Assembly: GCF_004217545.1 (NCBI RefSeq)
Contig: NZ_SHKY01000001.1
Location: 5,456,001 to 5,520,000, forward strand
Direction: 5' to 3'
Source of the DNA: Krasilnikovia cinnamomea
GTDB taxonomy: Bacteria > Actinomycetota > Actinomycetes > Mycobacteriales > Micromonosporaceae
Length of the DNA: 64,000 bases
Shown here in pieces: positions 1-64,000 of this stretch. How positions within the stretch are numbered: position 1 is the stretch's first letter; every line of letters starts with the position of its first letter. The notes under the pieces are model-generated. The model ran no database searches, was not told the origin of the DNA, and saw only the letters and a list, made by a program, of their open reading frames with translations. A program made the position numbers and the translations under genes.

Positions 1-876
1 GGCGTCGATCAGTTCGACGATCCCGGAGATCCCCTCGGCGGCTTCGGTGCTCTCCGCCTGGATGCCCTCGATGATCTCGGAGATCTGCCCGGTGGCCTCG
101 GCGGTCCGCGCGGCCAGATCCTTGACCTCACCGGCGACGACCGCGAAGCCCTTGCCCAGCTCGCCGGCGCGTGCTGCCTCGATGGTGGCGTTGAGGGCCA
201 GCAGGTTCGTCTGCTCGGCGATCTCGGTGATCAGCTTGGTGACGCTGCCGATGCGCTGGCTCGACTCCTGCAGCTGACCCATCCGGCGGGTGGCGTCCCG
301 CGCCGCCTGTACGGCGGCCGTGGTGCTGGTCGAGGCGCTGTTCACGCCGCGCGAGATCTCCTTGATGCTCTCGGTCAGCTCGGCCGAGCCCTGCGAGACG
401 CCTTCGGCCTGCTCGGAGCTGCGCCGCGCGTTGCCCACCAGTTCCTGCCCGGCTTCGGCCAGCGACGTGCTGGCCGTGGAGAGCTCCTGGGCCAGTTCCT
501 TCGCGAGCGCCTGGGCGCGGGCCTGCTCGGTGGTGTCGGTGTAGGTCACCAGGAAGCCGCCCGCGAACCGGTCATAGATCGCGGTTCCCTGTACGAGCGC
601 TCCGGGCTCGGCGGGGTTGACGTACGGGACCGAGTCGATCTTCGGCACGACTCTCTTGAGGATCGTCTGGAGCTCCTCCACCGCCCGCGGGCCCGACCGC
701 TCGAGGAGAAGCGCGACAGCCCGCCCCGCCGCCTTGTTCCGGTAGAGGATCTGACCGGAGTGATCCGTGATGACCAGTGAGGCGGGCGCGTTGTCGAACG
801 CCTCGTACAACGAGTCACCGAACTGGGCGAGCGGATGCGCCTTCGCGCCGCTCACCGACCGCCACCACTTGCGCAT
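1..876 (-). CDS. PAS-containing methyl-accepting chemotaxis protein, 3' end beyond window
   Basis: Soluble chemoreceptor that would pass a signal to CheA/CheW. Reading from the ATG at 876 gives 292 residues with no stop, so the C-terminus lies outside the window. Residues about 15 to 110 form a PAS-like sensor (begins [20 protein letters not shown]). The rest is a long helical signalling domain with the family hairpin tip ([19 protein letters not shown], then [20 protein letters not shown]). No transmembrane segment is visible, so a cytoplasmic receptor is likely. It stands alone here, with no che genes nearby. The family call is firm; the ligand is unknown. Confidence 0.93.
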
Positions 877-975
877 ACCGACTCCGAATCCTCCGACTGT
901 TCCTGAGTGACAGTCGGCGGCGCGGCGTCGAAGTTGAGGGGCCGGGCCCGATGTGGCGGGCCGAACAGCCGTCCG

Positions 976-1812
976 CTACCGCTCCCCGAGGGCGTTGTCG
1001 GCCCACGTGTCCAGGTCGAAGCGGTGCCACAGGTGCGGCGCGAACATGGCCGCCACCGCCAGCACGGACACCAGGGTGAACAGGGTGCGCAGCACGATCA
1101 CCTCACCTGGGCCGCCCACCTTCACCGCCATCGCGTTGGGCACCCCGATCATGCGCCACATCCGGCGGCCCACCGGGATCGGCCACAGGATCGGCACCCC
1201 GTTCTTGGTGATCATGTCGCCGAGCAGGTGCACCACGCAGCCCACCCCGACGGCCATGCCCAGCAGGGGATAGCCCCGGTCACCCGGCAGGTTCAGCCAG
1301 GTGAACCACGCCATCGCGCCGGACAGCGCCGTGACGAGCAGCCATCCCGCCCGCTCCGCCCACTCGTCGAACAGCCCGCGCAGGGCGAGGCCCGCGGTGA
1401 AGAACACGATCGCCACCACGGCCCACTTGCCGAACCGTACGCACAGCTCCGTGGTGCCCCACCCCACCAGGGCCGCGAACGGCAGCGTGTGGGTGAACGT
1501 CCGGTGCCCGTTGTCCCGGCGCGGGTCCCTGCGCAGCTTGGTGGCCGTGTAGACGCCGAGCGAGACCTTCTCCACCACCTCCGCCACGAACAGCGAGAAC
1601 ACCCCGAAGGTCCGGGCCACCGTGGCGCCGCCCTGGTTGCGGGTGACCTTGCCGGACAGGTCCAGGTCGGGCAGCAGGGCCCCGCCCGCGCAGACCGTGG
1701 TGCCCACCGCCACCGCCAGCGGGGACTGGCCGTACCCGGCGAGGTGGTCCAGCGCCCAGCAACCGGCCAGCCAGGCCGCCGCCCCCGACAGCGCGTGCGA
1801 AGGACCCATCAT
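976..1812 (-). CDS. DUF457/YdjM-type membrane-bound metal-dependent hydrolase
   Basis: A 278-residue membrane protein starting at ATG-ATG. It carries the His/Asp signatures of the YdjM (DUF457) family: LLPDLD near residue 48, HRTFTHTLPF near residue 103 and HLLGDMITKNG near residue 195. Several hydrophobic segments lie between them. The family is predicted to be metal-dependent membrane hydrolases acting on lipids or phosphate esters, but its substrate is not established. It is monocistronic: the next gene on the same strand starts about 580 nt upstream. The call rests on motif recognition. Confidence 0.8.
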   Translation of the reverse strand: MMGPSHALSGAAAWLAGCWALDHLAGYGQSPLAVAVGTTVCAGGALLPDLDLSGKVTRNQGGATVARTFGVFSLFVAEVVEKVSLGVYTATKLRRDPRRDNGHRTFTHTLPFAALVGWGTTELCVRFGKWAVVAIVFFTAGLALRGLFDEWAERAGWLLVTALSGAMAWFTWLNLPGDRGYPLLGMAVGVGCVVHLLGDMITKNGVPILWPIPVGRRMWRMIGVPNAMAVKVGGPGEVIVLRTLFTLVSVLAVAAMFAPHLWHRFDLDTWADNALGER

Positions 1813-1929
1813 GGTGGCCGTCCCCTCCCCGTGCGCCCGGTCCGCTGTGGCCGGTGCGAAACCTTGCCACCATGGCAGAGCGGAAAGGGGCGTTCAACGA
1901 CCGCCACGTCCACGCCGGAGTGTCGATGA

Positions 1930-2388
1930 TCACCGGTGGCCGGGGGCGTTCCACGGGGCGACGCCGTAGCGGTGGTGCGCGTAGCGGCGGTAGCGGGCGT
2001 GCCGGAACAGGCCGAGGAACAGCAACGCCAGCGGGATCGCGGGCCAGAACACGTGCGCGCCGGACAGCGCCCACAGTCCCAGCAGCGCGAACGCCAGCAC
2101 GAACACGCCACCCGCGTGGCGGCGCACACCGCGCCGGGCGGCCGAGCGGGCCTGCGGCGTGTCCAGCAGGGCGGACCGGCCGCCGCCCGGCAGGTCCGTG
2201 GTCAGCCGGGTGAGTTCGTCGCGGTAGGTGGCCGCGTACGCGGCGGCGAGCCGCTCCTCGCCTTCCGCGAGGCTCAGTCGGCCCTCGCCCATGGCGGCGC
2301 GCAGGATCGTGGCGACCTGCTCGCGTTCGCTGTCGGAGGTCCGGAGCCGGTTCGGTCCGGACCAGGCGGCGTCGTCCTGCACGTTCAC
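1930..2388 (-). CDS. DUF1707 domain membrane protein
   Basis: A protein of about 152 residues with an N-terminal DUF1707 module (NRLRTSDSEREQVATILRAA, then MGEGRLSLAEGEERLAAAY), a basic linker and two hydrophobic segments near the C-terminus. DUF1707 is common in actinomycetes, often fused to membrane or cell-wall domains; its function is not established. I chose the GTG at 2388 because a GGAGG lies five bases upstream. A longer frame exists but has a poorer ribosome binding site and low-complexity Arg-rich sequence. The tail (RHARYRRYAHHRYG) is rich in Arg, Tyr and His. Confidence 0.75.
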   Translation of the reverse strand: MNVQDDAAWSGPNRLRTSDSEREQVATILRAAMGEGRLSLAEGEERLAAAYAATYRDELTRLTTDLPGGGRSALLDTPQARSAARRGVRRHAGGVFVLAFALLGLWALSGAHVFWPAIPLALLFLGLFRHARYRRYAHHRYGVAPWNAPGHR

Positions 2389-2612
2389 GATGACCTCCAG
2401 ATTGGGGCGGGACACGACTCCAGGGTGGCCGGACCGGCAGTCTCGGCGCGTCGGCCCGGTGGAGCATCCGTACGCGCGTGCTCCGGCGCAGCCCAGCGCG
2501 CCGCCGTACGCCCCGGGGAGTACGCCGCCCGGCGTCGTACCCCGGTCGGCGCAGGCCCGGGGCCGCCGCCGCGTGGATGCCCGGGCGCCTGCCGGTGCCG
2601 TAGGTTCGAGAC

Positions 2613-3827
2613 GTGCGCGACACTCCGGGACCCTGGCGCGGGCAGCGCCGGGCAGGGTTCGGCGCGGCGGTGATCGTCGCGCTCTGCTTCCACGTGTTCG
2701 GCGCCTGGAACCTGGCCGGCGCGGTGCCACCCCAGGGCGACCTCCTCGCGTACGTGCTGCTGCTGGCCGGGCCGCTGGCCCTGGCCTGGCGGCGGCGCGC
2801 CCCCATCACCGTGCTCGTGGTGGCCGCCGCCGCCGCGATCGGCTTCGCGGCCCTGACCGCCCCGCGCTGGACCTACGCGGTCGCGTCGCTGATCGCGCTG
2901 TTCAGCGCGGTCAAGGCGGGCCGGCGCGGGCCCGCGCTGGCCGTGGCGGCCGTGGGCTGGCTCGCCTGGGTGCTGGTCACCGGCCCGTTCGCGGCGCCCC
3001 TCGGGTTGGCCCCGGCCGCACGCACCGACGCGCGGGCCGCGCTGCTGGTCGCCGCCGGCCTGGTGGTGACCGTGCTGCTGGGCGGCGCGGCCAAGGCCCG
3101 CGCGGAGCATTTCGCCGAGATCATGAAGGTACGGGCTGAGCGCGCCCGCGCCCACGACGAGCAGGAGCGCCGCCAGGCGTCGGAGGAGCGGCTGCGCATC
3201 GCCCGCGAGCTGCACGACGTCCTCGGCCACCACCTGTCCCTGATCAACGTGCAGGCGGGGGTCGGCCTGCACCTCATGGACAGCCGCCCCGAACAGGCCC
3301 GAGAGGCGCTGTCGGCGATCAAGACGGCGAGCGCGGAAGCCCTGCGTGAGGTCCGGGCGGTGCTGGGGGTGCTGCGCCCCGAGGAGGAGGCGGCGCCCCG
3401 CCAGCCTGCGCTGGGCCTGGACCGGCTGGCCGAGCTGACCGCCGATGCGGGCCTGCCGGTCACCACCACGACCAGCGGCGAGCGGCGGGATCTGCCCGCC
3501 GAGGTGGACCGGGCCGCGTACCGGATCGTCCAGGAGGCGCTGACCAACGTGCGCCGCCACGCCGTGCCCGGTGCGACCGCGCGGGTCACCGTCGAGTACG
3601 CGGCCGACGAGCTGCGCCTGTCGGTACGCAACGACGGCGCGGCGGTCTCCGGTGGGGCGGCCGCGTCCGGGGCCGCCCGCGCGCCGGAGGGCAACGGCAT
3701 CGTCGGGATGCGGGCCCGCGCCGAGGCGCTCGGCGGCACCCTGCGGGCCGGACCGGAGGGTGGCGGCGGGTTCGTGGTCGACGCGGCGCTGCCGACCGCC
3801 GCCGTGCCCGCGCGGGGTGGCGCATGA
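2613..3827 (+). CDS. NarL-type sensor histidine kinase
   Basis: A 404-residue kinase. The N-terminal 150 residues contain four to five hydrophobic segments. A HisKA_3 dimerisation domain follows (RIARELHDVLGHHLSLINVQ; phospho-acceptor His201). Next is a HATPase domain with the N-box (YRIVQEALTNVRRHA) and a G-box near the C-terminus (GNGIVGMRARAEALGG). Its stop overlaps the start of the response regulator by 4 nt (ATGA), so the two are translationally coupled and form a cognate pair. The signal sensed is unknown. The start is GTG 2613. Confidence 0.93.
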   Translation: MRDTPGPWRGQRRAGFGAAVIVALCFHVFGAWNLAGAVPPQGDLLAYVLLLAGPLALAWRRRAPITVLVVAAAAAIGFAALTAPRWTYAVASLIALFSAVKAGRRGPALAVAAVGWLAWVLVTGPFAAPLGLAPAARTDARAALLVAAGLVVTVLLGGAAKARAEHFAEIMKVRAERARAHDEQERRQASEERLRIARELHDVLGHHLSLINVQAGVGLHLMDSRPEQAREALSAIKTASAEALREVRAVLGVLRPEEEAAPRQPALGLDRLAELTADAGLPVTTTTSGERRDLPAEVDRAAYRIVQEALTNVRRHAVPGATARVTVEYAADELRLSVRNDGAAVSGGAAASGAARAPEGNGIVGMRARAEALGGTLRAGPEGGGGFVVDAALPTAAVPARGGA

Positions 3828-4501
3828 TCTCGGTGCTGCTGGCCGACGACCAGGCCCTGGTCCGGGCGGGTTTCCGCGCGCTGCTCGACGCGGAACCCGA
3901 CATCGAGGTGGTGGGGGAGGCCGGTGACGGCCTGGCCGCCGTGCGGCTGGCCGGGCAGACCCGCCCCGATGTGGTGCTCATGGACATCCGGATGCCCGGT
4001 GTCGACGGCCTGGAGGCGACCCGGCGGATCGTCGCCGACCCCACCCTCGCGGGCACGAGGGTGGTCATTCTGACCACCTTCGAGCTGGACGAGTACGTGT
4101 TCGAGGCGCTGCGCACCGGGGCGGCCGGGTTCCTGGTCAAGGACACCGAGCCGGTCGAGCTGCTGCGCGGCGTCCGGGCCGTCGCGGCCGGTGACGCGCT
4201 GCTGTCGCCCAGCGTGACCCGCCGGGTGATCGGGGAGTTCGCGGCCCCCACCGGTGCCCGTGGCCGCCCGGCGACCGTGCCGCAGGGCCTGGATCAGCTC
4301 ACCGACCGGGAACGGGAGGTGCTGGTGCTGGTCGCCGAGGGCCTGTCCAACGACGAGATCGCGGCCCGGCTCGTGATCAGCCCCGCGACGGCCAAGACCC
4401 ACGTGAGCCGGACGATGGTGAAGATGGGCGCCCGCGACCGCGCCCAGCTCGTGGTGCACGCGTACGAGGCCGGACTGATCCGGCCCGGCTGGCTGGCCTG
4501 A
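3824..4501 (+). CDS. NarL/LuxR-family response regulator
   Basis: A 225-residue regulator with a receiver domain (acidic residues D8 and D9, phospho-acceptor D54 in VVLMDIRMPG, conserved Lys in FLVKD) and a C-terminal LuxR-type helix-turn-helix (LTDREREVLVLVAEGLSNDE, then IAARLVISPATAKTHVSR). It overlaps the kinase gene by 4 nt and is the kinase's obvious partner. No target gene can be assigned from the sequence. Confidence 0.95.
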   Translation: MISVLLADDQALVRAGFRALLDAEPDIEVVGEAGDGLAAVRLAGQTRPDVVLMDIRMPGVDGLEATRRIVADPTLAGTRVVILTTFELDEYVFEALRTGAAGFLVKDTEPVELLRGVRAVAAGDALLSPSVTRRVIGEFAAPTGARGRPATVPQGLDQLTDREREVLVLVAEGLSNDEIAARLVISPATAKTHVSRTMVKMGARDRAQLVVHAYEAGLIRPGWLA

Positions 4502-4542
4502 ACCGCGGCGGATCGTCGTACCGGGCCGATAGCGTCGCGGCC

Positions 4543-5295
4543 ATGCTCTTCGGAAAGCGCCGTGACCGCCCGCACGAGAGTCCCCTTCAGCTGCCCGACA
4601 TCGCGCTCGACGGGGGCTGGTGGGCCTTCGCGCGGGCCCGGCACGAGCGCACGGGGCTGTGGCCGCTGCTGCTGCACGGCCTGTCCGAACGGGAACCGGA
4701 CCGGCCGTGGCTCACCGGCGAGCTGCACCCGGGCCGGTCCGGCGGGACACCCTCCGACCATGACCCGGAGGCGTTGCTGGCCCGGTGGTGGGCGGCGGGC
4801 GAGCCCGAGCCGGAGGAGGACGAGGAGGGCCTGCTCGACATCGTCGCCCCGTTCCTGAACGGCTGGCCCGGCCGCGCCGACGCGGGTGTTCCGCGGGCCG
4901 ACCCGGACGAGCTGGGCGGTGCGGAGTTCCGTTCGCTGCTCGCGGCCGACTGGATCCACGGATCGCGGCCCGGGCTGGTGCCGGCTGGGCGGGGCGCCGA
5001 TGTGCCCACGGTTCTCGGCTGGGCCGGCCCGACCAACCACGACAGCGACATCAGCAGGGTCTCCGCCGTGCTCCGGGACTGGGAGGACCGCTTCGGGACG
5101 CGGCTGATCGGGCTCGGCTTCGACACCATGTATCTGAGCGTCGCCGCGCCGCCGGTCGAGCGGGACCACGCGCTGCGGGTGGCCGCCGAGCACTTCGCGC
5201 TCGCCCCCGACAACATCACCCAGGGCACCGGGTCGCTGGCGGAGTACGCCGGGGATCTGATGGAAAGCACGCGGTGGTCCTTCTGGTGGGACTGA
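4543..5295 (+). CDS. DUF4253 domain protein
   Basis: A 250-residue soluble protein. The C-terminal half matches the DUF4253 pattern: GWAGPTNHDSDISRVSAVLR, then WEDRFGTRLIGLGFDTMYLS and a Trp-rich end (STRWSFWWD). The family is widespread in actinobacteria with no assigned function. It lies 41 nt downstream of the response regulator on the same strand and could be read from that operon. There is no signal peptide or membrane segment. Confidence 0.75.
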   Translation: MLFGKRRDRPHESPLQLPDIALDGGWWAFARARHERTGLWPLLLHGLSEREPDRPWLTGELHPGRSGGTPSDHDPEALLARWWAAGEPEPEEDEEGLLDIVAPFLNGWPGRADAGVPRADPDELGGAEFRSLLAADWIHGSRPGLVPAGRGADVPTVLGWAGPTNHDSDISRVSAVLRDWEDRFGTRLIGLGFDTMYLSVAAPPVERDHALRVAAEHFALAPDNITQGTGSLAEYAGDLMESTRWSFWWD

Positions 5296-5358
5296 GCGCG
5301 GCGGCCCCGGGAGAATGCCGAGAAAGGCAGCTTGTCGGCAGCTGGTAGCCTGCGCCGC

Positions 5359-5613
5359 ATGTCGGACCTATCGAAGCCGGTCGACGAGGGCGGTGCGCCG
5401 CGGCTCGTGGTCTCATCCTTTGTGCTGTGGGCCGGCGCAGCGGTCTTTCTCGCCTGCAGCGCGTTCCTTCTCCACACGCTGGTGCTCGAGGAACGCCACA
5501 TCCCGTACACCGACTATTCGACGCGGATCGAGGACGCCGGCATCATCGGCGCACCCGCCCTGGTCGGCCTGCTCCTTGCCGTGACGGCGGCGAAGCGTCT
5601 GCGGCGCCGGTAA
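5359..5613 (+). CDS. small membrane protein, unknown function
   Basis: An 84-residue protein with two hydrophobic segments, at about residues 18 to 40 (LVVSSFVLWAGAAVFLACSA) and 60 to 77 (IIGAPALVGLLLAVTAAKRL), and a positively charged C-terminus (KRLRRR), so probably a two-pass membrane protein. The ATG at 5359 gives a compact N-terminus. An in-frame TTG at 5332 with AAAGG upstream is a possible alternative. I do not recognise a family. Confidence 0.5.
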   Translation: MSDLSKPVDEGGAPRLVVSSFVLWAGAAVFLACSAFLLHTLVLEERHIPYTDYSTRIEDAGIIGAPALVGLLLAVTAAKRLRRR

Positions 5614-5653
5614 TTCGCTCGTGTGTGTCACCGCTGCGGGCAATGATGCGGCG

Positions 5654-5881
5654 GTGACGAATGCTCCGGACGGATTCACCTATCGCCTGCGCAAGAACGG
5701 CGATGTCGAAATGCTGCATCATGGCCGCCCGGCCGGTGTGCTGCGCGGTGCCACGGCGGCCCGCTTCCTGGTGGACGTGGAGAACGAGGACCCCCAGGAG
5801 CTGATGGCCCGCCTGACCGGAAACTACCGGCACGGCAACGAACGCACCGCGAAGAACCATCCCCGGAACCGGGGCCGGTGA
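5654..5881 (+). CDS. small conserved-looking hypothetical protein
   Basis: About 75 residues starting MTNAPDGFTYRLRKNGDVEM, with codon use like its neighbours and a basic C-terminus (ERTAKNHPRNRGR). A GTG at 5621 would add 11 residues and cannot be excluded. No domain is recognised. It ends 12 nt before the convergent AraC gene stop, leaving no room for a separate terminator. Confidence 0.5.
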   Translation: MTNAPDGFTYRLRKNGDVEMLHHGRPAGVLRGATAARFLVDVENEDPQELMARLTGNYRHGNERTAKNHPRNRGR

Positions 5882-5892
5882 GCGGGGGCCCC

Positions 5893-6765
5893 TTATCGGG
5901 TCGTCGCGGCCGTTTCCACGGGGATCCACAACTGCGCTTCGGCCTGCGCCGCGTCCGCCGACAGCCGGACGCGCAGGAGTTCGGGCCCCGGCCTGCTCTG
6001 GTACGGGTTGGACGGGAACCACTCGGTGAACACGTCCCGCCAGAGTCCCTGTAGGGCCTGCGGAAAGGCGCCGGAGCTGTCGAAGACGGCCCACGTGCCC
6101 GCCGCGACGTCGAGGCAGTCGAGGTCTTCCGGTGCGGCGCCGGTCGTGGCGACGCCGTGGTAGTAGTCCAGCTCGGTCCCCTCCGCGCGGCTCTCGTCGA
6201 GGTTGACGCTCGCGCTGATGATCCCGTCGGGCTCGGCGTCGGACAGCTCCTCGATCCGGCGCAGCGCCGGCTGCCCGATGCCGCGGATGAAGTCGGCGAT
6301 CGCCGGGTTCACCCCCTCGTGCACGAGGGGTACGCGGGCCATCTTCCCGACCACCCGGAATCCGTCGCGCTGCACGATCCGGTACCGCATGCTGTTGCTC
6401 CCTTCGACGACGAGGCGGAACGACATCCGAGGCTGTGCGCGTAGCGCGGCGCCCTCGCGCCGGACCTGGCCCGGTCCGACGCCGTGCACCGCGCGGAACG
6501 CACGGGCGAAGGCTTCGGCGGAGCCGTACCCGTAGCGCACCGCGATGTCGAGCAGCGTCGCGCGACCCGACAGCACCTCCGCGCCCGCGACGGTCATCCG
6601 GCGTCGCCGGATGTACTCCGACAGCGGCATCCCGGCCAGCGCCGAGAACATCCGGCGCAGGTGGTACTCCGACGTCACCGCGATCCGCGCGAGTTCGGCG
6701 GGGTCGATGGTGGCGTCGAGGCGCTGCTCGATGTGGTCCAGGGCCGCGTTCAGCCGTTCCAGCAC
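5893..6765 (-). CDS. AraC-family regulator with GyrI-like effector domain
   Basis: A 290-residue regulator. Residues about 8 to 105 hold two helix-turn-helix motifs of the AraC type (DPAELARIAVTSEYHLRRMF, then ATLLDIAVRYGYGSAEAFAR). The C-terminal half (from about residue 125) is a GyrI/SOUL-like small-molecule binding domain. This domain order is typical of Rob/SoxS-like regulators that respond to drugs or other ligands. AAGGAG stands five bases before the GTG start. No adjacent transporter identifies its target. Confidence 0.88.
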   Translation of the reverse strand: MLERLNAALDHIEQRLDATIDPAELARIAVTSEYHLRRMFSALAGMPLSEYIRRRRMTVAGAEVLSGRATLLDIAVRYGYGSAEAFARAFRAVHGVGPGQVRREGAALRAQPRMSFRLVVEGSNSMRYRIVQRDGFRVVGKMARVPLVHEGVNPAIADFIRGIGQPALRRIEELSDAEPDGIISASVNLDESRAEGTELDYYHGVATTGAAPEDLDCLDVAAGTWAVFDSSGAFPQALQGLWRDVFTEWFPSNPYQSRPGPELLRVRLSADAAQAEAQLWIPVETAATTR

Positions 6766-6964
6766 CTCGGCTCCTTCCTGCTTGCGTGCACCACGCTAGG
6801 CGGCACGCCCGGGCGGGACCCGACATCCTGAGCCCGGTTCGGTCGGGGCAGGGCCGAAGCGCCTGGGTCCGCTATCGCATGAGAAAAACCGATTGTCGCC
6901 TAACGCCGTACTTACGCCTTTTACTGTTCCGGCGTCGGGGTGACGAGGCCAGGAGGTTGTGCGG

Positions 6965-9900
6965 ATGCTGCCCACGGTCCGGTGGGGCTGGCGAGCGATC
7001 GCGCCCGTCGTGGCGATGACGGCCGCGATGCTGCCCGCCATCGCCCTGCGGCCCGCGCCGGCCGAGGCGGCCTCAGCCGGCACCTGGAACGGCTCGCGGG
7101 CCGAGCTCTTCCTCATCGACGTCGTCACCCCGGCGATCGCGCCGGGCGGCGGCTCCCGCCCGGTCACCGCCACCCTGGTCAACCACGGCCCGAGCAACGC
7201 GACCAGCATCCGGTTCCGGTACACCGTGCCCACCGGTCTGACCTATTCCGGCGCCAGTGTGGGAGGGGGCTCCTGCACGTTCAACGCCCCGACGGTGAGC
7301 TGTACGGTCGCGAGTCTCGCCAACGGCGCGCGGGTGCCCGTGTCGGTGGAGCTGGCCGCGCCCGGTGGCACGCCGGTCGGCGCCAAGGCCGGCGCGTTCA
7401 GCGCGGTCACCGCGGACCAGTTCACGCCCGCGGGCGGGAACCTGCTGCTGCGCCTGCGCGACCCGCACTGGATCGGCAACGACGAGGACAACCTGATCTC
7501 GCCGCTGTGGCCGCCGTCGGATCCCTACACGGGGGCGCCGCCGCGATGCCGGGACTTCACCGACTACTTCGGCGTCTTCCACCCGTGCTCGGCGACCGTC
7601 ACCACCACAACCGTCCTTTCGGACACCGCCAACCACTGGTGCGAGCTCACATCGGAGATCAGGAACTGCATCCGGACCTGGGAGCTCGTGGGGACCTACT
7701 ACGCGACGGCGACCGGGACCGTGAATCTGTGCATGACCAAGGCCGACGACGGCGCGTACGTGAACTGGTCTTCCGCCTACGACCCCGCCGTCGGCGCCGG
7801 GCCCAGCGGGCCCTACCACAACGTCGCCGAGACGCCATCCTGGTCGCCGACCTGGAACACCGGCGGCTGGTCGGTGACCGCCGGGCGGGCGTACCGGTTC
7901 AGCATCCGGATCGCCAACCGCGACCGGGTGACCGGCGGGTTCACCTACGGTGCGGGTGGCTTCGCCAGCGTCGGGTTGTCCACCGTGAACGGTGGCGCGG
8001 CCACCTGCCGGTTCCAGAACTTCGCGCCGCCGCAGCCGGCGAACGTGACGGTGTCGGCGAACGCGGCCAGCGTGCGCCTGTCCACCGAACTGGGTACGGC
8101 GCGGGCCGAGCAGCCGGACCAGTTCACGGTGCAGATCCGGGACGGCGGCGGGGTGGTCAACTCGACCGTGGCCAGCACCACGGCCGGCTCGGGCAGCACG
8201 GTCACCCCGGGGTCCGGCACGACCGGGTCGACCGATGTGACACCGGGCGGCGGCTACAGCCTGACGGAGGTGGGCGCGGGCGCCACCGACTTGTCCCGGT
8301 ACGACACGTCGATCTCCTGCACCAACTCGAACGCCGGGTCACCGACGGTGCTGCCGGGCGGGACGGTCGACCTCAACGCGCCGCCGACACTCACCCCGGC
8401 CGCCGGGGACGCGATCGACTGCGTGCTGACCAACACCGTGCGTCCCCGGCTCACCATCGTGGCCACCACCGCGATCCTGGACGGGACGTTCGGGTACACC
8501 GTCAGCGGCGGGCCGACCCCGGCCAACCCGTCGATCACCACCGCCGGACGCACGGGCTCGCTCGTCCTGGACGGCACCCAGGTCGGCCAGCAGGTCGACG
8601 TGGTCGCCGATCCGGTGACCGGGTGGCGGATCAGCAGCAGCGTGTGCACGAACGCGAACAACGGCACGACCGTGGCGCTGCCGTACACCCTGCAGACCGG
8701 CGACGACATCGTCTGCACGTTCGTCAACCGGCCGATCGCCGCGGTCTACCAGCCGTGCCCGGCCAGCAACCTGGTCCGCAACGGCACCTTCGGCACCGGC
8801 CTGACCTCGTGGAGCGCCGGGGGCGGGTGGACGGCGGCCGGGGGCCGGGCCGTAAACACCGACCCGGCCGCGACGTTCGCGACCGGCCAGCTCCGCCAGA
8901 CCGTCTACGGCGTGACCCCCGGCGCAGGGCTCGCGGTCGACGTCATCCCGGCCGACGGCGCGGGCGGAAACGGCGGCAACCAGGCCGCACTGCAGATCGT
9001 GTACGACGGAACCGTGTACGCCACGATCACCAGCACGGCGGCCGCCGCCGGGTTCGGCGGCAACGCCATCGTGGCCGGGGCCAACGGCGCCACGGTGTCC
9101 CCGGCGACCATCCCGATGGCCGGGGGCGGCACGGTCACGCTCACCCTTCCCGGCGGGGTGCCCAGGACCGGCGAGCTGCGATTCCAGATGGCCGTCACCG
9201 GCGCCGGCGACACCAACAACGCGGCCGACAGCTTCGGGGTGGACAACGTCCAGCTCCACGCGGCGGCGATCTGCCTGCAGGTCGAGTCGGTCGGCGGCCA
9301 CGGCACCTTCGCGTTCACCACCACCAACATCGACACCGCCCCGGCGACCCCGGCCACCGAGCCCGGGTTCACCGTGACCACGACCGCGGGCAGCAACCCG
9401 GCCACGGTCAACCCCGACTTCACCGCCGCCCCGCAGTTGTCCGTGCTCACCCCCGGCACCGACGTCACGTTCGCGCAGAGCGGGCCGGTGGGCTGGCAAC
9501 CGGACACGATCACCTGCCAGAACGCCGCCACCGGCGCGGATGTCCCGGCCGGCATCGCGGCGGGCACGGTCACCGTCGACGGCGCGACGATCGCCGGGCA
9601 GACCATCGTCAACTGCTACCTGACCGAGCAGCTCCTGCTGCCCACGGTCACGCTGGTGACCACGACCATCTCGCGCGACGCCACCTTCGGGTACACGGTG
9701 ACCGGCGGGCCCACCCCGGCGACGCCCTCGATCACGACATCACATCAGGTCGGCACCCGTACGCTGGGCAACACCCAGATCGGTCAGGTCCTCGGCATCA
9801 CCGCGAACCCGGTCTCCGGATGGCGGGTCAGCACCCGGGTCTGCGTCGAGGCGCGCACCGGTGCGTTGGTCGCGCTGCCGTACACGCTGCAGGCCGGCGA

Positions 9901-11326
9901 CGATCTGGTCTGCACGTTCACGAACCGGCCCGTCGCACCCGCCGGACAGCCGTGCCCCATCACGAACCTGATCCGCAACGACACGTTCGGCAGCGGGCTC
10001 ACCGCCTGGGACCACAGTGGATCGTGGGTGGTGGCCGGTGGGCGGGCGACCAACCCGGACCCGGCGGCGACGTTCGCGACCGACCGGCTCGCGCAGACCG
10101 TCAGCGGCGTCGCCCCGCGCGGAGCCATCGCGGTCGACGTCGTGCCCCGCGACATCGGCGCAGGCGACCAGGCCCGGCTGGAGATCTCCTACGGAGGCAC
10201 CCGCTACGCCACGGTCGCCACGTCCCCGGCCGATGCCGTCGGCGGCAACGCCACGGTCACCGAAGCCAACGGCGCCACCGTCTCCGACCTCGCACTGCCG
10301 ATGAACCAGTCCCGCACCCTGGTCGTCTACCTGCCACCCGCAGGCGTGCCCAAGTCGGGCGCCCTGGAGTTCCGGTTCGAGGGCGCTAACACCGGCGCCA
10401 GCACCGCCGACACCGTCCTGCTCGACGAGGTGCGGGTCCTCACCACCGCGATCTGCCTGCAGGTGCGCTCACACGGTGGCGTCAGCACCTTCCGCTACAC
10501 CACCGGCAACGTCGACACCGATCCGACCGTTGCCGCCGACGTACCCGTCTTCACCGTGACCACCACCGCCGGGCGGAATCCCGCGACGGTCAACCCCGAC
10601 TTCACGGCCGGGGGAACCCAGCTGCTCGTACCCACCCCCGACCTGGACGTCAGCTTCACCCAGACCGGCCCGGTCGGCTGGAAATTCACCCAGCTGACGT
10701 GCCGGGACGCCTTCACCCAGGCGCCGGTGCCGGTCACCTTCACCGGCTCCACCGCCACCATCGCCGGGGCCGGGGTCGCGGCCTACACCATCGTCAACTG
10801 CCTCATCACCGACCGGACCCACCGGTACGCGGTGACGAAGACCGCGAACCGGTCCGCGGCGCTGCCCGGACAACTGGTCACCTTCACCGTGACGATCACC
10901 AACACCGGCGCCACGGCCTATCCCGACGCGTCCTTCCGCGACGATCTGTCCGGTGTGCTCGATGACGCCACCCTCGTGTCTCTACACGCCACCCGTGGGT
11001 CCACGGTCGTTCGCACGCCCTACCTGACCTGGAACGGCGACCTGCCGGTGGGCGCCGAGGCGGTTGTCACGTACACCATGCGGGTCCAGGACGTTCCCGC
11101 GGGCGACCGCCGGCTGGACAACACGGTGACCGTCGACGCGCCCGGCGCGCACTGCGTGACCCAGGGCGCCCGCTGCCGCGCCGTGACCGCCGTGGCGCCC
11201 GGGAGGCCGGGCACCGGCGTTCCGGTCACCGGCCCGGCGGCGGCACCGGCCGGGTACCTCGCCGTGGCGATGATCGTCCTGGGTGTGTTCCTTCGCCGGG
11301 CGACCCGGCGGCGTCCTGGTCGCTGA
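6965..11326 (+). CDS. large secreted repetitive surface protein with DUF11-type domain and C-terminal anchor
   Basis: A 1,453-residue exported protein. I chose the ATG at 6965 because AGGAGG ends 8 nt upstream; a GTG at 6959 is too close. A signal peptide (residues about 1 to 35, ending APAEAASA) is followed by beta-rich repeats. One long unit occurs twice (begins PCPASNLVRNGTFGTGLTSW and PCPITNLIRNDTFGSGLTAW), each followed by shorter modules such as GFTVTTTAGSNPATVNPDFT. A DUF11-like domain lies near the end (TVTITNTGATAYPDASF). The C-terminus has a VPVTG motif, a hydrophobic segment and RRATRRRPGR, which looks like a non-canonical sorting signal. It is probably an adhesin or structural surface protein; no enzyme motif is seen. 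Confidence 0.82.
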   Translation: MLPTVRWGWRAIAPVVAMTAAMLPAIALRPAPAEAASAGTWNGSRAELFLIDVVTPAIAPGGGSRPVTATLVNHGPSNATSIRFRYTVPTGLTYSGASVGGGSCTFNAPTVSCTVASLANGARVPVSVELAAPGGTPVGAKAGAFSAVTADQFTPAGGNLLLRLRDPHWIGNDEDNLISPLWPPSDPYTGAPPRCRDFTDYFGVFHPCSATVTTTTVLSDTANHWCELTSEIRNCIRTWELVGTYYATATGTVNLCMTKADDGAYVNWSSAYDPAVGAGPSGPYHNVAETPSWSPTWNTGGWSVTAGRAYRFSIRIANRDRVTGGFTYGAGGFASVGLSTVNGGAATCRFQNFAPPQPANVTVSANAASVRLSTELGTARAEQPDQFTVQIRDGGGVVNSTVASTTAGSGSTVTPGSGTTGSTDVTPGGGYSLTEVGAGATDLSRYDTSISCTNSNAGSPTVLPGGTVDLNAPPTLTPAAGDAIDCVLTNTVRPRLTIVATTAILDGTFGYTVSGGPTPANPSITTAGRTGSLVLDGTQVGQQVDVVADPVTGWRISSSVCTNANNGTTVALPYTLQTGDDIVCTFVNRPIAAVYQPCPASNLVRNGTFGTGLTSWSAGGGWTAAGGRAVNTDPAATFATGQLRQTVYGVTPGAGLAVDVIPADGAGGNGGNQAALQIVYDGTVYATITSTAAAAGFGGNAIVAGANGATVSPATIPMAGGGTVTLTLPGGVPRTGELRFQMAVTGAGDTNNAADSFGVDNVQLHAAAICLQVESVGGHGTFAFTTTNIDTAPATPATEPGFTVTTTAGSNPATVNPDFTAAPQLSVLTPGTDVTFAQSGPVGWQPDTITCQNAATGADVPAGIAAGTVTVDGATIAGQTIVNCYLTEQLLLPTVTLVTTTISRDATFGYTVTGGPTPATPSITTSHQVGTRTLGNTQIGQVLGITANPVSGWRVSTRVCVEARTGALVALPYTLQAGDDLVCTFTNRPVAPAGQPCPITNLIRNDTFGSGLTAWDHSGSWVVAGGRATNPDPAATFATDRLAQTVSGVAPRGAIAVDVVPRDIGAGDQARLEISYGGTRYATVATSPADAVGGNATVTEANGATVSDLALPMNQSRTLVVYLPPAGVPKSGALEFRFEGANTGASTADTVLLDEVRVLTTAICLQVRSHGGVSTFRYTTGNVDTDPTVAADVPVFTVTTTAGRNPATVNPDFTAGGTQLLVPTPDLDVSFTQTGPVGWKFTQLTCRDAFTQAPVPVTFTGSTATIAGAGVAAYTIVNCLITDRTHRYAVTKTANRSAALPGQLVTFTVTITNTGATAYPDASFRDDLSGVLDDATLVSLHATRGSTVVRTPYLTWNGDLPVGAEAVVTYTMRVQDVPAGDRRLDNTVTVDAPGAHCVTQGARCRAVTAVAPGRPGTGVPVTGPAAAPAGYLAVAMIVLGVFLRRATRRRPGR

Positions 11327-11442
11327 CCGGGCGCCGGGTTCGCCATCACTCCGTACGCACTGACGCGACAACCCTCCTCATAGGACGGTCGGCCACGGGC
11401 TGATCGGCTGAGCGCTGCTGACCGTTCGAAGCGCTGCGCGGA

Positions 11443-11562
11443 CCGAAAGTATGAGTCGCAACCGGTAGGCAACCTTCGCGGACCCGGGTGCGCACCGCAC
11501 GACCCCGAATCTTCTTCATGTGACCGGCTGACGTGGGCCGGACCAAACGGGGGAGATTCACT
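11443..11562 (+). promoter_or_regulatory. conserved leader, copy A (upstream of GH26-like gene)
   Basis: About 120 nt that recur at 12806 with about 92 percent identity, both ending at a GTG start within GGGGGAGATTCACT-GTG. Elements shared by both copies: CCGAAAGTATGAG; a direct repeat GCAACC-GGTAG-GCAACC with 11-nt period; GACCCCGAATCTTCTTCATG; a hairpin CCGGC/GCCGG (loop of 8); and AGATTC at the ribosome binding site, which can pair with GAATCT upstream. The 11-nt direct repeat resembles an OmpR-family operator. The 3' part could fold to mask the ribosome binding site. It does not match a riboswitch I can name. Confidence 0.55.
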
Positions 11563-12648
11563 GTGGGCCGCAAGGTGAACAAGGTCGTGACCCTGCTCGG
11601 TGCGATGCTGGCCGGGACCACCGCCGTCATCGGCGCGGCCGGTGCCGCGCACGCCACCCCCGCCTCCTCGGCGAAGCCGAAGAAGGAGCAGCCGCAGTGC
11701 GTCACCGACGCCAAGCTCGTCCCCTCGTGTGGGGTGCTGTGGGGCGCCGCCGCGGGTGGGTTCACCTCGGCGCCGCGTGACGCGGAGTTGAAGAAGTGGG
11801 AGAAGCTGTCCGGCCGGACCGCGTCGATCTTCCACACCTACCACAAGGGTGACGAGGTCTTCCCGACCAAGAGCGAGATCGCCATGACCTCGGATCCGGC
11901 CAAGCCGCGGGTGCTGCTGGTCAACTGGAAGATCGCCTACGGCTCCACCTGGGCCAAGGTCGCCAAGGGCGAGCAGGACGCCCGGATCGACAAGTTCGCC
12001 CAGCGGGTGAAGAGCACCTACGGCGACAAGAAGTTCTTCCTGGTGCTCAACCACGAGCCGGAGAACGACGTGAACCCGCGCAAGGGTTCCGGGATGGAGG
12101 CCAAGGACTTCGCCGCCATGTACCGGCACACCATCGCGCGCCTGGAAGCGAAGGGTGTGGACAACGCGATCAACGTGATGGCGTACATGGGTAACGAGAA
12201 GTGGATGGCGCAGTCCTGGTGGAACGACCTGTACCCGGGCGACGACGTGGTGGACTGGATCGGCCTGGACTCGTACGTGTCCGCGGAGAAGGGGTACTAC
12301 CACTACGGCCAGTTCGCCGACCTGCTTGACCGTAAGGCCAAGGGCGGCAAGGGTCAGGGTGGTCTGGGCTGGTACGACTGGGCGGTCAAGAACCACCCGT
12401 CGAAGCCGATCATGATCGCTGAGTGGGGTGTGTACCACCGCATCGGCAAGCCGGTCGACAAGACCGCCGGCTACAACAGCGTGTTGCCGGAGCTGGCCAA
12501 GCGGCCCGGGATCAAGGCGATCGTGTACTTCGACACCAAGCACGACGACGAGGGCAACCGCGACATCAGCATCGACTCCACCAAGAAGAACCTGGCCGCG
12601 TTCCGGACGCTGGCCGCGAACCCCATCTTCAACGTGAAGATCGCCTGA
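11563..12648 (+). CDS. secreted GH26-like glycoside hydrolase
   Basis: A 361-residue exported protein starting at GTG 11563 behind GGGGGAG. The signal peptide is about residues 1 to 30 (ends AGAAHATPA). The mature part is a TIM-barrel-like glycosidase: a GTFTSAPRD-like start (AAGGFTSAPRDAELKKWEKL), an acid/base-type NHEPEN near residue 167, and IMIAEWGVY near residue 290 as the likely nucleophile. These match the GH26/mannanase-type layout, so it probably cuts a mannan or other beta-glycan outside the cell. Substrate assignment is inference. A strong terminator follows. Confidence 0.72.
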   Translation: MGRKVNKVVTLLGAMLAGTTAVIGAAGAAHATPASSAKPKKEQPQCVTDAKLVPSCGVLWGAAAGGFTSAPRDAELKKWEKLSGRTASIFHTYHKGDEVFPTKSEIAMTSDPAKPRVLLVNWKIAYGSTWAKVAKGEQDARIDKFAQRVKSTYGDKKFFLVLNHEPENDVNPRKGSGMEAKDFAAMYRHTIARLEAKGVDNAINVMAYMGNEKWMAQSWWNDLYPGDDVVDWIGLDSYVSAEKGYYHYGQFADLLDRKAKGGKGQGGLGWYDWAVKNHPSKPIMIAEWGVYHRIGKPVDKTAGYNSVLPELAKRPGIKAIVYFDTKHDDEGNRDISIDSTKKNLAAFRTLAANPIFNVKIA

Positions 12649-12669
12649 CCCAGGAGCACACAGCAACCC

Positions 12670-12703
12670 CACGAGCCGCCCGGCACCAGCCGGGCGGCTC
12701 GTG
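12670..12703 (+). terminator. intrinsic terminator after GH26-like gene
   Basis: A perfect 15-bp stem (CACGAGCCGCCCGGC, loop ACCA, then its complement) 21 nt past the stop codon. There is no T-run, as is common for actinomycete terminators. Confidence 0.8.
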
Positions 12704-12805
12704 CCGTGACCGCCGGGGTGCGTTCCCCTGCGGTGTCCTGGGTCCCGGACCGCCCCGGTGGCCGGTCGGACCAGCCCGGTGGGCCGCCTCGTTAAGCGCC
12801 ACTGG

Positions 12806-12926
12806 CCGAAAGTATGAGCTGCAACTGGTAGGCAACCCGCGCGGACCCGGGCACGCACCGCACGACCCCGAATCTTCTTCATGTGACCGGCTGACATGGG
12901 CCGGACCAAACCGGGGGAGATTCACT
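12806..12926 (+). promoter_or_regulatory. conserved leader, copy B (upstream of CAP gene)
   Basis: Second copy of the leader described at 11443. It differs at about ten positions and by one inserted C before GGGGGAG. The direct repeat reads GCAACT-GGTAG-GCAACC. Similarity runs into the first codons of both genes (GTG-GGY-CGC-AAG) and stops abruptly upstream of CCGAAAG. This points to a duplicated control unit rather than a duplicated gene, since the two proteins are unrelated. Confidence 0.55.
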
Positions 12927-13430
12927 GTGGGTCGCAAGACGATGCGCAAGGTCGCGACGATGGTCGGCGTGCTGCTCGCCGGTGCCGGTGCCTCGCTGGT
13001 CACCCTGACGGTGACCGCCGCACCCGCCCAGGCCGCCACCGTCACCACGTCCACCCTGCAGTCGCAACTGGTGACCTACACCAACAACACCCGCGTCCGG
13101 GCCGGCTGCAAGCCCATCCGCGTCGACAGCCGCCTCCTGCTGGCCTCCCGCGGCCACAGCGCCTACCAGGCCCGCACCCGCAAGATGAGCCACATCGGCG
13201 CCAACGGCTCCTCGTTCGTCACCCGCGCCCGCACCGCCGGCTACGCCTACCCGATGAGCGAGAACGTCGCCTACGGCTACACCACCGCCTCCGCCACCAT
13301 GAAGGCATGGATGGCCAGCCCCGGCCACCGAGCCAACATTGTGGACTGCCGCGCCAAGGCCATGGCCGTCGGCGTCGTCTACGCCAGCAACGGCACCCCG
13401 TACTACACCCAGATGTTCGGCTGGACCTGA
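12927..13430 (+). CDS. secreted CAP (SCP/PR1-like) domain protein
   Basis: A 167-residue exported protein. The signal peptide is residues 1 to about 36 (ends AAPAQAA). A single CAP domain fills the rest: TNNTRVRAGCKPIRVDSRLL, a metal-site-like SENVAYGY near residue 110 and MASPGHRANIVDC near residue 130, with His and Cys residues in family positions. Bacterial CAP proteins of this size are secreted with poorly defined roles. The GTG start at 12927 is set by the GGGGGAG within the shared leader. It lies between two strong terminators and is its own transcription unit. Confidence 0.88.
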   Translation: MGRKTMRKVATMVGVLLAGAGASLVTLTVTAAPAQAATVTTSTLQSQLVTYTNNTRVRAGCKPIRVDSRLLLASRGHSAYQARTRKMSHIGANGSSFVTRARTAGYAYPMSENVAYGYTTASATMKAWMASPGHRANIVDCRAKAMAVGVVYASNGTPYYTQMFGWT

Positions 13431-13455
13431 TCCCCACCCCACCCACACACCCCAA

Positions 13456-13493
13456 CGGCCCGGCCGGCACGCGACAGCGCGCCGGCCGGGCCG
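13456..13493 (+). terminator. intrinsic terminator after CAP gene
   Basis: A 13-bp stem (CGGCCCGGCCGGC and its complement) with a 12-nt loop, followed by CTTTCT. It lies between this gene and the convergent debranching enzyme and may serve both strands. Confidence 0.75.
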
Positions 13494-13552
13494 CTTTCTC
13501 GCACCGGAATCAGGCGCCGGTCGGGGGCATGCCGCAGGCTGGATCCGGTCGG

Positions 13553-15463
13553 TCAGGCGAGCCTGCGGACGCGCAGCGACTCCGCCACGGACCAGGCCTG
13601 GAACGGGCAGCCCGTGGCGGCGTGCGGGGCGTCGCCGTCGGCGGTCTCCGAGACCGAGCCGAGGCCGTACTCGCCCAGGTGGCCGTCGGCGTCGGAGAGG
13701 GTCTGCTCGGCCGACACGCCCAGCCGCCGCCACGCGGCCACGTACGGGCCGGTCAGCCACGGCCACACTGTCCCGGTGTGGTAGGCGGTGTCCCGTTCCG
13801 CCGCGGTGCCGCGGTGCCGGCCCCGGTAGCCCGGTTCCGTGGGGGCCATGCTGCGGGGACCCAGCGGGGTCATCAGGGCGCGGCCGATCGCCTGCAGCGC
13901 GGCCGGTTCGGGGCGCAGCGGGGCGTACGGCAGCGACCAGGCCAGCAGCTGGTTCGGGCGCAGCGTGTCGTCGTCGCCGTCCGGGCCGTCGACCACGTCG
14001 TAGAGCAGGCCGCCGGGGGCGGGGAAGCGGCGGGCGAACCCGGCCAGGGCCGCCGGGTGGGCGCGGTCGGCCGCCCCGGCGTGCGTGTGCGCCTGCCAGG
14101 CCAGCTTGATCACCGTGGCCAGCCCGTTGACCCACAGCGCGTTCACCTCGACCGGCTTGCCGATGCGTGGGGTCACCGGCACCCCGTCCACCCGCGCGTC
14201 CATCCAGGTGAGCGCCTCGCCCGGGACGCCCTGGGTGAGCAGCCCGTCGGCCGGGTCGGCGCGGATGCCGTACCGGGTGCCGGTCAGGTGGGCGTCGACG
14301 ACGCCGCGCAGGGCGGGCAGCAGCTCGGCCGCGAGGTCGGTGTCGCCGGTCGCGGCCACGTGCCGGCCGACCGCGTGCAGGAACCACAGGGTGCCGTCCA
14401 CCGTGTTGTACTCGACCGTACCGGTGTCCGCGGTGTTGGCCAGCATCCCCTGCGAGAGCGTGGCGGCGTAGCCGCGCAGCAGCTCACGGCCCACGTCGGC
14501 GCGGCCCGTGGACAGGAACAGCCCCTCGTACGACAGCATCGTGTCGCGCGACCAGGCGCCGAACCACGGGTACCCGGCGACCACGTCGGGGCCGTCCGGC
14601 GTGCGCACCACGAACGCGTCCGCCGCCAGCGCGAGCGTCGCCTGCGACTCGTCGGCGGGGGCGGCCGCGGCCACCACGGCCCGGCTGCGTTCCCGGGCGG
14701 CGGCCACCACGATCGTGGCCGGTGGCGGCACCTCGGCCAGGTCGCCGGCCCACGCGGACACCTCGGCGGTGTCGCCGGGCCGGCGCAGCTCGGCGTGGCA
14801 CGCACCCGCGTACCAGAGATCCTCGGTGGCGGTGAAGCCGCGCGCGGCCTCCTCGCGGTAGTGCACGTCGCGGTACCACTGCCCGGCGGCCCGGAAGTCC
14901 GGGCCGCGCAGCCGGAACGCGTCGGCGACGACGCAGCCGCCCTCGGCCTCGGCCACCACCGGCGGCGGGCCGTCGGCCGCCGTCCGACCGGCGTGTCCGT
15001 CACGCCACGTGACCAGGGCTTCCAGGCGTAGGCTGACCGGGCCGCCGGTGAGCAGGCGGTGCACCACCGCCAGGCTGGGGCTGCCGTGGGACATGGCCAG
15101 TTCCCGTTCGAGCACCACGTCGCCGATCCGCCACCGCCACCGGGGTACGCCGTCGACCAGGTCGAACCGGGCCATCAGCTCGTGGCCGCGCGGCGCGATC
15201 GCCCCGTCGGCCCATTCGTGGGTGCCCAGCCGCACGAGCGCACCGGAGGGCATGGTGATCACCGCGTCCAGCGCGGCCAGGCCCAGCCGGCGACTGGCGA
15301 TCGGGCGCCCGGAGACCATGAGCAGGCCGTGGTAACGGCGGGTGCGCAGCCCGCCGACCGTGCCCATGGCATAGCCGCCGCAGCCGTCGGGTACCAACCA
15401 CTCGCGGACCGAGGACTCCTCGATGCGGCCGCAGACCTGCGGGCCGAAGGCGATGGGCCGCAC
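13553..15463 (-). CDS. glycogen debranching enzyme (amylo-alpha-1,6-glucosidase family)
   Basis: A 636-residue cytoplasmic enzyme. The GDE N-terminal domain is at residues about 1 to 230 (GYAMGTVGGLRTRRYHGLLM). A C-terminal alpha/alpha toroid carries the family motifs PWFGAWSRDTMLSYEGLFLS, DGTLWFLHAVGRHV, EVNALWVNGLATVIKLAWQA and AYHTGTVWPWLTGPYVAAW. It is expected to hydrolyse alpha-1,6 branches of glycogen-like glucans. The GTG start at 15463 has GAGGAGG eight bases upstream. It is divergent from the MGH1-type hydrolase, 98 nt apart, suggesting shared control. Confidence 0.88.
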   Translation of the reverse strand: MRPIAFGPQVCGRIEESSVREWLVPDGCGGYAMGTVGGLRTRRYHGLLMVSGRPIASRRLGLAALDAVITMPSGALVRLGTHEWADGAIAPRGHELMARFDLVDGVPRWRWRIGDVVLERELAMSHGSPSLAVVHRLLTGGPVSLRLEALVTWRDGHAGRTAADGPPPVVAEAEGGCVVADAFRLRGPDFRAAGQWYRDVHYREEAARGFTATEDLWYAGACHAELRRPGDTAEVSAWAGDLAEVPPPATIVVAAARERSRAVVAAAAPADESQATLALAADAFVVRTPDGPDVVAGYPWFGAWSRDTMLSYEGLFLSTGRADVGRELLRGYAATLSQGMLANTADTGTVEYNTVDGTLWFLHAVGRHVAATGDTDLAAELLPALRGVVDAHLTGTRYGIRADPADGLLTQGVPGEALTWMDARVDGVPVTPRIGKPVEVNALWVNGLATVIKLAWQAHTHAGAADRAHPAALAGFARRFPAPGGLLYDVVDGPDGDDDTLRPNQLLAWSLPYAPLRPEPAALQAIGRALMTPLGPRSMAPTEPGYRGRHRGTAAERDTAYHTGTVWPWLTGPYVAAWRRLGVSAEQTLSDADGHLGEYGLGSVSETADGDAPHAATGCPFQAWSVAESLRVRRLA

Positions 15464-15561
15464 CCGGGCACCCTCCTCGCGCTTGAACGGGGCGTGTCCC
15501 TCGCCCGTAACACATGCCGGTAACAATCACAGTGTGGTCGACCGAGGTTCATGATCGAACC

Positions 15562-18186
<2,625 letters not shown>

Positions 18187-18200
18187 CGCCGGGCGGGGCG

Positions 18201-19799
18201 TCAGGCGGCGATCTGGTCGCGGCCGTTGCGTTTGGCGTGGTAGAGGTTGGCGTCGGCGGTGCTGAGCAGTTGGTGGGCGGGCATGCCGGACTCGTGTGCG
18301 GCGATCCCCGCGCTGATGCTGACCCGCAGGCCGGGGGCGATGTCGTCGTAGGCGGTCGCGGCGATGGTGGCCCGGATGCGCTCGGCGACGTGGCGTGCGC
18401 CGTCGGGGTCGGTGTGGAGGAAGACGACGAACTCGTCGCCGGCATAGCGGACGGGGATGTCGTCGGCGCGGCAGTTCGCGCGCAGGGTGGCGGCGATCTC
18501 GCGCAGCACGGCGTCCCCGACGCCGTGCGAGTACGTGTCGTTGACGGACTTGAACCGGTCCACGTCGATGAAGAGCAACACGGTGGGCGCCGGCAGGTGG
18601 CCGTTGTCGAGTTCGTTCATGAGCTGGTCGAAGCGGCGGCGGTTACCCAGACCGGTGAGCGGGTCGTGCAGCAGGGCGGCCTCGGCGGCGCGGCGGGCCT
18701 GTTCGTGTTCCTCGCGGTGGCGGGCCTGGCGGAGCATGGCGACGCGTTGCAGGCGCAGCTGCCACAGCTGCCGGGCCTGCAGCTCGATCATGTGGCGCAG
18801 GTCGCGGCTGGGATGGTCGCCGACCTCGAGTACGGCCAGGCAGGCGAGTTCGTAGTCGACGATGAGGAATTCGCTGGAGGAGCCGCTGATCTGGAGGCTC
18901 TCGGCGGCGGCGACCAGTTCGCGGCGGGCGGCGACCAGGTCGCCGCGCGAGCGCAGCGCGATCCCCAGGGCCGCGTGAGCCGGCCACGCCACGTACGGGT
19001 CACCCGCGGCGCGCAGGGCCGCCACGATGCCGGCGGCGAGCTGCTCCGCCCGGTCCACCTCGCCCAGCTTGGCCAGGGCCAATGAGTGCAGCGCGACGAA
19101 CGGTTGGGACTGGTGGCGTTCCTTGCAGGCCGCGCTCCACCGGCCGAAGATCGTGGCCGCCCGCTGCAGCCGGGGCCGCGCCTCCTCGTGCTCGCCGAGC
19201 TGGTCGAGTCGCAGGCCCCACTGCAGTAGCGTCTCGGCGTACACGAGGTCATGGTTGGCGGTCGTCTCGGTCCGGCCTTCCGACGCCCACCATTGCGACA
19301 TCTGCTGGTACGTGGCGTGCGCAGTCTCGAACAGCTGCATGCTGGTGGCCGCGCAGATCACCGACGCCAGCGCCGCGACGTACCGGTCGTTGCGGATGGT
19401 GGTCTGCTCCAGCAGCAGGCCCGCCCGGGCCAGGTGGCGCATCGCGTCGCTGACCCGGTCCGCGCGCAGGTTGACGTCGGCCAGGTCGGCCAGCGTCTTG
19501 GCGACGGCGACCACGGAGCCGGTGGACTCGTGATGGTGCAGCAGTTGCTCACCGACGGGGATCGCGTCCGCGTACCGTCCCAGGTACATCAACGCGTACA
19601 TGCGGCCCTGCAGGAGGAACCCGGCGGTCTTCGTGTCGCCGAAGGCGCGGGCGAACGGCTCGAAGACCTGCACGGCCTCCAGCGCCTGGTCGGCCCGGCC
19701 GCTCTGGGCCAGCAGATGGACCCGCTCGGCCAGTCCGTCGAGCGGCCCGTACGGGGTCACCGGCACCGGCAGCAAGGAGTTGGCCGCGCTGTCGCCCAC
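18201..19799 (-). CDS. diguanylate cyclase with N-terminal TPR-like repeats, copy 1
   Basis: 532 residues. The first 350 are helical TPR-like repeats (FEPFARAFGDTKTAGFLLQG; AVAKTLADLADVNLRADRVS). A short coiled region leads into a GGDEF domain (DPLTGLGNRRRFDQL near residue 370; active-site AGDEF at 453 to 457). An RxxD product-inhibition site (RADD, 444 to 447) sits five residues before AGDEF, as the family rule requires. It should make c-di-GMP and be feedback-inhibited. The GTG 19799 start has GGAGG five bases upstream. It is convergent with the MGH1 gene (14 nt gap). Confidence 0.92.
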   Translation of the reverse strand: MGDSAANSLLPVPVTPYGPLDGLAERVHLLAQSGRADQALEAVQVFEPFARAFGDTKTAGFLLQGRMYALMYLGRYADAIPVGEQLLHHHESTGSVVAVAKTLADLADVNLRADRVSDAMRHLARAGLLLEQTTIRNDRYVAALASVICAATSMQLFETAHATYQQMSQWWASEGRTETTANHDLVYAETLLQWGLRLDQLGEHEEARPRLQRAATIFGRWSAACKERHQSQPFVALHSLALAKLGEVDRAEQLAAGIVAALRAAGDPYVAWPAHAALGIALRSRGDLVAARRELVAAAESLQISGSSSEFLIVDYELACLAVLEVGDHPSRDLRHMIELQARQLWQLRLQRVAMLRQARHREEHEQARRAAEAALLHDPLTGLGNRRRFDQLMNELDNGHLPAPTVLLFIDVDRFKSVNDTYSHGVGDAVLREIAATLRANCRADDIPVRYAGDEFVVFLHTDPDGARHVAERIRATIAATAYDDIAPGLRVSISAGIAAHESGMPAHQLLSTADANLYHAKRNGRDQIAA

Positions 19800-19919
19800 A
19801 CCCGCCTCCGAACCGTCAGGGGCGCGCGCGCCCGCGTGATGTCCTCTTCGACCCGGGGCCACCGGTCCTGAGGCGCGCCCCGGGCCGTCCCACGCGGCGG
19901 GAATCGCGGCGGACTGGCG

Positions 19920-21518
19920 TCAGGCGGCCACCTGGTCGCGGCCGTTGCGCTTGGCGAGGTAGAGATGGGCGTCGGCGGTGTCGACGAGTTCGTGGGCGGG
20001 CATGCCGGGCTCGTGCGCGGCGACGCCGACGCTGATGCTGACCCGCAGCCCCGGGGCGATGTCGTCGTAGACGGTCTGGGCGATGGTGGCGCGGATGCGC
20101 TCGGCGACGTGCCGCGCGCCCTCGACATCGGTACGCAGGAAGACCACGAACTCGTCGCCCGCGTAGCGGACCGCGATGTCGTCGGCGCGGCAGTTCACCC
20201 GCAGCGCCCCGGCGATCTCGCACAGGACGCGGTCACCGACACTGTGCGAATAGGTGTCGTTGATGGACTTGAACCGGTCCACGTCGATGAAGAGCAGCAC
20301 GGTCGGCGCGGGCATGAGACCGGCGTCGAGATCGCCCAGCAGCTGGTCGAATCGGCGGCGGTTGCCCAGACCGGTGAGCGGATCGTGCAGCAGGGCGGCC
20401 TCGGCCTCGCGGCGGGCCTGCTCCTGTTCCTCGCGGTGGCGGGCCTGGCGGAGCATGGCGACGCGTTGCAGGCGCAGCTGCCACAGTTGCCGGGCCTGCA
20501 GCTCCATCATGTAGCGCAGGTCGTGGCTCGCGTGCTCGCCGATCTCGTCGATGGTGAGGCGGGCCAGTTCGTGACCGACGATGAGGCGTTCGCTGGGGGA
20601 GCCGGTGACCCGCAGCAGTTCGGCCGCGGCGGTGAACTCGCGCCGGGCGCCGACCACGTCGCCCTGGTCGCGCAGCGCGATACCCAGGGCCATGTGGGCG
20701 GGCCACGCCGTGTGCGGGTCGTCGTCACCGCGCAGCCGCACCACCACCCCGGCGGCGAGTTGCCGCGCCCGGGACAGCTCGCCCGTCTTCGCCAGCGCCA
20801 GCGAGTGCAGGGCGATGAACGGCCCGGCCGCGTCCGTGCTCTCGCAGGCCGTACACCAGCGCTGGAAGATGTCGGCGGCCGTGCGCAGCCGGGGCAGGGC
20901 CTCGACGTGGTCGCCGAGCTGGTCGAGCCGCAGCCCCCACTGCAGCAGCGTCTCGGCGTAGATCAGGTCATGGTTGGCCGTCGTCTCGGTCCGGCCCTCG
21001 GACGCCCACCACTGCGTCAGCTGCAGATAGGTGGCGTGCGCGGTCTCGAACAGTTCCATGCTGGTGGCCGCGCAGATCGCCGAGGACAGCGCCGCGACGT
21101 ACCGGTCGTTGCGGATGGTGGTCTGCTCCAGCAGCAGTCCGGCCCGGGCCAGCTTGCGCATCGCCTCGCTGACCCGGTTCACGCGCAGGTTGAGGTCGGA
21201 CAGGTCGGCCAGGGTCTTGGCGACGGCGACCGGGTTGCCGGAGGACTCGTTGTCGGCCAGCAGTTGCTCACCGACGGCGATCGCCTCCGGGATGCGGCCC
21301 AGATACAGGTACGCGTACATGCGGCCCTGTCGCAGGAACGCGGCGGTCTTCGTGTCGCCGAAGGCGCGGGCGTACGGCTCGAAGACCTCCAGGGCGTCCA
21401 GCGCCTCCGACGCCCGGCCGCTCTGGGCCATCAGATGGACCTGCTCGGCGAGGCCGTCCAGGGGGCCGTAGGCGGACACGGGCACCGGCAGGCGTGCCTC
21501 ATCCGCCCCGTGCACCAC
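19920..21518 (-). CDS. diguanylate cyclase with N-terminal TPR-like repeats, copy 2
   Basis: Also exactly 532 residues when started at GTG 21518 (GGAGG five bases upstream), with the same architecture as the gene downstream of it: TPR-like sensor region, DPLTGLGNRRRFDQLL, RADD I-site and AGDEF. The two proteins align end to end with high identity, so they arose by tandem duplication. Differences concentrate in the middle of the TPR region (for example TACESTDAAGPF against SAACKERHQSQPF). There are 120 nt between the copies, enough for a separate promoter. Confidence 0.92.
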   Translation of the reverse strand: MVHGADEARLPVPVSAYGPLDGLAEQVHLMAQSGRASEALDALEVFEPYARAFGDTKTAAFLRQGRMYAYLYLGRIPEAIAVGEQLLADNESSGNPVAVAKTLADLSDLNLRVNRVSEAMRKLARAGLLLEQTTIRNDRYVAALSSAICAATSMELFETAHATYLQLTQWWASEGRTETTANHDLIYAETLLQWGLRLDQLGDHVEALPRLRTAADIFQRWCTACESTDAAGPFIALHSLALAKTGELSRARQLAAGVVVRLRGDDDPHTAWPAHMALGIALRDQGDVVGARREFTAAAELLRVTGSPSERLIVGHELARLTIDEIGEHASHDLRYMMELQARQLWQLRLQRVAMLRQARHREEQEQARREAEAALLHDPLTGLGNRRRFDQLLGDLDAGLMPAPTVLLFIDVDRFKSINDTYSHSVGDRVLCEIAGALRVNCRADDIAVRYAGDEFVVFLRTDVEGARHVAERIRATIAQTVYDDIAPGLRVSISVGVAAHEPGMPAHELVDTADAHLYLAKRNGRDQVAA

Positions 21519-21694
21519 TGCTGCCTCCGAAACCTCGTCGCGGCACCCGATCGCGGCGGCTGCCCCTGCGACATCTCTTCGACCCGGTGCCGCCGCTCCT
21601 GAGGTGATCGACGACGATGAGGTTCGCCGCGAGGGGCGTCCGCGACAGCGCAACCGTCCCCGATGACCGTCTCGGAGACCAGACAAGGAGCACG

Positions 21695-22345
21695 ATGTCG
21701 CCCGTTGATCCCCGCGCAGGACGGCACGCCGACCAGGTCCGTGACCACTGGTGGTGGCGGCCCGGCTGGCGCCCCGGACGCCGCGGCTACGCCTTCCACC
21801 TCACCTTCGAGGGCCAGCCCGCGCTGTACGCGCTGGCCGGCGCACACCGCCACGCCCTGGCCGGTCTGCGGACCGTCACCCTGATCCCCGACCGGTGGCT
21901 GCACCTGACCATGCAGACCGTCGACTTCACCGACGCGATCCCGGCCTCCGACGTCCGCCGCATCGCGCGACGGGCCGGTGAACTGCTGGCCGAGATCCCC
22001 GCGTTCGATGTCGGGTTCGGCGAACCGAGCGTGACGCAGGAGGCCGTCGTGATGTTCGCCGAACCGGCCGAGCCCGTGCGGCGCGTGCACCACGCCACGC
22101 GCGGCGCGATCGCCGACGTGCGCGGAGCGGACCGGGTGCCGGGTGACCCGGCCCGGTTCCGGCCCCACGTCAGCGTCGCCTACCTCACCGCCGACGGCAG
22201 CGCGGCGCCCTACGTCGCGGCGCTGACCGGGGCCGCGCCCGAGCCGGTGCGGGTGCGCATCGACCACGTGGACCTCATCGAGATGCACCGCGACAACCGG
22301 ATGTACGAGTGGCGCGTGGTGGACACGTTCGCCTTGGCCGGCTGA
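21695..22345 (+). CDS. 2'-5' RNA ligase / 2H phosphoesterase family protein
   Basis: 216 residues, ATG 21695 with AAGGAG four bases upstream. It contains the two His motifs of the 2H superfamily: HLTMQ near residue 70 and HVSVAYL near residue 159. The family includes RNA ligases and cyclic phosphodiesterases; which activity applies here is unknown. Its 3' end overlaps the convergent methyltransferase frame by 71 nt. It is divergent from the diguanylate cyclase pair, but no common role is evident. Confidence 0.82.
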   Translation: MSPVDPRAGRHADQVRDHWWWRPGWRPGRRGYAFHLTFEGQPALYALAGAHRHALAGLRTVTLIPDRWLHLTMQTVDFTDAIPASDVRRIARRAGELLAEIPAFDVGFGEPSVTQEAVVMFAEPAEPVRRVHHATRGAIADVRGADRVPGDPARFRPHVSVAYLTADGSAAPYVAALTGAAPEPVRVRIDHVDLIEMHRDNRMYEWRVVDTFALAG

Positions 22346-23177
22346 TCGATCGGTCGCGGCCTGATTGGTCGCGGCTTGATCGGTCGCGGCTTGATTGGTC
22401 GCTGCTTGATCGGTCGGGGCTTGATCGGTCGGGGCTTGATTGGTCGCGGCGCAGCACGAGCAGGTCGAGGGCGTCGACGACCGGTCCGGTCTCGGTGAGC
22501 GCCGCCCGGTGCAGGCGGGCCACTCCGGCGGCGTACTCCTCGTCAGTGATCAGTTGCAGGGGAGTGTGGGCTTCCCGGCGCAGGGTCCGGGCCGCGTCGC
22601 GCAACGACGCGGCGGTGGTCTGCGGCACCGGCGCGAGGCTCTCGACGGAGAATCCCGCCCGGGAGAACGCCGCGTCGACGTCGGCCACGCTGGGGTAGGT
22701 GTCCAGCACCCGGACCGCCTCGGGAAAGTACCGGAAGAGCGTGATCGCCTCGTGCCGCCCGGCGAACGCCGACCGGATCAGGACCGGTGCGCCCGGCCGC
22801 AGGACACGGCGCAGCTCTCCGGCCATGGCCGCCAGGTCGGGCACGTGGTGGATGACGGTGGACAGCCACGCCGCGTCGACGCTGCCGTCGAGCAACGGGA
22901 TGGCGGCGGCGTCACCGGCGACCACCGGCCGGTACGCCGAGCGCTCCCGCATCGCCGCCGAGGGCTCTACCGCGGTCACCTCGACGCCGGGGAACCAGGC
23001 GGTGAAAGCCTGCGCCCAGCTGCCCGTACCGGCTCCCAGATCGAGTATTCGCAGTCCCGGCCGTGGGTCGAGCCACCGGGCCACGGCGGTCCGCCATTCC
23101 CGGGCGTCGGCGTCGGCGAGGTGGCGGGTCGCGGCGAACGCACTCGCGTCCGTGTGGTCGTATGCGATGCGGGCCAT
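22275..23177 (-). CDS. class I SAM-dependent methyltransferase with repetitive Asp/Arg/Ser tail
   Basis: About 300 residues. Motif I (RILDLGAGTGSWAQAF) is near residue 44, followed by an acidic residue loop (VTAVEPSAAM) and LRRVLRPGAPVLIRSAF, typical of the UbiE/COQ5-like Rossmann fold. Residues from about 240 on are a low-complexity tail made of DQSSR/DRSSP pentads and an Arg-rich end, encoded by the 15-bp repeat. The catalytic part is complete without the tail. The substrate is unknown. The start is uncertain: ATG 23177 is chosen for the fold, and no clear ribosome binding site is seen. Confidence 0.8.
   Translation of the reverse strand: MARIAYDHTDASAFAATRHLADADAREWRTAVARWLDPRPGLRILDLGAGTGSWAQAFTAWFPGVEVTAVEPSAAMRERSAYRPVVAGDAAAIPLLDGSVDAAWLSTVIHHVPDLAAMAGELRRVLRPGAPVLIRSAFAGRHEAITLFRYFPEAVRVLDTYPSVADVDAAFSRAGFSVESLAPVPQTTAASLRDAARTLRREAHTPLQLITDEEYAAGVARLHRAALTETGPVVDALDLLVLRRDQSSPDRSSPDRSSSDQSSRDRSSRDQSGRDRSISRPRRTCPPRATRTSGCRGASR
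22347..22451. repeat. 15-bp tandem repeat, seven units
   Basis: Seven head-to-tail copies of TGATCGGTCGCGGCT with a few substitutions. They lie just past the stop of the 2H phosphoesterase and inside the C-terminal coding sequence of the minus-strand methyltransferase, where each unit encodes a five-residue block such as DQSSR or DRSSP. The unit length keeps the frame, so copy-number change would only alter tail length. Confidence 0.9.
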
Positions 23178-23273
23178 GTCGATGAGACAACCGGCCCGGC
23201 CGGACGGGGACAAGGAGAGATGCCGTGACTCACATCCGACGACCGAGGCGGCCTGAGCGCACCCGGGCGCCCG

Positions 23274-23867
23274 TCAGCCCGCGGCCAATGACAGGCCGAG
23301 GGCCAGCATGATCGCGGCGATGGTTCCGTCCACGACCCGCCAGGCCGTCGGGCGGGCCAGCAGCGGCGCCAGGCGGCGGGCGCCGAGCCCCAGCGTCGCG
23401 AACCACAGCAGGCTCGCTGTCGCGGCCCCGGCGCCGAACGCCCACCGGTTCGGGTCCTGGTGGGCGACCGTGCCGAGCAGCACCACCGTGTCGAGGTAGA
23501 CGTGCGGGTTGAGGAACGTGAACGCCAGGCAGGCCAGCAGCGTCGCGCGCAGCGTGGCGGGCGGGCGGTCGAGCGGGGTCAGGACGGCGGGACGCAGGGC
23601 CCGGCGGGCCGCCAGCACCGCGTACCCGAGCAGAAACGCTGCGCCGCCCCACCGCACCGCGGTCAGCACGGCCGGGGTGTCCGCCAGGACGGCGCCGAGT
23701 CCCGCGATGCCGGCGGTCATCAGCGTCGCGTCGGCGGCCACGCAGATCGCCACGATCGGCAGGACGTGTTCGCGGCGCAGCCCTTGGCGCAGCACGAACG
23801 CGTTCTGCGCGCCGATGGCGACGATCAGCGCCAGGGAGAAGCCGAACCCGGCCAGCACGGAACCCAT
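23274..23867 (-). CDS. LysE/ArgO-family amino acid exporter
   Basis: A 197-residue membrane protein with about six hydrophobic segments and family signatures GAQNAFVLRQGLRREHVLP near the N-terminus and FTFLNPHVYLDTVVLLG in the middle. Members export lysine or arginine. It is divergent from an ArgP/LysG-type regulator across a 70-nt gap, the classic lysE-lysG or argO-argP arrangement, so induction by intracellular basic amino acids is likely. Confidence 0.92.
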   Translation of the reverse strand: MGSVLAGFGFSLALIVAIGAQNAFVLRQGLRREHVLPIVAICVAADATLMTAGIAGLGAVLADTPAVLTAVRWGGAAFLLGYAVLAARRALRPAVLTPLDRPPATLRATLLACLAFTFLNPHVYLDTVVLLGTVAHQDPNRWAFGAGAATASLLWFATLGLGARRLAPLLARPTAWRVVDGTIAAIMLALGLSLAAG

Positions 23868-23926
23868 GGTCGTTCACGCTAGGGCGCGGCTGACCTGCAC
23901 TCCAGCTAAAGATTCTTCAGTACCGT

Positions 23927-23932
23927 TAGAAT
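23927..23932 (+). promoter_or_regulatory. -10 box of argP-like gene, probable leaderless transcript
   Basis: TAGAAT lies 5 nt before the first ATG (23938) and 8 nt before the second (23941). There is no ribosome binding site in between, so transcription should start at or near the A of the start codon. The 70-nt divergent region must also hold the lysE-type promoter and the regulator's binding site; the AT-rich segment from 23905 is the best candidate. Confidence 0.5.
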
Positions 23933-23937
23933 CGCTT

Positions 23938-24861
23938 ATGATGCTCGACCCCGCGCAGCTCGCGACGTTCCAGGCGGTGATCGAACACGGCAGCTTCGAC
24001 GCCGCCGCGCGTGCCCTGCACGTCACCCCGTCCGCGGTCAGCCAGCGCATCAAGGCGCTGGAGCAGGTCGTCGGCCAGGTGCTCGTCCGCCGGGCGCGGC
24101 CCTGTGTGCCCACGGCCGCCGGGCGGCCCCTGGTCCGCCTCGGCGGCCAGGTGGCGCTGCTGGAACACGAGGCGCTCGAGGCCGCCCGAGGCGCCCTCGG
24201 CGCGCACGCCCGGACCCGGTTGGCCGTCGTCGTCAACGCCGACTCCCTCGCGGGTTGGTTCCTGCCCGCGCTGACCGCTCTCCCAGAGGTGATCTTCGAC
24301 CTGCACACCGACGACGAGGGGCACACCGCCGAACTACTGCGCGCGGGCACCGTGATGGCGGCCGTCACCACCGAACGGGCCGCTGTGCAGGGCTGCCGGG
24401 TGCAACGACTCGGCGCGATGCGCTACCTGCCGGTGGCCGCGCCCGCCGTCCACGAGGCGTGGTTCGCCGGACCGGAGCTCGCGGCGGCGTTCCCGGTCGC
24501 GCCCATGGTCCGCTTCAACCGCAAGGACCTGCTGCAGCACCGCTTCGCCCGCACGATCACCCGGCGCGACATCGACCCGCCGACCCACTTCGTGCCCGCG
24601 TCGGCGAGCTTCACCGAGGCGATCCGGCTCGGCCTCGGCTGGGGCCTGGTGCCCGAGGACGTCGCCCGTAGCGACATCGCCGCCGGCCGCCTCGTCGAGC
24701 TGGCGCGCGGCCGCCACCTCGACGTGCCGCTGTACTGGCAGTACTGGCGGATGGAGTCGGCGGCGCTGTCGGCGCTGACCACGGCGGTCCGGGCGGCCGC
24801 CGCGACCGCGCTACGGCAGCCACCTTCGACAGTGGACGGCAAAATGTCTGAATGGGGCTGA
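23938..24861 (+). CDS. argP: LysR-family regulator, ArgP/LysG type
   Basis: 307 residues (two adjacent ATGs). N-terminal winged helix: QLATFQAVIEHGSFDAAARA, then LHVTPSAVSQRIKALEQVVG. The C-terminal effector domain has ArgP-like features (VVNADSLAGWFLPAL; MVRFNRKDLLQHRF). ArgP/LysG senses lysine or arginine and activates the divergent exporter; that role is inferred from family and context. The last 15 residues (PPSTVDGKMSEWG) are unlike the family and may be a local extension. Confidence 0.85.
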   Translation: MMLDPAQLATFQAVIEHGSFDAAARALHVTPSAVSQRIKALEQVVGQVLVRRARPCVPTAAGRPLVRLGGQVALLEHEALEAARGALGAHARTRLAVVVNADSLAGWFLPALTALPEVIFDLHTDDEGHTAELLRAGTVMAAVTTERAAVQGCRVQRLGAMRYLPVAAPAVHEAWFAGPELAAAFPVAPMVRFNRKDLLQHRFARTITRRDIDPPTHFVPASASFTEAIRLGLGWGLVPEDVARSDIAAGRLVELARGRHLDVPLYWQYWRMESAALSALTTAVRAAAATALRQPPSTVDGKMSEWG

Positions 24862-24930
24862 TCGCCATGCATTGACGGGATTACTGTAGGTCCCTGGTCG
24901 GCTACCGGCTCCGACGGCACAATCACGCCC

Positions 24931-25644
24931 GTGATGCTTGCCCTGCTCATGACGCTCGCCATGCTCGTACCGGGTGCCACGGCGGTCCCTCCCGGACCGG
25001 CCGCGCTCACCGGCGCGAGCCGGCGAGCGGTGATCCCCGCCCCGGTGACGGCCGCCCCGGTGACCACCGCCCCGGCCACCGCCGCCGCGCGCAAGACCAT
25101 CGCGCTGACCTTCGACGACGGGCCGCACCCGCGCTACACCCCGCAGGTGCTCAACCTGCTGCGCAAGTACCACGTCAAAGCCACGTTCTGCATCGTCGGC
25201 GACAACGCCGCGCGGTACCCGGCGCTCGTGCGCCGGATCCGGGCCGAGGGTCACCGGCTGTGCAACCACACCCGCAACCACGCCAACATGACGCGGCTGT
25301 CGAACTCCGCCGCCCGCAAGCAGATCACCACGGCCCAGCGGCAGATCCGCGCCGCCGCCGGGGTCAGCCCGACGGTCTTCCGGTTCCCGTACGGCGCGTC
25401 CAACGCCCGGGTCCGGGCCGTCGTCCGCGACTGCGGGCTGCGCAATCTGAGGTGGACGGTCGACACGAAGGATTGGGAACGCCCGGCGGCGCGCACCATC
25501 ACGGCCCGCGTGCTGCGCGGGGCACGGCCGGGCGCGGTGGTGCTGATGCACGACGGCGGTGGCAACCGCAGCCGCACCGTCGCCTCGCTCGACTCCACCA
25601 TCCGCCAGCTCAAGCACAAGGGGTACACGTTCGTCCTCGGGTAG
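24931..25644 (+). CDS. secreted polysaccharide deacetylase (NodB/CE4)
   Basis: 237 residues with an N-terminal signal sequence (MMLALLMTLAMLVPGATA) and an Ala/Thr/Pro-rich spacer. The CE4 domain has TFDDGP (motif 1), NHTRNH (motif 2, the His pair), RFPYGA (motif 3), VDTKDW (motif 4) and VLMHDGGG (motif 5), so all catalytic and metal ligands appear present. It is likely to remove N-acetyl groups from peptidoglycan or chitin-like polymer outside the cell. Start GTG 24931 or ATG 24934. Confidence 0.9.
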   Translation: MMLALLMTLAMLVPGATAVPPGPAALTGASRRAVIPAPVTAAPVTTAPATAAARKTIALTFDDGPHPRYTPQVLNLLRKYHVKATFCIVGDNAARYPALVRRIRAEGHRLCNHTRNHANMTRLSNSAARKQITTAQRQIRAAAGVSPTVFRFPYGASNARVRAVVRDCGLRNLRWTVDTKDWERPAARTITARVLRGARPGAVVLMHDGGGNRSRTVASLDSTIRQLKHKGYTFVLG

Positions 25645-25647
25645 GGA

Positions 25648-25667
25648 GCCGGGCCGAACGGCCCGGC
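25648..25667 (+). terminator. terminator after polysaccharide deacetylase
   Basis: An 8-bp GC stem (GCCGGGCC, loop GAAC, GGCCCGGC) immediately after the stop codon. Confidence 0.65.
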
Positions 25668-25752
25668 CCGGCCGCCGGAACGTACGACATCCTCGTGGCT
25701 GACCTGTACCGGGACGCCAGCGAACGGGCGCGAGCGCCCATAGACTCCCGAG

Positions 25753-26583
25753 ATGGAGTACGGCGTCGGATACTTCCCCACCCACGACGGAATCGGCCCC
25801 GGCGCGCTCGCCCGCCAGCTGGAGGAACGCGGGCAGGACGCGCTGTTCTTCGCGGAGCACACCCACATCCCGGCCAGCCGGGAGAGCCCCTGGAGCGGCG
25901 GGGCGGAGCTGCCCCGCAAGTACTGGCACTGCTACGACCTGTTCGTCGCGCTGACCGCCGCCGCCGAGGCCACCACCCGGCTGCGGGTCGGCAGCGGGGT
26001 CTGCCTGGTGGTCGAACGCGACCCCATCACCACCGCCAAGGAGGTCGCCAGCGTCGACCACCTCTCCGGCGGGCGGCTGGAGTTCGGCGTCGGGGCGGGC
26101 TGGAACCGCGAGGAGATGGCCAACCACGGCACCGACCCGCGTACCCGGATGGCCCTGCTGGGTGAGCGGGTGCAGGCCATGCAGGCGATCTGGACCCAGG
26201 ACGAGGCCAGCTACGCCGGCCGCTTCGTCAACTTCGACCGGATCTGGTCGTGGCCCAAGCCCGCGCAGCAGCCGTACCCGCCGGTGCTGGTGGGCGGCGG
26301 CGGGCCGACCGTCCTCGACCGGGTACTGGCCTGGGGGGACGGCTGGTTCCCGCAGTGGCACGACGACGACCTGTTCGAACGCATCGCGCAGCTGCAAGCC
26401 CGCGCCGACCGGCCGATCGAGGTGCAGGTGCTCAGCGTGCCGCCCGACCCGAAGGCCCTGGAACAGCTGGAGCATGCCGGTGTGCGGCGGGCGTCCTGCT
26501 GGCTGCCGTCCGGGCCGTGGAGCGTCGTCGAGGAAGCTTTGCAACGCTGGGAGCAGGCGATCGCGAAGCTCACCGGCCGGTGA
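25753..26583 (+). CDS. LLM-class F420-dependent oxidoreductase
   Basis: 276 residues with the luciferase-like barrel signatures GVGYFPTHDGIGPGALARQL at the N-terminus, RLRVGSGVCLVVERDPITTA, a SVDHLSGGRLEFGVGAGWNR block near residue 95 and PPVLVGGGGPTVLDRVLAWG. These match the actinobacterial TIGR03619-like group that uses F420 as cofactor. The substrate is unknown. It overlaps the next gene by 4 nt (GTGA), forming an operon of two F420-type enzymes. Confidence 0.9.
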   Translation: MEYGVGYFPTHDGIGPGALARQLEERGQDALFFAEHTHIPASRESPWSGGAELPRKYWHCYDLFVALTAAAEATTRLRVGSGVCLVVERDPITTAKEVASVDHLSGGRLEFGVGAGWNREEMANHGTDPRTRMALLGERVQAMQAIWTQDEASYAGRFVNFDRIWSWPKPAQQPYPPVLVGGGGPTVLDRVLAWGDGWFPQWHDDDLFERIAQLQARADRPIEVQVLSVPPDPKALEQLEHAGVRRASCWLPSGPWSVVEEALQRWEQAIAKLTGR

Positions 26584-26972
26584 CCCCGGCCGAGCTGTTC
26601 GCCACCGCCCGGGTCGCCCGGCTCGGCACGGTCGACGACACCGGCGCGCCGCACCTGGTGCCGATCGTCTTCGCGGTGGACGGCGACGTCATCCACAGCG
26701 CGGTCGACGACAAGCCGAAGCGGCACCGGCGGCTGCGCCGGCTCGCCAACATCGCGCACGAGCCACGGGTCAGCGTGCTGGCCGACCACTACGACGAGGA
26801 CTGGACCCGGCTGTGGTGGGTCCGCGCCGACGGCAACGCCGCCGTGCTGCCGCACTCGCCGGACGGGCTGGCCGCGCTCGCCGCCCGGTATCCGCAGTAC
26901 GCGACGACGCCACCGGCCGGGCCGTTCCTGCGGATCGAGGTGCACCACTGGTCCTCCTGGGCCGCCGGCTGA
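26580..26972 (+). CDS. PPOX-class F420-dependent oxidoreductase
   Basis: 130 residues, start GTG 26580 overlapping the stop of the LLM enzyme. It has a split-barrel flavin/F420-binding fold: AELFATARVARLGTVDDTGA, then PHLVPIVFAVDGDVIHSAVD, DDKPKRHRRLRRLANI and DHYDEDWTRLWWVRADG. It matches the TIGR03668-type family of small F420 reductases. Translational coupling implies it works with, or on the product of, its neighbour (inference). Confidence 0.88.
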   Translation: MTPAELFATARVARLGTVDDTGAPHLVPIVFAVDGDVIHSAVDDKPKRHRRLRRLANIAHEPRVSVLADHYDEDWTRLWWVRADGNAAVLPHSPDGLAALAARYPQYATTPPAGPFLRIEVHHWSSWAAG

Positions 26973-27065
26973 CCCGCTGGGCCCTCCGGTGTTGAGTGCG
27001 GCACCCAGACCGATCTGAGTACGCCGACTCAGCCGCGCCGGGGCGCCGGCGGCGAGGATCATGCC

Positions 27066-30000
27066 GTGATCTCCTACCCGTGCCCGTACTGCAGTGTCGC
27101 GGCCGATGCGGTCGCCGGATGCCCCGGCTGCGGCCGCGGCCCCGATCAGGACGCTGTCGAGGTGGTTCGCCTCGACGGGCAGATTCGTGTCCTCACCCAG
27201 CGGCTCGCCGCCACGGATGCCGAGCTGCGCGAGACATGGCGGTTGCGCCATGCCGCGGCGGCCCGGGTACGCGCGGCCGTGGCCTCGGCCCGGCCCGCCA
27301 CGGTCGCGGCCCCCGCCCGGCCCGCCCCGGCGGTCCCCGGCAGGGCGGTCTCCGCCGGGGCTGCGGTATCCGGGGCTGCGGTATCCGGGGCTGCGGTACC
27401 CGAGGCTGCGGTACCCGGCGCGGTGGCGCCCGGCAAGCCGGAGGCCTCCGGCAAGCTCGTGCAGAATGCGCTGTTCCTGCTCGGTGGCCTGCTGCTCGGC
27501 GTCGCGGCGATCGTGTTCACCGCGGTCGCCTGGGCGCAGTTCGGCGTGGGCGGCCGGGCGGCGCTGCTGGCCGCCTTCACCGCGGCGGCGCTCGCCGCGC
27601 CGCTGGCCGCGCTGCGCCGGGGGCTTTCCGCCACCGCGGAGACCTTCGCCGGGGTCGGGTTGCTGCTGGTGCTGCTCGACGGTTACGCCGCCTGGTACGT
27701 CGACCTGTTCGGGGTGGCCAGGTACTCGGCGCTGGCGTACGCCGGTGCGGTGTTCGCGGTGACCGCCGCGGTAGCCGCCGGGTACGAGCACGTCACCGGT
27801 CTGGTCGGGCCGCGGTTCGTGGCCCTGCTCTGCGCCCAGCCGGTGCTGCCGCTGCTCGTCGCGCCGCTGCACCCCGGCGCCGCCGGTTGGGCGTTCACCC
27901 TCGCCGGTACGGCCGTGCTCAACCTGGCCGTGGTCTACCTGCGCGGCGCCCGTACGGCCCTGGTGATGACCGCGTACGCCCTCGGCGCCGCCCTGCTCGC
28001 CGCGTCGGCGCTGGCCGCGCTCGTCGCCCTCGCCGTCGCCGGTGCCGTGCCCGCCGCCGCCGTGGGCGGGGCGGCGCTGGTCACCGCCGCGGCGGTGGCT
28101 GTCGCCGGGGCCGGGGTCTCCGGGTCGGCGCCGGCCCGTTCGGTCACCGGCTTCTTGGCGGTGGTGGCGCTCGGCGTGGGCGCGGCCCGTGTGGCGGCGC
28201 TCGCCGTCCCGCAGGCCGCCTTGGTCGCGGTCGCGGCGGTGGCCGCGCTGCTGGCCGTCGGGGTGACGGTGGTGCTGCGGCACCTGCCGTCCGAGGTCCG
28301 GCCGGGGCCGTGGGCCGGTGCGGCCACGGTCGTCCTGGTGCCGTTCCTGTACGCGGGGGAGCGGGCCATCGTCGCGGCGGCGGGCACGTGGTCGCTGGCC
28401 CGGCCGGTGTTCGACGCCCCGGCCGCCGTCGCCGGGGGCGACCGGTGGCTGGCCGCCGTGCTGGTGCTGCTGACCGCCGGGGCCGTGGTGCTGCTGCCGC
28501 GCGGCGCGCGGGGCCTGGCGGTGGTCGTGGGTGCGGTGCCGGTGGCGTTCGCCGCCCCGGCCGCGCTGCACCTGCCGTGGTGGTCGGCGGCCGGGTTCGA
28601 CCTGCTGGCCGCCGCCGGGGTCCTGGCCTTCGCGCTGCGGGCGCGGCGCTCCGGCGGCGGCGCCCACGTCGCCGCGCGGACCACCGAGGCGCTGCGTACG
28701 GCGGCGCGCGGTCTGGTGCGGCCCGGTGTCGCGCTCGTCGCCGTGGTGCCCGTGGTGCACGCCCTCGGGGTGGGCTTCGGCCGGCCCGGTGTCGCGGCAC
28801 TGACCCTGACCGGGGTGCTGGCGCTGGGGATCGGGACGGCCGCGGCCGCCCGGGGCCGCCGCGACATCGGCGGGATCGGCCTCGCGGTCGGCCTGCTGGC
28901 CGTTCCCGCGATCGGCTGGACCGGCGCCGCGGCGGCGGGGCTGCCCACGTCCACGCAGTCGCGGGCCGCGCTGGCCGGGGTGGCGCTGCTGGTCGCCGTA
29001 CGGCACCTGGTCGCGGTGCGGTGGCCCGGATACGGCGGTCACGCGCTGGCCGCCGCCCTGCTCGGCGCGGTGTCCGCGCCACTGTGGACCGCCGTCTCCG
29101 GTGACCCGGCGGGCGTGTACGCGGCGAGCGGCCTGCTGCTGGTCGCCCTGGCCACCGGTCACCGACCGCAGCACGGACGGCGCGGACACGGCCGGAACTG
29201 GGCCGCCGCGGCGGCCGTACCGCTCGGGGTGGTGCTGCTCGGTGCGGTCGCGACCGGCCTCGTGAGTGTGCTGGTGCTGCCGTGGGGCTGGCTGGCCGAC
29301 GTGTGGTCCGGCCGTCCCGCCGGGGTCGGGCTGCACCCCGACGGTCTCGGCCGGGTGGCGGCCGCCGCCGTCCTCGCCGTGGCGTTGCTGGCGCCCGCCG
29401 CGGCCCTCGCGGCCGGCCGGCGTGCCGCGCACTGGGTGGCCGCGGCGCCGCTCGCCCTGACCGGACCGCTGGCGCTGGCGGCGGCCGGGGTGTCCTGGCC
29501 CGCCGTCCCGGCGGCCAGCCTCCTCGCCGGGCTGGCGGGTCTGCTGGCGGTCGCGATCCGCCCGCCGTGGCGCCCCGGCACCGGTGGGTTCGGGGCCACC
29601 GGTGCCGCAGCGCGCCGCGCCGGTGCGTCGTGGCCGGCGGCGAGTGGAGTCGCCACCGCCGTGACGTGCGCACTGCTGGCTGCGGCGGGGCTGGCCGGTG
29701 CGCTGCCGACCCGGTGGACGACGCTGGTGGGCCTCGGCGGGGTGCTCGTGGTCGGTGCCGTGGTCGGTGCCGCCGGACGCGACCTGCCCGCGCGGCTCGC
29801 CGGCTGGCTGGGCGCGGCCGGCGCGGCCCTGGGGTTCGCGTACACGGCCGGGCGGGCCGCCGGGCTGCCGGTGGCGCACACCGCGCTGCCGGTGCTGGGG
29901 GTGGCCGCGCTGGCGCTGGCGGTGGGGACGCTGCTGGCCGGGCGGCGACCGGTCGAGGGCCGGGCGGTGCAGGCCGCCGCGCACGCGGGCGCGGTCGTGG

Positions 30001-30602
30001 CGCTGCTGCTCAGCGCCGGAACCCGGTACGCCGCCGTGGTGTGCGCCCTGTGGGGCGTCGCCCTCGGGGTACGCGCGTTGCGTTCCGGTACGGCGAACCG
30101 CCGGATCCACATCGTCGCGGCCGCAGGCGCGGAACTGCTCGGGTGGTGGCTGCTGCTGGACGCCCAGCGGGTGTCCCTCGTGGAGGCGTACACCCTGCCC
30201 GCCGCCGGGGTGGCCCTGCTGGCCGGCTGGCTGGCCCGGCGCACCCGGGCCGAGCTGTCCAGTTGGAGCGCGTACGCGGTGGCGCTCGGCGCGGCCCTGC
30301 TGCCGACCCTCGCCGTCGTGCTGGCCAACGAGGGCGAACCGGTCCGGCGGCTGCTGCTCGGGCTGGGCGCGCTCGCGGTCGTGCTGCTCGGCGCCCGCGC
30401 CCGGCTGCAGGCGCCCGTGGTCACCGGCGGGGCGGTGCTGGGCGTCGTGGCCCTGCACGAGGCGGCGCTGATCTGGGATCTGCTGCCCCGCTGGATCCCG
30501 CTGGCCGCGGCCGGGCTGCTGCTCGTCGGTCTGGCGATGACGCTGGAACGGCGGCGGCGTGACCTCGCCCGGCTCCGCGCGGCGCTGAACAGCATGGCCT
30601 AG
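27066..30602 (+). CDS. giant SCO7613-type polytopic membrane protein with zinc ribbon
   Basis: 1,178 residues. The N-terminus has a zinc-ribbon-like CPYC...CPGC pair (residues 6 to 21) and a short helical stretch. An Ala/Val/Pro linker built on a repeated unit follows, then about 1,000 residues of near-continuous Ala/Leu/Val/Gly hydrophobic helices with short Arg-containing turns, probably more than 25 membrane spans. The architecture matches actinobacterial SCO7613 C-terminal-domain proteins, whose function is unknown. The extreme composition also creates long open frames on the opposite strand, which I treat as artefacts. Confidence 0.83.
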   Translation: MISYPCPYCSVAADAVAGCPGCGRGPDQDAVEVVRLDGQIRVLTQRLAATDAELRETWRLRHAAAARVRAAVASARPATVAAPARPAPAVPGRAVSAGAAVSGAAVSGAAVPEAAVPGAVAPGKPEASGKLVQNALFLLGGLLLGVAAIVFTAVAWAQFGVGGRAALLAAFTAAALAAPLAALRRGLSATAETFAGVGLLLVLLDGYAAWYVDLFGVARYSALAYAGAVFAVTAAVAAGYEHVTGLVGPRFVALLCAQPVLPLLVAPLHPGAAGWAFTLAGTAVLNLAVVYLRGARTALVMTAYALGAALLAASALAALVALAVAGAVPAAAVGGAALVTAAAVAVAGAGVSGSAPARSVTGFLAVVALGVGAARVAALAVPQAALVAVAAVAALLAVGVTVVLRHLPSEVRPGPWAGAATVVLVPFLYAGERAIVAAAGTWSLARPVFDAPAAVAGGDRWLAAVLVLLTAGAVVLLPRGARGLAVVVGAVPVAFAAPAALHLPWWSAAGFDLLAAAGVLAFALRARRSGGGAHVAARTTEALRTAARGLVRPGVALVAVVPVVHALGVGFGRPGVAALTLTGVLALGIGTAAAARGRRDIGGIGLAVGLLAVPAIGWTGAAAAGLPTSTQSRAALAGVALLVAVRHLVAVRWPGYGGHALAAALLGAVSAPLWTAVSGDPAGVYAASGLLLVALATGHRPQHGRRGHGRNWAAAAAVPLGVVLLGAVATGLVSVLVLPWGWLADVWSGRPAGVGLHPDGLGRVAAAAVLAVALLAPAAALAAGRRAAHWVAAAPLALTGPLALAAAGVSWPAVPAASLLAGLAGLLAVAIRPPWRPGTGGFGATGAAARRAGASWPAASGVATAVTCALLAAAGLAGALPTRWTTLVGLGGVLVVGAVVGAAGRDLPARLAGWLGAAGAALGFAYTAGRAAGLPVAHTALPVLGVAALALAVGTLLAGRRPVEGRAVQAAAHAGAVVALLLSAGTRYAAVVCALWGVALGVRALRSGTANRRIHIVAAAGAELLGWWLLLDAQRVSLVEAYTLPAAGVALLAGWLARRTRAELSSWSAYAVALGAALLPTLAVVLANEGEPVRRLLLGLGALAVVLLGARARLQAPVVTGGAVLGVVALHEAALIWDLLPRWIPLAAAGLLLVGLAMTLERRRRDLARLRAALNSMA
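27357..27416. repeat. 15-bp tandem repeat in linker of SCO7613-type protein
   Basis: Four copies of GGGGCTGCGGTATCC (the last two with TACCC) encoding the pentad GAAVS/GAAVP between the zinc ribbon and the membrane part. In frame, so length variation would be tolerated. Confidence 0.85.
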
Positions 30603-30657
30603 AAACGCCGCGCGAAGTTACGCAGACGCCGCGCCACCGCGATCGTGCAGGCCATCC

Positions 30658-30690
30658 GCCGTGCCCGGGCAGCCGATGCCCGGGCACGGC
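30658..30690 (+). terminator. intrinsic terminator after SCO7613-type gene
   Basis: A perfect 13-bp stem (GCCGTGCCCGGGC) with a 7-nt loop, 55 nt past the stop. It lies between convergent genes and may act in both directions. The remaining 120 nt up to the anthranilate synthase stop hold nothing recognisable. Confidence 0.75.
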
Positions 30691-30811
30691 GTTCCTCACC
30701 CGTGCCGGGCGGGCTCCATCCGGGCCCGGGGCGCGCCCCCGGCCGTCGTCGCCGACCCGGCCGCACGGACGTCGTTGGCCGCGCCTCGGTCTGCGCGCGA
30801 GTGGGGCGGGC

Positions 30812-32758
30812 TCACGCGGGCAGCACCGGGTCGAGATCGGCGCGGGTCGGCACGCCGTCGAGAACGGCCGGCAGCAGATCGGCGAGCACGGCCACCCCGT
30901 CCGCGCTGAGCACGGACTCCGGGTGGAACTGCAGCCCGGCGAAGCCCGGCCCGCGCACGGCGTGGACCGTGCCGTCGGCGTGGTCGCGGGCCAGCTCGAC
31001 CCGGCCGTACCGGGTGTCCAGGGTGTCGGCGGTCGCGGCCGCGGTGAAGCTGGCGTAGAAGCCGACCCGCCGGGTCACCCCGAACAGCGGCACGTCCCGC
31101 GCCACACCCTGGTAGGGCTCGTCGCGGCGGTGCACCGCCAGCCCCAGCGTGGTGGCGAGGATCTGATGGCCGAGGCAGACGCCGAGCACCGGGCGCCGCG
31201 CGGCCAGCAGCGCGTCGACGAGGGCGCGCAACGCCGCCATCTTCGGGTCGGTGGCGCTGCCCGGATCGCCGGGCCCGGGGCCCACCACGACCAGGTCCGC
31301 GTCCGGCACGGCGATGCTCCCGTCAGGACGGTCGAGACCGCCTGCCCGGTCCTGCGGCGCGGCGCGACCGGTGACCGCCGGTGTGGCGGCGTCTCCCCGC
31401 AGGTCCTGCCAGGGTACGACGGTCACCACCAGGCCGAGGGCGCGTAGCTGGTGCGCCAGCATCGCGGTGAACGTGTCCTCACCGTCCACAATGACCGCGT
31501 GCCGCCCGGTGAGGGCGTCCACCGCCAGCTCACCGGGGCGGCGCTGGTCCAGCCAGAAGCGGGCGAGCCGGTCGTTGCGGGCGGCCAGCGCCGCGCGTAC
31601 CCGTGGATCGTCGGTGGCCGGGCCGGTCGCCCGGGGTGGGCGGGCCGCGGCGGGCCGCAGGCCCAGCGCGGCCATGATGCCCGCGGCCTTCGCGTGGGTC
31701 TCCGCGACCTCGCCGGCGGGGGTGGAATGCCGCACCAGGGTGGCGCCGACCGGGATCCGCAGCGTGCCGTCCGGGCGGATCTCCGCGGTGCGGATGAGGA
31801 TCGGCGCGTCCAGGGTCTGCCGGCCCTGCTCGTCGTGGCCCAGCAGGGCGAGCACCCCGGCGTAGTAGCCGCGGCCGCGGCGCTCGTGGCGGGCGATCAC
31901 CCGGCAGGCGTTCTCCAGCGGGCTGCCGGTGACGGTCGGCGCGAACATCGTGGCCCGCAGCACTTCCCGGACGTCCAGGTGGCCGCGCCCGGCCAGCAGA
32001 TACTCGGTGTGGGTGAGGTGGGCCATCTCCTTCAGGTACGGCCCGACGACCTGCCCGCCGTGTTCGGCGACCGCGGCCATCATCTTCAGCTCCTCGTCGA
32101 GCACCATGTACAGCTCGTCGATCTCCTTCGGATCGGTGAGGAAGTCGAGCAGCTCCCGGCCCTCGTCGTGGCGGTGGGTGCCGCTGATCGGGTTCATCAT
32201 GGTCAGCCCGTCCGCGACGCTGACGTGCCGCTCGGGGGTGGCGCCGACCAGGATGCGGTCGCCGGTGTGCACGAGGAACGTCCAGTACGCCCCCTGCTCG
32301 GCGGTGAGCAGCCGGCGGAACGCGGCCCGGGCGGCGGTCAGCGGGTCGCCGTCGAGGGTGGCCGTGAAGACGCGGTGGATGACGAAGTTGGCCCCCTCAC
32401 CGGCGCCGATCTCGTCGCGCAGCACGTCCGCGACGATCCGGCCGTACTCGTCGTCGGCGATGTCGAAGCCGCCGGTGGCGGCGACCGGCTGGTCGGGCAG
32501 CTCGGCGATCAGGTCGGCGACCGGCACCCGGCGGTGCTCGGCCACCCGCAGGCACTGCAGGGGCGCGCCGTCGTCGACGCAGGCGAAGCCGCGTTCGCTG
32601 ATCTGCCGGTACGGCACCAGCGCGAGCGTGGCCGGGCCGGGCCGCCCCGGCGGCAGGGGGATGTCGGCGAGCGTGGCGGCGGTGACGACGTCGCCGGTGA
32701 GTACGTCGATGTGGTCGGCGCCGTCGCGGTGCAGGTAGGCGAAGGGCTGCATGGTCAT
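30812..32758 (-). CDS. trpE: anthranilate synthase, fused TrpE-TrpG
   Basis: A 648-residue fusion. The TrpE/chorismate-binding part comes first: MNPISGTHRHDEGRELLDFL, then EELKMMAAVAEHGGQVVGPY, MFAPTVTGSPLENACRVI and RGRGYYAGVLALLG. The C-terminal glutamine amidotransferase has DLVVVGPGPGDP, the nucleophile Cys in VLGVCLGHQI and the His-Glu pair in LQFHPESVL. It makes anthranilate from chorismate with glutamine as the amino donor, the first step to tryptophan. Start ATG 32758 (a second ATG is two codons on). The tryptophan-coding leader upstream supports a biosynthetic TrpEG rather than a phenazine-type PhzE. Confidence 0.93.
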   Translation of the reverse strand: MTMQPFAYLHRDGADHIDVLTGDVVTAATLADIPLPPGRPGPATLALVPYRQISERGFACVDDGAPLQCLRVAEHRRVPVADLIAELPDQPVAATGGFDIADDEYGRIVADVLRDEIGAGEGANFVIHRVFTATLDGDPLTAARAAFRRLLTAEQGAYWTFLVHTGDRILVGATPERHVSVADGLTMMNPISGTHRHDEGRELLDFLTDPKEIDELYMVLDEELKMMAAVAEHGGQVVGPYLKEMAHLTHTEYLLAGRGHLDVREVLRATMFAPTVTGSPLENACRVIARHERRGRGYYAGVLALLGHDEQGRQTLDAPILIRTAEIRPDGTLRIPVGATLVRHSTPAGEVAETHAKAAGIMAALGLRPAAARPPRATGPATDDPRVRAALAARNDRLARFWLDQRRPGELAVDALTGRHAVIVDGEDTFTAMLAHQLRALGLVVTVVPWQDLRGDAATPAVTGRAAPQDRAGGLDRPDGSIAVPDADLVVVGPGPGDPGSATDPKMAALRALVDALLAARRPVLGVCLGHQILATTLGLAVHRRDEPYQGVARDVPLFGVTRRVGFYASFTAAATADTLDTRYGRVELARDHADGTVHAVRGPGFAGLQFHPESVLSADGVAVLADLLPAVLDGVPTRADLDPVLPA

Positions 32759-32804
32759 CCTCGGGCGTTTGAGGCCGCCGCCCGAGGTGCGGGCCACACG
32801 ACGA

Positions 32805-32875
32805 CGGCCGCCTCGGGGAGGCGGCCGCGGTGGGTGGGAGCTACGCGCGGGAGGGTTGGGCCGCCGGATTGGCGG
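32805..32875 (-). promoter_or_regulatory. trp attenuator (competing hairpins)
   Basis: On the minus strand three mutually exclusive pairings can be drawn. 1:2 is CCGCC/GGCGG (32861 to 32875), just after the two Trp codons. 2:3 is GGCGGCC (32859 to 32865) with GGCCGCC (32820 to 32826). The terminator 3:4 is CGGCCGCCTC/GAGGCGGCCG with a 3-nt loop (32805 to 32827). A ribosome stalled at UGG-UGG would cover segment 1, freeing 2 to pair with 3 and so preventing the terminator. The terminator lacks a T-run. Confidence 0.8.
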
Positions 32876-32903
32876 GCCACCACATACTCAAGCGCGCGTG
32901 CAT
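32841..32903 (-). CDS. trpL: trp leader peptide
   Basis: A 20-codon frame, MHARLSMWWPANPAAQPSRA, ending TAG at 32841. The second ATG (32885) is followed directly by TGG-TGG. Tandem Trp codons just before competing hairpins, with trpE downstream, are the hallmark of transcription attenuation. The layout resembles actinomycete trp leaders, which carry two or three Trp codons and a PAA-like end. It lies only 10 nt after the stop of the upstream gene. Confidence 0.82.
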   Translation of the reverse strand: MHARLSMWWPANPAAQPSRA

Positions 32904-32913
32904 GCGGCGAAGC

Positions 32914-33543
32914 TTACGGGCTCACGCGGTAGCAGCGCCAGCTTCGCTGGTCGGAGGCGTCGAGTTGGCGGGCCCGCGCGGCGGAGCCGTACAGGTCGCG
33001 GCAGGCGGCGTCCATGTCGATGGGCCGGGGGCGTTCGAACAGGCGTACGCAGAACCACCCGTCCCGGGTCAGCGCGGCGGCCGTGCCCCGCCCCTCGGTC
33101 GACCGGCAGTAGCCGGCCAGGGCCCGGCCGAGGTTGTCCGGTCCGAGCAGCTGGGTCCGGCGGGGGGACGGGCTGGGCGGGGGCGGAGTGGGGCTGGCGG
33201 TCCGGGACGGGGTGCGGCGTACCGGGGTGAGGCTGACCGTGGCCGCGTGGGCCGACCGCCGGGTGGTGGCGCGCGGTTGCGCCCGGGTGGGCGTGGGCGA
33301 CGGGCTGGGGGAGCTGGTCGCGGGGGCCGGCACGAAGACGGGGACGGCGCGGATCTCGTTGGCGCGCGACTGGAGTTCGTGCAGCACGATCAGGGTGAGG
33401 TCGATGACCACGGTGACCGCCAGGGCGACGAGTACCGCGCGACGCAACCACGAGCTGCCGGCGCTCGGCACCGGCTTCTCCGCCGCGCCTGCCGGGCGTC
33501 GGGAACGGTTGCGGTGCCGGCCGGAGTCCTCGTACGGCGGCAC
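32914..33543 (-). CDS. single-pass membrane protein with Pro/Ser/Thr-rich stalk, unknown function
   Basis: 209 residues. GTG 33543 is chosen because GAGGGAG lies seven bases upstream. A basic cytoplasmic N-terminus, one membrane helix (RRAVLVALAVTVVIDLTLIV) and a long Pro/Ser/Thr/Arg stalk lead to a C-terminal domain of about 75 residues with three Cys (GYCRS, WFCVR, AACRDL) and a fourth near the end (WRCYRV). It looks like a membrane-anchored extracytoplasmic domain. I do not recognise a family. The trp leader begins right after it, so the trp promoter probably lies inside this gene. Confidence 0.7.
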   Translation of the reverse strand: MPPYEDSGRHRNRSRRPAGAAEKPVPSAGSSWLRRAVLVALAVTVVIDLTLIVLHELQSRANEIRAVPVFVPAPATSSPSPSPTPTRAQPRATTRRSAHAATVSLTPVRRTPSRTASPTPPPPSPSPRRTQLLGPDNLGRALAGYCRSTEGRGTAAALTRDGWFCVRLFERPRPIDMDAACRDLYGSAARARQLDASDQRSWRCYRVSP

Positions 33544-33734
33544 CCACACGCTCCCTCGAGATCGACGATCGGTCACCCTGGCGGGCGGCCAACCCACGGT
33601 AGAGGTGCGGGACGGCGTGCGAGGTCAGACATTTCGCTTCGTGTTGGAGCGGAAGGTTGATCGCCGGGTTCGGCCGTACGGATGAGCCGTCGCCGGATCG
33701 CCGGCGGGCGGAACGTGCCGAAGGGGCCGGCGGA

Positions 33735-33971
33735 TCACTCGGGGCGGAAGGCCTCGAGGATCGCGTGGCGCGCCCACTGCATGCGGGTCATCGCGCAGTC
33801 GGGGTGCTCACCGAACTCCTGCGCGACCAGGGCGGCGCAGCCCCGCTCGCCGAGCCGGTCGACGGTCTCCGTGACGGCGGCGCGGATCAGCTCCGGGGTT
33901 GGCTCCTCGGAACGCTGCAGGTCGGAGACGAACAGCGCTTCGGTGCGGGTGTCGTAGTCGATTGCGGTCAT
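33735..33971 (-). CDS. small hypothetical protein
   Basis: 78 residues starting MTAIDYDTRTEALFVSDLQR and ending WARHAILEAFRPE. It is acidic and helical, with no signal peptide. Composition and codon use look genuine. The region around RAAVTETVDRLGERGCAALV suggests a compact helical domain, but no family is recognised. It resembles the small conserved proteins common in actinomycete genomes. Monocistronic. Confidence 0.65.
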   Translation of the reverse strand: MTAIDYDTRTEALFVSDLQRSEEPTPELIRAAVTETVDRLGERGCAALVAQEFGEHPDCAMTRMQWARHAILEAFRPE

Positions 33972-34023
33972 CGGATCCCCCTGGAACGGCTCGCTGTGCG
34001 AGTGGTCACTAAAGGAGACCCGC

Positions 34024-34041
34024 GCGGGGCTGCAGCCCCGC
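34024..34041 (-). terminator. terminator after AlaA-like aminotransferase
   Basis: A 7-bp stem GCGGGGC / GCCCCGC around TGCA, 36 nt past the stop of the aminotransferase on the minus strand. Confidence 0.6.
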
Positions 34042-34076
34042 TGCTCACAGGTTGCCGTCGAGTTGCGGTGATCCGC

Positions 34077-35285
34077 CTACTGTTCGTAGGTTTCCAGGAA
34101 CCGGCGCAGCCGGGTCGTCGCGTCGTCCAGCACGTCGACCGGGGCGAGGAACACCATCCGCAGGTGGTCCGGGGTGGGCAGGTTGAAGCCGGTGCCGTGG
34201 GACAGCAGCAGCAACTGCTGCTCCAGCAGGTCGATGATGAGCCGCTGATCGTCGCGGATCTTGTGCACCGCGGGGTCGAGGCGGGCGAACAGGTACAGCG
34301 CCCCGCGCGGCTGCACGCAGCTCACGCCGGGGATCTCGGTGAGGCGCTGCCACGCGTGGTTGCGTTGTTCGTACAGGCGTCCACCCGGGCGGATCAGCGT
34401 GGCGATGCTCTGGAATCCGCCCAGCGCGGTCTGCACCGCGTGCTGGGCGGGCACGTTGGGGCACAGCCGCATGTTGGCCAGCAGTTGCACGCCCTCCAGG
34501 TAGTCGGTGGCGTGCGTGGTGGGCCCGCTGATCGCCATCCACCCCGAGCGGAAGCCCGCCGCCCGGTAGGTCTTCGACAGCCCGCTCATGGTGATCACCA
34601 GCAGGTCCGGGGCGAGGGCGGCCGCGCATTCGTGGACGGCGCCGTCGAACAGGATCTTGTCGTAGATTTCGTCCGAGAGCACCAGCAGGCCGTGCCGGCG
34701 GGCGATCTCCAGCAGGCCGAGCAGGGTCTCGCGCGAGTAGACGGCGCCGGTCGGATTGTTCGGGTTGATGATCACCAGGGCGCGGGTGCGGGGCGTGATC
34801 TGCGCCGCGACGTGCTCCAGATCGGGCGCCCAGTCCTGCGTCTCGTCGCACCGGTAGTGCACCGCCCGGCCGCCGCACAGCGTGACCGCGCCGGTCCACA
34901 ACGGGTAGTCCGGGCTCGGGACCAGCACCTCGTCACCCGCGTTGAGCAACGCCTGCAGCGTCATGACGATCAGCTCGGAGACGCCGTTGCCCAGGAACAC
35001 GTCGTCCGGCTGGACCCCCTCCACGCCCAGGGTCTGGTAGTACTGGGCGACCGCGACGCGGGCGGAGTAGATGCCCCGGGCGTCGCTGTAGCCCTCGGCG
35101 TCCGGCAGGTTGAGCACCATGTCGGCGACCATCGGCTCGGGCGCGTTCAGGCCCCACGGCGCCGGGTTGCCGAGGTTGAGCTTGAGGATGCGGTGCCCGG
35201 CGGCCTCCAGCTCCTGGGCGCGGCGCAGCACCGGGCCGCGGATGTCGTACCGAACGTCCCTGAGTCTGTCCGCCTGCGCCACCAT
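34077..35285 (-). CDS. PLP-dependent aminotransferase, AlaA-like (alanine transaminase)
   Basis: A 402-residue fold-type I aminotransferase. Family blocks: KLNLGNPAPWGLNAPEPMVA, FLGNGVSELIVMTLQALLNA, PDYPLWTGAVTLCGGRAVHY, INPNNPTGAVYS, the PLP-Lys motif GLSKTYRAAGFRSGWM and a C-terminal substrate Arg region (LRMVFLAP). These match the AlaA/alanine transaminase group (pyruvate plus glutamate to alanine plus 2-oxoglutarate). It is 89 nt downstream of the DUF3159 gene on the same strand but has room for its own promoter. Confidence 0.9.
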   Translation of the reverse strand: MVAQADRLRDVRYDIRGPVLRRAQELEAAGHRILKLNLGNPAPWGLNAPEPMVADMVLNLPDAEGYSDARGIYSARVAVAQYYQTLGVEGVQPDDVFLGNGVSELIVMTLQALLNAGDEVLVPSPDYPLWTGAVTLCGGRAVHYRCDETQDWAPDLEHVAAQITPRTRALVIINPNNPTGAVYSRETLLGLLEIARRHGLLVLSDEIYDKILFDGAVHECAAALAPDLLVITMSGLSKTYRAAGFRSGWMAISGPTTHATDYLEGVQLLANMRLCPNVPAQHAVQTALGGFQSIATLIRPGGRLYEQRNHAWQRLTEIPGVSCVQPRGALYLFARLDPAVHKIRDDQRLIIDLLEQQLLLLSHGTGFNLPTPDHLRMVFLAPVDVLDDATTRLRRFLETYEQ

Positions 35286-35374
35286 GGGCTCAGCCTAGGC
35301 CGCCGCCCCCGCCGGGTAGTCACCGCGCCGTTTTCCGTTGCCCGGTCTGTTCCGTTGCCGGGCCGGGGCCTCGG

Positions 35375-36019
35375 CTACCGGGCCGGGGCCTCGGCCGGCC
35401 GGGGGTGGCGCAGGCCGGGGTGGCCGGGCGGCAGGCTGCGCCGGATCACCCACCAGCTCGCCGCCAGGCACGCCGCCACCAGTGGCCAGGTCAACGCGAC
35501 CCGGGCGACACCGAGCGCCACCACCTGACCCGCGGCGTACAGCGGGAGGAACACCGCCACCCGCACCAGGTACTGGGCCACCCACACCCAGCTGCCGCGC
35601 GCGTACGCCCGCAGCAGCGCGGGATCGCGACGCCATCGGGTGCGCTGGCCCAGCACCGTGCCGACCACCAGCCCGAGCAGCGGCCAGCGCACCAGGATGC
35701 TCAGTGCCCACACCAGCGCGCTGGCCGCGTTGCTCACCAGCTGCAGCAGGAAGAAGTCCTCGGCCCGGCCGGTGCGCAGCGCGACGAGCGCCGCCACGCA
35801 CACGCCGAGCAGGCCGAGCAGGACGGCGCTGGGCCGGTGACCGCGCCGCAGCCGCCAGGCCGCGACGCCGAGTGCGGCGGCCAGCGCCGCCAGCGCGCCG
35901 ATCCCCACGGACTGGCCGGCGGCGAGCCACCCCACGACAAACACCGCCGGGGGTACGGTCGCGTCCAGCGCGGCCCGCCGCCCACCCAGCAGACCGGCCA
36001 GCGATTCCGGCTGCGTCAC
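35375..36019 (-). CDS. DUF3159 integral membrane protein
   Basis: 214 residues with about five hydrophobic helices and the DUF3159 pattern (ESLAGLLGGRRAALDATVPP at the N-terminus; RPSAVLLGLLGVCVAALVAL; EDFFLLQLVSNAASALVWAL). Its function is unknown. It is the last gene of the FN3-MoxR-DUF58-transglutaminase-like run, 31 nt after the stop of the preceding gene. The start is GTG 36019, preceded by a G-rich stretch. Confidence 0.83.
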   Translation of the reverse strand: MTQPESLAGLLGGRRAALDATVPPAVFVVGWLAAGQSVGIGALAALAAALGVAAWRLRRGHRPSAVLLGLLGVCVAALVALRTGRAEDFFLLQLVSNAASALVWALSILVRWPLLGLVVGTVLGQRTRWRRDPALLRAYARGSWVWVAQYLVRVAVFLPLYAAGQVVALGVARVALTWPLVAACLAASWWVIRRSLPPGHPGLRHPRPAEAPAR

Positions 36020-36040
36020 GCCCCACCCCTGTCCTCGAAG

Positions 36041-36059
36041 TTAGGCCAGCCTAACCGGT
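36041..36059. promoter_or_regulatory. possible iron-box (IdeR/DmdR-like) palindrome
   Basis: TTAGGCCAGCCTAACCGGT agrees with the IdeR/DtxR consensus as I recall it (TWAGGTWAGSCTWACCTWA) at about 14 of 19 positions, including TTAGG...CCTAA. It overlaps the stop codon of the transglutaminase-like gene and lies 22 nt before the DUF3159 start. It could be chance. Confidence 0.25.
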
Positions 36060-38735
36060 GAGTGTGAGAGTCTCGCGCGCCCGGTCGTCGGTCGGGGGTT
36101 CGGCCGCCGCCTCCGGGCGGGACTGGCGCCGGTGCCAGCGCAGCGGGCCCGGATGCAGGTTCCACCACAGGCGGCGCCACCACGACCGGTGCGCGCGCAA
36201 CGCGTCCGCGTACGCGACGGCCTGGTTTCCGGCCCGGACCGCCTGCTGGCCGTCCGCCGCGCCGGGGGCGAACAGCAGCGTGTTGACCCCCGCCACGAGT
36301 TCGTCCAGTGGGGGCAGCGGATCCGTAACGGTCGGCGTTGTCCGTGGCGATGCGGCCGTGCCTGTCTGTGTCGGCTGGGCCTGTGGGTCGCTGCCTGTCT
36401 GTGTCGCCCGGGACCGCAGGTCCGTGCCTTGTTGCGCTGCCTGGGGCTCGGGGCCTGAGTGGGCTCGGGATTGCGGGGCGGCCCGGCGCAGGCGCCCTGC
36501 CGGCGGTGCCACGGTGTCCGCGTCCGCCGCGAACCGGGCCACCTCGGCGGCCGCCAGATGCCCCGGAACCGGCCGGCCCGCCAGCCGCAGCGCGTCGGTG
36601 ACCTCGAACCAGGCGCCGGTGATCCGCTCCGCGGGGCAGCCCTGCGTCAACCGGCGCCTGCGTTGGGCGCGCCGCAGTCCCGCCAGCGTCGCGGCGGCGG
36701 CCACCAGCACCAACAGGAGCGTGCCACCGGCGCCACCAACGACCACCGGCGCCGGCACCCCCGTGTCCGGGCGCGCGGCGACCACGGTCGGCGTGGCCGA
36801 CGCCGTCGGGCTGTCGCTGGGCGTGGGGGCTTCGGAGGTGCTCGGCGGCGTCGTCGGAGGCTTGGGGGTGAAGTCCTCCTCGACCGGCCGTGGCGGCTGC
36901 TTGCTCTTGGGCAGCGGGTTGAACGGCACCCACCCGAGATCGTCGAAGAGGATCTCCGGCCAGGCGATCGCGTCGCCGCCGGTGACCGCGCCGCCCCGCG
37001 CCGGCGCGTCGAAGCCCACCACCACCCGGCTGGGCAGTCCGGTCAGCCGCGCCAGCACCGCGAACGACGCCGCGAACTGCTCCGACGTGCCCACCTGCCC
37101 GCCGCGGTCGCGCGGACCGAACAGAAAGAACGACAGATTCGGGTACGCGTGCCCGCTCGGCGCGTCCGACACCTGGCGGTAGTGCTCGGCAAGGAAGTCC
37201 TCGATCGCCACCGCGCGGTCGTACGCGGCGCCGTTGCCGTCTGCGAGCTGATCCGCCAGCCGCTGGATCTCCGGCGGCACCGCGGCGCCCACGGTCAGGT
37301 ACCGGGCCACGGCGTCGCCGGTCGGGCTGTCGGCCGTGGGCAGCAGGTTGAGGTCGGGGGTCTGCACCTGCGAGGTGACCGAGTAGCGAAGCCCCGGGGT
37401 GAGCCCTTCCGGGCGGATCAGCGTGCCCGTCGCCGGGTCGAACGCGACCCGCGCTCCCGAGACCGTGGCGGGGGTCGGGACCGCGGGCAGCAGACGTCCG
37501 GTGAGGCCCTCGACCCGGATCTCCTGGTGCACCGCACGAGTCTCGGCGCCCGGCAGCGGCGCCTGCGTGGGCAGCACCCGGCCCGCGTTGCGGTACGTGG
37601 CACCGACCCGCCACGTCACGCCGTCGTAGTCGGGCAGGACCGCGAGCCGCAATCGCGTCGGCCGGCGCTGCGCGCCCGTGTCCCGGCCGGAGGCGCCGTC
37701 CGGGTCCGGCGAGGCTTCGTCCGCCGTCGGGCCTTCGCCAGTTTCGGCGGCGGCACTGGAAGGGAGCGGCGCGGACGGGGACGGGGTCGCCGCCGGGTCC
37801 GGGCTCACCTCGAGCAGCCGCTGGTCGGGATCCAGCGCCCATCCGGAGATCCGGTTGAGGGGACTCTGGTCGAGGCTGTCGACCTGCGGCGGCTGGACGT
37901 ACCGTCGCGGGTCGGCCGGGGTGGCGGACACCTGGGCGCTGACCCAGGGTCCGACCAGCGCGACCAGCCCCACGAGCACGGCGAGGGCAGCCGCCGTACC
38001 GGCCAGCGCGCGTCCCCGCACGGCCGCGCGGGTACCGGTGTCCATCGTGGCCGATCCCGGGATGGCCCCGTCCCGGGTGGCGGCATCGGCGGTAGCCGCG
38101 GCACGGGCGGCGTCACTGGTCGCCGCGGCAGCGGCGGCGTCGGGACCTGTCGGGTCCGCCGTGGTCGCACCAGGCCGGGCGGTGACGGCCAGCGCCGCCA
38201 CGACCAGGCCCGTGAACAGGAGGGTGGGCCGCCCCACGGCCGCCTCGTTGGGGCCGACGACGTACAGGGCGCCCGCGTACAGCAGGACCGGGGGCAGGCA
38301 GCCGAGCAACACCCGCCCCGCGCGCAGCGCCAGTTCGGCGCCGGCCAGCCCGGCCAGCCAGGCCGCCACCACCGGCACGATCACGGTGTCCGGGGTCGGC
38401 TCGACCGGGATCATCGCGGTGAGCAGGCGCGGAATCCCGTTGGTCAGCGCGTCCGCGAGGACCGTGGGCAGCGGGTCGGTCATCGCGGCGTGCGCGGCGG
38501 CGAGCCGCACGGCCCAGACCGCGTACCCGGCCAGTGCCAGCACCGACAGCGGCGCCACCGTCCACGACGGCAGTCGCCGCACCGCCACGCTGACCCCCAC
38601 GGAGCCGACCGCCGCACCGGCCACCAGCTGCGCCAGCAGGGCGTCGGCGTAGATGCGGCCCAGCGCCAGCCCGGCGAGGGCGACCAGCCCCGCCAGCGCC
38701 AGCGGCGCCACCGCGGCGCGCAGCCACCTCACCAT
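36051..38735 (-). CDS. TgpA-like membrane transglutaminase homologue, catalytic residues apparently lost
   Basis: About 894 residues: five to six N-terminal membrane helices, a large extracytoplasmic region with a transglutaminase-like core, another helix (VVVGGAGGTLLLVLVAAAAT) and a cytoplasmic tail. In active relatives the core reads roughly GxCEQF ... DAHAWPEV. Here it reads VGTSEQFAASFAVLARLTGL and later GGDAIAWPEILF, so Ser replaces the Cys and Ile the His. The start (ATG 38735) overlaps the DUF58 stop. It sits in a MoxR-DUF58-transglutaminase operon. Probably a structural or binding role rather than catalysis. Confidence 0.82.
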   Translation of the reverse strand: MVRWLRAAVAPLALAGLVALAGLALGRIYADALLAQLVAGAAVGSVGVSVAVRRLPSWTVAPLSVLALAGYAVWAVRLAAAHAAMTDPLPTVLADALTNGIPRLLTAMIPVEPTPDTVIVPVVAAWLAGLAGAELALRAGRVLLGCLPPVLLYAGALYVVGPNEAAVGRPTLLFTGLVVAALAVTARPGATTADPTGPDAAAAAATSDAARAAATADAATRDGAIPGSATMDTGTRAAVRGRALAGTAAALAVLVGLVALVGPWVSAQVSATPADPRRYVQPPQVDSLDQSPLNRISGWALDPDQRLLEVSPDPAATPSPSAPLPSSAAAETGEGPTADEASPDPDGASGRDTGAQRRPTRLRLAVLPDYDGVTWRVGATYRNAGRVLPTQAPLPGAETRAVHQEIRVEGLTGRLLPAVPTPATVSGARVAFDPATGTLIRPEGLTPGLRYSVTSQVQTPDLNLLPTADSPTGDAVARYLTVGAAVPPEIQRLADQLADGNGAAYDRAVAIEDFLAEHYRQVSDAPSGHAYPNLSFFLFGPRDRGGQVGTSEQFAASFAVLARLTGLPSRVVVGFDAPARGGAVTGGDAIAWPEILFDDLGWVPFNPLPKSKQPPRPVEEDFTPKPPTTPPSTSEAPTPSDSPTASATPTVVAARPDTGVPAPVVVGGAGGTLLLVLVAAAATLAGLRRAQRRRRLTQGCPAERITGAWFEVTDALRLAGRPVPGHLAAAEVARFAADADTVAPPAGRLRRAAPQSRAHSGPEPQAAQQGTDLRSRATQTGSDPQAQPTQTGTAASPRTTPTVTDPLPPLDELVAGVNTLLFAPGAADGQQAVRAGNQAVAYADALRAHRSWWRRLWWNLHPGPLRWHRRQSRPEAAAEPPTDDRARETLTLTG

Positions 38736-40198
38736 CCGCGCACCCCGTCCCACGCGGCGGCGAACTGGGTGCCGTCCTCGGCCTCGATGACGATCAGGCC
38801 GTCGGAGGCCGAGACCGGCGCGGCGTCCCGGTCACCGAACAACCCGGCCAGCACCACCGGGTACGGCCCGCGCAGGCCGCTCACCGCCCCCAGGTCGGAC
38901 CGCCCGCCCGGACCGGTGAGGAAGACCAGGGTGTCGCCGAGGCGCTGACTGCGCAGATGCCGGATCCGCTGGACCAGGTCACCGGGCCGCAGCGTCGCCT
39001 CGGTCAGCACGTCGAGGTACGGCCCCGGCGCGGGACCCGACACCAGATGCAGGCTGACCGGCAGATCCTCGCGTACGGCGGCGGCGACGATCGAGGCGGC
39101 GGCCTCGCAGGCCACCTCGAACGACTCCGCCGTTCCGGCGCGCCCGCCCGGGTGGGCTTCGGCCCGGTCGTCCAGCACCACCACGATCGTCGGCTCGCTG
39201 GTGTCGAGCTGTTCGCGCACCATCAGCTCGCCGACCTTCGCGCTGCTGCGCCAGTGCACCCGGCGCAGCTCGTCGCCGACGACGTACTCACGCAGCGAGT
39301 CGAACGTGATGGTGCCGTGCGGGACCTTGTCGATGCGTCCGTCCAGGCTGCGCGCCATCCCGGCGGGGACCGCGCGCAGCAGGTGGATGCGCGGGTGCAC
39401 CCACACCGTCGTCGCCGCACCGTACGTGCGGGACAGTCGCATCAGCCCGAGCGGGTCACCACGGGTCACCCGCAGCGGGCCGACCGGCACCACCCCGCGG
39501 CGTACGGTCGGCACGGGATACTCCACCGTTGTGTCGCGGCCGGGGCGCAGCCGCAGCAGCGGTACCGGGACGGTGGCGCCGCCGCAGCGGTCGGTGGCGA
39601 CCAGGTTCGCGGCCCGCAGGCGGCTGGTGTTGCGTACGGTCAGCGTCATCCGGGCCGGCTCGCCCCGCGCCACCCGGTCGGGCTCGGCGACCCGGTCGAC
39701 GCCCAGCCTTGGCCGCCACGCGGCGAACCCGACGGCGCACAGCACCGCGATCGCCGCGGCCGCCCCGAGCAGCGCGAGGTCCGGGTAGCCGAAGCGGAAC
39801 CCGGCCGCGAGCAGCGCGATCGCCGCGACCGCGACACCGGCCCCGCGTCCCGTGACACCCCGCACCCGCCAGCTCCCTCTCGAGCTGCCCTTCCCGCGCG
39901 GTCTCTCGCTCGCGCTGCGTTCTCCGCGCGGTGTGTCTGTCGCGCTGCGTTCTCCGCGCGGTGTGTCTGTCGCGCTGCGTTCTCCGCGCGGTGTGTCTGT
40001 CGCGCTGCGTTCTCCCCGCGGTGTGTCTGTCGCGCCGCGCCTCCCGCGCGGTCTCGCTGTCGAGCTGCGTTCTTCGGGTGGGGTCGGCTCGCTGTGCGGT
40101 CGCGTGCGGCCGTGTTGAGGGGCCGTGCCTTGCGGATCGGTTGCCCCGCGCAAGGCGGCCGCGCCCTGCGGCGCGACCGGTTCCGGCGGCGGGTTCAC
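38729..40198 (-). CDS. DUF58 protein with repetitive N-terminal region
   Basis: 489 residues. GTG 40198 overlaps the MoxR stop (GTGA). The first 130 residues are low-complexity and include repeated ten-residue blocks GERSATDTPR. Two membrane helices follow (GAGVAVAAIALLAAGFRFGY; LALLGAAAAIAVLCAVGFAA), then the DUF58 domain with the hallmark VGDELRRVHWRSSAKVGELM and a VWA-like C-terminal part. DUF58 proteins typically work with MoxR ATPases in envelope or protein-maturation complexes whose exact role is unclear. Confidence 0.85.
   Translation of the reverse strand: MNPPPEPVAPQGAAALRGATDPQGTAPQHGRTRPHSEPTPPEERSSTARPRGRRGATDTPRGERSATDTPRGERSATDTPRGERSATDTPRGERSASERPRGKGSSRGSWRVRGVTGRGAGVAVAAIALLAAGFRFGYPDLALLGAAAAIAVLCAVGFAAWRPRLGVDRVAEPDRVARGEPARMTLTVRNTSRLRAANLVATDRCGGATVPVPLLRLRPGRDTTVEYPVPTVRRGVVPVGPLRVTRGDPLGLMRLSRTYGAATTVWVHPRIHLLRAVPAGMARSLDGRIDKVPHGTITFDSLREYVVGDELRRVHWRSSAKVGELMVREQLDTSEPTIVVVLDDRAEAHPGGRAGTAESFEVACEAAASIVAAAVREDLPVSLHLVSGPAPGPYLDVLTEATLRPGDLVQRIRHLRSQRLGDTLVFLTGPGGRSDLGAVSGLRGPYPVVLAGLFGDRDAAPVSASDGLIVIEAEDGTQFAAAWDGVRGW
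39871..40080. repeat. 30-bp tandem repeat in DUF58 gene
   Basis: Seven 30-bp units; the three from 39931 to 40020 differ by one base and flanking units are more diverged. Read on the minus strand each encodes GERSATDTPR or a variant. Unit length is a multiple of three, so copy-number change keeps the frame. Confidence 0.9.
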
Positions 40199-41181
40199 GC
40201 CCCGACGCGCTGGTTGTCGGGCAGCGGCACCGGCACGGAGCGCACCGCGTCCTCGAGGACCTCGGCCGCCGTCACCCCGCGCAGCTGCGCGTCGGCCGAC
40301 AGCAGAACCCGGTGCGCGAACACGGGCCCGAGCAGCGCTTTGAAGTCCTCCGGCAGCACATAACCCCGGCCGTTGATCAACGCGTACGCGGACGCGGCCC
40401 GGGTCAGCGCGATGACCCCGCGGGGGCTGACCCCGACGCGTACCTGTGGATGGTTGCGGGTGGCGGCGGCGAGCTTGACCGCGTAGCTGTACAGCGGGTC
40501 GGCGATGTGCACCCGCAGGGCCATGCGGGCCATCTCCCCGACGGTCGCCGTATCGGTGACCGGCTCGATGGCCTCGGGGGAGCGCGCCGCGGCCCCCCGC
40601 AGCACCTCCACCTCGACGTCCTCGTCGGGATAGCCGACGGACAACTTCACCAGGAACCGGTCGAGCTGCGCCTCGGGCAGCCGGTACGTGCCGTCCATCT
40701 CGACCGGGTTCTGGGTGGCCACCACCAGGAACGGCTGCGGCACCGGGTGCGGCACGCCGTCGACCGTGACCCGGCGCTCCTCCATGACCTCCAGCAGCGC
40801 GGACTGGGTCTTGGGCGACGCGCGGTTGATCTCGTCGGCGATGACGATGTTCGCGAACACCGGCCCGGGGTGGAACTCGAAGCCACGACTGGCCTGGTTG
40901 AAGATGGTCACGCCGGAGACGTCGGAGGGCAGCAGGTCCGGGGTGAACTGGATGCGCCGCCACTGCCCCCGCACGGCCGCGGCCAGCGCCCGGGCCAGGG
41001 TGGTCTTGCCGACCCCGGGCACGTCCTCGAGCAGCACGTGACCCTGGGCGAAGAAGGCGGTCAGGGCCAGCCGGACCACCTCGGGCTTGCCGAGGACCAC
41101 CCCGCCGATCCGGTCGGCCAGCTGACCGGCGACGGCGGCGAAGCCCTGAACGTGCGCGGGGGGAAGGGTTTCGTTGTGCAC
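40195..41181 (-). CDS. MoxR-family AAA+ ATPase
   Basis: A 328-residue ATPase. Walker A is EDVPGVGKTTLARALA, Walker B is IVIADEINRASPKTQSALLE, sensor region VVATQNPVEMDGTYRLPEAQ and arginine-finger region LDRFLVKL. MoxR proteins act as chaperone-like ATPases with DUF58/VWA partners. It is translationally coupled to the DUF58 gene by a GTGA overlap and follows the FN3 protein gene by 24 nt, so all belong to one operon. Confidence 0.95.
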   Translation of the reverse strand: MHNETLPPAHVQGFAAVAGQLADRIGGVVLGKPEVVRLALTAFFAQGHVLLEDVPGVGKTTLARALAAAVRGQWRRIQFTPDLLPSDVSGVTIFNQASRGFEFHPGPVFANIVIADEINRASPKTQSALLEVMEERRVTVDGVPHPVPQPFLVVATQNPVEMDGTYRLPEAQLDRFLVKLSVGYPDEDVEVEVLRGAAARSPEAIEPVTDTATVGEMARMALRVHIADPLYSYAVKLAAATRNHPQVRVGVSPRGVIALTRAASAYALINGRGYVLPEDFKALLGPVFAHRVLLSADAQLRGVTAAEVLEDAVRSVPVPLPDNQRVGA

Positions 41182-41205
41182 TGCGTGAACCTCGGGGATG
41201 CGACG

Positions 41206-43860
41206 TCAACAGGTGGGAAGCTTGCCCAGGTCGTCCCCACCGTCCAGGTTGAGCCACGCCCACGGGATGTAGTTCTTGCCTTCGTAGTTCACCTGGATCC
41301 ACCAGGTGCTGCGCTTGTCGCGGTTGTAGATGTACGCGTACACCTCTTCACCGGACTTCTTGCAGTACGCCTCCAGCCGGGTGCCCGGCTTCGCCCACCC
41401 GACCTGCTTGGCGTTGTCCTGCCGGGTGACGCTGAAGATCTCGTTGCCGTTGCGGCCGTCGACGTCCTTGTCGCAGTAGTGGGCGGTGTCGCCGTTCTCG
41501 CCGTTGTTGCAGGTGGCGGTGCCCAACAGAGCGTCTGTCTGCTGGACGCGGGTCTTGCTGACAGTGCCGGCGGCGTTCTTCGCCGAGACCGTGAACGTGT
41601 ATCTGGTGCTCGGCTTGAGGTTGCCCACCTTGAGGCTCGAACAGCTGCCGGAGGCCTTACCGCCGCCATTGTCCGAGGTCATCGCGCAGGTGGCCGTGCC
41701 GCCGCCCGCGTTGACGTTGAACGACACCGTGGCCGTGTCGAACGTCGCCGACGAGCCCGTGATCGTGACGACGGGCTGGGCCACAGTGCGGGCCGTGGCC
41801 GTGCCCGGCTCGCTGTCACCGGCCTCGTTGACCGCTCGGACCTCGACCGCGACGTTCTCGCCCGCGCCGAAACCGTTCAGCGTCACGGCCGTGCCGTCCG
41901 TGACCTCCGTCGACCGGCCGCCCGCGCTGACCGTGTACTTGCTGATCGGGCGGCCGTTGTCGGCGGGCGCCGACCAGGTGACCCGGATCGTGCCGGCCTG
42001 GTTACCGACCGTCGCCGCGTCGACGTTCTCCGGGCGGCCCGGCTTCGCGAACGGGACCACGCTGTTGCTGATCGGCGACGCCTTCGATCCGGCGCCGCGC
42101 TCGTTGACCGCGACGACCGTGAACGCGTACTGCTTGCCGTACTCCAACTGGCCGTCGTTGATGGTCAGCGAGGTGCCGTCCGTGACGTCGCCGGCCGGCG
42201 CGTTGGTGCCCTCGGCGATCGCGGTGACCGTGTAGCGGGTGATGCCGAGACCCTGACCGTTGGCGGCGGGCCAGCTCACCACGACGGTGCCGTCCGGCTT
42301 TGCCTCGGCGTTCACGGATTCGGGCGCGTCCGGAACCTCGGCCGTCGGGCGCACCGCGTTGCTCTCCCGCGCTGGGCCGTCGCCCTTGCGGTTCACCGCA
42401 TGCACCGCGAACGTGTACGTCTCGCCGTTGGTCAGCCCGGTCACGTTCAGCGAGCGCTGGTCGGCGCCGACCTGGAAGGTCCTGCCGGCACCCGTCACCA
42501 CGTACTTGGTGATCGCCGCGCCGTTCGGGGCGGCGGCCTGCCAGGTCACCCGGGCCTCGGCGTTGCCCGCGGCGGCGCGCACGTTGCGCGGTGCGCCCGG
42601 CTTGTCGGCCTGCGGCTTGCGCGGCTTCGGCGGCGGGGGAGGGGGAGTCGGAGGTGTAGGCGGGGCGGGCGGAGGGTCGCCGCCGAGCACGTCGTCGGCG
42701 TACTTGTCGACCGTCCGGACCGTGTGCGCGTTGTCCACGACCCGGGCGGTCGAGGCGCCCGGGGCGTTGATGAACAGGTAGTTCTCCCGGACTTCGAGCT
42801 CCAGCGGACCGCCGGGCCGCTTGATCGCGATGCCCTCCTGCGGCTGGCCCGCGGCATCGAACACGTGCACCGAGCCGGTGTCACCGTCGGCGACGTAGAA
42901 GTAGCCCTCCCACGCCACGGCCGGCTGCAACTGCTCGCCCTGGCCGGGGACCGCGAAGTCGCGGGTCGCCCCCGAGTCGTTGACGGTGAACACGTGGCGC
43001 GCGTCCGCCACGGTCACCGGCACCACGAGGCCGTCGGTGTGCGGTGCGAGCGAGCCGGGCCCCGACAGCTTGAGCTGGGTGGTACGCCGCTGACTGTCGC
43101 GGACGGTGGTCAGCGCGTTGGTCGTCCGGTTGAGCACCGCGACCCCGGTATCCAGAGTCGAGATCGCCAGGTCGTGGCTGGGCGGCGCGACCGCGGTCGT
43201 GGAGATCTGCCGTGGCCCGGCTGGCCCGCCCGCGGCCTGCCCGCCGGAGGGCGCGTCGGACGGCACCGGCGCGGGCGTGATGGCCGAGACCGTGCCCTCG
43301 CTCGGGACCGCGATCCACAGTCGGCCCTTGCCGTCGAACGTGCCGCCGGTGATGCCGGGGGCGTAGTGCAGGGTCTCGCCGATCGGGTTCATCGTGCGCG
43401 GGTCGCGCTGGCTGACCTCGCCGCGCACCGCGTCGATGATGAAGACGGCGTCCTTGTCCATGGCGACGCTGACGCCGAGGCCCGAGCCGCTCGGAGTGTT
43501 CGCGAACTCCTGCAGCGTGGTGAGGTCCATCGAGCTGATCTTGCCGGTGTTCACGTCGCGCAGGATGACGAACCGGTCGTTCTGACTGACCTGCATCTGG
43601 TGGCCGCGCGCGCCGGGCACGTCGACGCGGGTGTCCACCCGGGCGGTCACGCCGTTGATCCGGGCCATCTCGCCCTTGGTGCGGCTCCACACCCAGGACG
43701 CCGCGTCGAAGCTGGCGACGGCCTGATCGGCGGCCCCCAACCCCAGTACGGTCAGGCCGAGACCAGCGACGAGGCTGAGCACCGTACCCAGGGTGACCAG
43801 TCCGCCGCGGCTACGCAGGCGGCGCCGGCCCTCGGCGATGATGGTGTCAGCACTGGTCAC
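41206..43860 (-). CDS. membrane-anchored fibronectin type III protein
   Basis: 884 residues. A cytoplasmic basic N-terminus and one membrane helix (GTVLSLVAGLGLTVLGLGAA) lead to a beta-propeller-like region of about 370 residues. After a Pro-rich hinge come three FN3 domains (for example APRNVRAAAGNAEARVTWQA; DAPESVNAEAKPDGTVVVSW) and a fourth Ig-like domain with a Cys pair. The C-terminal 90 residues form an SH3-like module with several Cys (LEAYCKKSGEEVYAYIYNRD). It is the first gene of the MoxR-DUF58 operon and may be its extracellular component. Confidence 0.85.
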   Translation of the reverse strand: MTSADTIIAEGRRRLRSRGGLVTLGTVLSLVAGLGLTVLGLGAADQAVASFDAASWVWSRTKGEMARINGVTARVDTRVDVPGARGHQMQVSQNDRFVILRDVNTGKISSMDLTTLQEFANTPSGSGLGVSVAMDKDAVFIIDAVRGEVSQRDPRTMNPIGETLHYAPGITGGTFDGKGRLWIAVPSEGTVSAITPAPVPSDAPSGGQAAGGPAGPRQISTTAVAPPSHDLAISTLDTGVAVLNRTTNALTTVRDSQRRTTQLKLSGPGSLAPHTDGLVVPVTVADARHVFTVNDSGATRDFAVPGQGEQLQPAVAWEGYFYVADGDTGSVHVFDAAGQPQEGIAIKRPGGPLELEVRENYLFINAPGASTARVVDNAHTVRTVDKYADDVLGGDPPPAPPTPPTPPPPPPKPRKPQADKPGAPRNVRAAAGNAEARVTWQAAAPNGAAITKYVVTGAGRTFQVGADQRSLNVTGLTNGETYTFAVHAVNRKGDGPARESNAVRPTAEVPDAPESVNAEAKPDGTVVVSWPAANGQGLGITRYTVTAIAEGTNAPAGDVTDGTSLTINDGQLEYGKQYAFTVVAVNERGAGSKASPISNSVVPFAKPGRPENVDAATVGNQAGTIRVTWSAPADNGRPISKYTVSAGGRSTEVTDGTAVTLNGFGAGENVAVEVRAVNEAGDSEPGTATARTVAQPVVTITGSSATFDTATVSFNVNAGGGTATCAMTSDNGGGKASGSCSSLKVGNLKPSTRYTFTVSAKNAAGTVSKTRVQQTDALLGTATCNNGENGDTAHYCDKDVDGRNGNEIFSVTRQDNAKQVGWAKPGTRLEAYCKKSGEEVYAYIYNRDKRSTWWIQVNYEGKNYIPWAWLNLDGGDDLGKLPTC

Positions 43861-43991
43861 GGACCCGCGCCCCCTCCCGTTTGGCTGCTCAGCTGCCCCG
43901 CAGGACGCTGGCCATCATAGGGGTTCACGGGCCCCCGTGGGTGCCCAGGTAGACAACGTTGTGGATACGTGTGATCGCGTAGTGTGATCAT

Positions 43992-45212
43992 CTACTGTGT
44001 CGCGGACGGCTGCGCGCCGCCGCCGGACCGGCTGGTGCAGGTCGGCGGAGAGCTGGCGAACTTCGTCGTGCTGTATACCGCGACCACCGCGACGCAGTAG
44101 TCCAGCTCCGGGTTCAGCCCTTTCAGATCGAACGACGTCTCGCCCGGCCCGGGGTGTCCCATCGGCTTGAGCACCTCGCCCGGATGCCCGACGGATACCA
44201 CGAACGAGGTCATCCCACTGGCCGGATCGGTCCAGGACACCTCGATCGAGGTGCCTGAATCGCGCAGCCGCACATCCGTGGGCGGTGCGCCCTCGAGACT
44301 CGGCTGGTCCGGCTGGCGTGGGCGGTCGTTGCCGCGGGCCAAGACCACCACCAGCGCGACCACGGCGATGACCGCGGCCAGCACGGCCGCGATCGCGGCG
44401 AACAGTGCGGGCCCTCGGCGACCGTACGTGGAACCGCCCGTCGCCGGGACGGCCGCGCCGGTCGGCACCGGGCCGGGGGGCGGTGGTGTGAGGGGTGGGG
44501 CGGACGACGGCGCCGGCCCGGGGCCCGGTCGCGCGGGGGTTGGGGCGGGCGTCGGTGCGGGCCCGAAGGCGGGTCGCGCCGCAGGTGGGGCATCCGGGTA
44601 CGCGACGGGACGGTGCTGGCCCGCGGGCGGGAGCCCCGTGTCGGTCGGGGCGCTCGGCGCCGGGCGGGAGCCGACGGTCGGGACGATCACCGTGGGCTCG
44701 CTGAGCGCGTCCCCACCGGCGGTGTCGCGAGGCGCGGCGGGCATTCCGTCGGCCCCGGCCGGCTGCGCGGTTGGCGACTCCTCGCCCAGGAAGGCCCGAG
44801 CCTGCGCGACGGTCCAGTGCTCCGCGCCGAGCACCGCCGGTCCATGCTCGGCCACCCGGGAGAACGCCCGCCGCGCTTCGTGCCGGTTGCCCAGTTCCGC
44901 CGCGACCACGCCCAGGTCGAAGGAGATCGCCAGCATGAGTGGATCGGCGTCGCCGAGGCGCCACTGCCCGGCCGCGTACGCCTCCTCCAGCACCCGTCGA
45001 GCCGCCGCCGGGTCGTCCGCCTGTTGGTGTACGCCAGCCAGTTGGTGCGCGGTGGCGAGGACGTCCGGGTCGTCCTCGCCGAGACCCGCCCGCCCCATCT
45101 CGGCGGCGCGCTCCAGCACGGCCCGGGCACCGGCGAGATCGCCGGAGCCGGCGAGGGCCTGGGCGTGCTGCCGCGCGGCGGTCAGGGCGGAGGGCTGGGA
45201 CACGCTCGTCAT
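43992..45212 (-). CDS. TPR protein with membrane helix and extracytoplasmic FN3 domain
   Basis: 406 residues. The N-terminal 140 form tetratricopeptide-type helix pairs (ARAVLERAAEMGRAGLGEDD; ATAHQLAGVHQQADDPAAAR). A Pro/Ala-rich linker, one membrane helix (PALFAAIAAVLAAVIAVVAL) and a C-terminal FN3 domain (PPTDVRLRDSGTSIEVSWTD) follow. With TPRs inside and FN3 outside, it could bridge a cytoplasmic partner to the envelope. It lies 131 nt upstream of the FN3-MoxR operon on the same strand and may be functionally linked. Confidence 0.82.
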   Translation of the reverse strand: MTSVSQPSALTAARQHAQALAGSGDLAGARAVLERAAEMGRAGLGEDDPDVLATAHQLAGVHQQADDPAAARRVLEEAYAAGQWRLGDADPLMLAISFDLGVVAAELGNRHEARRAFSRVAEHGPAVLGAEHWTVAQARAFLGEESPTAQPAGADGMPAAPRDTAGGDALSEPTVIVPTVGSRPAPSAPTDTGLPPAGQHRPVAYPDAPPAARPAFGPAPTPAPTPARPGPGPAPSSAPPLTPPPPGPVPTGAAVPATGGSTYGRRGPALFAAIAAVLAAVIAVVALVVVLARGNDRPRQPDQPSLEGAPPTDVRLRDSGTSIEVSWTDPASGMTSFVVSVGHPGEVLKPMGHPGPGETSFDLKGLNPELDYCVAVVAVYSTTKFASSPPTCTSRSGGGAQPSATQ

Positions 45213-45416
45213 GCTGCCCGGTGTGGTGTCCCCGCGCCAGGCCAGTCGGCTGTGATCTGGGCGAAATGACCGAAAGATCCGCTAGACGGGCGGGTCGGTG
45301 GGCCTCGGTGCATGGTGCGCTTGGGGGCGTGTAGAGTGCTTTGCTGTGCGGCCCGCCGGGCTGCCGATCTACGGTGTTAAACCGCAGGTCGGGAACGGCT
45401 AGGCTCGCAACAGCAG

Positions 45417-45500
45417 GTCCGGGTGGCGGAATGGCAGACGCGCTAGCTTGAGGTGCTAGTGCCCTTAACGGGCGTGGGGGTTCAAGTCCCCCCTCGGACA
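45417..45500 (+). tRNA. tRNA-Leu (anticodon GAG)
   Basis: An 84-nt class II tRNA. The acceptor stem GTCCGGG pairs with CTCGGAC (one G-T pair). The anticodon arm is CTAGC-TTGAGGT-GCTAG with anticodon GAG. It has a long variable arm typical of tRNA-Leu and a T arm GGGGGTTCAAGTCCCCC. The 3' CCA is not encoded. It flanks the recombinase gene of an integrated element. Confidence 0.95.
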
Positions 45501-45501
45501 C
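45490..45501. repeat. candidate attL core in the tRNA-Leu 3' end
   Basis: CCCCTCGGACAC forms the end of the tRNA T-stem and acceptor stem and recurs exactly at 50930 to 50941. Between the two lie a recombinase gene and two insertion sequences. This is the pattern left when an element integrates into a tRNA 3' end. Confidence 0.5.
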
Positions 45502-45519
45502 GCAAATCCCCGCGAGGCA

Positions 45520-47148
45520 TCAGTCGTTGAGGATGCCTCGCTTCTCTTTCTGCTGCTGAACACGCTGCCGAGGGATCCTTACTCGCCGCTCGGGGGAGTC
45601 GCTGGCCGAGCGGGTGATGATCGGATTCTCGTGGTCGGGTTCGAGTGAGACGCTCGTGGTGCGGCACTCGATCGTGAGGTTGTGCGCTCGCAGGAAGGTG
45701 ACCATCCCGACTGCGTTCGGGTCCTGCCGGAGCCTGGCGATCTCCTCGAGGATGGTGGTGTCGCGGCTGGTGATGGTGTGCAGTCGGGCCAGGGCGCGGG
45801 CGAGGATGACGTCTTCGCGCAGGTAGAGGTTCGGTGCCAGGCGTATGCCGACGGGGTGGGCGCTGGTGTGGCCGTGGCGGCAGCGGTAGGCCGCGTGTCC
45901 GTGACTGAGCTGGGATTCCATGCTGCGCCCACAGCTTCCGCAGCGCAGCAGTCCCACCAGCAGATACGTGCGGCGGGCGCCGTCGGTCGGCCGGCGCCTG
46001 GCGCTGACGGCCTGGGCGGCGACGAAGTCGGATTCGCTGACCAGTGCCTCGTGGGCCGGCTTGTCGGAGATCGCCCACCGCGGTGACGGGGTCAGCTTCC
46101 GTAACCCGGTCACGCCGGGCACCACGTCGTCGGTGCGTCGCAGGGGGGTGTGCTGCCGGTTCCAGACCTGACGACCGGTGTAGCGCGGGTTGGCCAGGAT
46201 CGCGGCCACGGTACGCAGTTGCCAGGCCTCGCCGGGGCGGTGCGGGTTGCGGGTGCGGTCGACCGCGGACGGGCACGGCACACCGGTCTCGTTGAGCATC
46301 CGGGCGATCCTCGCGATGCTGTGTCCCTCCAGTCGCTGTGTGAAGATCCACGCCACCCACGGGGCGGTCTGCGGGTCCGGTGTCAATCGGTGCAAGCGCC
46401 GGCCCCAGGCCGCGTGTGCGGAGTTGGGGTGTGGCCCGGCGTCGACCACGCGGTATCCGTAGGGTGGCCGCCCGCCCAGGTGACGGCCCTGCTCGCGAGC
46501 TTGGGCCTGCATGGCCGCGGTGGTGCGGAACCTGGCCCGCTGGACCTCCTGCTTGGAGTGCGCGCCCAGCAACATGAGCAGCGCCTGGTGCGTCGGATTG
46601 GTCAGGTCGACGGGTCCGTCGACCTCCGGCAGCCACATTTGCACGCCGTGCCGGTGGAGCAGCGGCGCGAGGTGGATGGCTTGGCTGCCATGGAACGCCC
46701 GCGCGTACTCGCCGACCACGATCGCATCAAATCCGCGGTCCGAGTCGGTGATCGCGGCCAGGAGCCGGGCGGCTGCGGGTCGATCGGTCCAGGCGACTTC
46801 GCGGGAGTAGCCGACGTCGAAGTACTCGGCCACGATCCGGCCGTGCCCGGCCACCAGTTCGGCGGCGAAGTCGATCTGCCAGCGCCGCGACGAAACCGGA
46901 TCCTGATACTCCTTGGTAGAGACGCGGCCGTAGAACGCGAACCGCAACCTGGATTCGACCATCCTGCCGTGGTGGCGGACACGCTGCGTCCGGGTGGCGG
47001 CCCACAAGCCCAGGACATCGCCGTCAGGTAGATCGAGCACCGCGTCCACGTCAGCCACCTCCACCGTTCCGGTTGCCTCATTAACATGGACCGCGAGATC
47101 GGCCCCCGGTGACGCGCGCGATTCGGTACCACCTGAACGAGCCGCCAC
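45520..47148 (-). CDS. large serine recombinase of integrated element
   Basis: About 542 residues. The resolvase catalytic domain starts near residue 66 (RFAFYGRVSTKEYQDP; nucleophile Ser in RVS), with QIDFAAELVAGHGRIVAEYF and FDAIVVGEYARAF. A recombinase domain (GGRPPYGYRVVD; RIARMLNETGVPCPSAVDRT) and a zinc-ribbon region (RCGSCGRSMES...YRCRHG) follow, then a helical tail. The first 65 residues precede the usual family start and the true start may be internal. The stop is 20 nt from tRNA-Leu, as expected for an element's own integrase gene. Confidence 0.88.
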   Translation of the reverse strand: MAARSGGTESRASPGADLAVHVNEATGTVEVADVDAVLDLPDGDVLGLWAATRTQRVRHHGRMVESRLRFAFYGRVSTKEYQDPVSSRRWQIDFAAELVAGHGRIVAEYFDVGYSREVAWTDRPAAARLLAAITDSDRGFDAIVVGEYARAFHGSQAIHLAPLLHRHGVQMWLPEVDGPVDLTNPTHQALLMLLGAHSKQEVQRARFRTTAAMQAQAREQGRHLGGRPPYGYRVVDAGPHPNSAHAAWGRRLHRLTPDPQTAPWVAWIFTQRLEGHSIARIARMLNETGVPCPSAVDRTRNPHRPGEAWQLRTVAAILANPRYTGRQVWNRQHTPLRRTDDVVPGVTGLRKLTPSPRWAISDKPAHEALVSESDFVAAQAVSARRRPTDGARRTYLLVGLLRCGSCGRSMESQLSHGHAAYRCRHGHTSAHPVGIRLAPNLYLREDVILARALARLHTITSRDTTILEEIARLRQDPNAVGMVTFLRAHNLTIECRTTSVSLEPDHENPIITRSASDSPERRVRIPRQRVQQQKEKRGILND

Positions 47149-47391
47149 CGCCGGGGGCGGGGGGCGGGACGATCCGTCCGGTGTCGGCGCGCGGCCGGCC
47201 CCAGTTCACCGCCGCCGCGCCGTTCGTCGGAGTGGAGGTCACGAATGCCGACGACCGGGCTGCCCTCGAGGTCGAAGTTCCGGACGGTCAGGCAATGAGT
47301 GCCCGATCAAGGATGTGACCGGTCTGGCCTGTCGGGTTGCAGCGCGCCGTGCAGGTTGGTCTGGGCGTGTTGTCTGGACGGCCGGACGCGT

Positions 47392-47894
47392 TCAGGCATC
47401 GAGGTCGGCCAGGTCGAGGCGTTTGAGAAGGCTGGGTTTGCGGGCGTGCGTCGTCCGTAGCTCTGTTAGCCGTTGCCGGAACGGGGTGGTGTTGCCGTCG
47501 CGTTCGCTGAGCTCGCGTAGGTCGACGAGGAGTTGGACGGCCGTGTCGTAATCGCGGGGCTTGTTCGTGGCGATGAGCTTGTCGACCCGCTGCCACACGG
47601 CGGGTTGATCGACCGCGAGAGTGTCGAGGTGTCGCTGTCGGGCGGCTGCCGCGGACCGTTCCTGGCGGGCGCGCTCGCGGGCCCGCTGTTCGGCGTCGCG
47701 ACGCTCCCGTTCGGCGCGCAGCTCCGTGGCAGCGGCGAGCAGGTCCCCGGCAGTACGTGGGGTCGTCGTGGTGGACGCCTTCGGGGGATGTGCATTGCGG
47801 TAGCGGCGCAACAGTTGGCTGCGCAGGTGAGTCTCGGCTCCGGTGATCAGGTCAGCCAGGATAGCGTCCTTCTCCCGGGCGGGCAGCCGGGATA
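47392..47894 (-). pseudogene. C-terminal fragment of a helical protein, cut by IS256
   Basis: The frame stays open from the IS256 end at 47895 down to a stop at 47392, with coherent sequence (begins YLQSLSRLPAREKDAILADL; coiled-coil-like RAERERRDAEQRARERARQE; ends RLDLADLDA). An internal ATG at 47811 would give 139 residues, but clear coding sequence continues upstream of it into the insertion, so the gene has lost its 5' part. The family is not recognised. It was probably cargo of the integrated element. Confidence 0.7.
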
Positions 47895-49299
47895 GGGACT
47901 GTAAATAGATTGGTGTAACTCCTGATCAAGGAGGCACCCCTGATGACGGTTACGACGGACGCGGCGGATACTGCCGCGGTGCCGGCAGACGAGACGACGA
48001 GCAAGCGGACCCGTAAGGCGGCGGCACCGGGTGTGGACCCGGCGCTGGTACGTCAGCTGGTGGCCCAGGCCCGTGAGCAGGGCCTGCAGCTATCCGGTGA
48101 GGGTGGGCTACTGCAGCAGCTGACGAAGGTGGTGCTGGAGTCGGCCCTGGACGGTGAGATCACCGACCATCTGGGCTACGACAAGCACGACCGGGCCGGG
48201 GCGGGCAGCGGCAATAGCCGTGACGGCGCCCGGGCCAAGACGGTGCTCACCGATGTCGGCCCGGTCGAGATCGCCGTGCCTCGTGATCGGGCTGGCTCGT
48301 TCGAGCCGACCATCGTGCGTAAGCACCAGCGCCGGCTCTCCGGCGTGGAGGACCTGGTGCTGTCGCTGTCGGCCAAGGGCCTGACCACCGGGGAGATCGC
48401 CGCCCATTTGGCCGAGGTGTACGGCGCGCAGGTGTCACGGCAGACCATCTCCACCATCACCGACAAGGTGATGGAAGGGATGGCCGAGTGGCAGAACCGG
48501 CCCCTGGACCCGGTCTACCCGGTGATCTTCCTGGATGCCATCCACGTGAAGATCCGCGATGGGAAGGTCGCGAACCGGCCGATCTACCTGGCCCTGGCCG
48601 TCACCGTCGAGGGCTGCCGCGACATCCTGGGCCTGTGGGCCGGTGACGGCGGCGAGGGCGCCAAGTTCTGGCTGCAGGTGCTCACCGAACTGCGTAACCG
48701 CGGGGTCGAGGACGTGTGCATGGTGGTCTGTGACGGGCTCAAGGGCCTGCCCGAGGCGATCGGGCAAGCCTGGCCGCGGGCGGTGACTCAGACCTGCATC
48801 GTGCACCTGCTGCGGGCCAGCTTCCGCTACGCTGCCCGGCAGCACTGGGATGCCATCGCCAAGGCACTGCGGCCGGTCTACACCGCACCCACCGAGGCCG
48901 CCGCCACCGAGCGGTTCCTGGAGTTCGCCGAGACCTGGGGCGGCAAGTACCCGGCCATCGTCCGGCTCTGGGAACAGGCGTGGGCGGAGTTCGTCCCGTT
49001 CCTGGGCTTCGACCCGGAGATCCGCAAGATCGTGTGCAGCACGAACGCGATCGAAAGCGTGAACGCCCGCATCCGCCGCGCCGTACGCGCCCGCGGGCAC
49101 TTCCCGAACGAGACCGCCGCGCTTCAATGTGTCTATTTCGCGGTCATGGCCCTGGACCCCACCGGCACCGGACGCCGACGATGGGCCATGCGCTGGAAAG
49201 CCGCCCTGAACGCCTTCGAGATCACCTTCGAAGGACGCCTTCGCACCGCAACCAAGTAGGCCCCAACCCACCCAGTTACACCAAGATCTTGATGCGATG
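47895..49299 (+). mobile_element. IS256-family insertion sequence
   Basis: The left end GGGACTGTAAATAGATTGGT (47895) and the right end AGTTACACCAAGATCTTGAT (49274) share the inverted TTGGTGTAACT core; the outermost part of the right repeat is diverged or lost. One transposase fills the element. The IS110 element begins directly to the right, so the exact right boundary is uncertain. No target duplication is seen. Confidence 0.8.
47943..49259 (+). CDS. IS256-family (mutator-type) transposase
   Basis: 438 residues with the DDE pattern of the mutator family: first Asp in VIFLDAIHVKIRDGKVANRP, second Asp in VCMVVCDGLKGLPEAI, catalytic Glu in CSTNAIESVNARIRRAVRAR. An HLGYDKHDRAGAGSGNSRDG region near residue 75 is typical. 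The ATG start has GGAGG upstream (47930 to 47934). It appears intact. Confidence 0.95.
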   Translation: MTVTTDAADTAAVPADETTSKRTRKAAAPGVDPALVRQLVAQAREQGLQLSGEGGLLQQLTKVVLESALDGEITDHLGYDKHDRAGAGSGNSRDGARAKTVLTDVGPVEIAVPRDRAGSFEPTIVRKHQRRLSGVEDLVLSLSAKGLTTGEIAAHLAEVYGAQVSRQTISTITDKVMEGMAEWQNRPLDPVYPVIFLDAIHVKIRDGKVANRPIYLALAVTVEGCRDILGLWAGDGGEGAKFWLQVLTELRNRGVEDVCMVVCDGLKGLPEAIGQAWPRAVTQTCIVHLLRASFRYAARQHWDAIAKALRPVYTAPTEAAATERFLEFAETWGGKYPAIVRLWEQAWAEFVPFLGFDPEIRKIVCSTNAIESVNARIRRAVRARGHFPNETAALQCVYFAVMALDPTGTGRRRWAMRWKAALNAFEITFEGRLRTATK

Positions 49300-50523
49300 A
49301 AGGAGCGGGGCCTCCGCTCCTCGTGACAGTCACCCTGGTCAGGGGTTTCCTGGGGGTTGTCACGACGTATCACGACGAAGGAGGCCCCAGTGGCAGAGTA
49401 CGACGGCCGCCAGTTTGTAGGGATAGATCTGCACCGGCGGCGCAGCGTGATCGTGCGGATGACTCCGGATGGCGAGCGGATCGGGTCGGTGGTGCGTATC
49501 GCTAGCGACCCGGTCGAGTTCGCCGCCCAGGTCGACTCGTGGGGGGAGGCCCCTGAGGTGGTGTTGGAGGCCACCTATGGCTGGTACTGGGCCGCGGACG
49601 TCCTCGCCGACGCCGGCGCCACGGTGCACCTGGCTCACCCGCTGGGGGTGAAAGGCTTCGCCTATCGGCGGGTGAAGAACGACGAGCGTGACGCCGCGGA
49701 TCTCGCCGACCTGCTGCGGATGGGTCGCTTACCGCAGGCGTGGATCGCCCCGCCGCAGGTGCGGGCACTGCGGGAGCCTGTCCGGCACCGGGCCAAGCTC
49801 GTCGCGCTGCGTGCCGGGCTCAAGGCACAGGTCCACGCCGTACTCGCCCGGCAGGGCGTCACCCTGGCACCGTCGGACATGTTCGGCGCTGCCGGCCACC
49901 GCCAGCTCGACGAGCTGCGGCTTGATCCACCGTTCCAGGCACGGGTGCTGTCCCTGCTGCGGCTGATCGACGCGTACACCTTCGAGATCGACCTGGTCGG
50001 TAGGCGGATCAGCGCTGAGTTGACCGACCACGCGGGGTTCCGGGCAATCCAAGCGTTGCCCGGTGTGGGTCCCGTTTTGGGCGCGGTGTTCGTCGCCGAG
50101 ATCGGTGACGTCACCCGCTTCGACCGCCCGCAGCAGCTGTGCTCCTGGGCCGGCATGACACCCCGGCACCGCGAGTCGGACACGAAAGTCCACCGCGGAC
50201 GTATCACCAAGCAAGGCAACAGCCTCGTCCGGTGGGCCGCGGTCGAGGCCGTCCAACGCGTCCACCACGGGCCCCTGGCAGCCACCAAGACTCGCCTCGC
50301 CGCCCGGCGAGGCAACAACATCGCAAAGGTCGCTGCCGCCCGCGAACTACTCACCCTGGTCTTCTACGGCCTCCGCGACGGACACATCCGCTGCCTGACC
50401 CACCACCGCGCGGCATGAACACCGCGGTCCCGGCGCGGCCAGGCGCGAGGTCGTGGTCTGTCTGACCCCCGCTGGCGTGGTCGAGTGACTTGATTGACCC
50501 CGCCTGGCCGCGGCCGTTTCACT
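49300..50523 (+). mobile_element. IS110-family insertion sequence (boundaries approximate)
   Basis: A DEDD-type transposase flanked by about 90 nt upstream and 100 nt downstream of structured non-coding DNA. There are no terminal inverted repeats, as expected for IS110. The left flank has an 8-bp hairpin (AGGAGCGG/CCGCTCCT, 49301 to 49321) and further short palindromes (GTGAC-A-GTCAC at 49323). In this family the non-coding flank encodes a guide (bridge) RNA; whether one is made here cannot be read directly. Confidence 0.65.
49390..50418 (+). CDS. IS110-family DEDD transposase
   Basis: 342 residues. GTG 49390 has GAAGGAGG five bases upstream. The N-terminal RuvC-like DEDD domain has FVGIDLHRRRSVIV (first Asp), EVVLEATYGWYWAADVLADA (Glu) and VKNDERDAADLADLLRMGRL (Asp pair). 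The C-terminal Transposase_20 domain has ALPGVGPVLGAVFVAEIGDV and a LCSWAGMTPRHRESDTKVHR block with the conserved Ser region near GRITKQGNSLVRWAAVEA. It appears intact. Confidence 0.93.
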   Translation: MAEYDGRQFVGIDLHRRRSVIVRMTPDGERIGSVVRIASDPVEFAAQVDSWGEAPEVVLEATYGWYWAADVLADAGATVHLAHPLGVKGFAYRRVKNDERDAADLADLLRMGRLPQAWIAPPQVRALREPVRHRAKLVALRAGLKAQVHAVLARQGVTLAPSDMFGAAGHRQLDELRLDPPFQARVLSLLRLIDAYTFEIDLVGRRISAELTDHAGFRAIQALPGVGPVLGAVFVAEIGDVTRFDRPQQLCSWAGMTPRHRESDTKVHRGRITKQGNSLVRWAAVEAVQRVHHGPLAATKTRLAARRGNNIAKVAAARELLTLVFYGLRDGHIRCLTHHRAA

Positions 50524-50957
50524 TCATGCCACCGAGGGCTCCCCGCGTGGCGAAGGAATGACCGGCACCGGACCCCCGGGCTGCCAGTTCGTCCACATCA
50601 CGGACGGTGAAGAACACGGCCACCCCACAACTTCACCAGCGCGAGTCTCCCGGCGCACCGATCCTGCGCCGCACGGGATCGGCGTCAAGACCAAATGCTG
50701 ACGCGGTCGAGCTCCGGTCGAGTCTTGACCCCGACCCCTTACCGGCGTATGCCAGCACCGAGCCGGAAATCGACACAAAACAGTCGCAGCAGCCCGACCA
50801 AGAAAGGGTTGACACGTCCCCGCTCCTTCAGGAATGACAGTCCCACATAGGGCGTTGTGACCCCCGGCCGGCACGGATGATCAAACAAAGATGATGTCGG
50901 CGTCGGCACGTGGGGTTCGGTATCGATCTCCCCTCGGACACCATTTGGGGTGAAATC
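50419..50957. other. non-coding stretch: IS110 right flank, decayed DNA, candidate attR
   Basis: No convincing gene. An open frame on the minus strand (50524 to 50874) has poor codon pattern and no family. The only clear signal is the repeat of the tRNA-Leu 3' end at 50930. Just before it, GGGG-TTC at 50912 and CCCC at 50930 look like a degraded T-arm. Confidence 0.6.
50930..50941. repeat. candidate attR core (copy of tRNA-Leu 3' end)
   Basis: CCCCTCGGACAC is identical to 45490 to 45501 and is followed here by CA, so a CCA-like end follows the acceptor copy. It bounds a segment of about 5.4 kb with the recombinase, IS256 and IS110. Confidence 0.5.
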
Positions 50958-51167
50958 TCACGATGGTGGTGAGTGCCGTGCGCCTTCGCCGCTGACCTCG
51001 ATCGGTCCGTCGACGACCTCGGCTGCTTGGGGGATGTCGTGCGGCCAGAGCAACAGCATGCCGATCGCGATGGCCAGCACGGCGGGAATCAGGAGCAGCA
51101 GGGTGATCCGACGTTCCCGGGGCGTTGTCCGGTGAGCGGCGGTGTGGTGGTGGGTGTCCTGGCTCAT
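50958..51167 (-). pseudogene. yibE/F-like N-terminal fragment
   Basis: 69 residues: a His-containing start (MSQDTHHHTAAHR), a membrane helix (ITLLLLIPAVLAIAIGMLLL) and WPHDIPQAAEVVDGPIEVSG, resembling the first helix of YibE/F-family membrane proteins, which are normally several hundred residues long. The frame ends at 50958, 17 nt from the candidate attR, so the rest has been lost. It sits 31 nt after the HMA gene remnant, suggesting a former metal-handling operon. Confidence 0.5.
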
Positions 51168-51198
51168 CGGGGTCCTTGTCGCGGTACGGCGGGTACGG

Positions 51199-51425
51199 TC
51201 AGTTGGGGTCAAGGGTCGCGGTATAGCCGGTGGCGTTGATGACCGCGAGCAAGGTGTCGGGATCGGCGATGGCAGGATCGGCGTCGACGACAGTGCGGCC
51301 GGCCCGAACCGAGGTCTGCGCGCGATGCACCCGCGGACTTCTTCGAGCGCCTCGTCAAACAGCAGGCCGCAGCTGCCGCAATGCATGCCGGTCACCGTGA
51401 AGCTGAACGTGATGACGTCGTTCAT
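51199..51425 (-). pseudogene. heavy-metal-associated (HMA/CopZ-like) protein, frameshifted
   Basis: Starts at ATG 51425 (AAAGGA upstream): MNDVITFSFTVTGMHCGSCG, with the metal-binding MHCGSC motif, then LLFDEALEEVR. Near 51328 to 51336 the reading frame must change to continue as QTSVRAGRTVVDADPAIADP and DTLLAVINATGYTATLDPN to a stop at 51199, which completes a normal HMA fold. One base is gained or lost in between. It is either a true mutation or a sequencing error; two other frameshifts nearby favour decay. Confidence 0.7.
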
Positions 51426-52395
51426 GGTCGGTCCTTTGACTCGGTGAAGTGGGTAACCGTGGTCAGAGGAGCGTGCACAGGCCGGTGACGAATCGGCATG
51501 CCACGGCCAGATGCGCGAAGCGACCCGGTGCGTCATAGATCTCATGACGTCACTGCCGTGCCGCGTCAGGATCCGTCTCGGCCGCCTCGGGAGCGTCGCT
51601 GTGTACGTCGACCCGCACCGGGTTGCCGCCGATGGTGGCGGTGGCGGGTCGCAGGCCACGCAGCCCGGTGGGTGGTGAAGTGACCCGGATCTGCCGGACC
51701 GGGAGTGCTCCGCGCAGAGCTGCGGTGGCGCAGGACCATGGCCGTGAGGAGGCCGCCTTGAACGGCAGCCCAGGACACACCGCGGAAGGGCTCGGTCGCG
51801 GCGGATACGGTGCCGCGACACGGTGGGGTCTCACGTACGACTGACGCAGATCTCCGTCAATGCCGGTGCGCTCGGTGTTCGCGGCGTGTGTGCTGCTGGA
51901 GGCACGGCGACCGGCAAGGTTCGCAGTCCCGTCGGCGGATCCAGGCCGGCCGTGGTGACGGTCGCCGCTGTGGTAGGAGCCGGTTGCCCATGACAGATGT
52001 CGAATCCGGTGTCCGGCGAACCTTGATCGTCGGGGCGACATGCTCATGGCTGTGCAGCTGATGGCCGGTTGCGACGGATCGGTCCGGGCCCGTCGTGGCA
52101 AGGGTCAGGCAGTGAGCACCCTGCAGTACACCCGCACTACAAGCGCCACCAAGGCCAGCTGGCAGCGCAGGACCCGCATGCGGGTGCCGGACTGCTGACG
52201 CTGCCTCACAGAGGTCAGGCTACGACATGGTCCGCGACGTTCTGACGGGCCTGCATCGGACGCCCGCCTGCTTCCCGACGAGTCGCCCAAATGCGTTCGG
52301 TAAGAGCGTGTCCCCGTCGCCAACCACACCAGCGCGCGGCGCTCCGTCAGGACGCGCGGGCCACTGCCCGCGAGCACAGGAACGTGGAAGGGATG
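51426..52395. other. 970 bp without a recognisable gene
   Basis: Short frames exist on both strands, but none has a ribosome binding site plus a family match. A minus-strand frame ending near 51550 (RPATATIGGNPVRVDVHSDA) reads more like protein than its surroundings and could be the tail of a lost gene. I see no insertion-sequence ends here. Best described as degraded accessory DNA. Confidence 0.5.
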
Positions 52396-53202
52396 TCAGT
52401 GGTGGTCGTCGTCGGCGTGATGGTGGTCGTCGTCGGCGTGGTGGTCGCTGCCGGCTTTGTGGGTGCTGGGCGCCTGTCGGCTACTCCGAGTTGGCGCGGG
52501 CGCGGCGCTGGCCTGCGCGCCGGTTGGCGCGGGGGGCTGCGAACCCGAGGTGGCGGGCGGCTGCGCGTGTTCTACACCGCCCTCGGTGTGATGCCCGTCG
52601 CTCGCCTCTTCCGGACCGGCCGGGCCGCCGTGTTCGGCGCCATGGCTGTGACCTGTGGGGGTGCTGTGCTTGGCGAGGTAGCTGAGGCCGGTGAAGGTCA
52701 GCACGGAGACGGTCAACACGGTTAGGCCGATCGGTCCGACGATCGCCTTCCACCGTTGTGTCGCGTGGCGGAGCACGTAGGCGGTAAAGGAGAGGAGCAG
52801 GCCGGCGGGGACGAGTACTGCGCTGCGGGTCGGCACGTCGGCGAAGTGCTGTAGGCCACCGCTGACCATGCCGATGCCCAGCGACAGCAGCAGCGAGGCT
52901 CCTACCACCCGCAGCAGCGTGATGGCGCCGGGCCGGGAGCGGGGCAGGATGAACTCGTTGAGGACCGTGGCGGTGAGGAACACCGCAACGCCGGCGGCGC
53001 CGATGGCGCCGTAGCGGGCCGGGTCGAGCGGGTAGTGCACCACGGCTCCACTGATCAGCCCTGCGCCGACGAAGTACCCGACATAGCCGGTGTACGAGCC
53101 CAGCAACGCGGGCCGGGTCGGTGCGGGCCCGGCGGAATGTTCGTGCGGCGGTCCCATCTGACCGGACGGGGCGTCAGCGCGCAGAAGCGGGGACGTGGTC
53201 AA
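52396..53202 (-). CDS. membrane protein with His/Asp-rich metal-binding tail
   Basis: 268 residues. The N-terminal 40 are soluble and include PPHEHSAGP. Five to six membrane helices follow (LLGSYTGYVGYFVGAGLISG; IGAAGVAVFLTATVLNEFIL; AITLLRVVGASLLLSLGIGM; SAVLVPAGLLLSFTAYVLRH). The C-terminal 90 residues are low-complexity with His clusters (TGHSHGAEHGG; final HHADDDHHHADDDHH). His/Asp tails of this kind bind copper, nickel or zinc. I know no named family; the context of copper genes suggests metal sensing, storage or transport (inference). Start TTG 53202. Confidence 0.72.
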   Translation of the reverse strand: MTTSPLLRADAPSGQMGPPHEHSAGPAPTRPALLGSYTGYVGYFVGAGLISGAVVHYPLDPARYGAIGAAGVAVFLTATVLNEFILPRSRPGAITLLRVVGASLLLSLGIGMVSGGLQHFADVPTRSAVLVPAGLLLSFTAYVLRHATQRWKAIVGPIGLTVLTVSVLTFTGLSYLAKHSTPTGHSHGAEHGGPAGPEEASDGHHTEGGVEHAQPPATSGSQPPAPTGAQASAAPAPTRSSRQAPSTHKAGSDHHADDDHHHADDDHH

Positions 53203-53492
53203 CAGCTCTCCTCGGTCGAAACAGGGCAGGTGCTGCCGGGCTGCTCTTACCGTCGGCCGGAGGTATCCCGCGCTGAACCGTGGTCGGACACGAAACGATG
53301 CCCTAGCTCACCCGAACGGCCGGCGCCCGGTCGTGGACATAGCGGAGCCGTGGCAGGGCGAGTCCGGGAAGCGCCCAGGTGATCATCATAGTGATCATGC
53401 ATGCGGCTGTGATCGGCGGCAGGGGCAGCGGCGTAGGTACCGTGCCAGCCGGGGACGTGACGAGCCACTGACCCAGGTAGCGGTTCCCTCCC

Positions 53493-55054
53493 TGTCACGC
53501 TGATGTGAGACAGCCCGTCTACCAGGGAATACTCTTCCTGGACGGCCCTGAGGAGAACACACCAGCATGACTTCGAAGCCCCATGAGAGCCCGGATCTGG
53601 ACGCCCGGCCCCAGCGGCGGACATTCACCGCGGAGTTCAAGGCGCGGATCCTGGACGAGTACGAGTCGGCGCCGGATGCGGCGGCTCGCGGGGCGATCCT
53701 GCGCCGGGAACGACTGTATGGGTCACACATTCTCGACTGGCGCAAGGCCCGAGACGCCGGAGCCGCGGCCGGCCTGACCGACCGCCGTCAAGCGGCCGCG
53801 CGGGCAGCGAAGAAGGCCGAAAACGCTGAACTTGCCCGCCTGCAGCGGGAGAACGCCCGCTTGCAGGCCAAGCTGGCCAAGACCGAGACCGCGCTGGCGA
53901 TCATGGGAAAAGCGCACGCGCTCTTGGAACTGCTCTCCGAGAGCGCGGATGCCGCGCCGATGTCGAACCCGTCCTCACCGAGGCGCTCCAGGCGCTGACC
54001 CCGGCGTGGGGCATCGCCGGGGCGTGCCGACTGACCGGCGTATCCCGCGCGACGCTCTACCGGCACCGCAACCCGCCCGCGCCGCCGAAGCCGCGGACTC
54101 CGCGTGAGCCGCCGCCCTCGGCGCTGTCGCAGGCCGAACGTGAGCAGGTCCTGCAGTTGCTGAACCGGCCCGAGTACGCCGACCTGGCGCCGGCGCAGGT
54201 ATGGGCCCGCGAGCTCGACGAGGGCCGCTGGTGGTGCTCGGAGTCCACGATGTACCGGATTCTGCGGGCCGCCGGTCAAAACGGTGAACGCCGCAGCCAG
54301 GCCACGCATCCGGCCCGGACCAAGCCCGAACTCGTGGCCGACGCGGCGAACCAGGTCTGGTCCTGGGACATCACGAAGCTGCGCGGGCCGGTCAAGGGCG
54401 TCTGGTTCCACCTCTACACGGTGATCGACATCTGGTCGAGGTACGTCGTCGGGCACCTGGTCGCCGCGCACGAGGACGGGCAGCTCGCCGAAGCGCTGAT
54501 CGCCGACGCCGCCGCCCGTGAACGCGTCGATCCCGATCAGTTGACCGTGCATGCCGACCGCGGCGCGGCGATGACCAGCAAGACCGTCACCCAGCTGCTG
54601 ACCGATCTGAAGATCGGCCGTAGTCACAGCCGGCCGAAAACCTCGAACGACAATCCCTACATCGAGGCGAGCTTCAAGACGTTGAAGTACGACCCGAGCT
54701 TCCCGGACCGGTTCGGGTCGATCCAGCACGCCCGGCAGCACTGCGAGGCGTTCTACACGTACTACAACCACGAGCACCGGCACTCCGGGATCGGCCTGCA
54801 TACTCCGGCCTCGGTCCATCACGGCACCGCCGGACAGATCCGTGAACAGCGGCAACGGACCCTCGACGCCGCCTGGGCCGCGCACCCCGAACGGTTCGGG
54901 CGCCGCCGTCCGCAGCCACCCCGCCTCGCTCACCGGGCATGGATCAACAAACCCGACAACAGCGACCTCGGACAAGTCGCCGTCGCGGCTGTGACCACCC
55001 TTCCAACAGCACAAAGCTAAAGAAGATCAAGAAACTGTCTCAGTTGACTTGACA
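53493..55054 (+). mobile_element. IS3-family insertion sequence
   Basis: Imperfect terminal inverted repeats: left TGTCACGCTGATGTGAGACA (from 53493), right CTGTCTCAGTTGACTTGACA (to 55054), sharing TGTCA and TGAGACAG, with 5'-TG...CA-3' ends. It encodes OrfA and OrfB in overlapping frames. About 1.56 kb; no clear target duplication. Confidence 0.82.
53567..55020 (+). CDS. IS3-family transposase, OrfA plus OrfB via -1 frameshift
   Basis: OrfA (53567 to 53998, 143 residues) has a helix-turn-helix (RRTFTAEFKARILDEYESAP) and a leucine-zipper-like coil (NAELARLQRENARLQAKLAK). OrfB, ending at 55020, is an rve integrase: QVWSWDITKLRGPVKGVWFH (first Asp), VHADRGAAMTSKTVTQLLTD (second Asp) and a catalytic Glu in DNPYIEASFKTLKYDPSFPD. 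OrfB lies in the -1 frame. The heptamer GGGAAAA at 53905 to 53911 is positioned correctly (G-GGA-AAA in OrfA frame) to make a 484-residue fusion. The frames read through without interruption, so the element looks active. Confidence 0.9.
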
Positions 55055-55369
55055 GGTTCCGGTTCGCGGCGGCGCCTACCGCCCCAACCAGAGCCAGGAC
55101 CGTACGGCGGCGGCACAACGGGGGACACACCCGCCCTCGATGCTGCCAGCCACGATGACCGCCGCAGGTGTAGTCCTGGTCGTGAACCTCAGCCAACACC
55201 GACCGCGTCCCCAACGTCCGACTAGACAAAGGATCATCAAGGCGTCCCACCCACGTCGACCTGACGGACCCGGCTGGCACCGGCTTGCCTCGCTGAGCGC
55301 ACGGCCGGCCCAACGTGTCACCATCGGGCCGGCCTGGGCTGCATAGCGGCCCCGGCCGTCCGCAGGCTG
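55021..55369. other. IS3 right end plus about 315 bp without a gene
   Basis: After the IS3 terminal repeat (to 55054) the sequence holds only short frames in several phases with no ribosome binding site or family match. I see no repeats or hairpins of note. Confidence 0.5.
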
Positions 55370-56363
55370 TCAGGAAGGACGGCGGAAGCCGGCGATGGGT
55401 CCGACGTCGTCCATCTTGGCCATCCGGACGTAGTCGCCGGTGTGGGTGGCGTGCACGACGGTGTCGTTGCCGACGTACATGCCCATGTGGTGCAGGTCGC
55501 TGTACCAGAACACGAGGTCACCGGGTTTCAGCTCGCCTCGGCTGACCGGTTTGTTGTCGGCCCACTGCCATTTCGTGTAGTGGCGCAGGCTTACCCCGGC
55601 GGCCGCCCACGCGGCCAAGGTCATCCCGGAGCAGTCGTAGCCTCTTGGACCCGCGGCGGCCCAGATGTAGGGCTTGCCGATCAGGCTGCACGCCTTGGCG
55701 GCGGCCTTACCTCCCGGGTCGTTGGTGTACTCCGCAGGGCACGGCCCGGTGCGCATCGACCCGGTGGCGCCACCGCCAGCTCCGTACGCCCTGATCCGCA
55801 GTTTTTGCAGATCGTCGACCTTCTTCTGAATGCTCTTCTTCTTCGCGGCCAGGTCGGCGTCGCGGGCCGCGAGTGTCTTGGTGAGCGTGTCGAGCTCTCG
55901 CTTGCTGGCCGCGTACTTGTCGCGCACGGCGATGACGTCGCTGACCTGGGCGCGCTGGGAGCGGGCCATGAAGTCCAGGTACGTGAGCTTGTCGGTCAGG
56001 TCCTCGGAACTGCCGCTGATCAGCATGCTGTCCAGCGCTGGCCTGCCACCTTGCATGTAGGCGCGGCTGGCGAGCCCACCCACCTCGGACAGCGCCAGGT
56101 CGACCTGCAGCTGCAGCGGTTGCAGCTTGGTCGCCAGTTGCTTCTGCTTGACCTGGTTGTCCCGTAGCTGCGCGTGGATCTTGTTGTACTGCTCGATGAC
56201 CGGTTCGAGCTGGTTCCAGGCAGTGTCGATCTGCTTCTCGATTTTGCTGCGGCGACGGCTCGGCGTGTGCCGGGGTTGCCGCGCCGATGCTCAGGAGCGC
56301 GGCGAGCGCCGCGGTGGTCCAGGAACGCAGCCGAGCCGCGGAGGTACGGGTGCGGTGTGACAC
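55370..56363 (-). pseudogene. NlpC/P60 cell-wall hydrolase with a frameshift after the signal peptide
   Basis: The start GTG 56363 opens a signal peptide (ALAALLSIGAATPAHAEPSP). At the A-run 56242 to 56245 the frame must shift by one base to continue as IEKQIDTAWNQLEPVIEQYN. The rest is a coiled coil (about 150 residues) and an NlpC/P60 domain with catalytic Cys in RGYDCSGMTLAAW and His in HHMGMYVGNDTVVHA. Removing one A from AAAA restores a single RipA-like protein of about 330 residues. It could be a real null mutation, phase variation or a homopolymer error. An internal start would lack the export signal. Confidence 0.78.
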
Positions 56364-56552
56364 GGAAACGGGGTCCTTTCGCTGTGCTCCACAGCGGGAC
56401 CGTCTTCACCACCGATCGCATGGTGGCTTATGGCGGTTAGGCGGCCGGCTGCGGAACATCGGACGATGGTGTGTGCCAAGCGGCGCACAGGGCGGTTCCG
56501 ATGCGGGCACGGGGGCCCAGACGACATGGGGATCCGTCTCGTCGGAGGTGTC

Positions 56553-56969
56553 CTACGTGCGCAGAACCGCCGCGGTGGCCAGGATCAGACCCGCCGTGGG
56601 GCCCCGGACTCTGTGAGGCGGTGGTCGCCGCCGGGCCGGTACGGACACCTCGACGGCGGCGCCGCGGGCGCGTGACCACTGGCGCGCGGCGAGCACACAG
56701 GCGGCCAGGGCACCCAGGATCGCCACGCACACCTCCCACCAGCGGGACGTGTCGGCGGCCCCGCCGGATCCGGCGGCGTGGTGCAGGCAGCCATCGCCGT
56801 CGCAACCACCGAGGCCCTCGACGACGACGCTCGCGGCGGCGGGGTGATGACGGTCCAAGTCGCCGAGGCCCGCGTGGCCGATGGTGTGCAGCGCGGCGAC
56901 GCCCAGCACGGTGCAGGCCAGCAACAGCAGCCGGGCGAGGTGCCCGCTGACTGTCCCGGCCGACTTCAC
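56553..56969 (-). CDS. DUF6153 family protein
   Basis: About 138 residues with an N-terminal hydrophobic helix (LARLLLLACTVLGVAALHTI), a His-containing GHAGLGDLDRHHPAA, a Cys/His patch (CDGDGCLHH) and a second helix (WEVCVAILGALAACVLAARQ). This is the DUF6153 pattern, often found near copper or other metal genes; its function is unknown. GTG 56969 is chosen because a longer frame begins inside the adjacent IS5 element. No clear ribosome binding site is seen, so the insertion may have removed its promoter. Confidence 0.7.
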   Translation of the reverse strand: MKSAGTVSGHLARLLLLACTVLGVAALHTIGHAGLGDLDRHHPAAASVVVEGLGGCDGDGCLHHAAGSGGAADTSRWWEVCVAILGALAACVLAARQWSRARGAAVEVSVPARRRPPPHRVRGPTAGLILATAAVLRT

Positions 56970-57024
56970 GCGGCAATCCGTAGCGGCCCCGTCTGGAGGC
57001 TGCGAGCGGAGACCGCCAGACTTA

Positions 57025-57918
57025 GACCGCATCTCATTTGGGGTTGTTGACCGGCAACAGGTTGAGCTTGACGGCGCGGCGGTAGCAGATGACAGCGCAT
57101 GCCAGGCGCAGGAATCCGCGGAAGTGGGAAGCCTTGCGGTCGTAGCGGCGGACCAGCCGCCGGAACCGGCTCACCCACTCCAGGCAGCGCTCGATCACGT
57201 AGCGGTACCGGCCGAGCCGGGTCGAGGACTCGATACCCTTGCGGGCGATACGCGCCTTGATCCCGCGCCGGGCCAGGGCCTGACGACTCGCGCGGTAGTC
57301 GTAGCCCTTGTCGCCGTGCAACTTCACCGGCCGTTTCCGCGGACGGCCGACCGGCCGCCGTACCGGGGCGACGCCGTCGACCACCTCCTCCAGGACCTTG
57401 TGATCGTTGATATTGGCAGCCGAGATGTCGGCATACAGCGGCAGCCCGCCCCGATCACCGATCGCGTGAATCTTGGAGCCGGGCTTACCGCGGTCTACCG
57501 GACTCGGCCCGGTCAGATCCCCCCTTTGACCGCGCGTACGTGCATGCCATCGATACTGGCCCGGGACCAGTCGATCTGCCCGGCGGCGCCGAGCACGTCG
57601 AGCGTCGCCTGATGCAGCGCCGCCATCACCCCTTGCTCGACCCACTCGCTGAACCGGCGATGCGCGCTGGCCGACGAGATCGGAAACGACTCCGGCAACT
57701 CGTTCCACGCGCAACCGGAATCGAGGACGTACAGGATCGCCGCGAGCGCGATCCGGTCGCTGATCCGCCGCCGCCCTCCGCCCTGATGCCTTTTCGGATG
57801 CTCGGGCAGCAGCGGCTGCGCGACGTGCCACAACGAGTCCGGGCAGTACTTCTCAACATCACCCACACCCGTACAACGAACGACCCTGCGCTACAACAAC
57901 CCCAAACGAGATGCGGTC
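57025..57918 (-). mobile_element. IS5-family (IS427-like) insertion sequence
   Basis: Terminal inverted repeats GACCGCATCTCATTTGGGGT (57025) and its complement at 57918 with one mismatch over about 23 bp. A TTA duplication is seen at 57022 to 57024 and 57919 to 57921. About 0.9 kb with two overlapping frames. It sits directly upstream of the DUF6153 gene. Confidence 0.88.
57034..57866 (-). CDS. IS5-family transposase, OrfA plus OrfB via -1 frameshift
   Basis: OrfA (57866 to 57513) begins MGDVEKYCPDSLWHVAQPLL and contains DRIALAAILYVLDSGCAWNE and the first catalytic Asp in SIDGMHVRAVKGG. OrfB runs in the -1 frame to 57034 with VDRGKPGSKIHAIGDRGGLP, HGDKGYDYRASRQALARRGI (second Asp) and RYRYVIERCLEWVSRFRRLV (Glu region). 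The overlap falls on AAAGGGGGG (57519 to 57527). Slipping back one base there gives a 277-residue DDE transposase without interruption, the usual size for the group. Confidence 0.9.
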
Positions 57919-58112
57919 TTATGTTTCACCAAAGGTTAGTTCTACGCATGGTGAGGGCGATCTGACAGATCGTCACAGCAGTGGGGTCGGTCATTCACCG
58001 TGGCGCCCACCGGGGCGGTGTTCCACGACTTGCGGCCCCTGGATCTCGTGCCGGGCCGCGGCGTCGGTCGGACGACGACGGGAAGGTACGGGTAAGGGGC
58101 AACTTAGCGGGT

Positions 58113-58411
58113 GTGGAGGAGAATGGACCGGCCGGGCCTCACAGGTACTCCCCAGACAAGCAGGCGCTGCTGTCGCGGCTGCGGCGGGTGGAGGGACAGA
58201 TCCGCGCGCTGCAGCGCATGGTCGACGACGACACGTACTGTATCGACGTGCTCACGCAGATTGCCGCAGCGACGAAGGCGCTGCAGGCCGTCGCGGTCGG
58301 GCTGCTGGAGGACCATCTGCGGCAATGCGTGGTTAGGCCGCCGTCGATGGCGACGCGGACCCAAAGATCAAAGAGGCCGCAGCGGCGATCGCCCGGCTGG
58401 TGCGCTCCTGA
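58113..58411 (+). pseudogene. csoR: CsoR-family copper-sensing repressor, frameshifted near the C-terminus
   Basis: GTG 58113 starts a CsoR protein: YSPDKQALLSRLRRVEGQIR, then ALQRMVDDDTYCIDVLTQIA and AVGLLEDHLRQCV. All three copper ligands (Cys in DTYC, His and Cys in DHLRQC) are present. The normal C-terminus (DGDADPKIKEAAAAIARLVR, stop at 58411) is in another frame, reached by one base change near 58331 to 58345. Without it the frame runs on to 59510, antisense to copA. The protein would keep its ligand sites but lose its last helix. It is convergent with copA. Confidence 0.8.
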
Positions 58412-58487
58412 GGCTGGCCAAGTCCCCGGCCACCGAGCCCCGGGTGCCCCTTACCCGGGGGATCTGCGCCCCGAGTGGGCCGCGGAG

Positions 58488-60752
58488 CTACCGCTCCACC
58501 GTGAACCGGCGAAGCCGCAGGCTGTTGGCGACGACAAACACCGAGGAGAACGCCATCGCAGCTCCGGCGATCATCGGGTTCAGCATTCCGGCCGCGGCCA
58601 GCGGCAGCGCCGCGACGTTGTAGGCGAAGGCCCAGAACAGGTTGCTCTTGATGATCCGCAGCGTGCGCCGCGACAGGCGGATCGCGTCGACGGCGGCCAT
58701 CAGGTCTCCGCGGACCAAAGTGAGGTCGGATGCCTCGATGGCGACGTCCGTGCCGGTGCCCATGGCCAGGCCCAGATCGGCCTGGGCGAGCGCGGCGGCG
58801 TCGTTGACGCCGTCGCCGACCATCGCGACCACTTTCCCGTCGGCCTGCAGCCGTCTGACGACGTCGACCTTGTCGGCGGGCAGCACGTCGGCGATGACCT
58901 CGTCGATGCCGACCTCGTCGGCCACGGCACGGGCCACGGTGGCGTTGTCGCCGGTCAGCAGCACCGGGGTGAGACCGAGACGGCGCAGCGCTGCCACCGC
59001 GTCGCGGCTGGTCGGCTTGACGAGGTCGGCGACGGCGAGCACGCCACGGGCGGTGCCGTCCCAGCCGGCGACGATGGCGGTCTGTCCGGACGCCTGCGCC
59101 GCGGCGATCGCCTGCTTCACCTGCGTCGGCACGGCGAGCCCGGCCTGCTGCAGCAGCACGGGACGCCCGACGAACACGTCGCGGGCCTCGACGGTGCCCC
59201 GCACGCCGAGCCCTTCGGTGTTGGCGAAACCCGACACCGGCGGCAGGTCGCCGACGGCTTCGGCGGCGGCGCGGGCGATCGCCCGCGCGATCGGGTGTTC
59301 GGACGCGGCTTCCACCGCACCGGCCAGCCGCAACAGCAGATCACGGTCCTGCCCGTCGCTGGCGGTTACCTCGATCAGGCTCATGTGGCCGGTCGTCACG
59401 GTACCGGTCTTGTCCAGCACCACCGTGTCGACGGCGCGGGTGGACTCCAGCACCTCGGGGCCCTTGATGAGGATGCCCAGCTGGGCGCCGCGGCCGGTGC
59501 CGACGAGTAGCGCGGTCGGTGTCGCGAGGCCGAGCGCGCACGGGCACGCGATGATCAGTACGGCGACGGCGGCGGTGAACGCGGCGGTCCAGCCGCTGCC
59601 GGTGCCGATCCACCAGCCCAGCGTCGCCACCGCGAGCGCGATGACGATCGGCACGAACACCGCGGAGATCCGGTCGGCCAGGCGCTGTACGGGGGCCTTG
59701 CCGGTCTGGGCCTGCTCGACGAGCTTGGCCATTTGCGACAGCTGGGTGTCGGCGCCGATACGGGTGGCCCGGACGACCAGCCGGCCACCTGCGTTGACCG
59801 TGGCCCCGGTGACCGGGTCGCCGGGGCGTACCTCGACCGGCACGGATTCACCGGTCAACATGCTGGCGTCGACCGCGGAGACTCCGTCCTCGACGATGCC
59901 GTCCGTGGCGACCTTCTCCCCGGGGCGTACGACGAACTGATCACCCACGGCGAGTTCGGCGATGGGGATGCGTCTTTCGGTGCCGTCGCGCAGCACGGTC
60001 ACGTCCTTGGAGCCCAGCTCCAGCAAGGCCCGCAGGGCTGCGCCGGCGCGACGCTTGGAACGCGCCTCGAAGTAGCGGCCGGCCAGGATGAAGGTGGTGA
60101 CCCCGGCGGCGGCCTCGAGGTAGATGGCGCCGGAGGCGTCGGTGGCGGCGATGGTCAGCTCGAACGGGTGGGTCATGCCCGGCGTACCGGCGGTGCCGAA
60201 GAACAGCGCCCACACCGACCAGCCGAACGCGGCGAGGGTGCCCATCGAGACGAGCGTGTCCATGGTGGCGGCACCGTGGCGCAGGTTCGTCCAGGCCGCC
60301 TTGTGGAAGGGCAGGCCACCGTAGACCACGACCGGCGCGGCCAGGGTCAGCGACAGCCACTGCCAATACGTGAACTGCCAGGCCGGAACCATGGCCAGCG
60401 CGACCACCGGAACGCTGAGCACGATCGAGACCCACAGCCGGGTACGCAGCGCCTGCAGCTCGTCGGCCGGGTGCTCCTGCTGGCCGGGGCCGTCACCGGC
60501 CGGGCGTGGCGGTGGCGGCACGGCGGCGGTGTAGCCGGTCTTCTCGACCGTGTCGATCAGCTGCTGCGGGGTCACCGCATCGGCGTAGCGGACGCTGGCC
60601 TTCTCGGTGGCGTAGTTGACCGTGGCCGTCACGCCGTCCATGCGGTTCAGCTTCTTCTCGATCCGCGACGCGCAGGAGGCGCAGGTCATCCCGCCGATCG
60701 ACAACTCGATCTGGTTCGGGGCCGTCGGCAACGGCTGGGCGACAGACGCCAT
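58488..60752 (-). CDS. copA: copper-exporting P1B-type ATPase (CPC class)
   Basis: 754 residues, complete. N-terminal HMA domain with GMTCASC; eight membrane helices; actuator TGES ([13 protein letters not shown]); metal-transport motif CPC in [19 protein letters not shown]; phosphorylation site DKTGT; nucleotide-binding SEHPIA; hinge GDGVND; and the helix 7-8 motifs YN ([15 protein letters not shown]) and [18 protein letters not shown] that mark Cu(I) pumps. AAGGAG lies seven bases before the ATG. It is the last gene of the copZ operon, 11 nt after the secreted protein gene. Confidence 0.96.
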
Positions 60753-60763
60753 GACTGCTCTCC

Positions 60764-61735
60764 TTACCCGTGGGTGTGGTCGCCGTGGCTCGGCGACGGC
60801 GGCGCCATGGTCACGCCCGGCGACGACGAAGGCTGCGACGCCGACGCGGACGGCCCGGCGACCGCGGTGAACTCGGCGGTGCGCACCTTCCCGGCGTGCT
60901 GGAAATCCAGGTACATCCGGTAGGCGCCCGCCGACGGCACTTCGACGTAGAAGCTGATCTGCGGCCCTGCCGCGGTGTGGCCGTCGCCGGGTGCGCCGTC
61001 GGGGTGCACGTGCAGATACGCCAGGTCACCGTCGCGTAGCGCAACCAGGTGCCCGTAGGCGCCCAGGTAGGGCTGCAGGTCGGTGACCGGGCGGCCGTTC
61101 TTGCTGACCGACAGGGTCAGCTTCGACGCGGTGCCCGGCGTCAGTGTGCCGTCGAGCGTGACGGTGTAACCGTCAACCGTCGCGGTCGACGCCGGGGCGG
61201 GCAGCACGGCGGGCCGGTAGTCGCCCGGTGCGGCGACGTCGACACCCAGCGTCAGAGATTCGGCCCGGCCGGCGGGTTGGAAGTCGGCGAAGGCACGGTA
61301 CTGGCCGGCAGCTGGCACGGCGAGCGGGATGCTCCAGGTGCCATCAGCGGCGAGGACGGGGTGAACGTGCTGGAAGCCGGACAGGTCCCGGCGTACCACG
61401 ATCAGGTGCAGATCCTTCTCGTGGCTGGTGGTGTACCGGGTCACCGGCCTACCGTCCGGTCCGGTGATCTGGAACCGGAACACCTGAGGGGCGCCCGTGG
61501 CCAGCGTGGTGGTCAACGGAGTGAGCCGGTAGCCATCCTGGGTGACCTGCAGGCCCGCGGGCAGGGGCGCGGAGGCGCCGGTGGTGTGGTTGCTGCTGTC
61601 GTGTGCGCCGGTGGCGGTGGTGTGGTTGGCGGCGGGGACCTGGGTCGGGCCGGCCGCGTGGCCGAGCCCGAGGGCGGCCGCGAACACGGCCGCCAGTCCG
61701 AGTACGAAACCGCCCACCTTGACGGGGGTGCGCAT
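60764..61735 (-). CDS. secreted protein of copper operon, His/Met-poor beta-domain type
   Basis: 323 residues. The signal or anchor helix is at the N-terminus ([20 protein letters not shown]), followed by a Thr/His linker. Two or three beta-rich domains follow: [20 protein letters not shown] with a HVHP pair, then a similar [20 protein letters not shown] with HVHP again. It ends PSHGDHTHG. Repeated HVHP motifs and the terminal His cluster suggest copper binding outside the membrane. I know this type only as a conserved neighbour of copper ATPases. It lies 2 nt downstream of copZ and 11 nt before copA. Confidence 0.8.
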
Positions 61736-61737
61736 GA

Positions 61738-61944
61738 CTAGCTCGCCAGCTCGTAGCCCGCCTCGTCCACTGCGGCGGCGACCGCGGCGTCGTTGACGGG
61801 CTCGTTGCTGGTGACGGTGACGGCGCCGCTGGCCAGGTCGACCTGGACCTCGGTTACGCCGGGAATCTGCTTGATCTCGGAGCTGACCGAGTTCACGCAG
61901 TGCGAGCAGGTCATGCCGGCCACCGTGTACGTCTTTGTCTCCAT
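61738..61944 (-). CDS. copZ: copper chaperone CopZ
   Basis: A 68-residue HMA domain: METKTYTVAGMTCSHCVNSV with the Cu(I)-binding GMTCSHC motif, then IKQIPGVTEVQVDLASGAVT and a C-terminal AAAVDEAGYELAS. AAGGA lies five bases before the ATG at 61944. It is the first gene after the CsoR-controlled promoter and should deliver copper to CopA, encoded two genes downstream. Confidence 0.94.
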   Translation of the reverse strand: METKTYTVAGMTCSHCVNSVSSEIKQIPGVTEVQVDLASGAVTVTSNEPVNDAAVAAAVDEAGYELAS

Positions 61945-61998
61945 GACGGTCCTTCCTCGACGGGATGACGAGCGGGCGACTGTGTCGCCCAGCCAACC

Positions 61999-62027
61999 AC
62001 GATACCTATACCCCATGGGGGTATCAA
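61999..62027 (-). promoter_or_regulatory. copZ operon promoter with CsoR-type operator
   Basis: On the minus strand, -35 TTGATA (62027 to 62022), a 17-bp spacer and -10 TATCGT (62004 to 61999). The palindrome ATACCCC-ATG-GGGGTAT (62008 to 62024), matching the G/C-tract-flanked-by-TA form of CsoR operators, overlaps the -35 and fills most of the spacer, so a bound repressor would block polymerase. The leader to copZ is about 50 nt. Confidence 0.82.
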
Positions 62028-62127
62028 CCTTCCTCGGGGTGTCGCAAATCTCGGTAGGCCCGCAAGCCGGATTGTCTGATTCCGCCGTGTCGGCGACCAG
62101 GCATGCCAGCGGGCACCGTATGGCCGG

Positions 62128-64000
62128 TCATTGCGCTTCGGGCGTGAGGTGGACGCGGCGTAGCAGTTGGGCGTTGAGGGCCACCACGATCGTCGAGGCG
62201 GACATCAGCACCGCGCCGATCGCCGGGCTCAGCGTGATCCCGGCCCAGGAGAGGACTCCGGCGGCGAGCGGAATGGCGATCACGTTGTAGCCGGCGGCCC
62301 AGGCCAGGTTCTGGATCATCTTGCGGTATGAGGCCCGGGACAGCCGGATGACGCCGGTGACCCCGCGTGGGTCGGAGGAGGCCAGCACGACCCCGGCGGA
62401 CTCGATCGCGACGTCGGTGCCGGCGCCGATGGCCAGGCCGACGTCGGCGCGCGCCAGGGCCGGGGCGTCGTTGACGCCGTCGCCCACCATGGCCACGGTG
62501 AGACCGCGGGCCTGCAGCTCGGCCACCGCCCGGTCCTTGTCGGCGGGTAGCACCTCGGCAAAAACTTCGTCGACGCCGGGCCGGAACCCCAGGTCGGCGG
62601 CGACCGCCTCGGCAACCGGCCGCGCATCCCCAGTGATCATGACAATCTTCTTCACCCCCTGCGCCCGCAGCTGTGCGATCGCCTGTCGGGCCTCCGGGCG
62701 GACCTCGTCCTCGAGGGCGAACGCGCCGATCACCTCCGCCGTTCCGGGCTTGGTGAGCCGAATCAGGTGCAGCACCGCCGCACCGCGCTCCGACCACGCC
62801 TGCGTCTGCCGGGCCAGTTCGGTGGGCACGGGCACGGTCAGCTCGCGCAGCAATGCCGGACCACCGACGGCGTACGTCGTGCCGTCGACCGCCGCCTGTA
62901 CGCCGCGGCCGGTCAGCGACCGGAACCCGGTGGCCGTGGCCGGCAGCCCGCGGTCGGCGGCGACCTTGACGATCGCCTTGGCCAGCGGGTGTTCGCTGTC
63001 GGCCTCCACCGCGGCGGCGATGCGCACGACATCGTCCTCGGCGGCGCCGGGCGCGGCGGCCAAGGCGGTGACGGCGTGCGCGCCCTTGGTCAGCGTGCCG
63101 GTCTTATCGAACAGCACCGCGTCCACGGTGCGCATCCGCTCCAGCGCCAGCCGGTCCTTGACCAGGATGCCGGCCTTGGCGGACACGGCGGTGGACAGGG
63201 CGATCACCAGCGGGATGGCCAGCCCGAGAGCGTGCGGGCAGGCAATCACCAGCACCGTCACGGTACGCACGACGGCCTGGTCCACGTCGCCGAGCGCCCA
63301 CCACACGCCGAAGGTGATCAGGGCGGCGGCGGTGGCGATGTAGAACAGCCACGCCGCGAACCGGTCGGCGAGTACCTGCGCCCTGCCGCTGGATGCCTGC
63401 GCCTGCGCGACGAGGCGGCTGATGCCGGCCAGCGCGGTGTCGTCTCCGACCGCGGTGACCTCGATCCGCAGGGCCGAGTCGGTGGCCACGGTGCCGGCCA
63501 CCACCCGGTCACCGACGCCGCGCGACACCGGCCGGGATTCGCCGGTGATCATGGATTCGTCCAGTTCGGCGGCGCCCTCGGCGATGCGCCCGTCGGCGGG
63601 CACCCGGCCGCCGGAGCGGACCAGCACGGTGTCGCCGACGCGCAGGTCGGTGACGGGGACGCGGCGCACACTGCCGTCGGCGTCGATGACCTCGGCGTCG
63701 TCGGGCAGCAGGGCGGCCAGCGCAGCCAGCGCCCCTTGGGCCTGGCCGATGGCCTTCATCTCCTGCCAGTGCCCGAGCAGCATGATCGTGACCAACGCGG
63801 CCAGCTCCCACCAGAAGTCCAGGTCGAACGCCCCGAACGTGGTGGCCAGCGATGCCACGTAGGCGACCGTGATCGCCATCGAGATCAGCAACATCATGCC
63901 GGGTGCCCGGTCGCGGACCTCGCGCACGCCGCCGACGAGGAACGGCCAGCCGCCGTAGAAGAACACCACCGTGCCGAGGACCGGGCCGACCCAGTCCATG
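62128..64000 (-). CDS. P1B-type metal ATPase, CPH class (CopB-like), 5' end beyond window
   Basis: At least 623 residues; the N-terminus continues past the window. Actuator TGES (ESMITGESRPV), metal site CPH in VIACPHALGLAIPLVIALST, phosphorylation site DKTGT, SEHPLA, GDGVND and helix 7-8 motifs YNVIAIPLAAG and LMSASTIVVALNAQLL. The CPH motif assigns it to the P1B-3/CopB group, reported to move Cu(I) or Cu(II). It is upstream of, and co-oriented with, the copZ operon but separated by about 100 nt holding the CsoR promoter, so it is probably a separate unit. Confidence 0.92.
   Translation of the reverse strand, partial: MDWVGPVLGTVVFFYGGWPFLVGGVREVRDRAPGMMLLISMAITVAYVASLATTFGAFDLDFWWELAALVTIMLLGHWQEMKAIGQAQGALAALAALLPDDAEVIDADGSVRRVPVTDLRVGDTVLVRSGGRVPADGRIAEGAAELDESMITGESRPVSRGVGDRVVAGTVATDSALRIEVTAVGDDTALAGISRLVAQAQASSGRAQVLADRFAAWLFYIATAAALITFGVWWALGDVDQAVVRTVTVLVIACPHALGLAIPLVIALSTAVSAKAGILVKDRLALERMRTVDAVLFDKTGTLTKGAHAVTALAAAPGAAEDDVVRIAAAVEADSEHPLAKAIVKVAADRGLPATATGFRSLTGRGVQAAVDGTTYAVGGPALLRELTVPVPTELARQTQAWSERGAAVLHLIRLTKPGTAEVIGAFALEDEVRPEARQAIAQLRAQGVKKIVMITGDARPVAEAVAADLGFRPGVDEVFAEVLPADKDRAVAELQARGLTVAMVGDGVNDAPALARADVGLAIGAGTDVAIESAGVVLASSDPRGVTGVIRLSRASYRKMIQNLAWAAGYNVIAIPLAAGVLSWAGITLSPAIGAVLMSASTIVVALNAQLLRRVHLTPEAQ

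Follow-up and report, generated by a model that had tools for sequence, protein, structure and literature searches.

Two unrelated secreted-protein genes of the window, that is, of the whole 64,000-nt stretch of DNA analysed here, are preceded by copies of one upstream control unit, which is probably a TcrA-type developmental promoter joined to a short leader that opens with a protective stem-loop, the copy of the CAP gene having presumably been captured from a GH26 gene. This reading draws on features that are visible in the sequences themselves, namely the match to the TcrA box, a fixed geometry, covariation in the hairpin, the distribution of the unit and the similar signal-peptide starts of both genes. 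Both genes and their upstream elements lie on the forward strand. The first gene (11563..12648, GTG start) encodes a GH26-like secreted protein with a weak match to the Pfam family Glyco_hydro_26 (PF02156, E 4.1e-05), and the second (12927..13430, GTG start) a CAP-domain secreted protein (PF00188, E 2.1e-17). The original prediction of unrelated proteins behind a shared leader of about 92% identity was confirmed on both points: the products belong to these different Pfam families, and the upstream blocks are identical at 98 of 106 nt before the ribosome binding site (11443-11548 versus 12806-12911) and, once one extra base of the CAP copy is skipped, at 25 of 27 nt (11549-11575 versus 12913-12939). 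Pairwise comparison showed a sharp upstream boundary of the shared block, and the likeness extends past the leader into the signal-peptide codons. The GGGGGAG ribosome binding sites are located at 11549..11555 before the GH26 gene, outside the hairpin, and at 12913..12919 before the CAP gene. Just upstream of the GH26 leader ends the reading frame (6959-11326) of a 1455-residue protein with SpaA-type prealbumin-like and DUF11 domains.

The resemblance between both blocks is beyond chance, as a search of the own genome (G000) returned eight strong copies (E 2.2e-60 to 1.3e-7), five before GH26 and three before CAP genes, with two of the latter encoding the same protein; a ninth, weak copy (E 5.2e-5) was detected by a covariance model. 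By a BLAST-type search the block appeared in 25 of 100 genomes, the own one included, all of a single genus, which we infer to be Actinoplanes from two contigs bearing that name and from the gimA and gimB genes in genome G058 (see below). The covariance model R1, built from 31 leaders and retaining two shifted pairs in one helix, found the block in 65 of the 67 genomes of the genus (E up to 0.01). Across the family, 63 of 354 genomes matched (E up to 0.001), all of them within those 67, and none of the 287 family genomes outside the genus gave a match at that threshold, in a search run with stricter filters by which weak matches are lost. A sample of the order yielded two matches among 150 genomes, the own genome and one marginal hit; the marginal match outside the family (G065) was discarded, since no box could be seen by eye. 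A looser pattern scan of contigs, too loose to be of general use, gave at least 119 stretches; two Actinoplanes contigs stood among the 80 listed, and these two, the only ones examined, both match R1. The further copies that the original prediction had proposed to look for therefore occur across the genus, and its notion of a portable control unit is supported.

The genes behind the unit were classified at 116 places, comprising the places fetched with R1 and including nine of the own genome; L324, where no start codon was found, and nine loci whose leaders were doubled, odd or truncated were left out of this list. GH26 genes follow the unit at 104 of these places and CAP genes at four. Two further places precede members of a second secreted-protein family that has no match in Pfam and to which a BLAST-type search added two more members (L035 and L058), and another two precede FliA/WhiG-type sigma genes, the remaining four comprising one membrane histidine kinase with a MASE1 domain and three short or doubtful readings. 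On contig G058:C1, the GH26 genes lie near 3666089 and 5195506 and the FliA-like gene near 6903193. A signal-peptide-like start was recognized in 135 of 142 downstream readings, by a crude rule and with some genes counted twice. The earlier idea of a unit for exported proteins is thus mostly borne out, with the exception of the two FliA-type sigma genes and the kinase. The latter lies behind the ninth own copy (L400, G000:C1:2872000-2877100) and matches Pfam MASE1, PAS, HisKA and HATPase in a scan of its first 653 residues, an alternative reading being 744 residues long, and was considered as a possible hybrid kinase HhkA; its position indicates that the unit is not restricted to exported proteins.

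The core of the unit is a direct repeat that resembles the binding site of a known developmental regulator. According to the available part of PMC12691653, TcrA of A. missouriensis binds nnGCA(A/C)CCG-n4-GCA(A/C)CCGn and activates gimA and gimB in sporangium dehiscence, as determined by EMSA, qRT-PCR and S1 mapping. The repeat before the GH26 gene (11458..11474, half-sites at 11458 and 11469) differs from this box by one mismatch and that before the CAP gene (12821..12837) by two, while another own copy, at G000:C1:7357192, is an exact fit. The predicted GCAACC-n5-GCAACC form stood for the GH26 gene, whereas the first CAP half-site reads GCAACT. A fixed expression recovered the box in 119 of 125 distinct leaders; visual inspection of the other six revealed a near-box in five and none in L328. 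A second pair of half-sites (GACCC and GCACC before the GH26 gene) is located at 11481..11496 and, before the CAP gene, at 12844..12859, with five mismatches to the full box in each case, and conservation at these two positions, 23 and 34 from the box start, extends over 115 leaders. TcrA-box matches with at most one mismatch numbered 106 in the own genome versus 46 with a reversed-pattern control, and 110 versus 41 in genome G058, which carries the gimA and gimB genes of A. missouriensis. The 11-nt spacing of the repeats agrees with the OmpR-type operator proposed earlier, but MtrA, suggested as a possible ligand, is not needed, since the direct repeat fits the TcrA box.

Taken by sequence, the transcriptional part of the unit would belong to the known TcrA regulon, and TcrA probably acts at these leaders. 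The likeness includes the box-matching repeat, the secreted hydrolases as targets described in the available part of PMC12691653, and a distance of about 61-64 nt from box start to transcription start, the latter predicted here and mapped in gimA and gimB. The window leaders differ from gimA and gimB in having a strict 49-nt spacing from the box to a GAnnnT element and a 5' hairpin. Counting against a TcrA promoter, the own genome has no recognized TcrA gene. GH26 genes are not named among the TcrA targets in the available text of PMC12691653, and our literature search returned no paper joining TcrA, Actinoplanes, response regulator and OmpR. Two side observations concern the surroundings of the box. 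Runs of GCACCCG half-sites every 11 nt, with overlapping TcrA-box matches, occur at G058:C1:7007580-7007619 and G000:C1:1036474-1036513. Directly upstream of the box, the sequence CCGAAAGTATGAG (11443-11457 and 12806-12820) is kept in the own copies and in L032 of genome G049, only partly in L007 and L008, and resembles a CCGAAAGGAG stretch before the gimB start.

Downstream of the half-sites, a GAATCT hexamer (11507..11512 for the GH26 gene and 12870..12875 for the CAP gene) begins 49 nt from the box start in both window copies and is a candidate −10 element of the form xAnnnT. GAATCT or a variant begins at exactly this distance in 115 of 115 scorable leaders, 10 of the 125 being unscorable. 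Among the variants in 122 anchored leaders are GATTGT, GATGGT, GACTGT, GACTCT, GAGTGT, GAGCCT and GAACTT, all retaining A at position 2 and T at position 6; our scripts favoured or required xAnnnT near the hairpin, so this form is partly built in, the exact 49-nt spacing much less so. With GAATCT read as a −10 element, transcription would start just before the hairpin. The nominal start, at index 61 from the box start, is predicted at 11519, and the mapped box-to-start distances of gimA and gimB (64 and 63) would place it at 11522 and 11521, an agreement within about 3 nt that defines a predicted start region at 11518..11522 for the GH26 gene. This transfer can only be approximate, because the −10 slots of gimA and gimB read GAAAGG and AAGGAG. 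The GH26 leaders L039 and L057 were considered as gimA and gimB themselves and rejected; gimA and gimB are other loci and lack the hairpin, and for that reason they served for the box-to-start distance only. A conserved short ORF running from the predicted start was likewise rejected, as its ATG is not strictly kept and the leader length varies.

The conserved CCGGC/GCCGG hairpin of the original prediction is well supported and shows compensatory changes. It occupies 11524..11541 before the GH26 gene (arms 11524-11528 and 11537-11541) and 12887..12904 before the CAP gene (arms 12887-12891 and 12900-12904), and in 115 of 115 scored leaders the stem opens 4 or 5 nt downstream of the nominal, predicted start. 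Considering the 5-bp stem plus two closing pairs, 96.9% of the cells pair in 115 leaders, and sliding of the arms leaves only 16.8-48.2% paired; L053 and L049 were left out of the alignments, and L329 was dropped from the 115-row alignment A4. On each of five measures the observed value surpassed all 500 shuffles, in which relatedness remains. An alignment-free test in which arms were swapped between leaders gave the same picture, a leader's own arms pairing better than swapped ones (0/1000), also after thinning to 55 leaders. The 5-bp stem contains 18 G-U versus 2 A-C cells, which speaks for a sense-strand RNA rather than a palindrome in the DNA; crudely counted, the 17 leaders bearing G-U represent 14 groups at 70% identity. 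When all seven pairs are taken together, the count is 28 G-U, 4 A-C and 21 other cells, the others mostly at the outer closing pair, and the closing U-A pair fails in this register in the window copies, where U faces C. The stem is shifted in L008, and before the FliA-like genes the hairpin is swapped for another stem with a GCAA loop. L297 and L330 carry the leader hairpin doubled and tripled, respectively, before the start codon.

The original prediction had also placed a GAATCT/AGATTC pairing over the ribosome binding site, and both this pair and CCGGC/GCCGG are indeed present as sequences where it located them. A structured leader that hides the ribosome binding site and opens on a signal, as a thermometer or a riboswitch, is nevertheless very unlikely. 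Single folds of 74-nt stretches do show the covering helix in most of 12 leaders (z −0.55 to −3.21), and the whole structure beat shuffles on 31 rows; with 115 rows, however, its values became mixed, the inner stem alone remaining strong, and the outer helix alone was no better than shuffles on any measure, in an alignment with some binding-site columns misaligned by one. The alignment-free swap test gave 34/1000 for the outer helix and 91/1000 after thinning to 55 leaders. Of 101 leaders, 25 contain the exact complement of their own hexamer, 14 more a 5-nt complement, and 62 lack even that. The covering helix thus lacks covariation, GAATCT staying while its partner varies, and no conserved pairing over the ribosome binding site was found in either the 115 rows or the 101 leaders. 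Moreover, under the −10 reading the 5' arm of this helix would not be transcribed, and a search of Rfam returned nothing at the gathering score and, even up to E 5, no match at the block. It is somewhat less doubtful, though still not the reading we prefer, that the inner hairpin, itself well supported, plays another role, as a site for an RNA-binding protein, an aid to translation or a pause element in the nascent RNA. Such roles would suit a stem that is kept while its loop varies from 4 to 10 nt and that can be doubled or tripled; unlike many protein sites, however, the loop is not fixed, and the data do not separate these roles from protection.

Plain duplication, a scenario of DNA exchange between neighbouring genes with a functionless hairpin, has to be weighed at the same time. 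The window leaders (84-100% identical, depending on the segment compared) are more alike than those of the GH26 paralogues L001 and L006 (68-90%), and two own CAP genes encode the same protein. But box, spacing and stem persist throughout the genus and a CAP gene of G049 also has the unit (L032/L242), so that duplication is contradicted as a full account, which we judge unlikely, and may rather explain the high identity of this particular pair. Of 30 CAP loci viewed, two (own and G049) carry the hairpin leader. The other 28, from other genomes, have at least one GCA(A/C)C-n6-GCA(A/C)C in the upstream stretch viewed in 15 cases and none in 13, counts for which there is no chance control, and xAnnnT at 49 was seen in none of these 28. 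Given the box-like repeats of those 15 homologues, CAP may be an older member of the same regulon with another promoter. Past the start codon, CAP and GH26 DNA share 64-74% (L001/L002) and 68-80% (L006/L002) of positions over the following segments compared, the L001/L002 likeness dropping later towards 40-59%. Since CAP carries the leader together with a related signal-peptide start, the simplest account suggests that it acquired promoter, leader and signal-peptide start as one cassette from a GH26 gene, the presumed direction of capture, followed by exchange between neighbours. A further CAP copy without leader (L361, G000:C1:5540000-5541400) has signal-peptide-like codons apparently in another frame, for which reason it may be a decayed copy.

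Under the preferred reading of a TcrA-type promoter with a 5' stem-loop, TcrA would bind the 11/12-nt-spaced half-sites, which end about 10 nt before the GAnnnT −10 element, and once bound would recruit RNA polymerase in a PhoB-like manner. PhoB recruits RNA polymerase from the pho box, where 11-nt direct repeats similarly end about 10 nt before the −10 element at a fixed distance; the comparison concerns operator geometry and not the protein family of TcrA. With transcription beginning just before the hairpin, the mRNA would carry a leader of about 40-48 nt that opens with this hairpin and leaves the ribosome binding site free. The hairpin would then most likely shield the mRNA from decay starting at the 5' end, a protection that would suit messages made in spores or while the sporangium opens. 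Stabilizing stem-loops at the 5' terminus, of the ompA type (Emory et al. 1992), are known elsewhere, as described in the available part of PMC7509114. The window stem shares with them a short GC-rich stem predicted a few nt from the 5' end and a free ribosome binding site; unlike them, it rides on a promoter module and on unrelated genes. The available parts of the literature searched, which did not extend to the primary TcrA and HhkA-TcrA reports, mention no hairpin in TcrA-dependent leaders, and as an RNA element the inner hairpin appears to be undescribed. More tentatively, and with somewhat less confidence than in the promoter reading itself, a genus-wide 5' stem-loop in sporangium promoters could control message life or translation and move between unrelated genes as a promoter-leader-signal-peptide cassette, rewiring sporangium opening.

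These data would tie GH26 hydrolases throughout Actinoplanes, and one CAP protein, to the sporangium programme, and could add a post-transcriptional element to a system described, in the available parts of its literature, at the level of transcription. An unrelated gene may join the regulon by capturing the 5' part of another gene. They also provide a testable promoter grammar for further regulon members, with half-sites at 0, 11, 23 and 34 and GAnnnT at 49. A search for half-sites at 0, 11 and 34 plus SAnnnT at 49 with at most two mismatches, the hexamer form being required, returned 29 places in the own genome versus 7 in the control (21 once 8 hairpin-leader places were removed) and 14 versus 3 in G058 (11 once 3 such places were removed). 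Among 18 places viewed, three were hairpin leaders; nine of the other 15 precede signal-peptide-like starts, as judged by eye, including a glucosaminidase with an SH3 domain, a GH26-CBM96 protein and an M23 peptidase, the rest being one FliA-like sigma gene and five others (one GGDEF protein, some doubtful). The half-site and −10 architecture also occurs without hairpin, in a short leader, before a GH26-CBM96 gene (L368, G000:C1:2438066).
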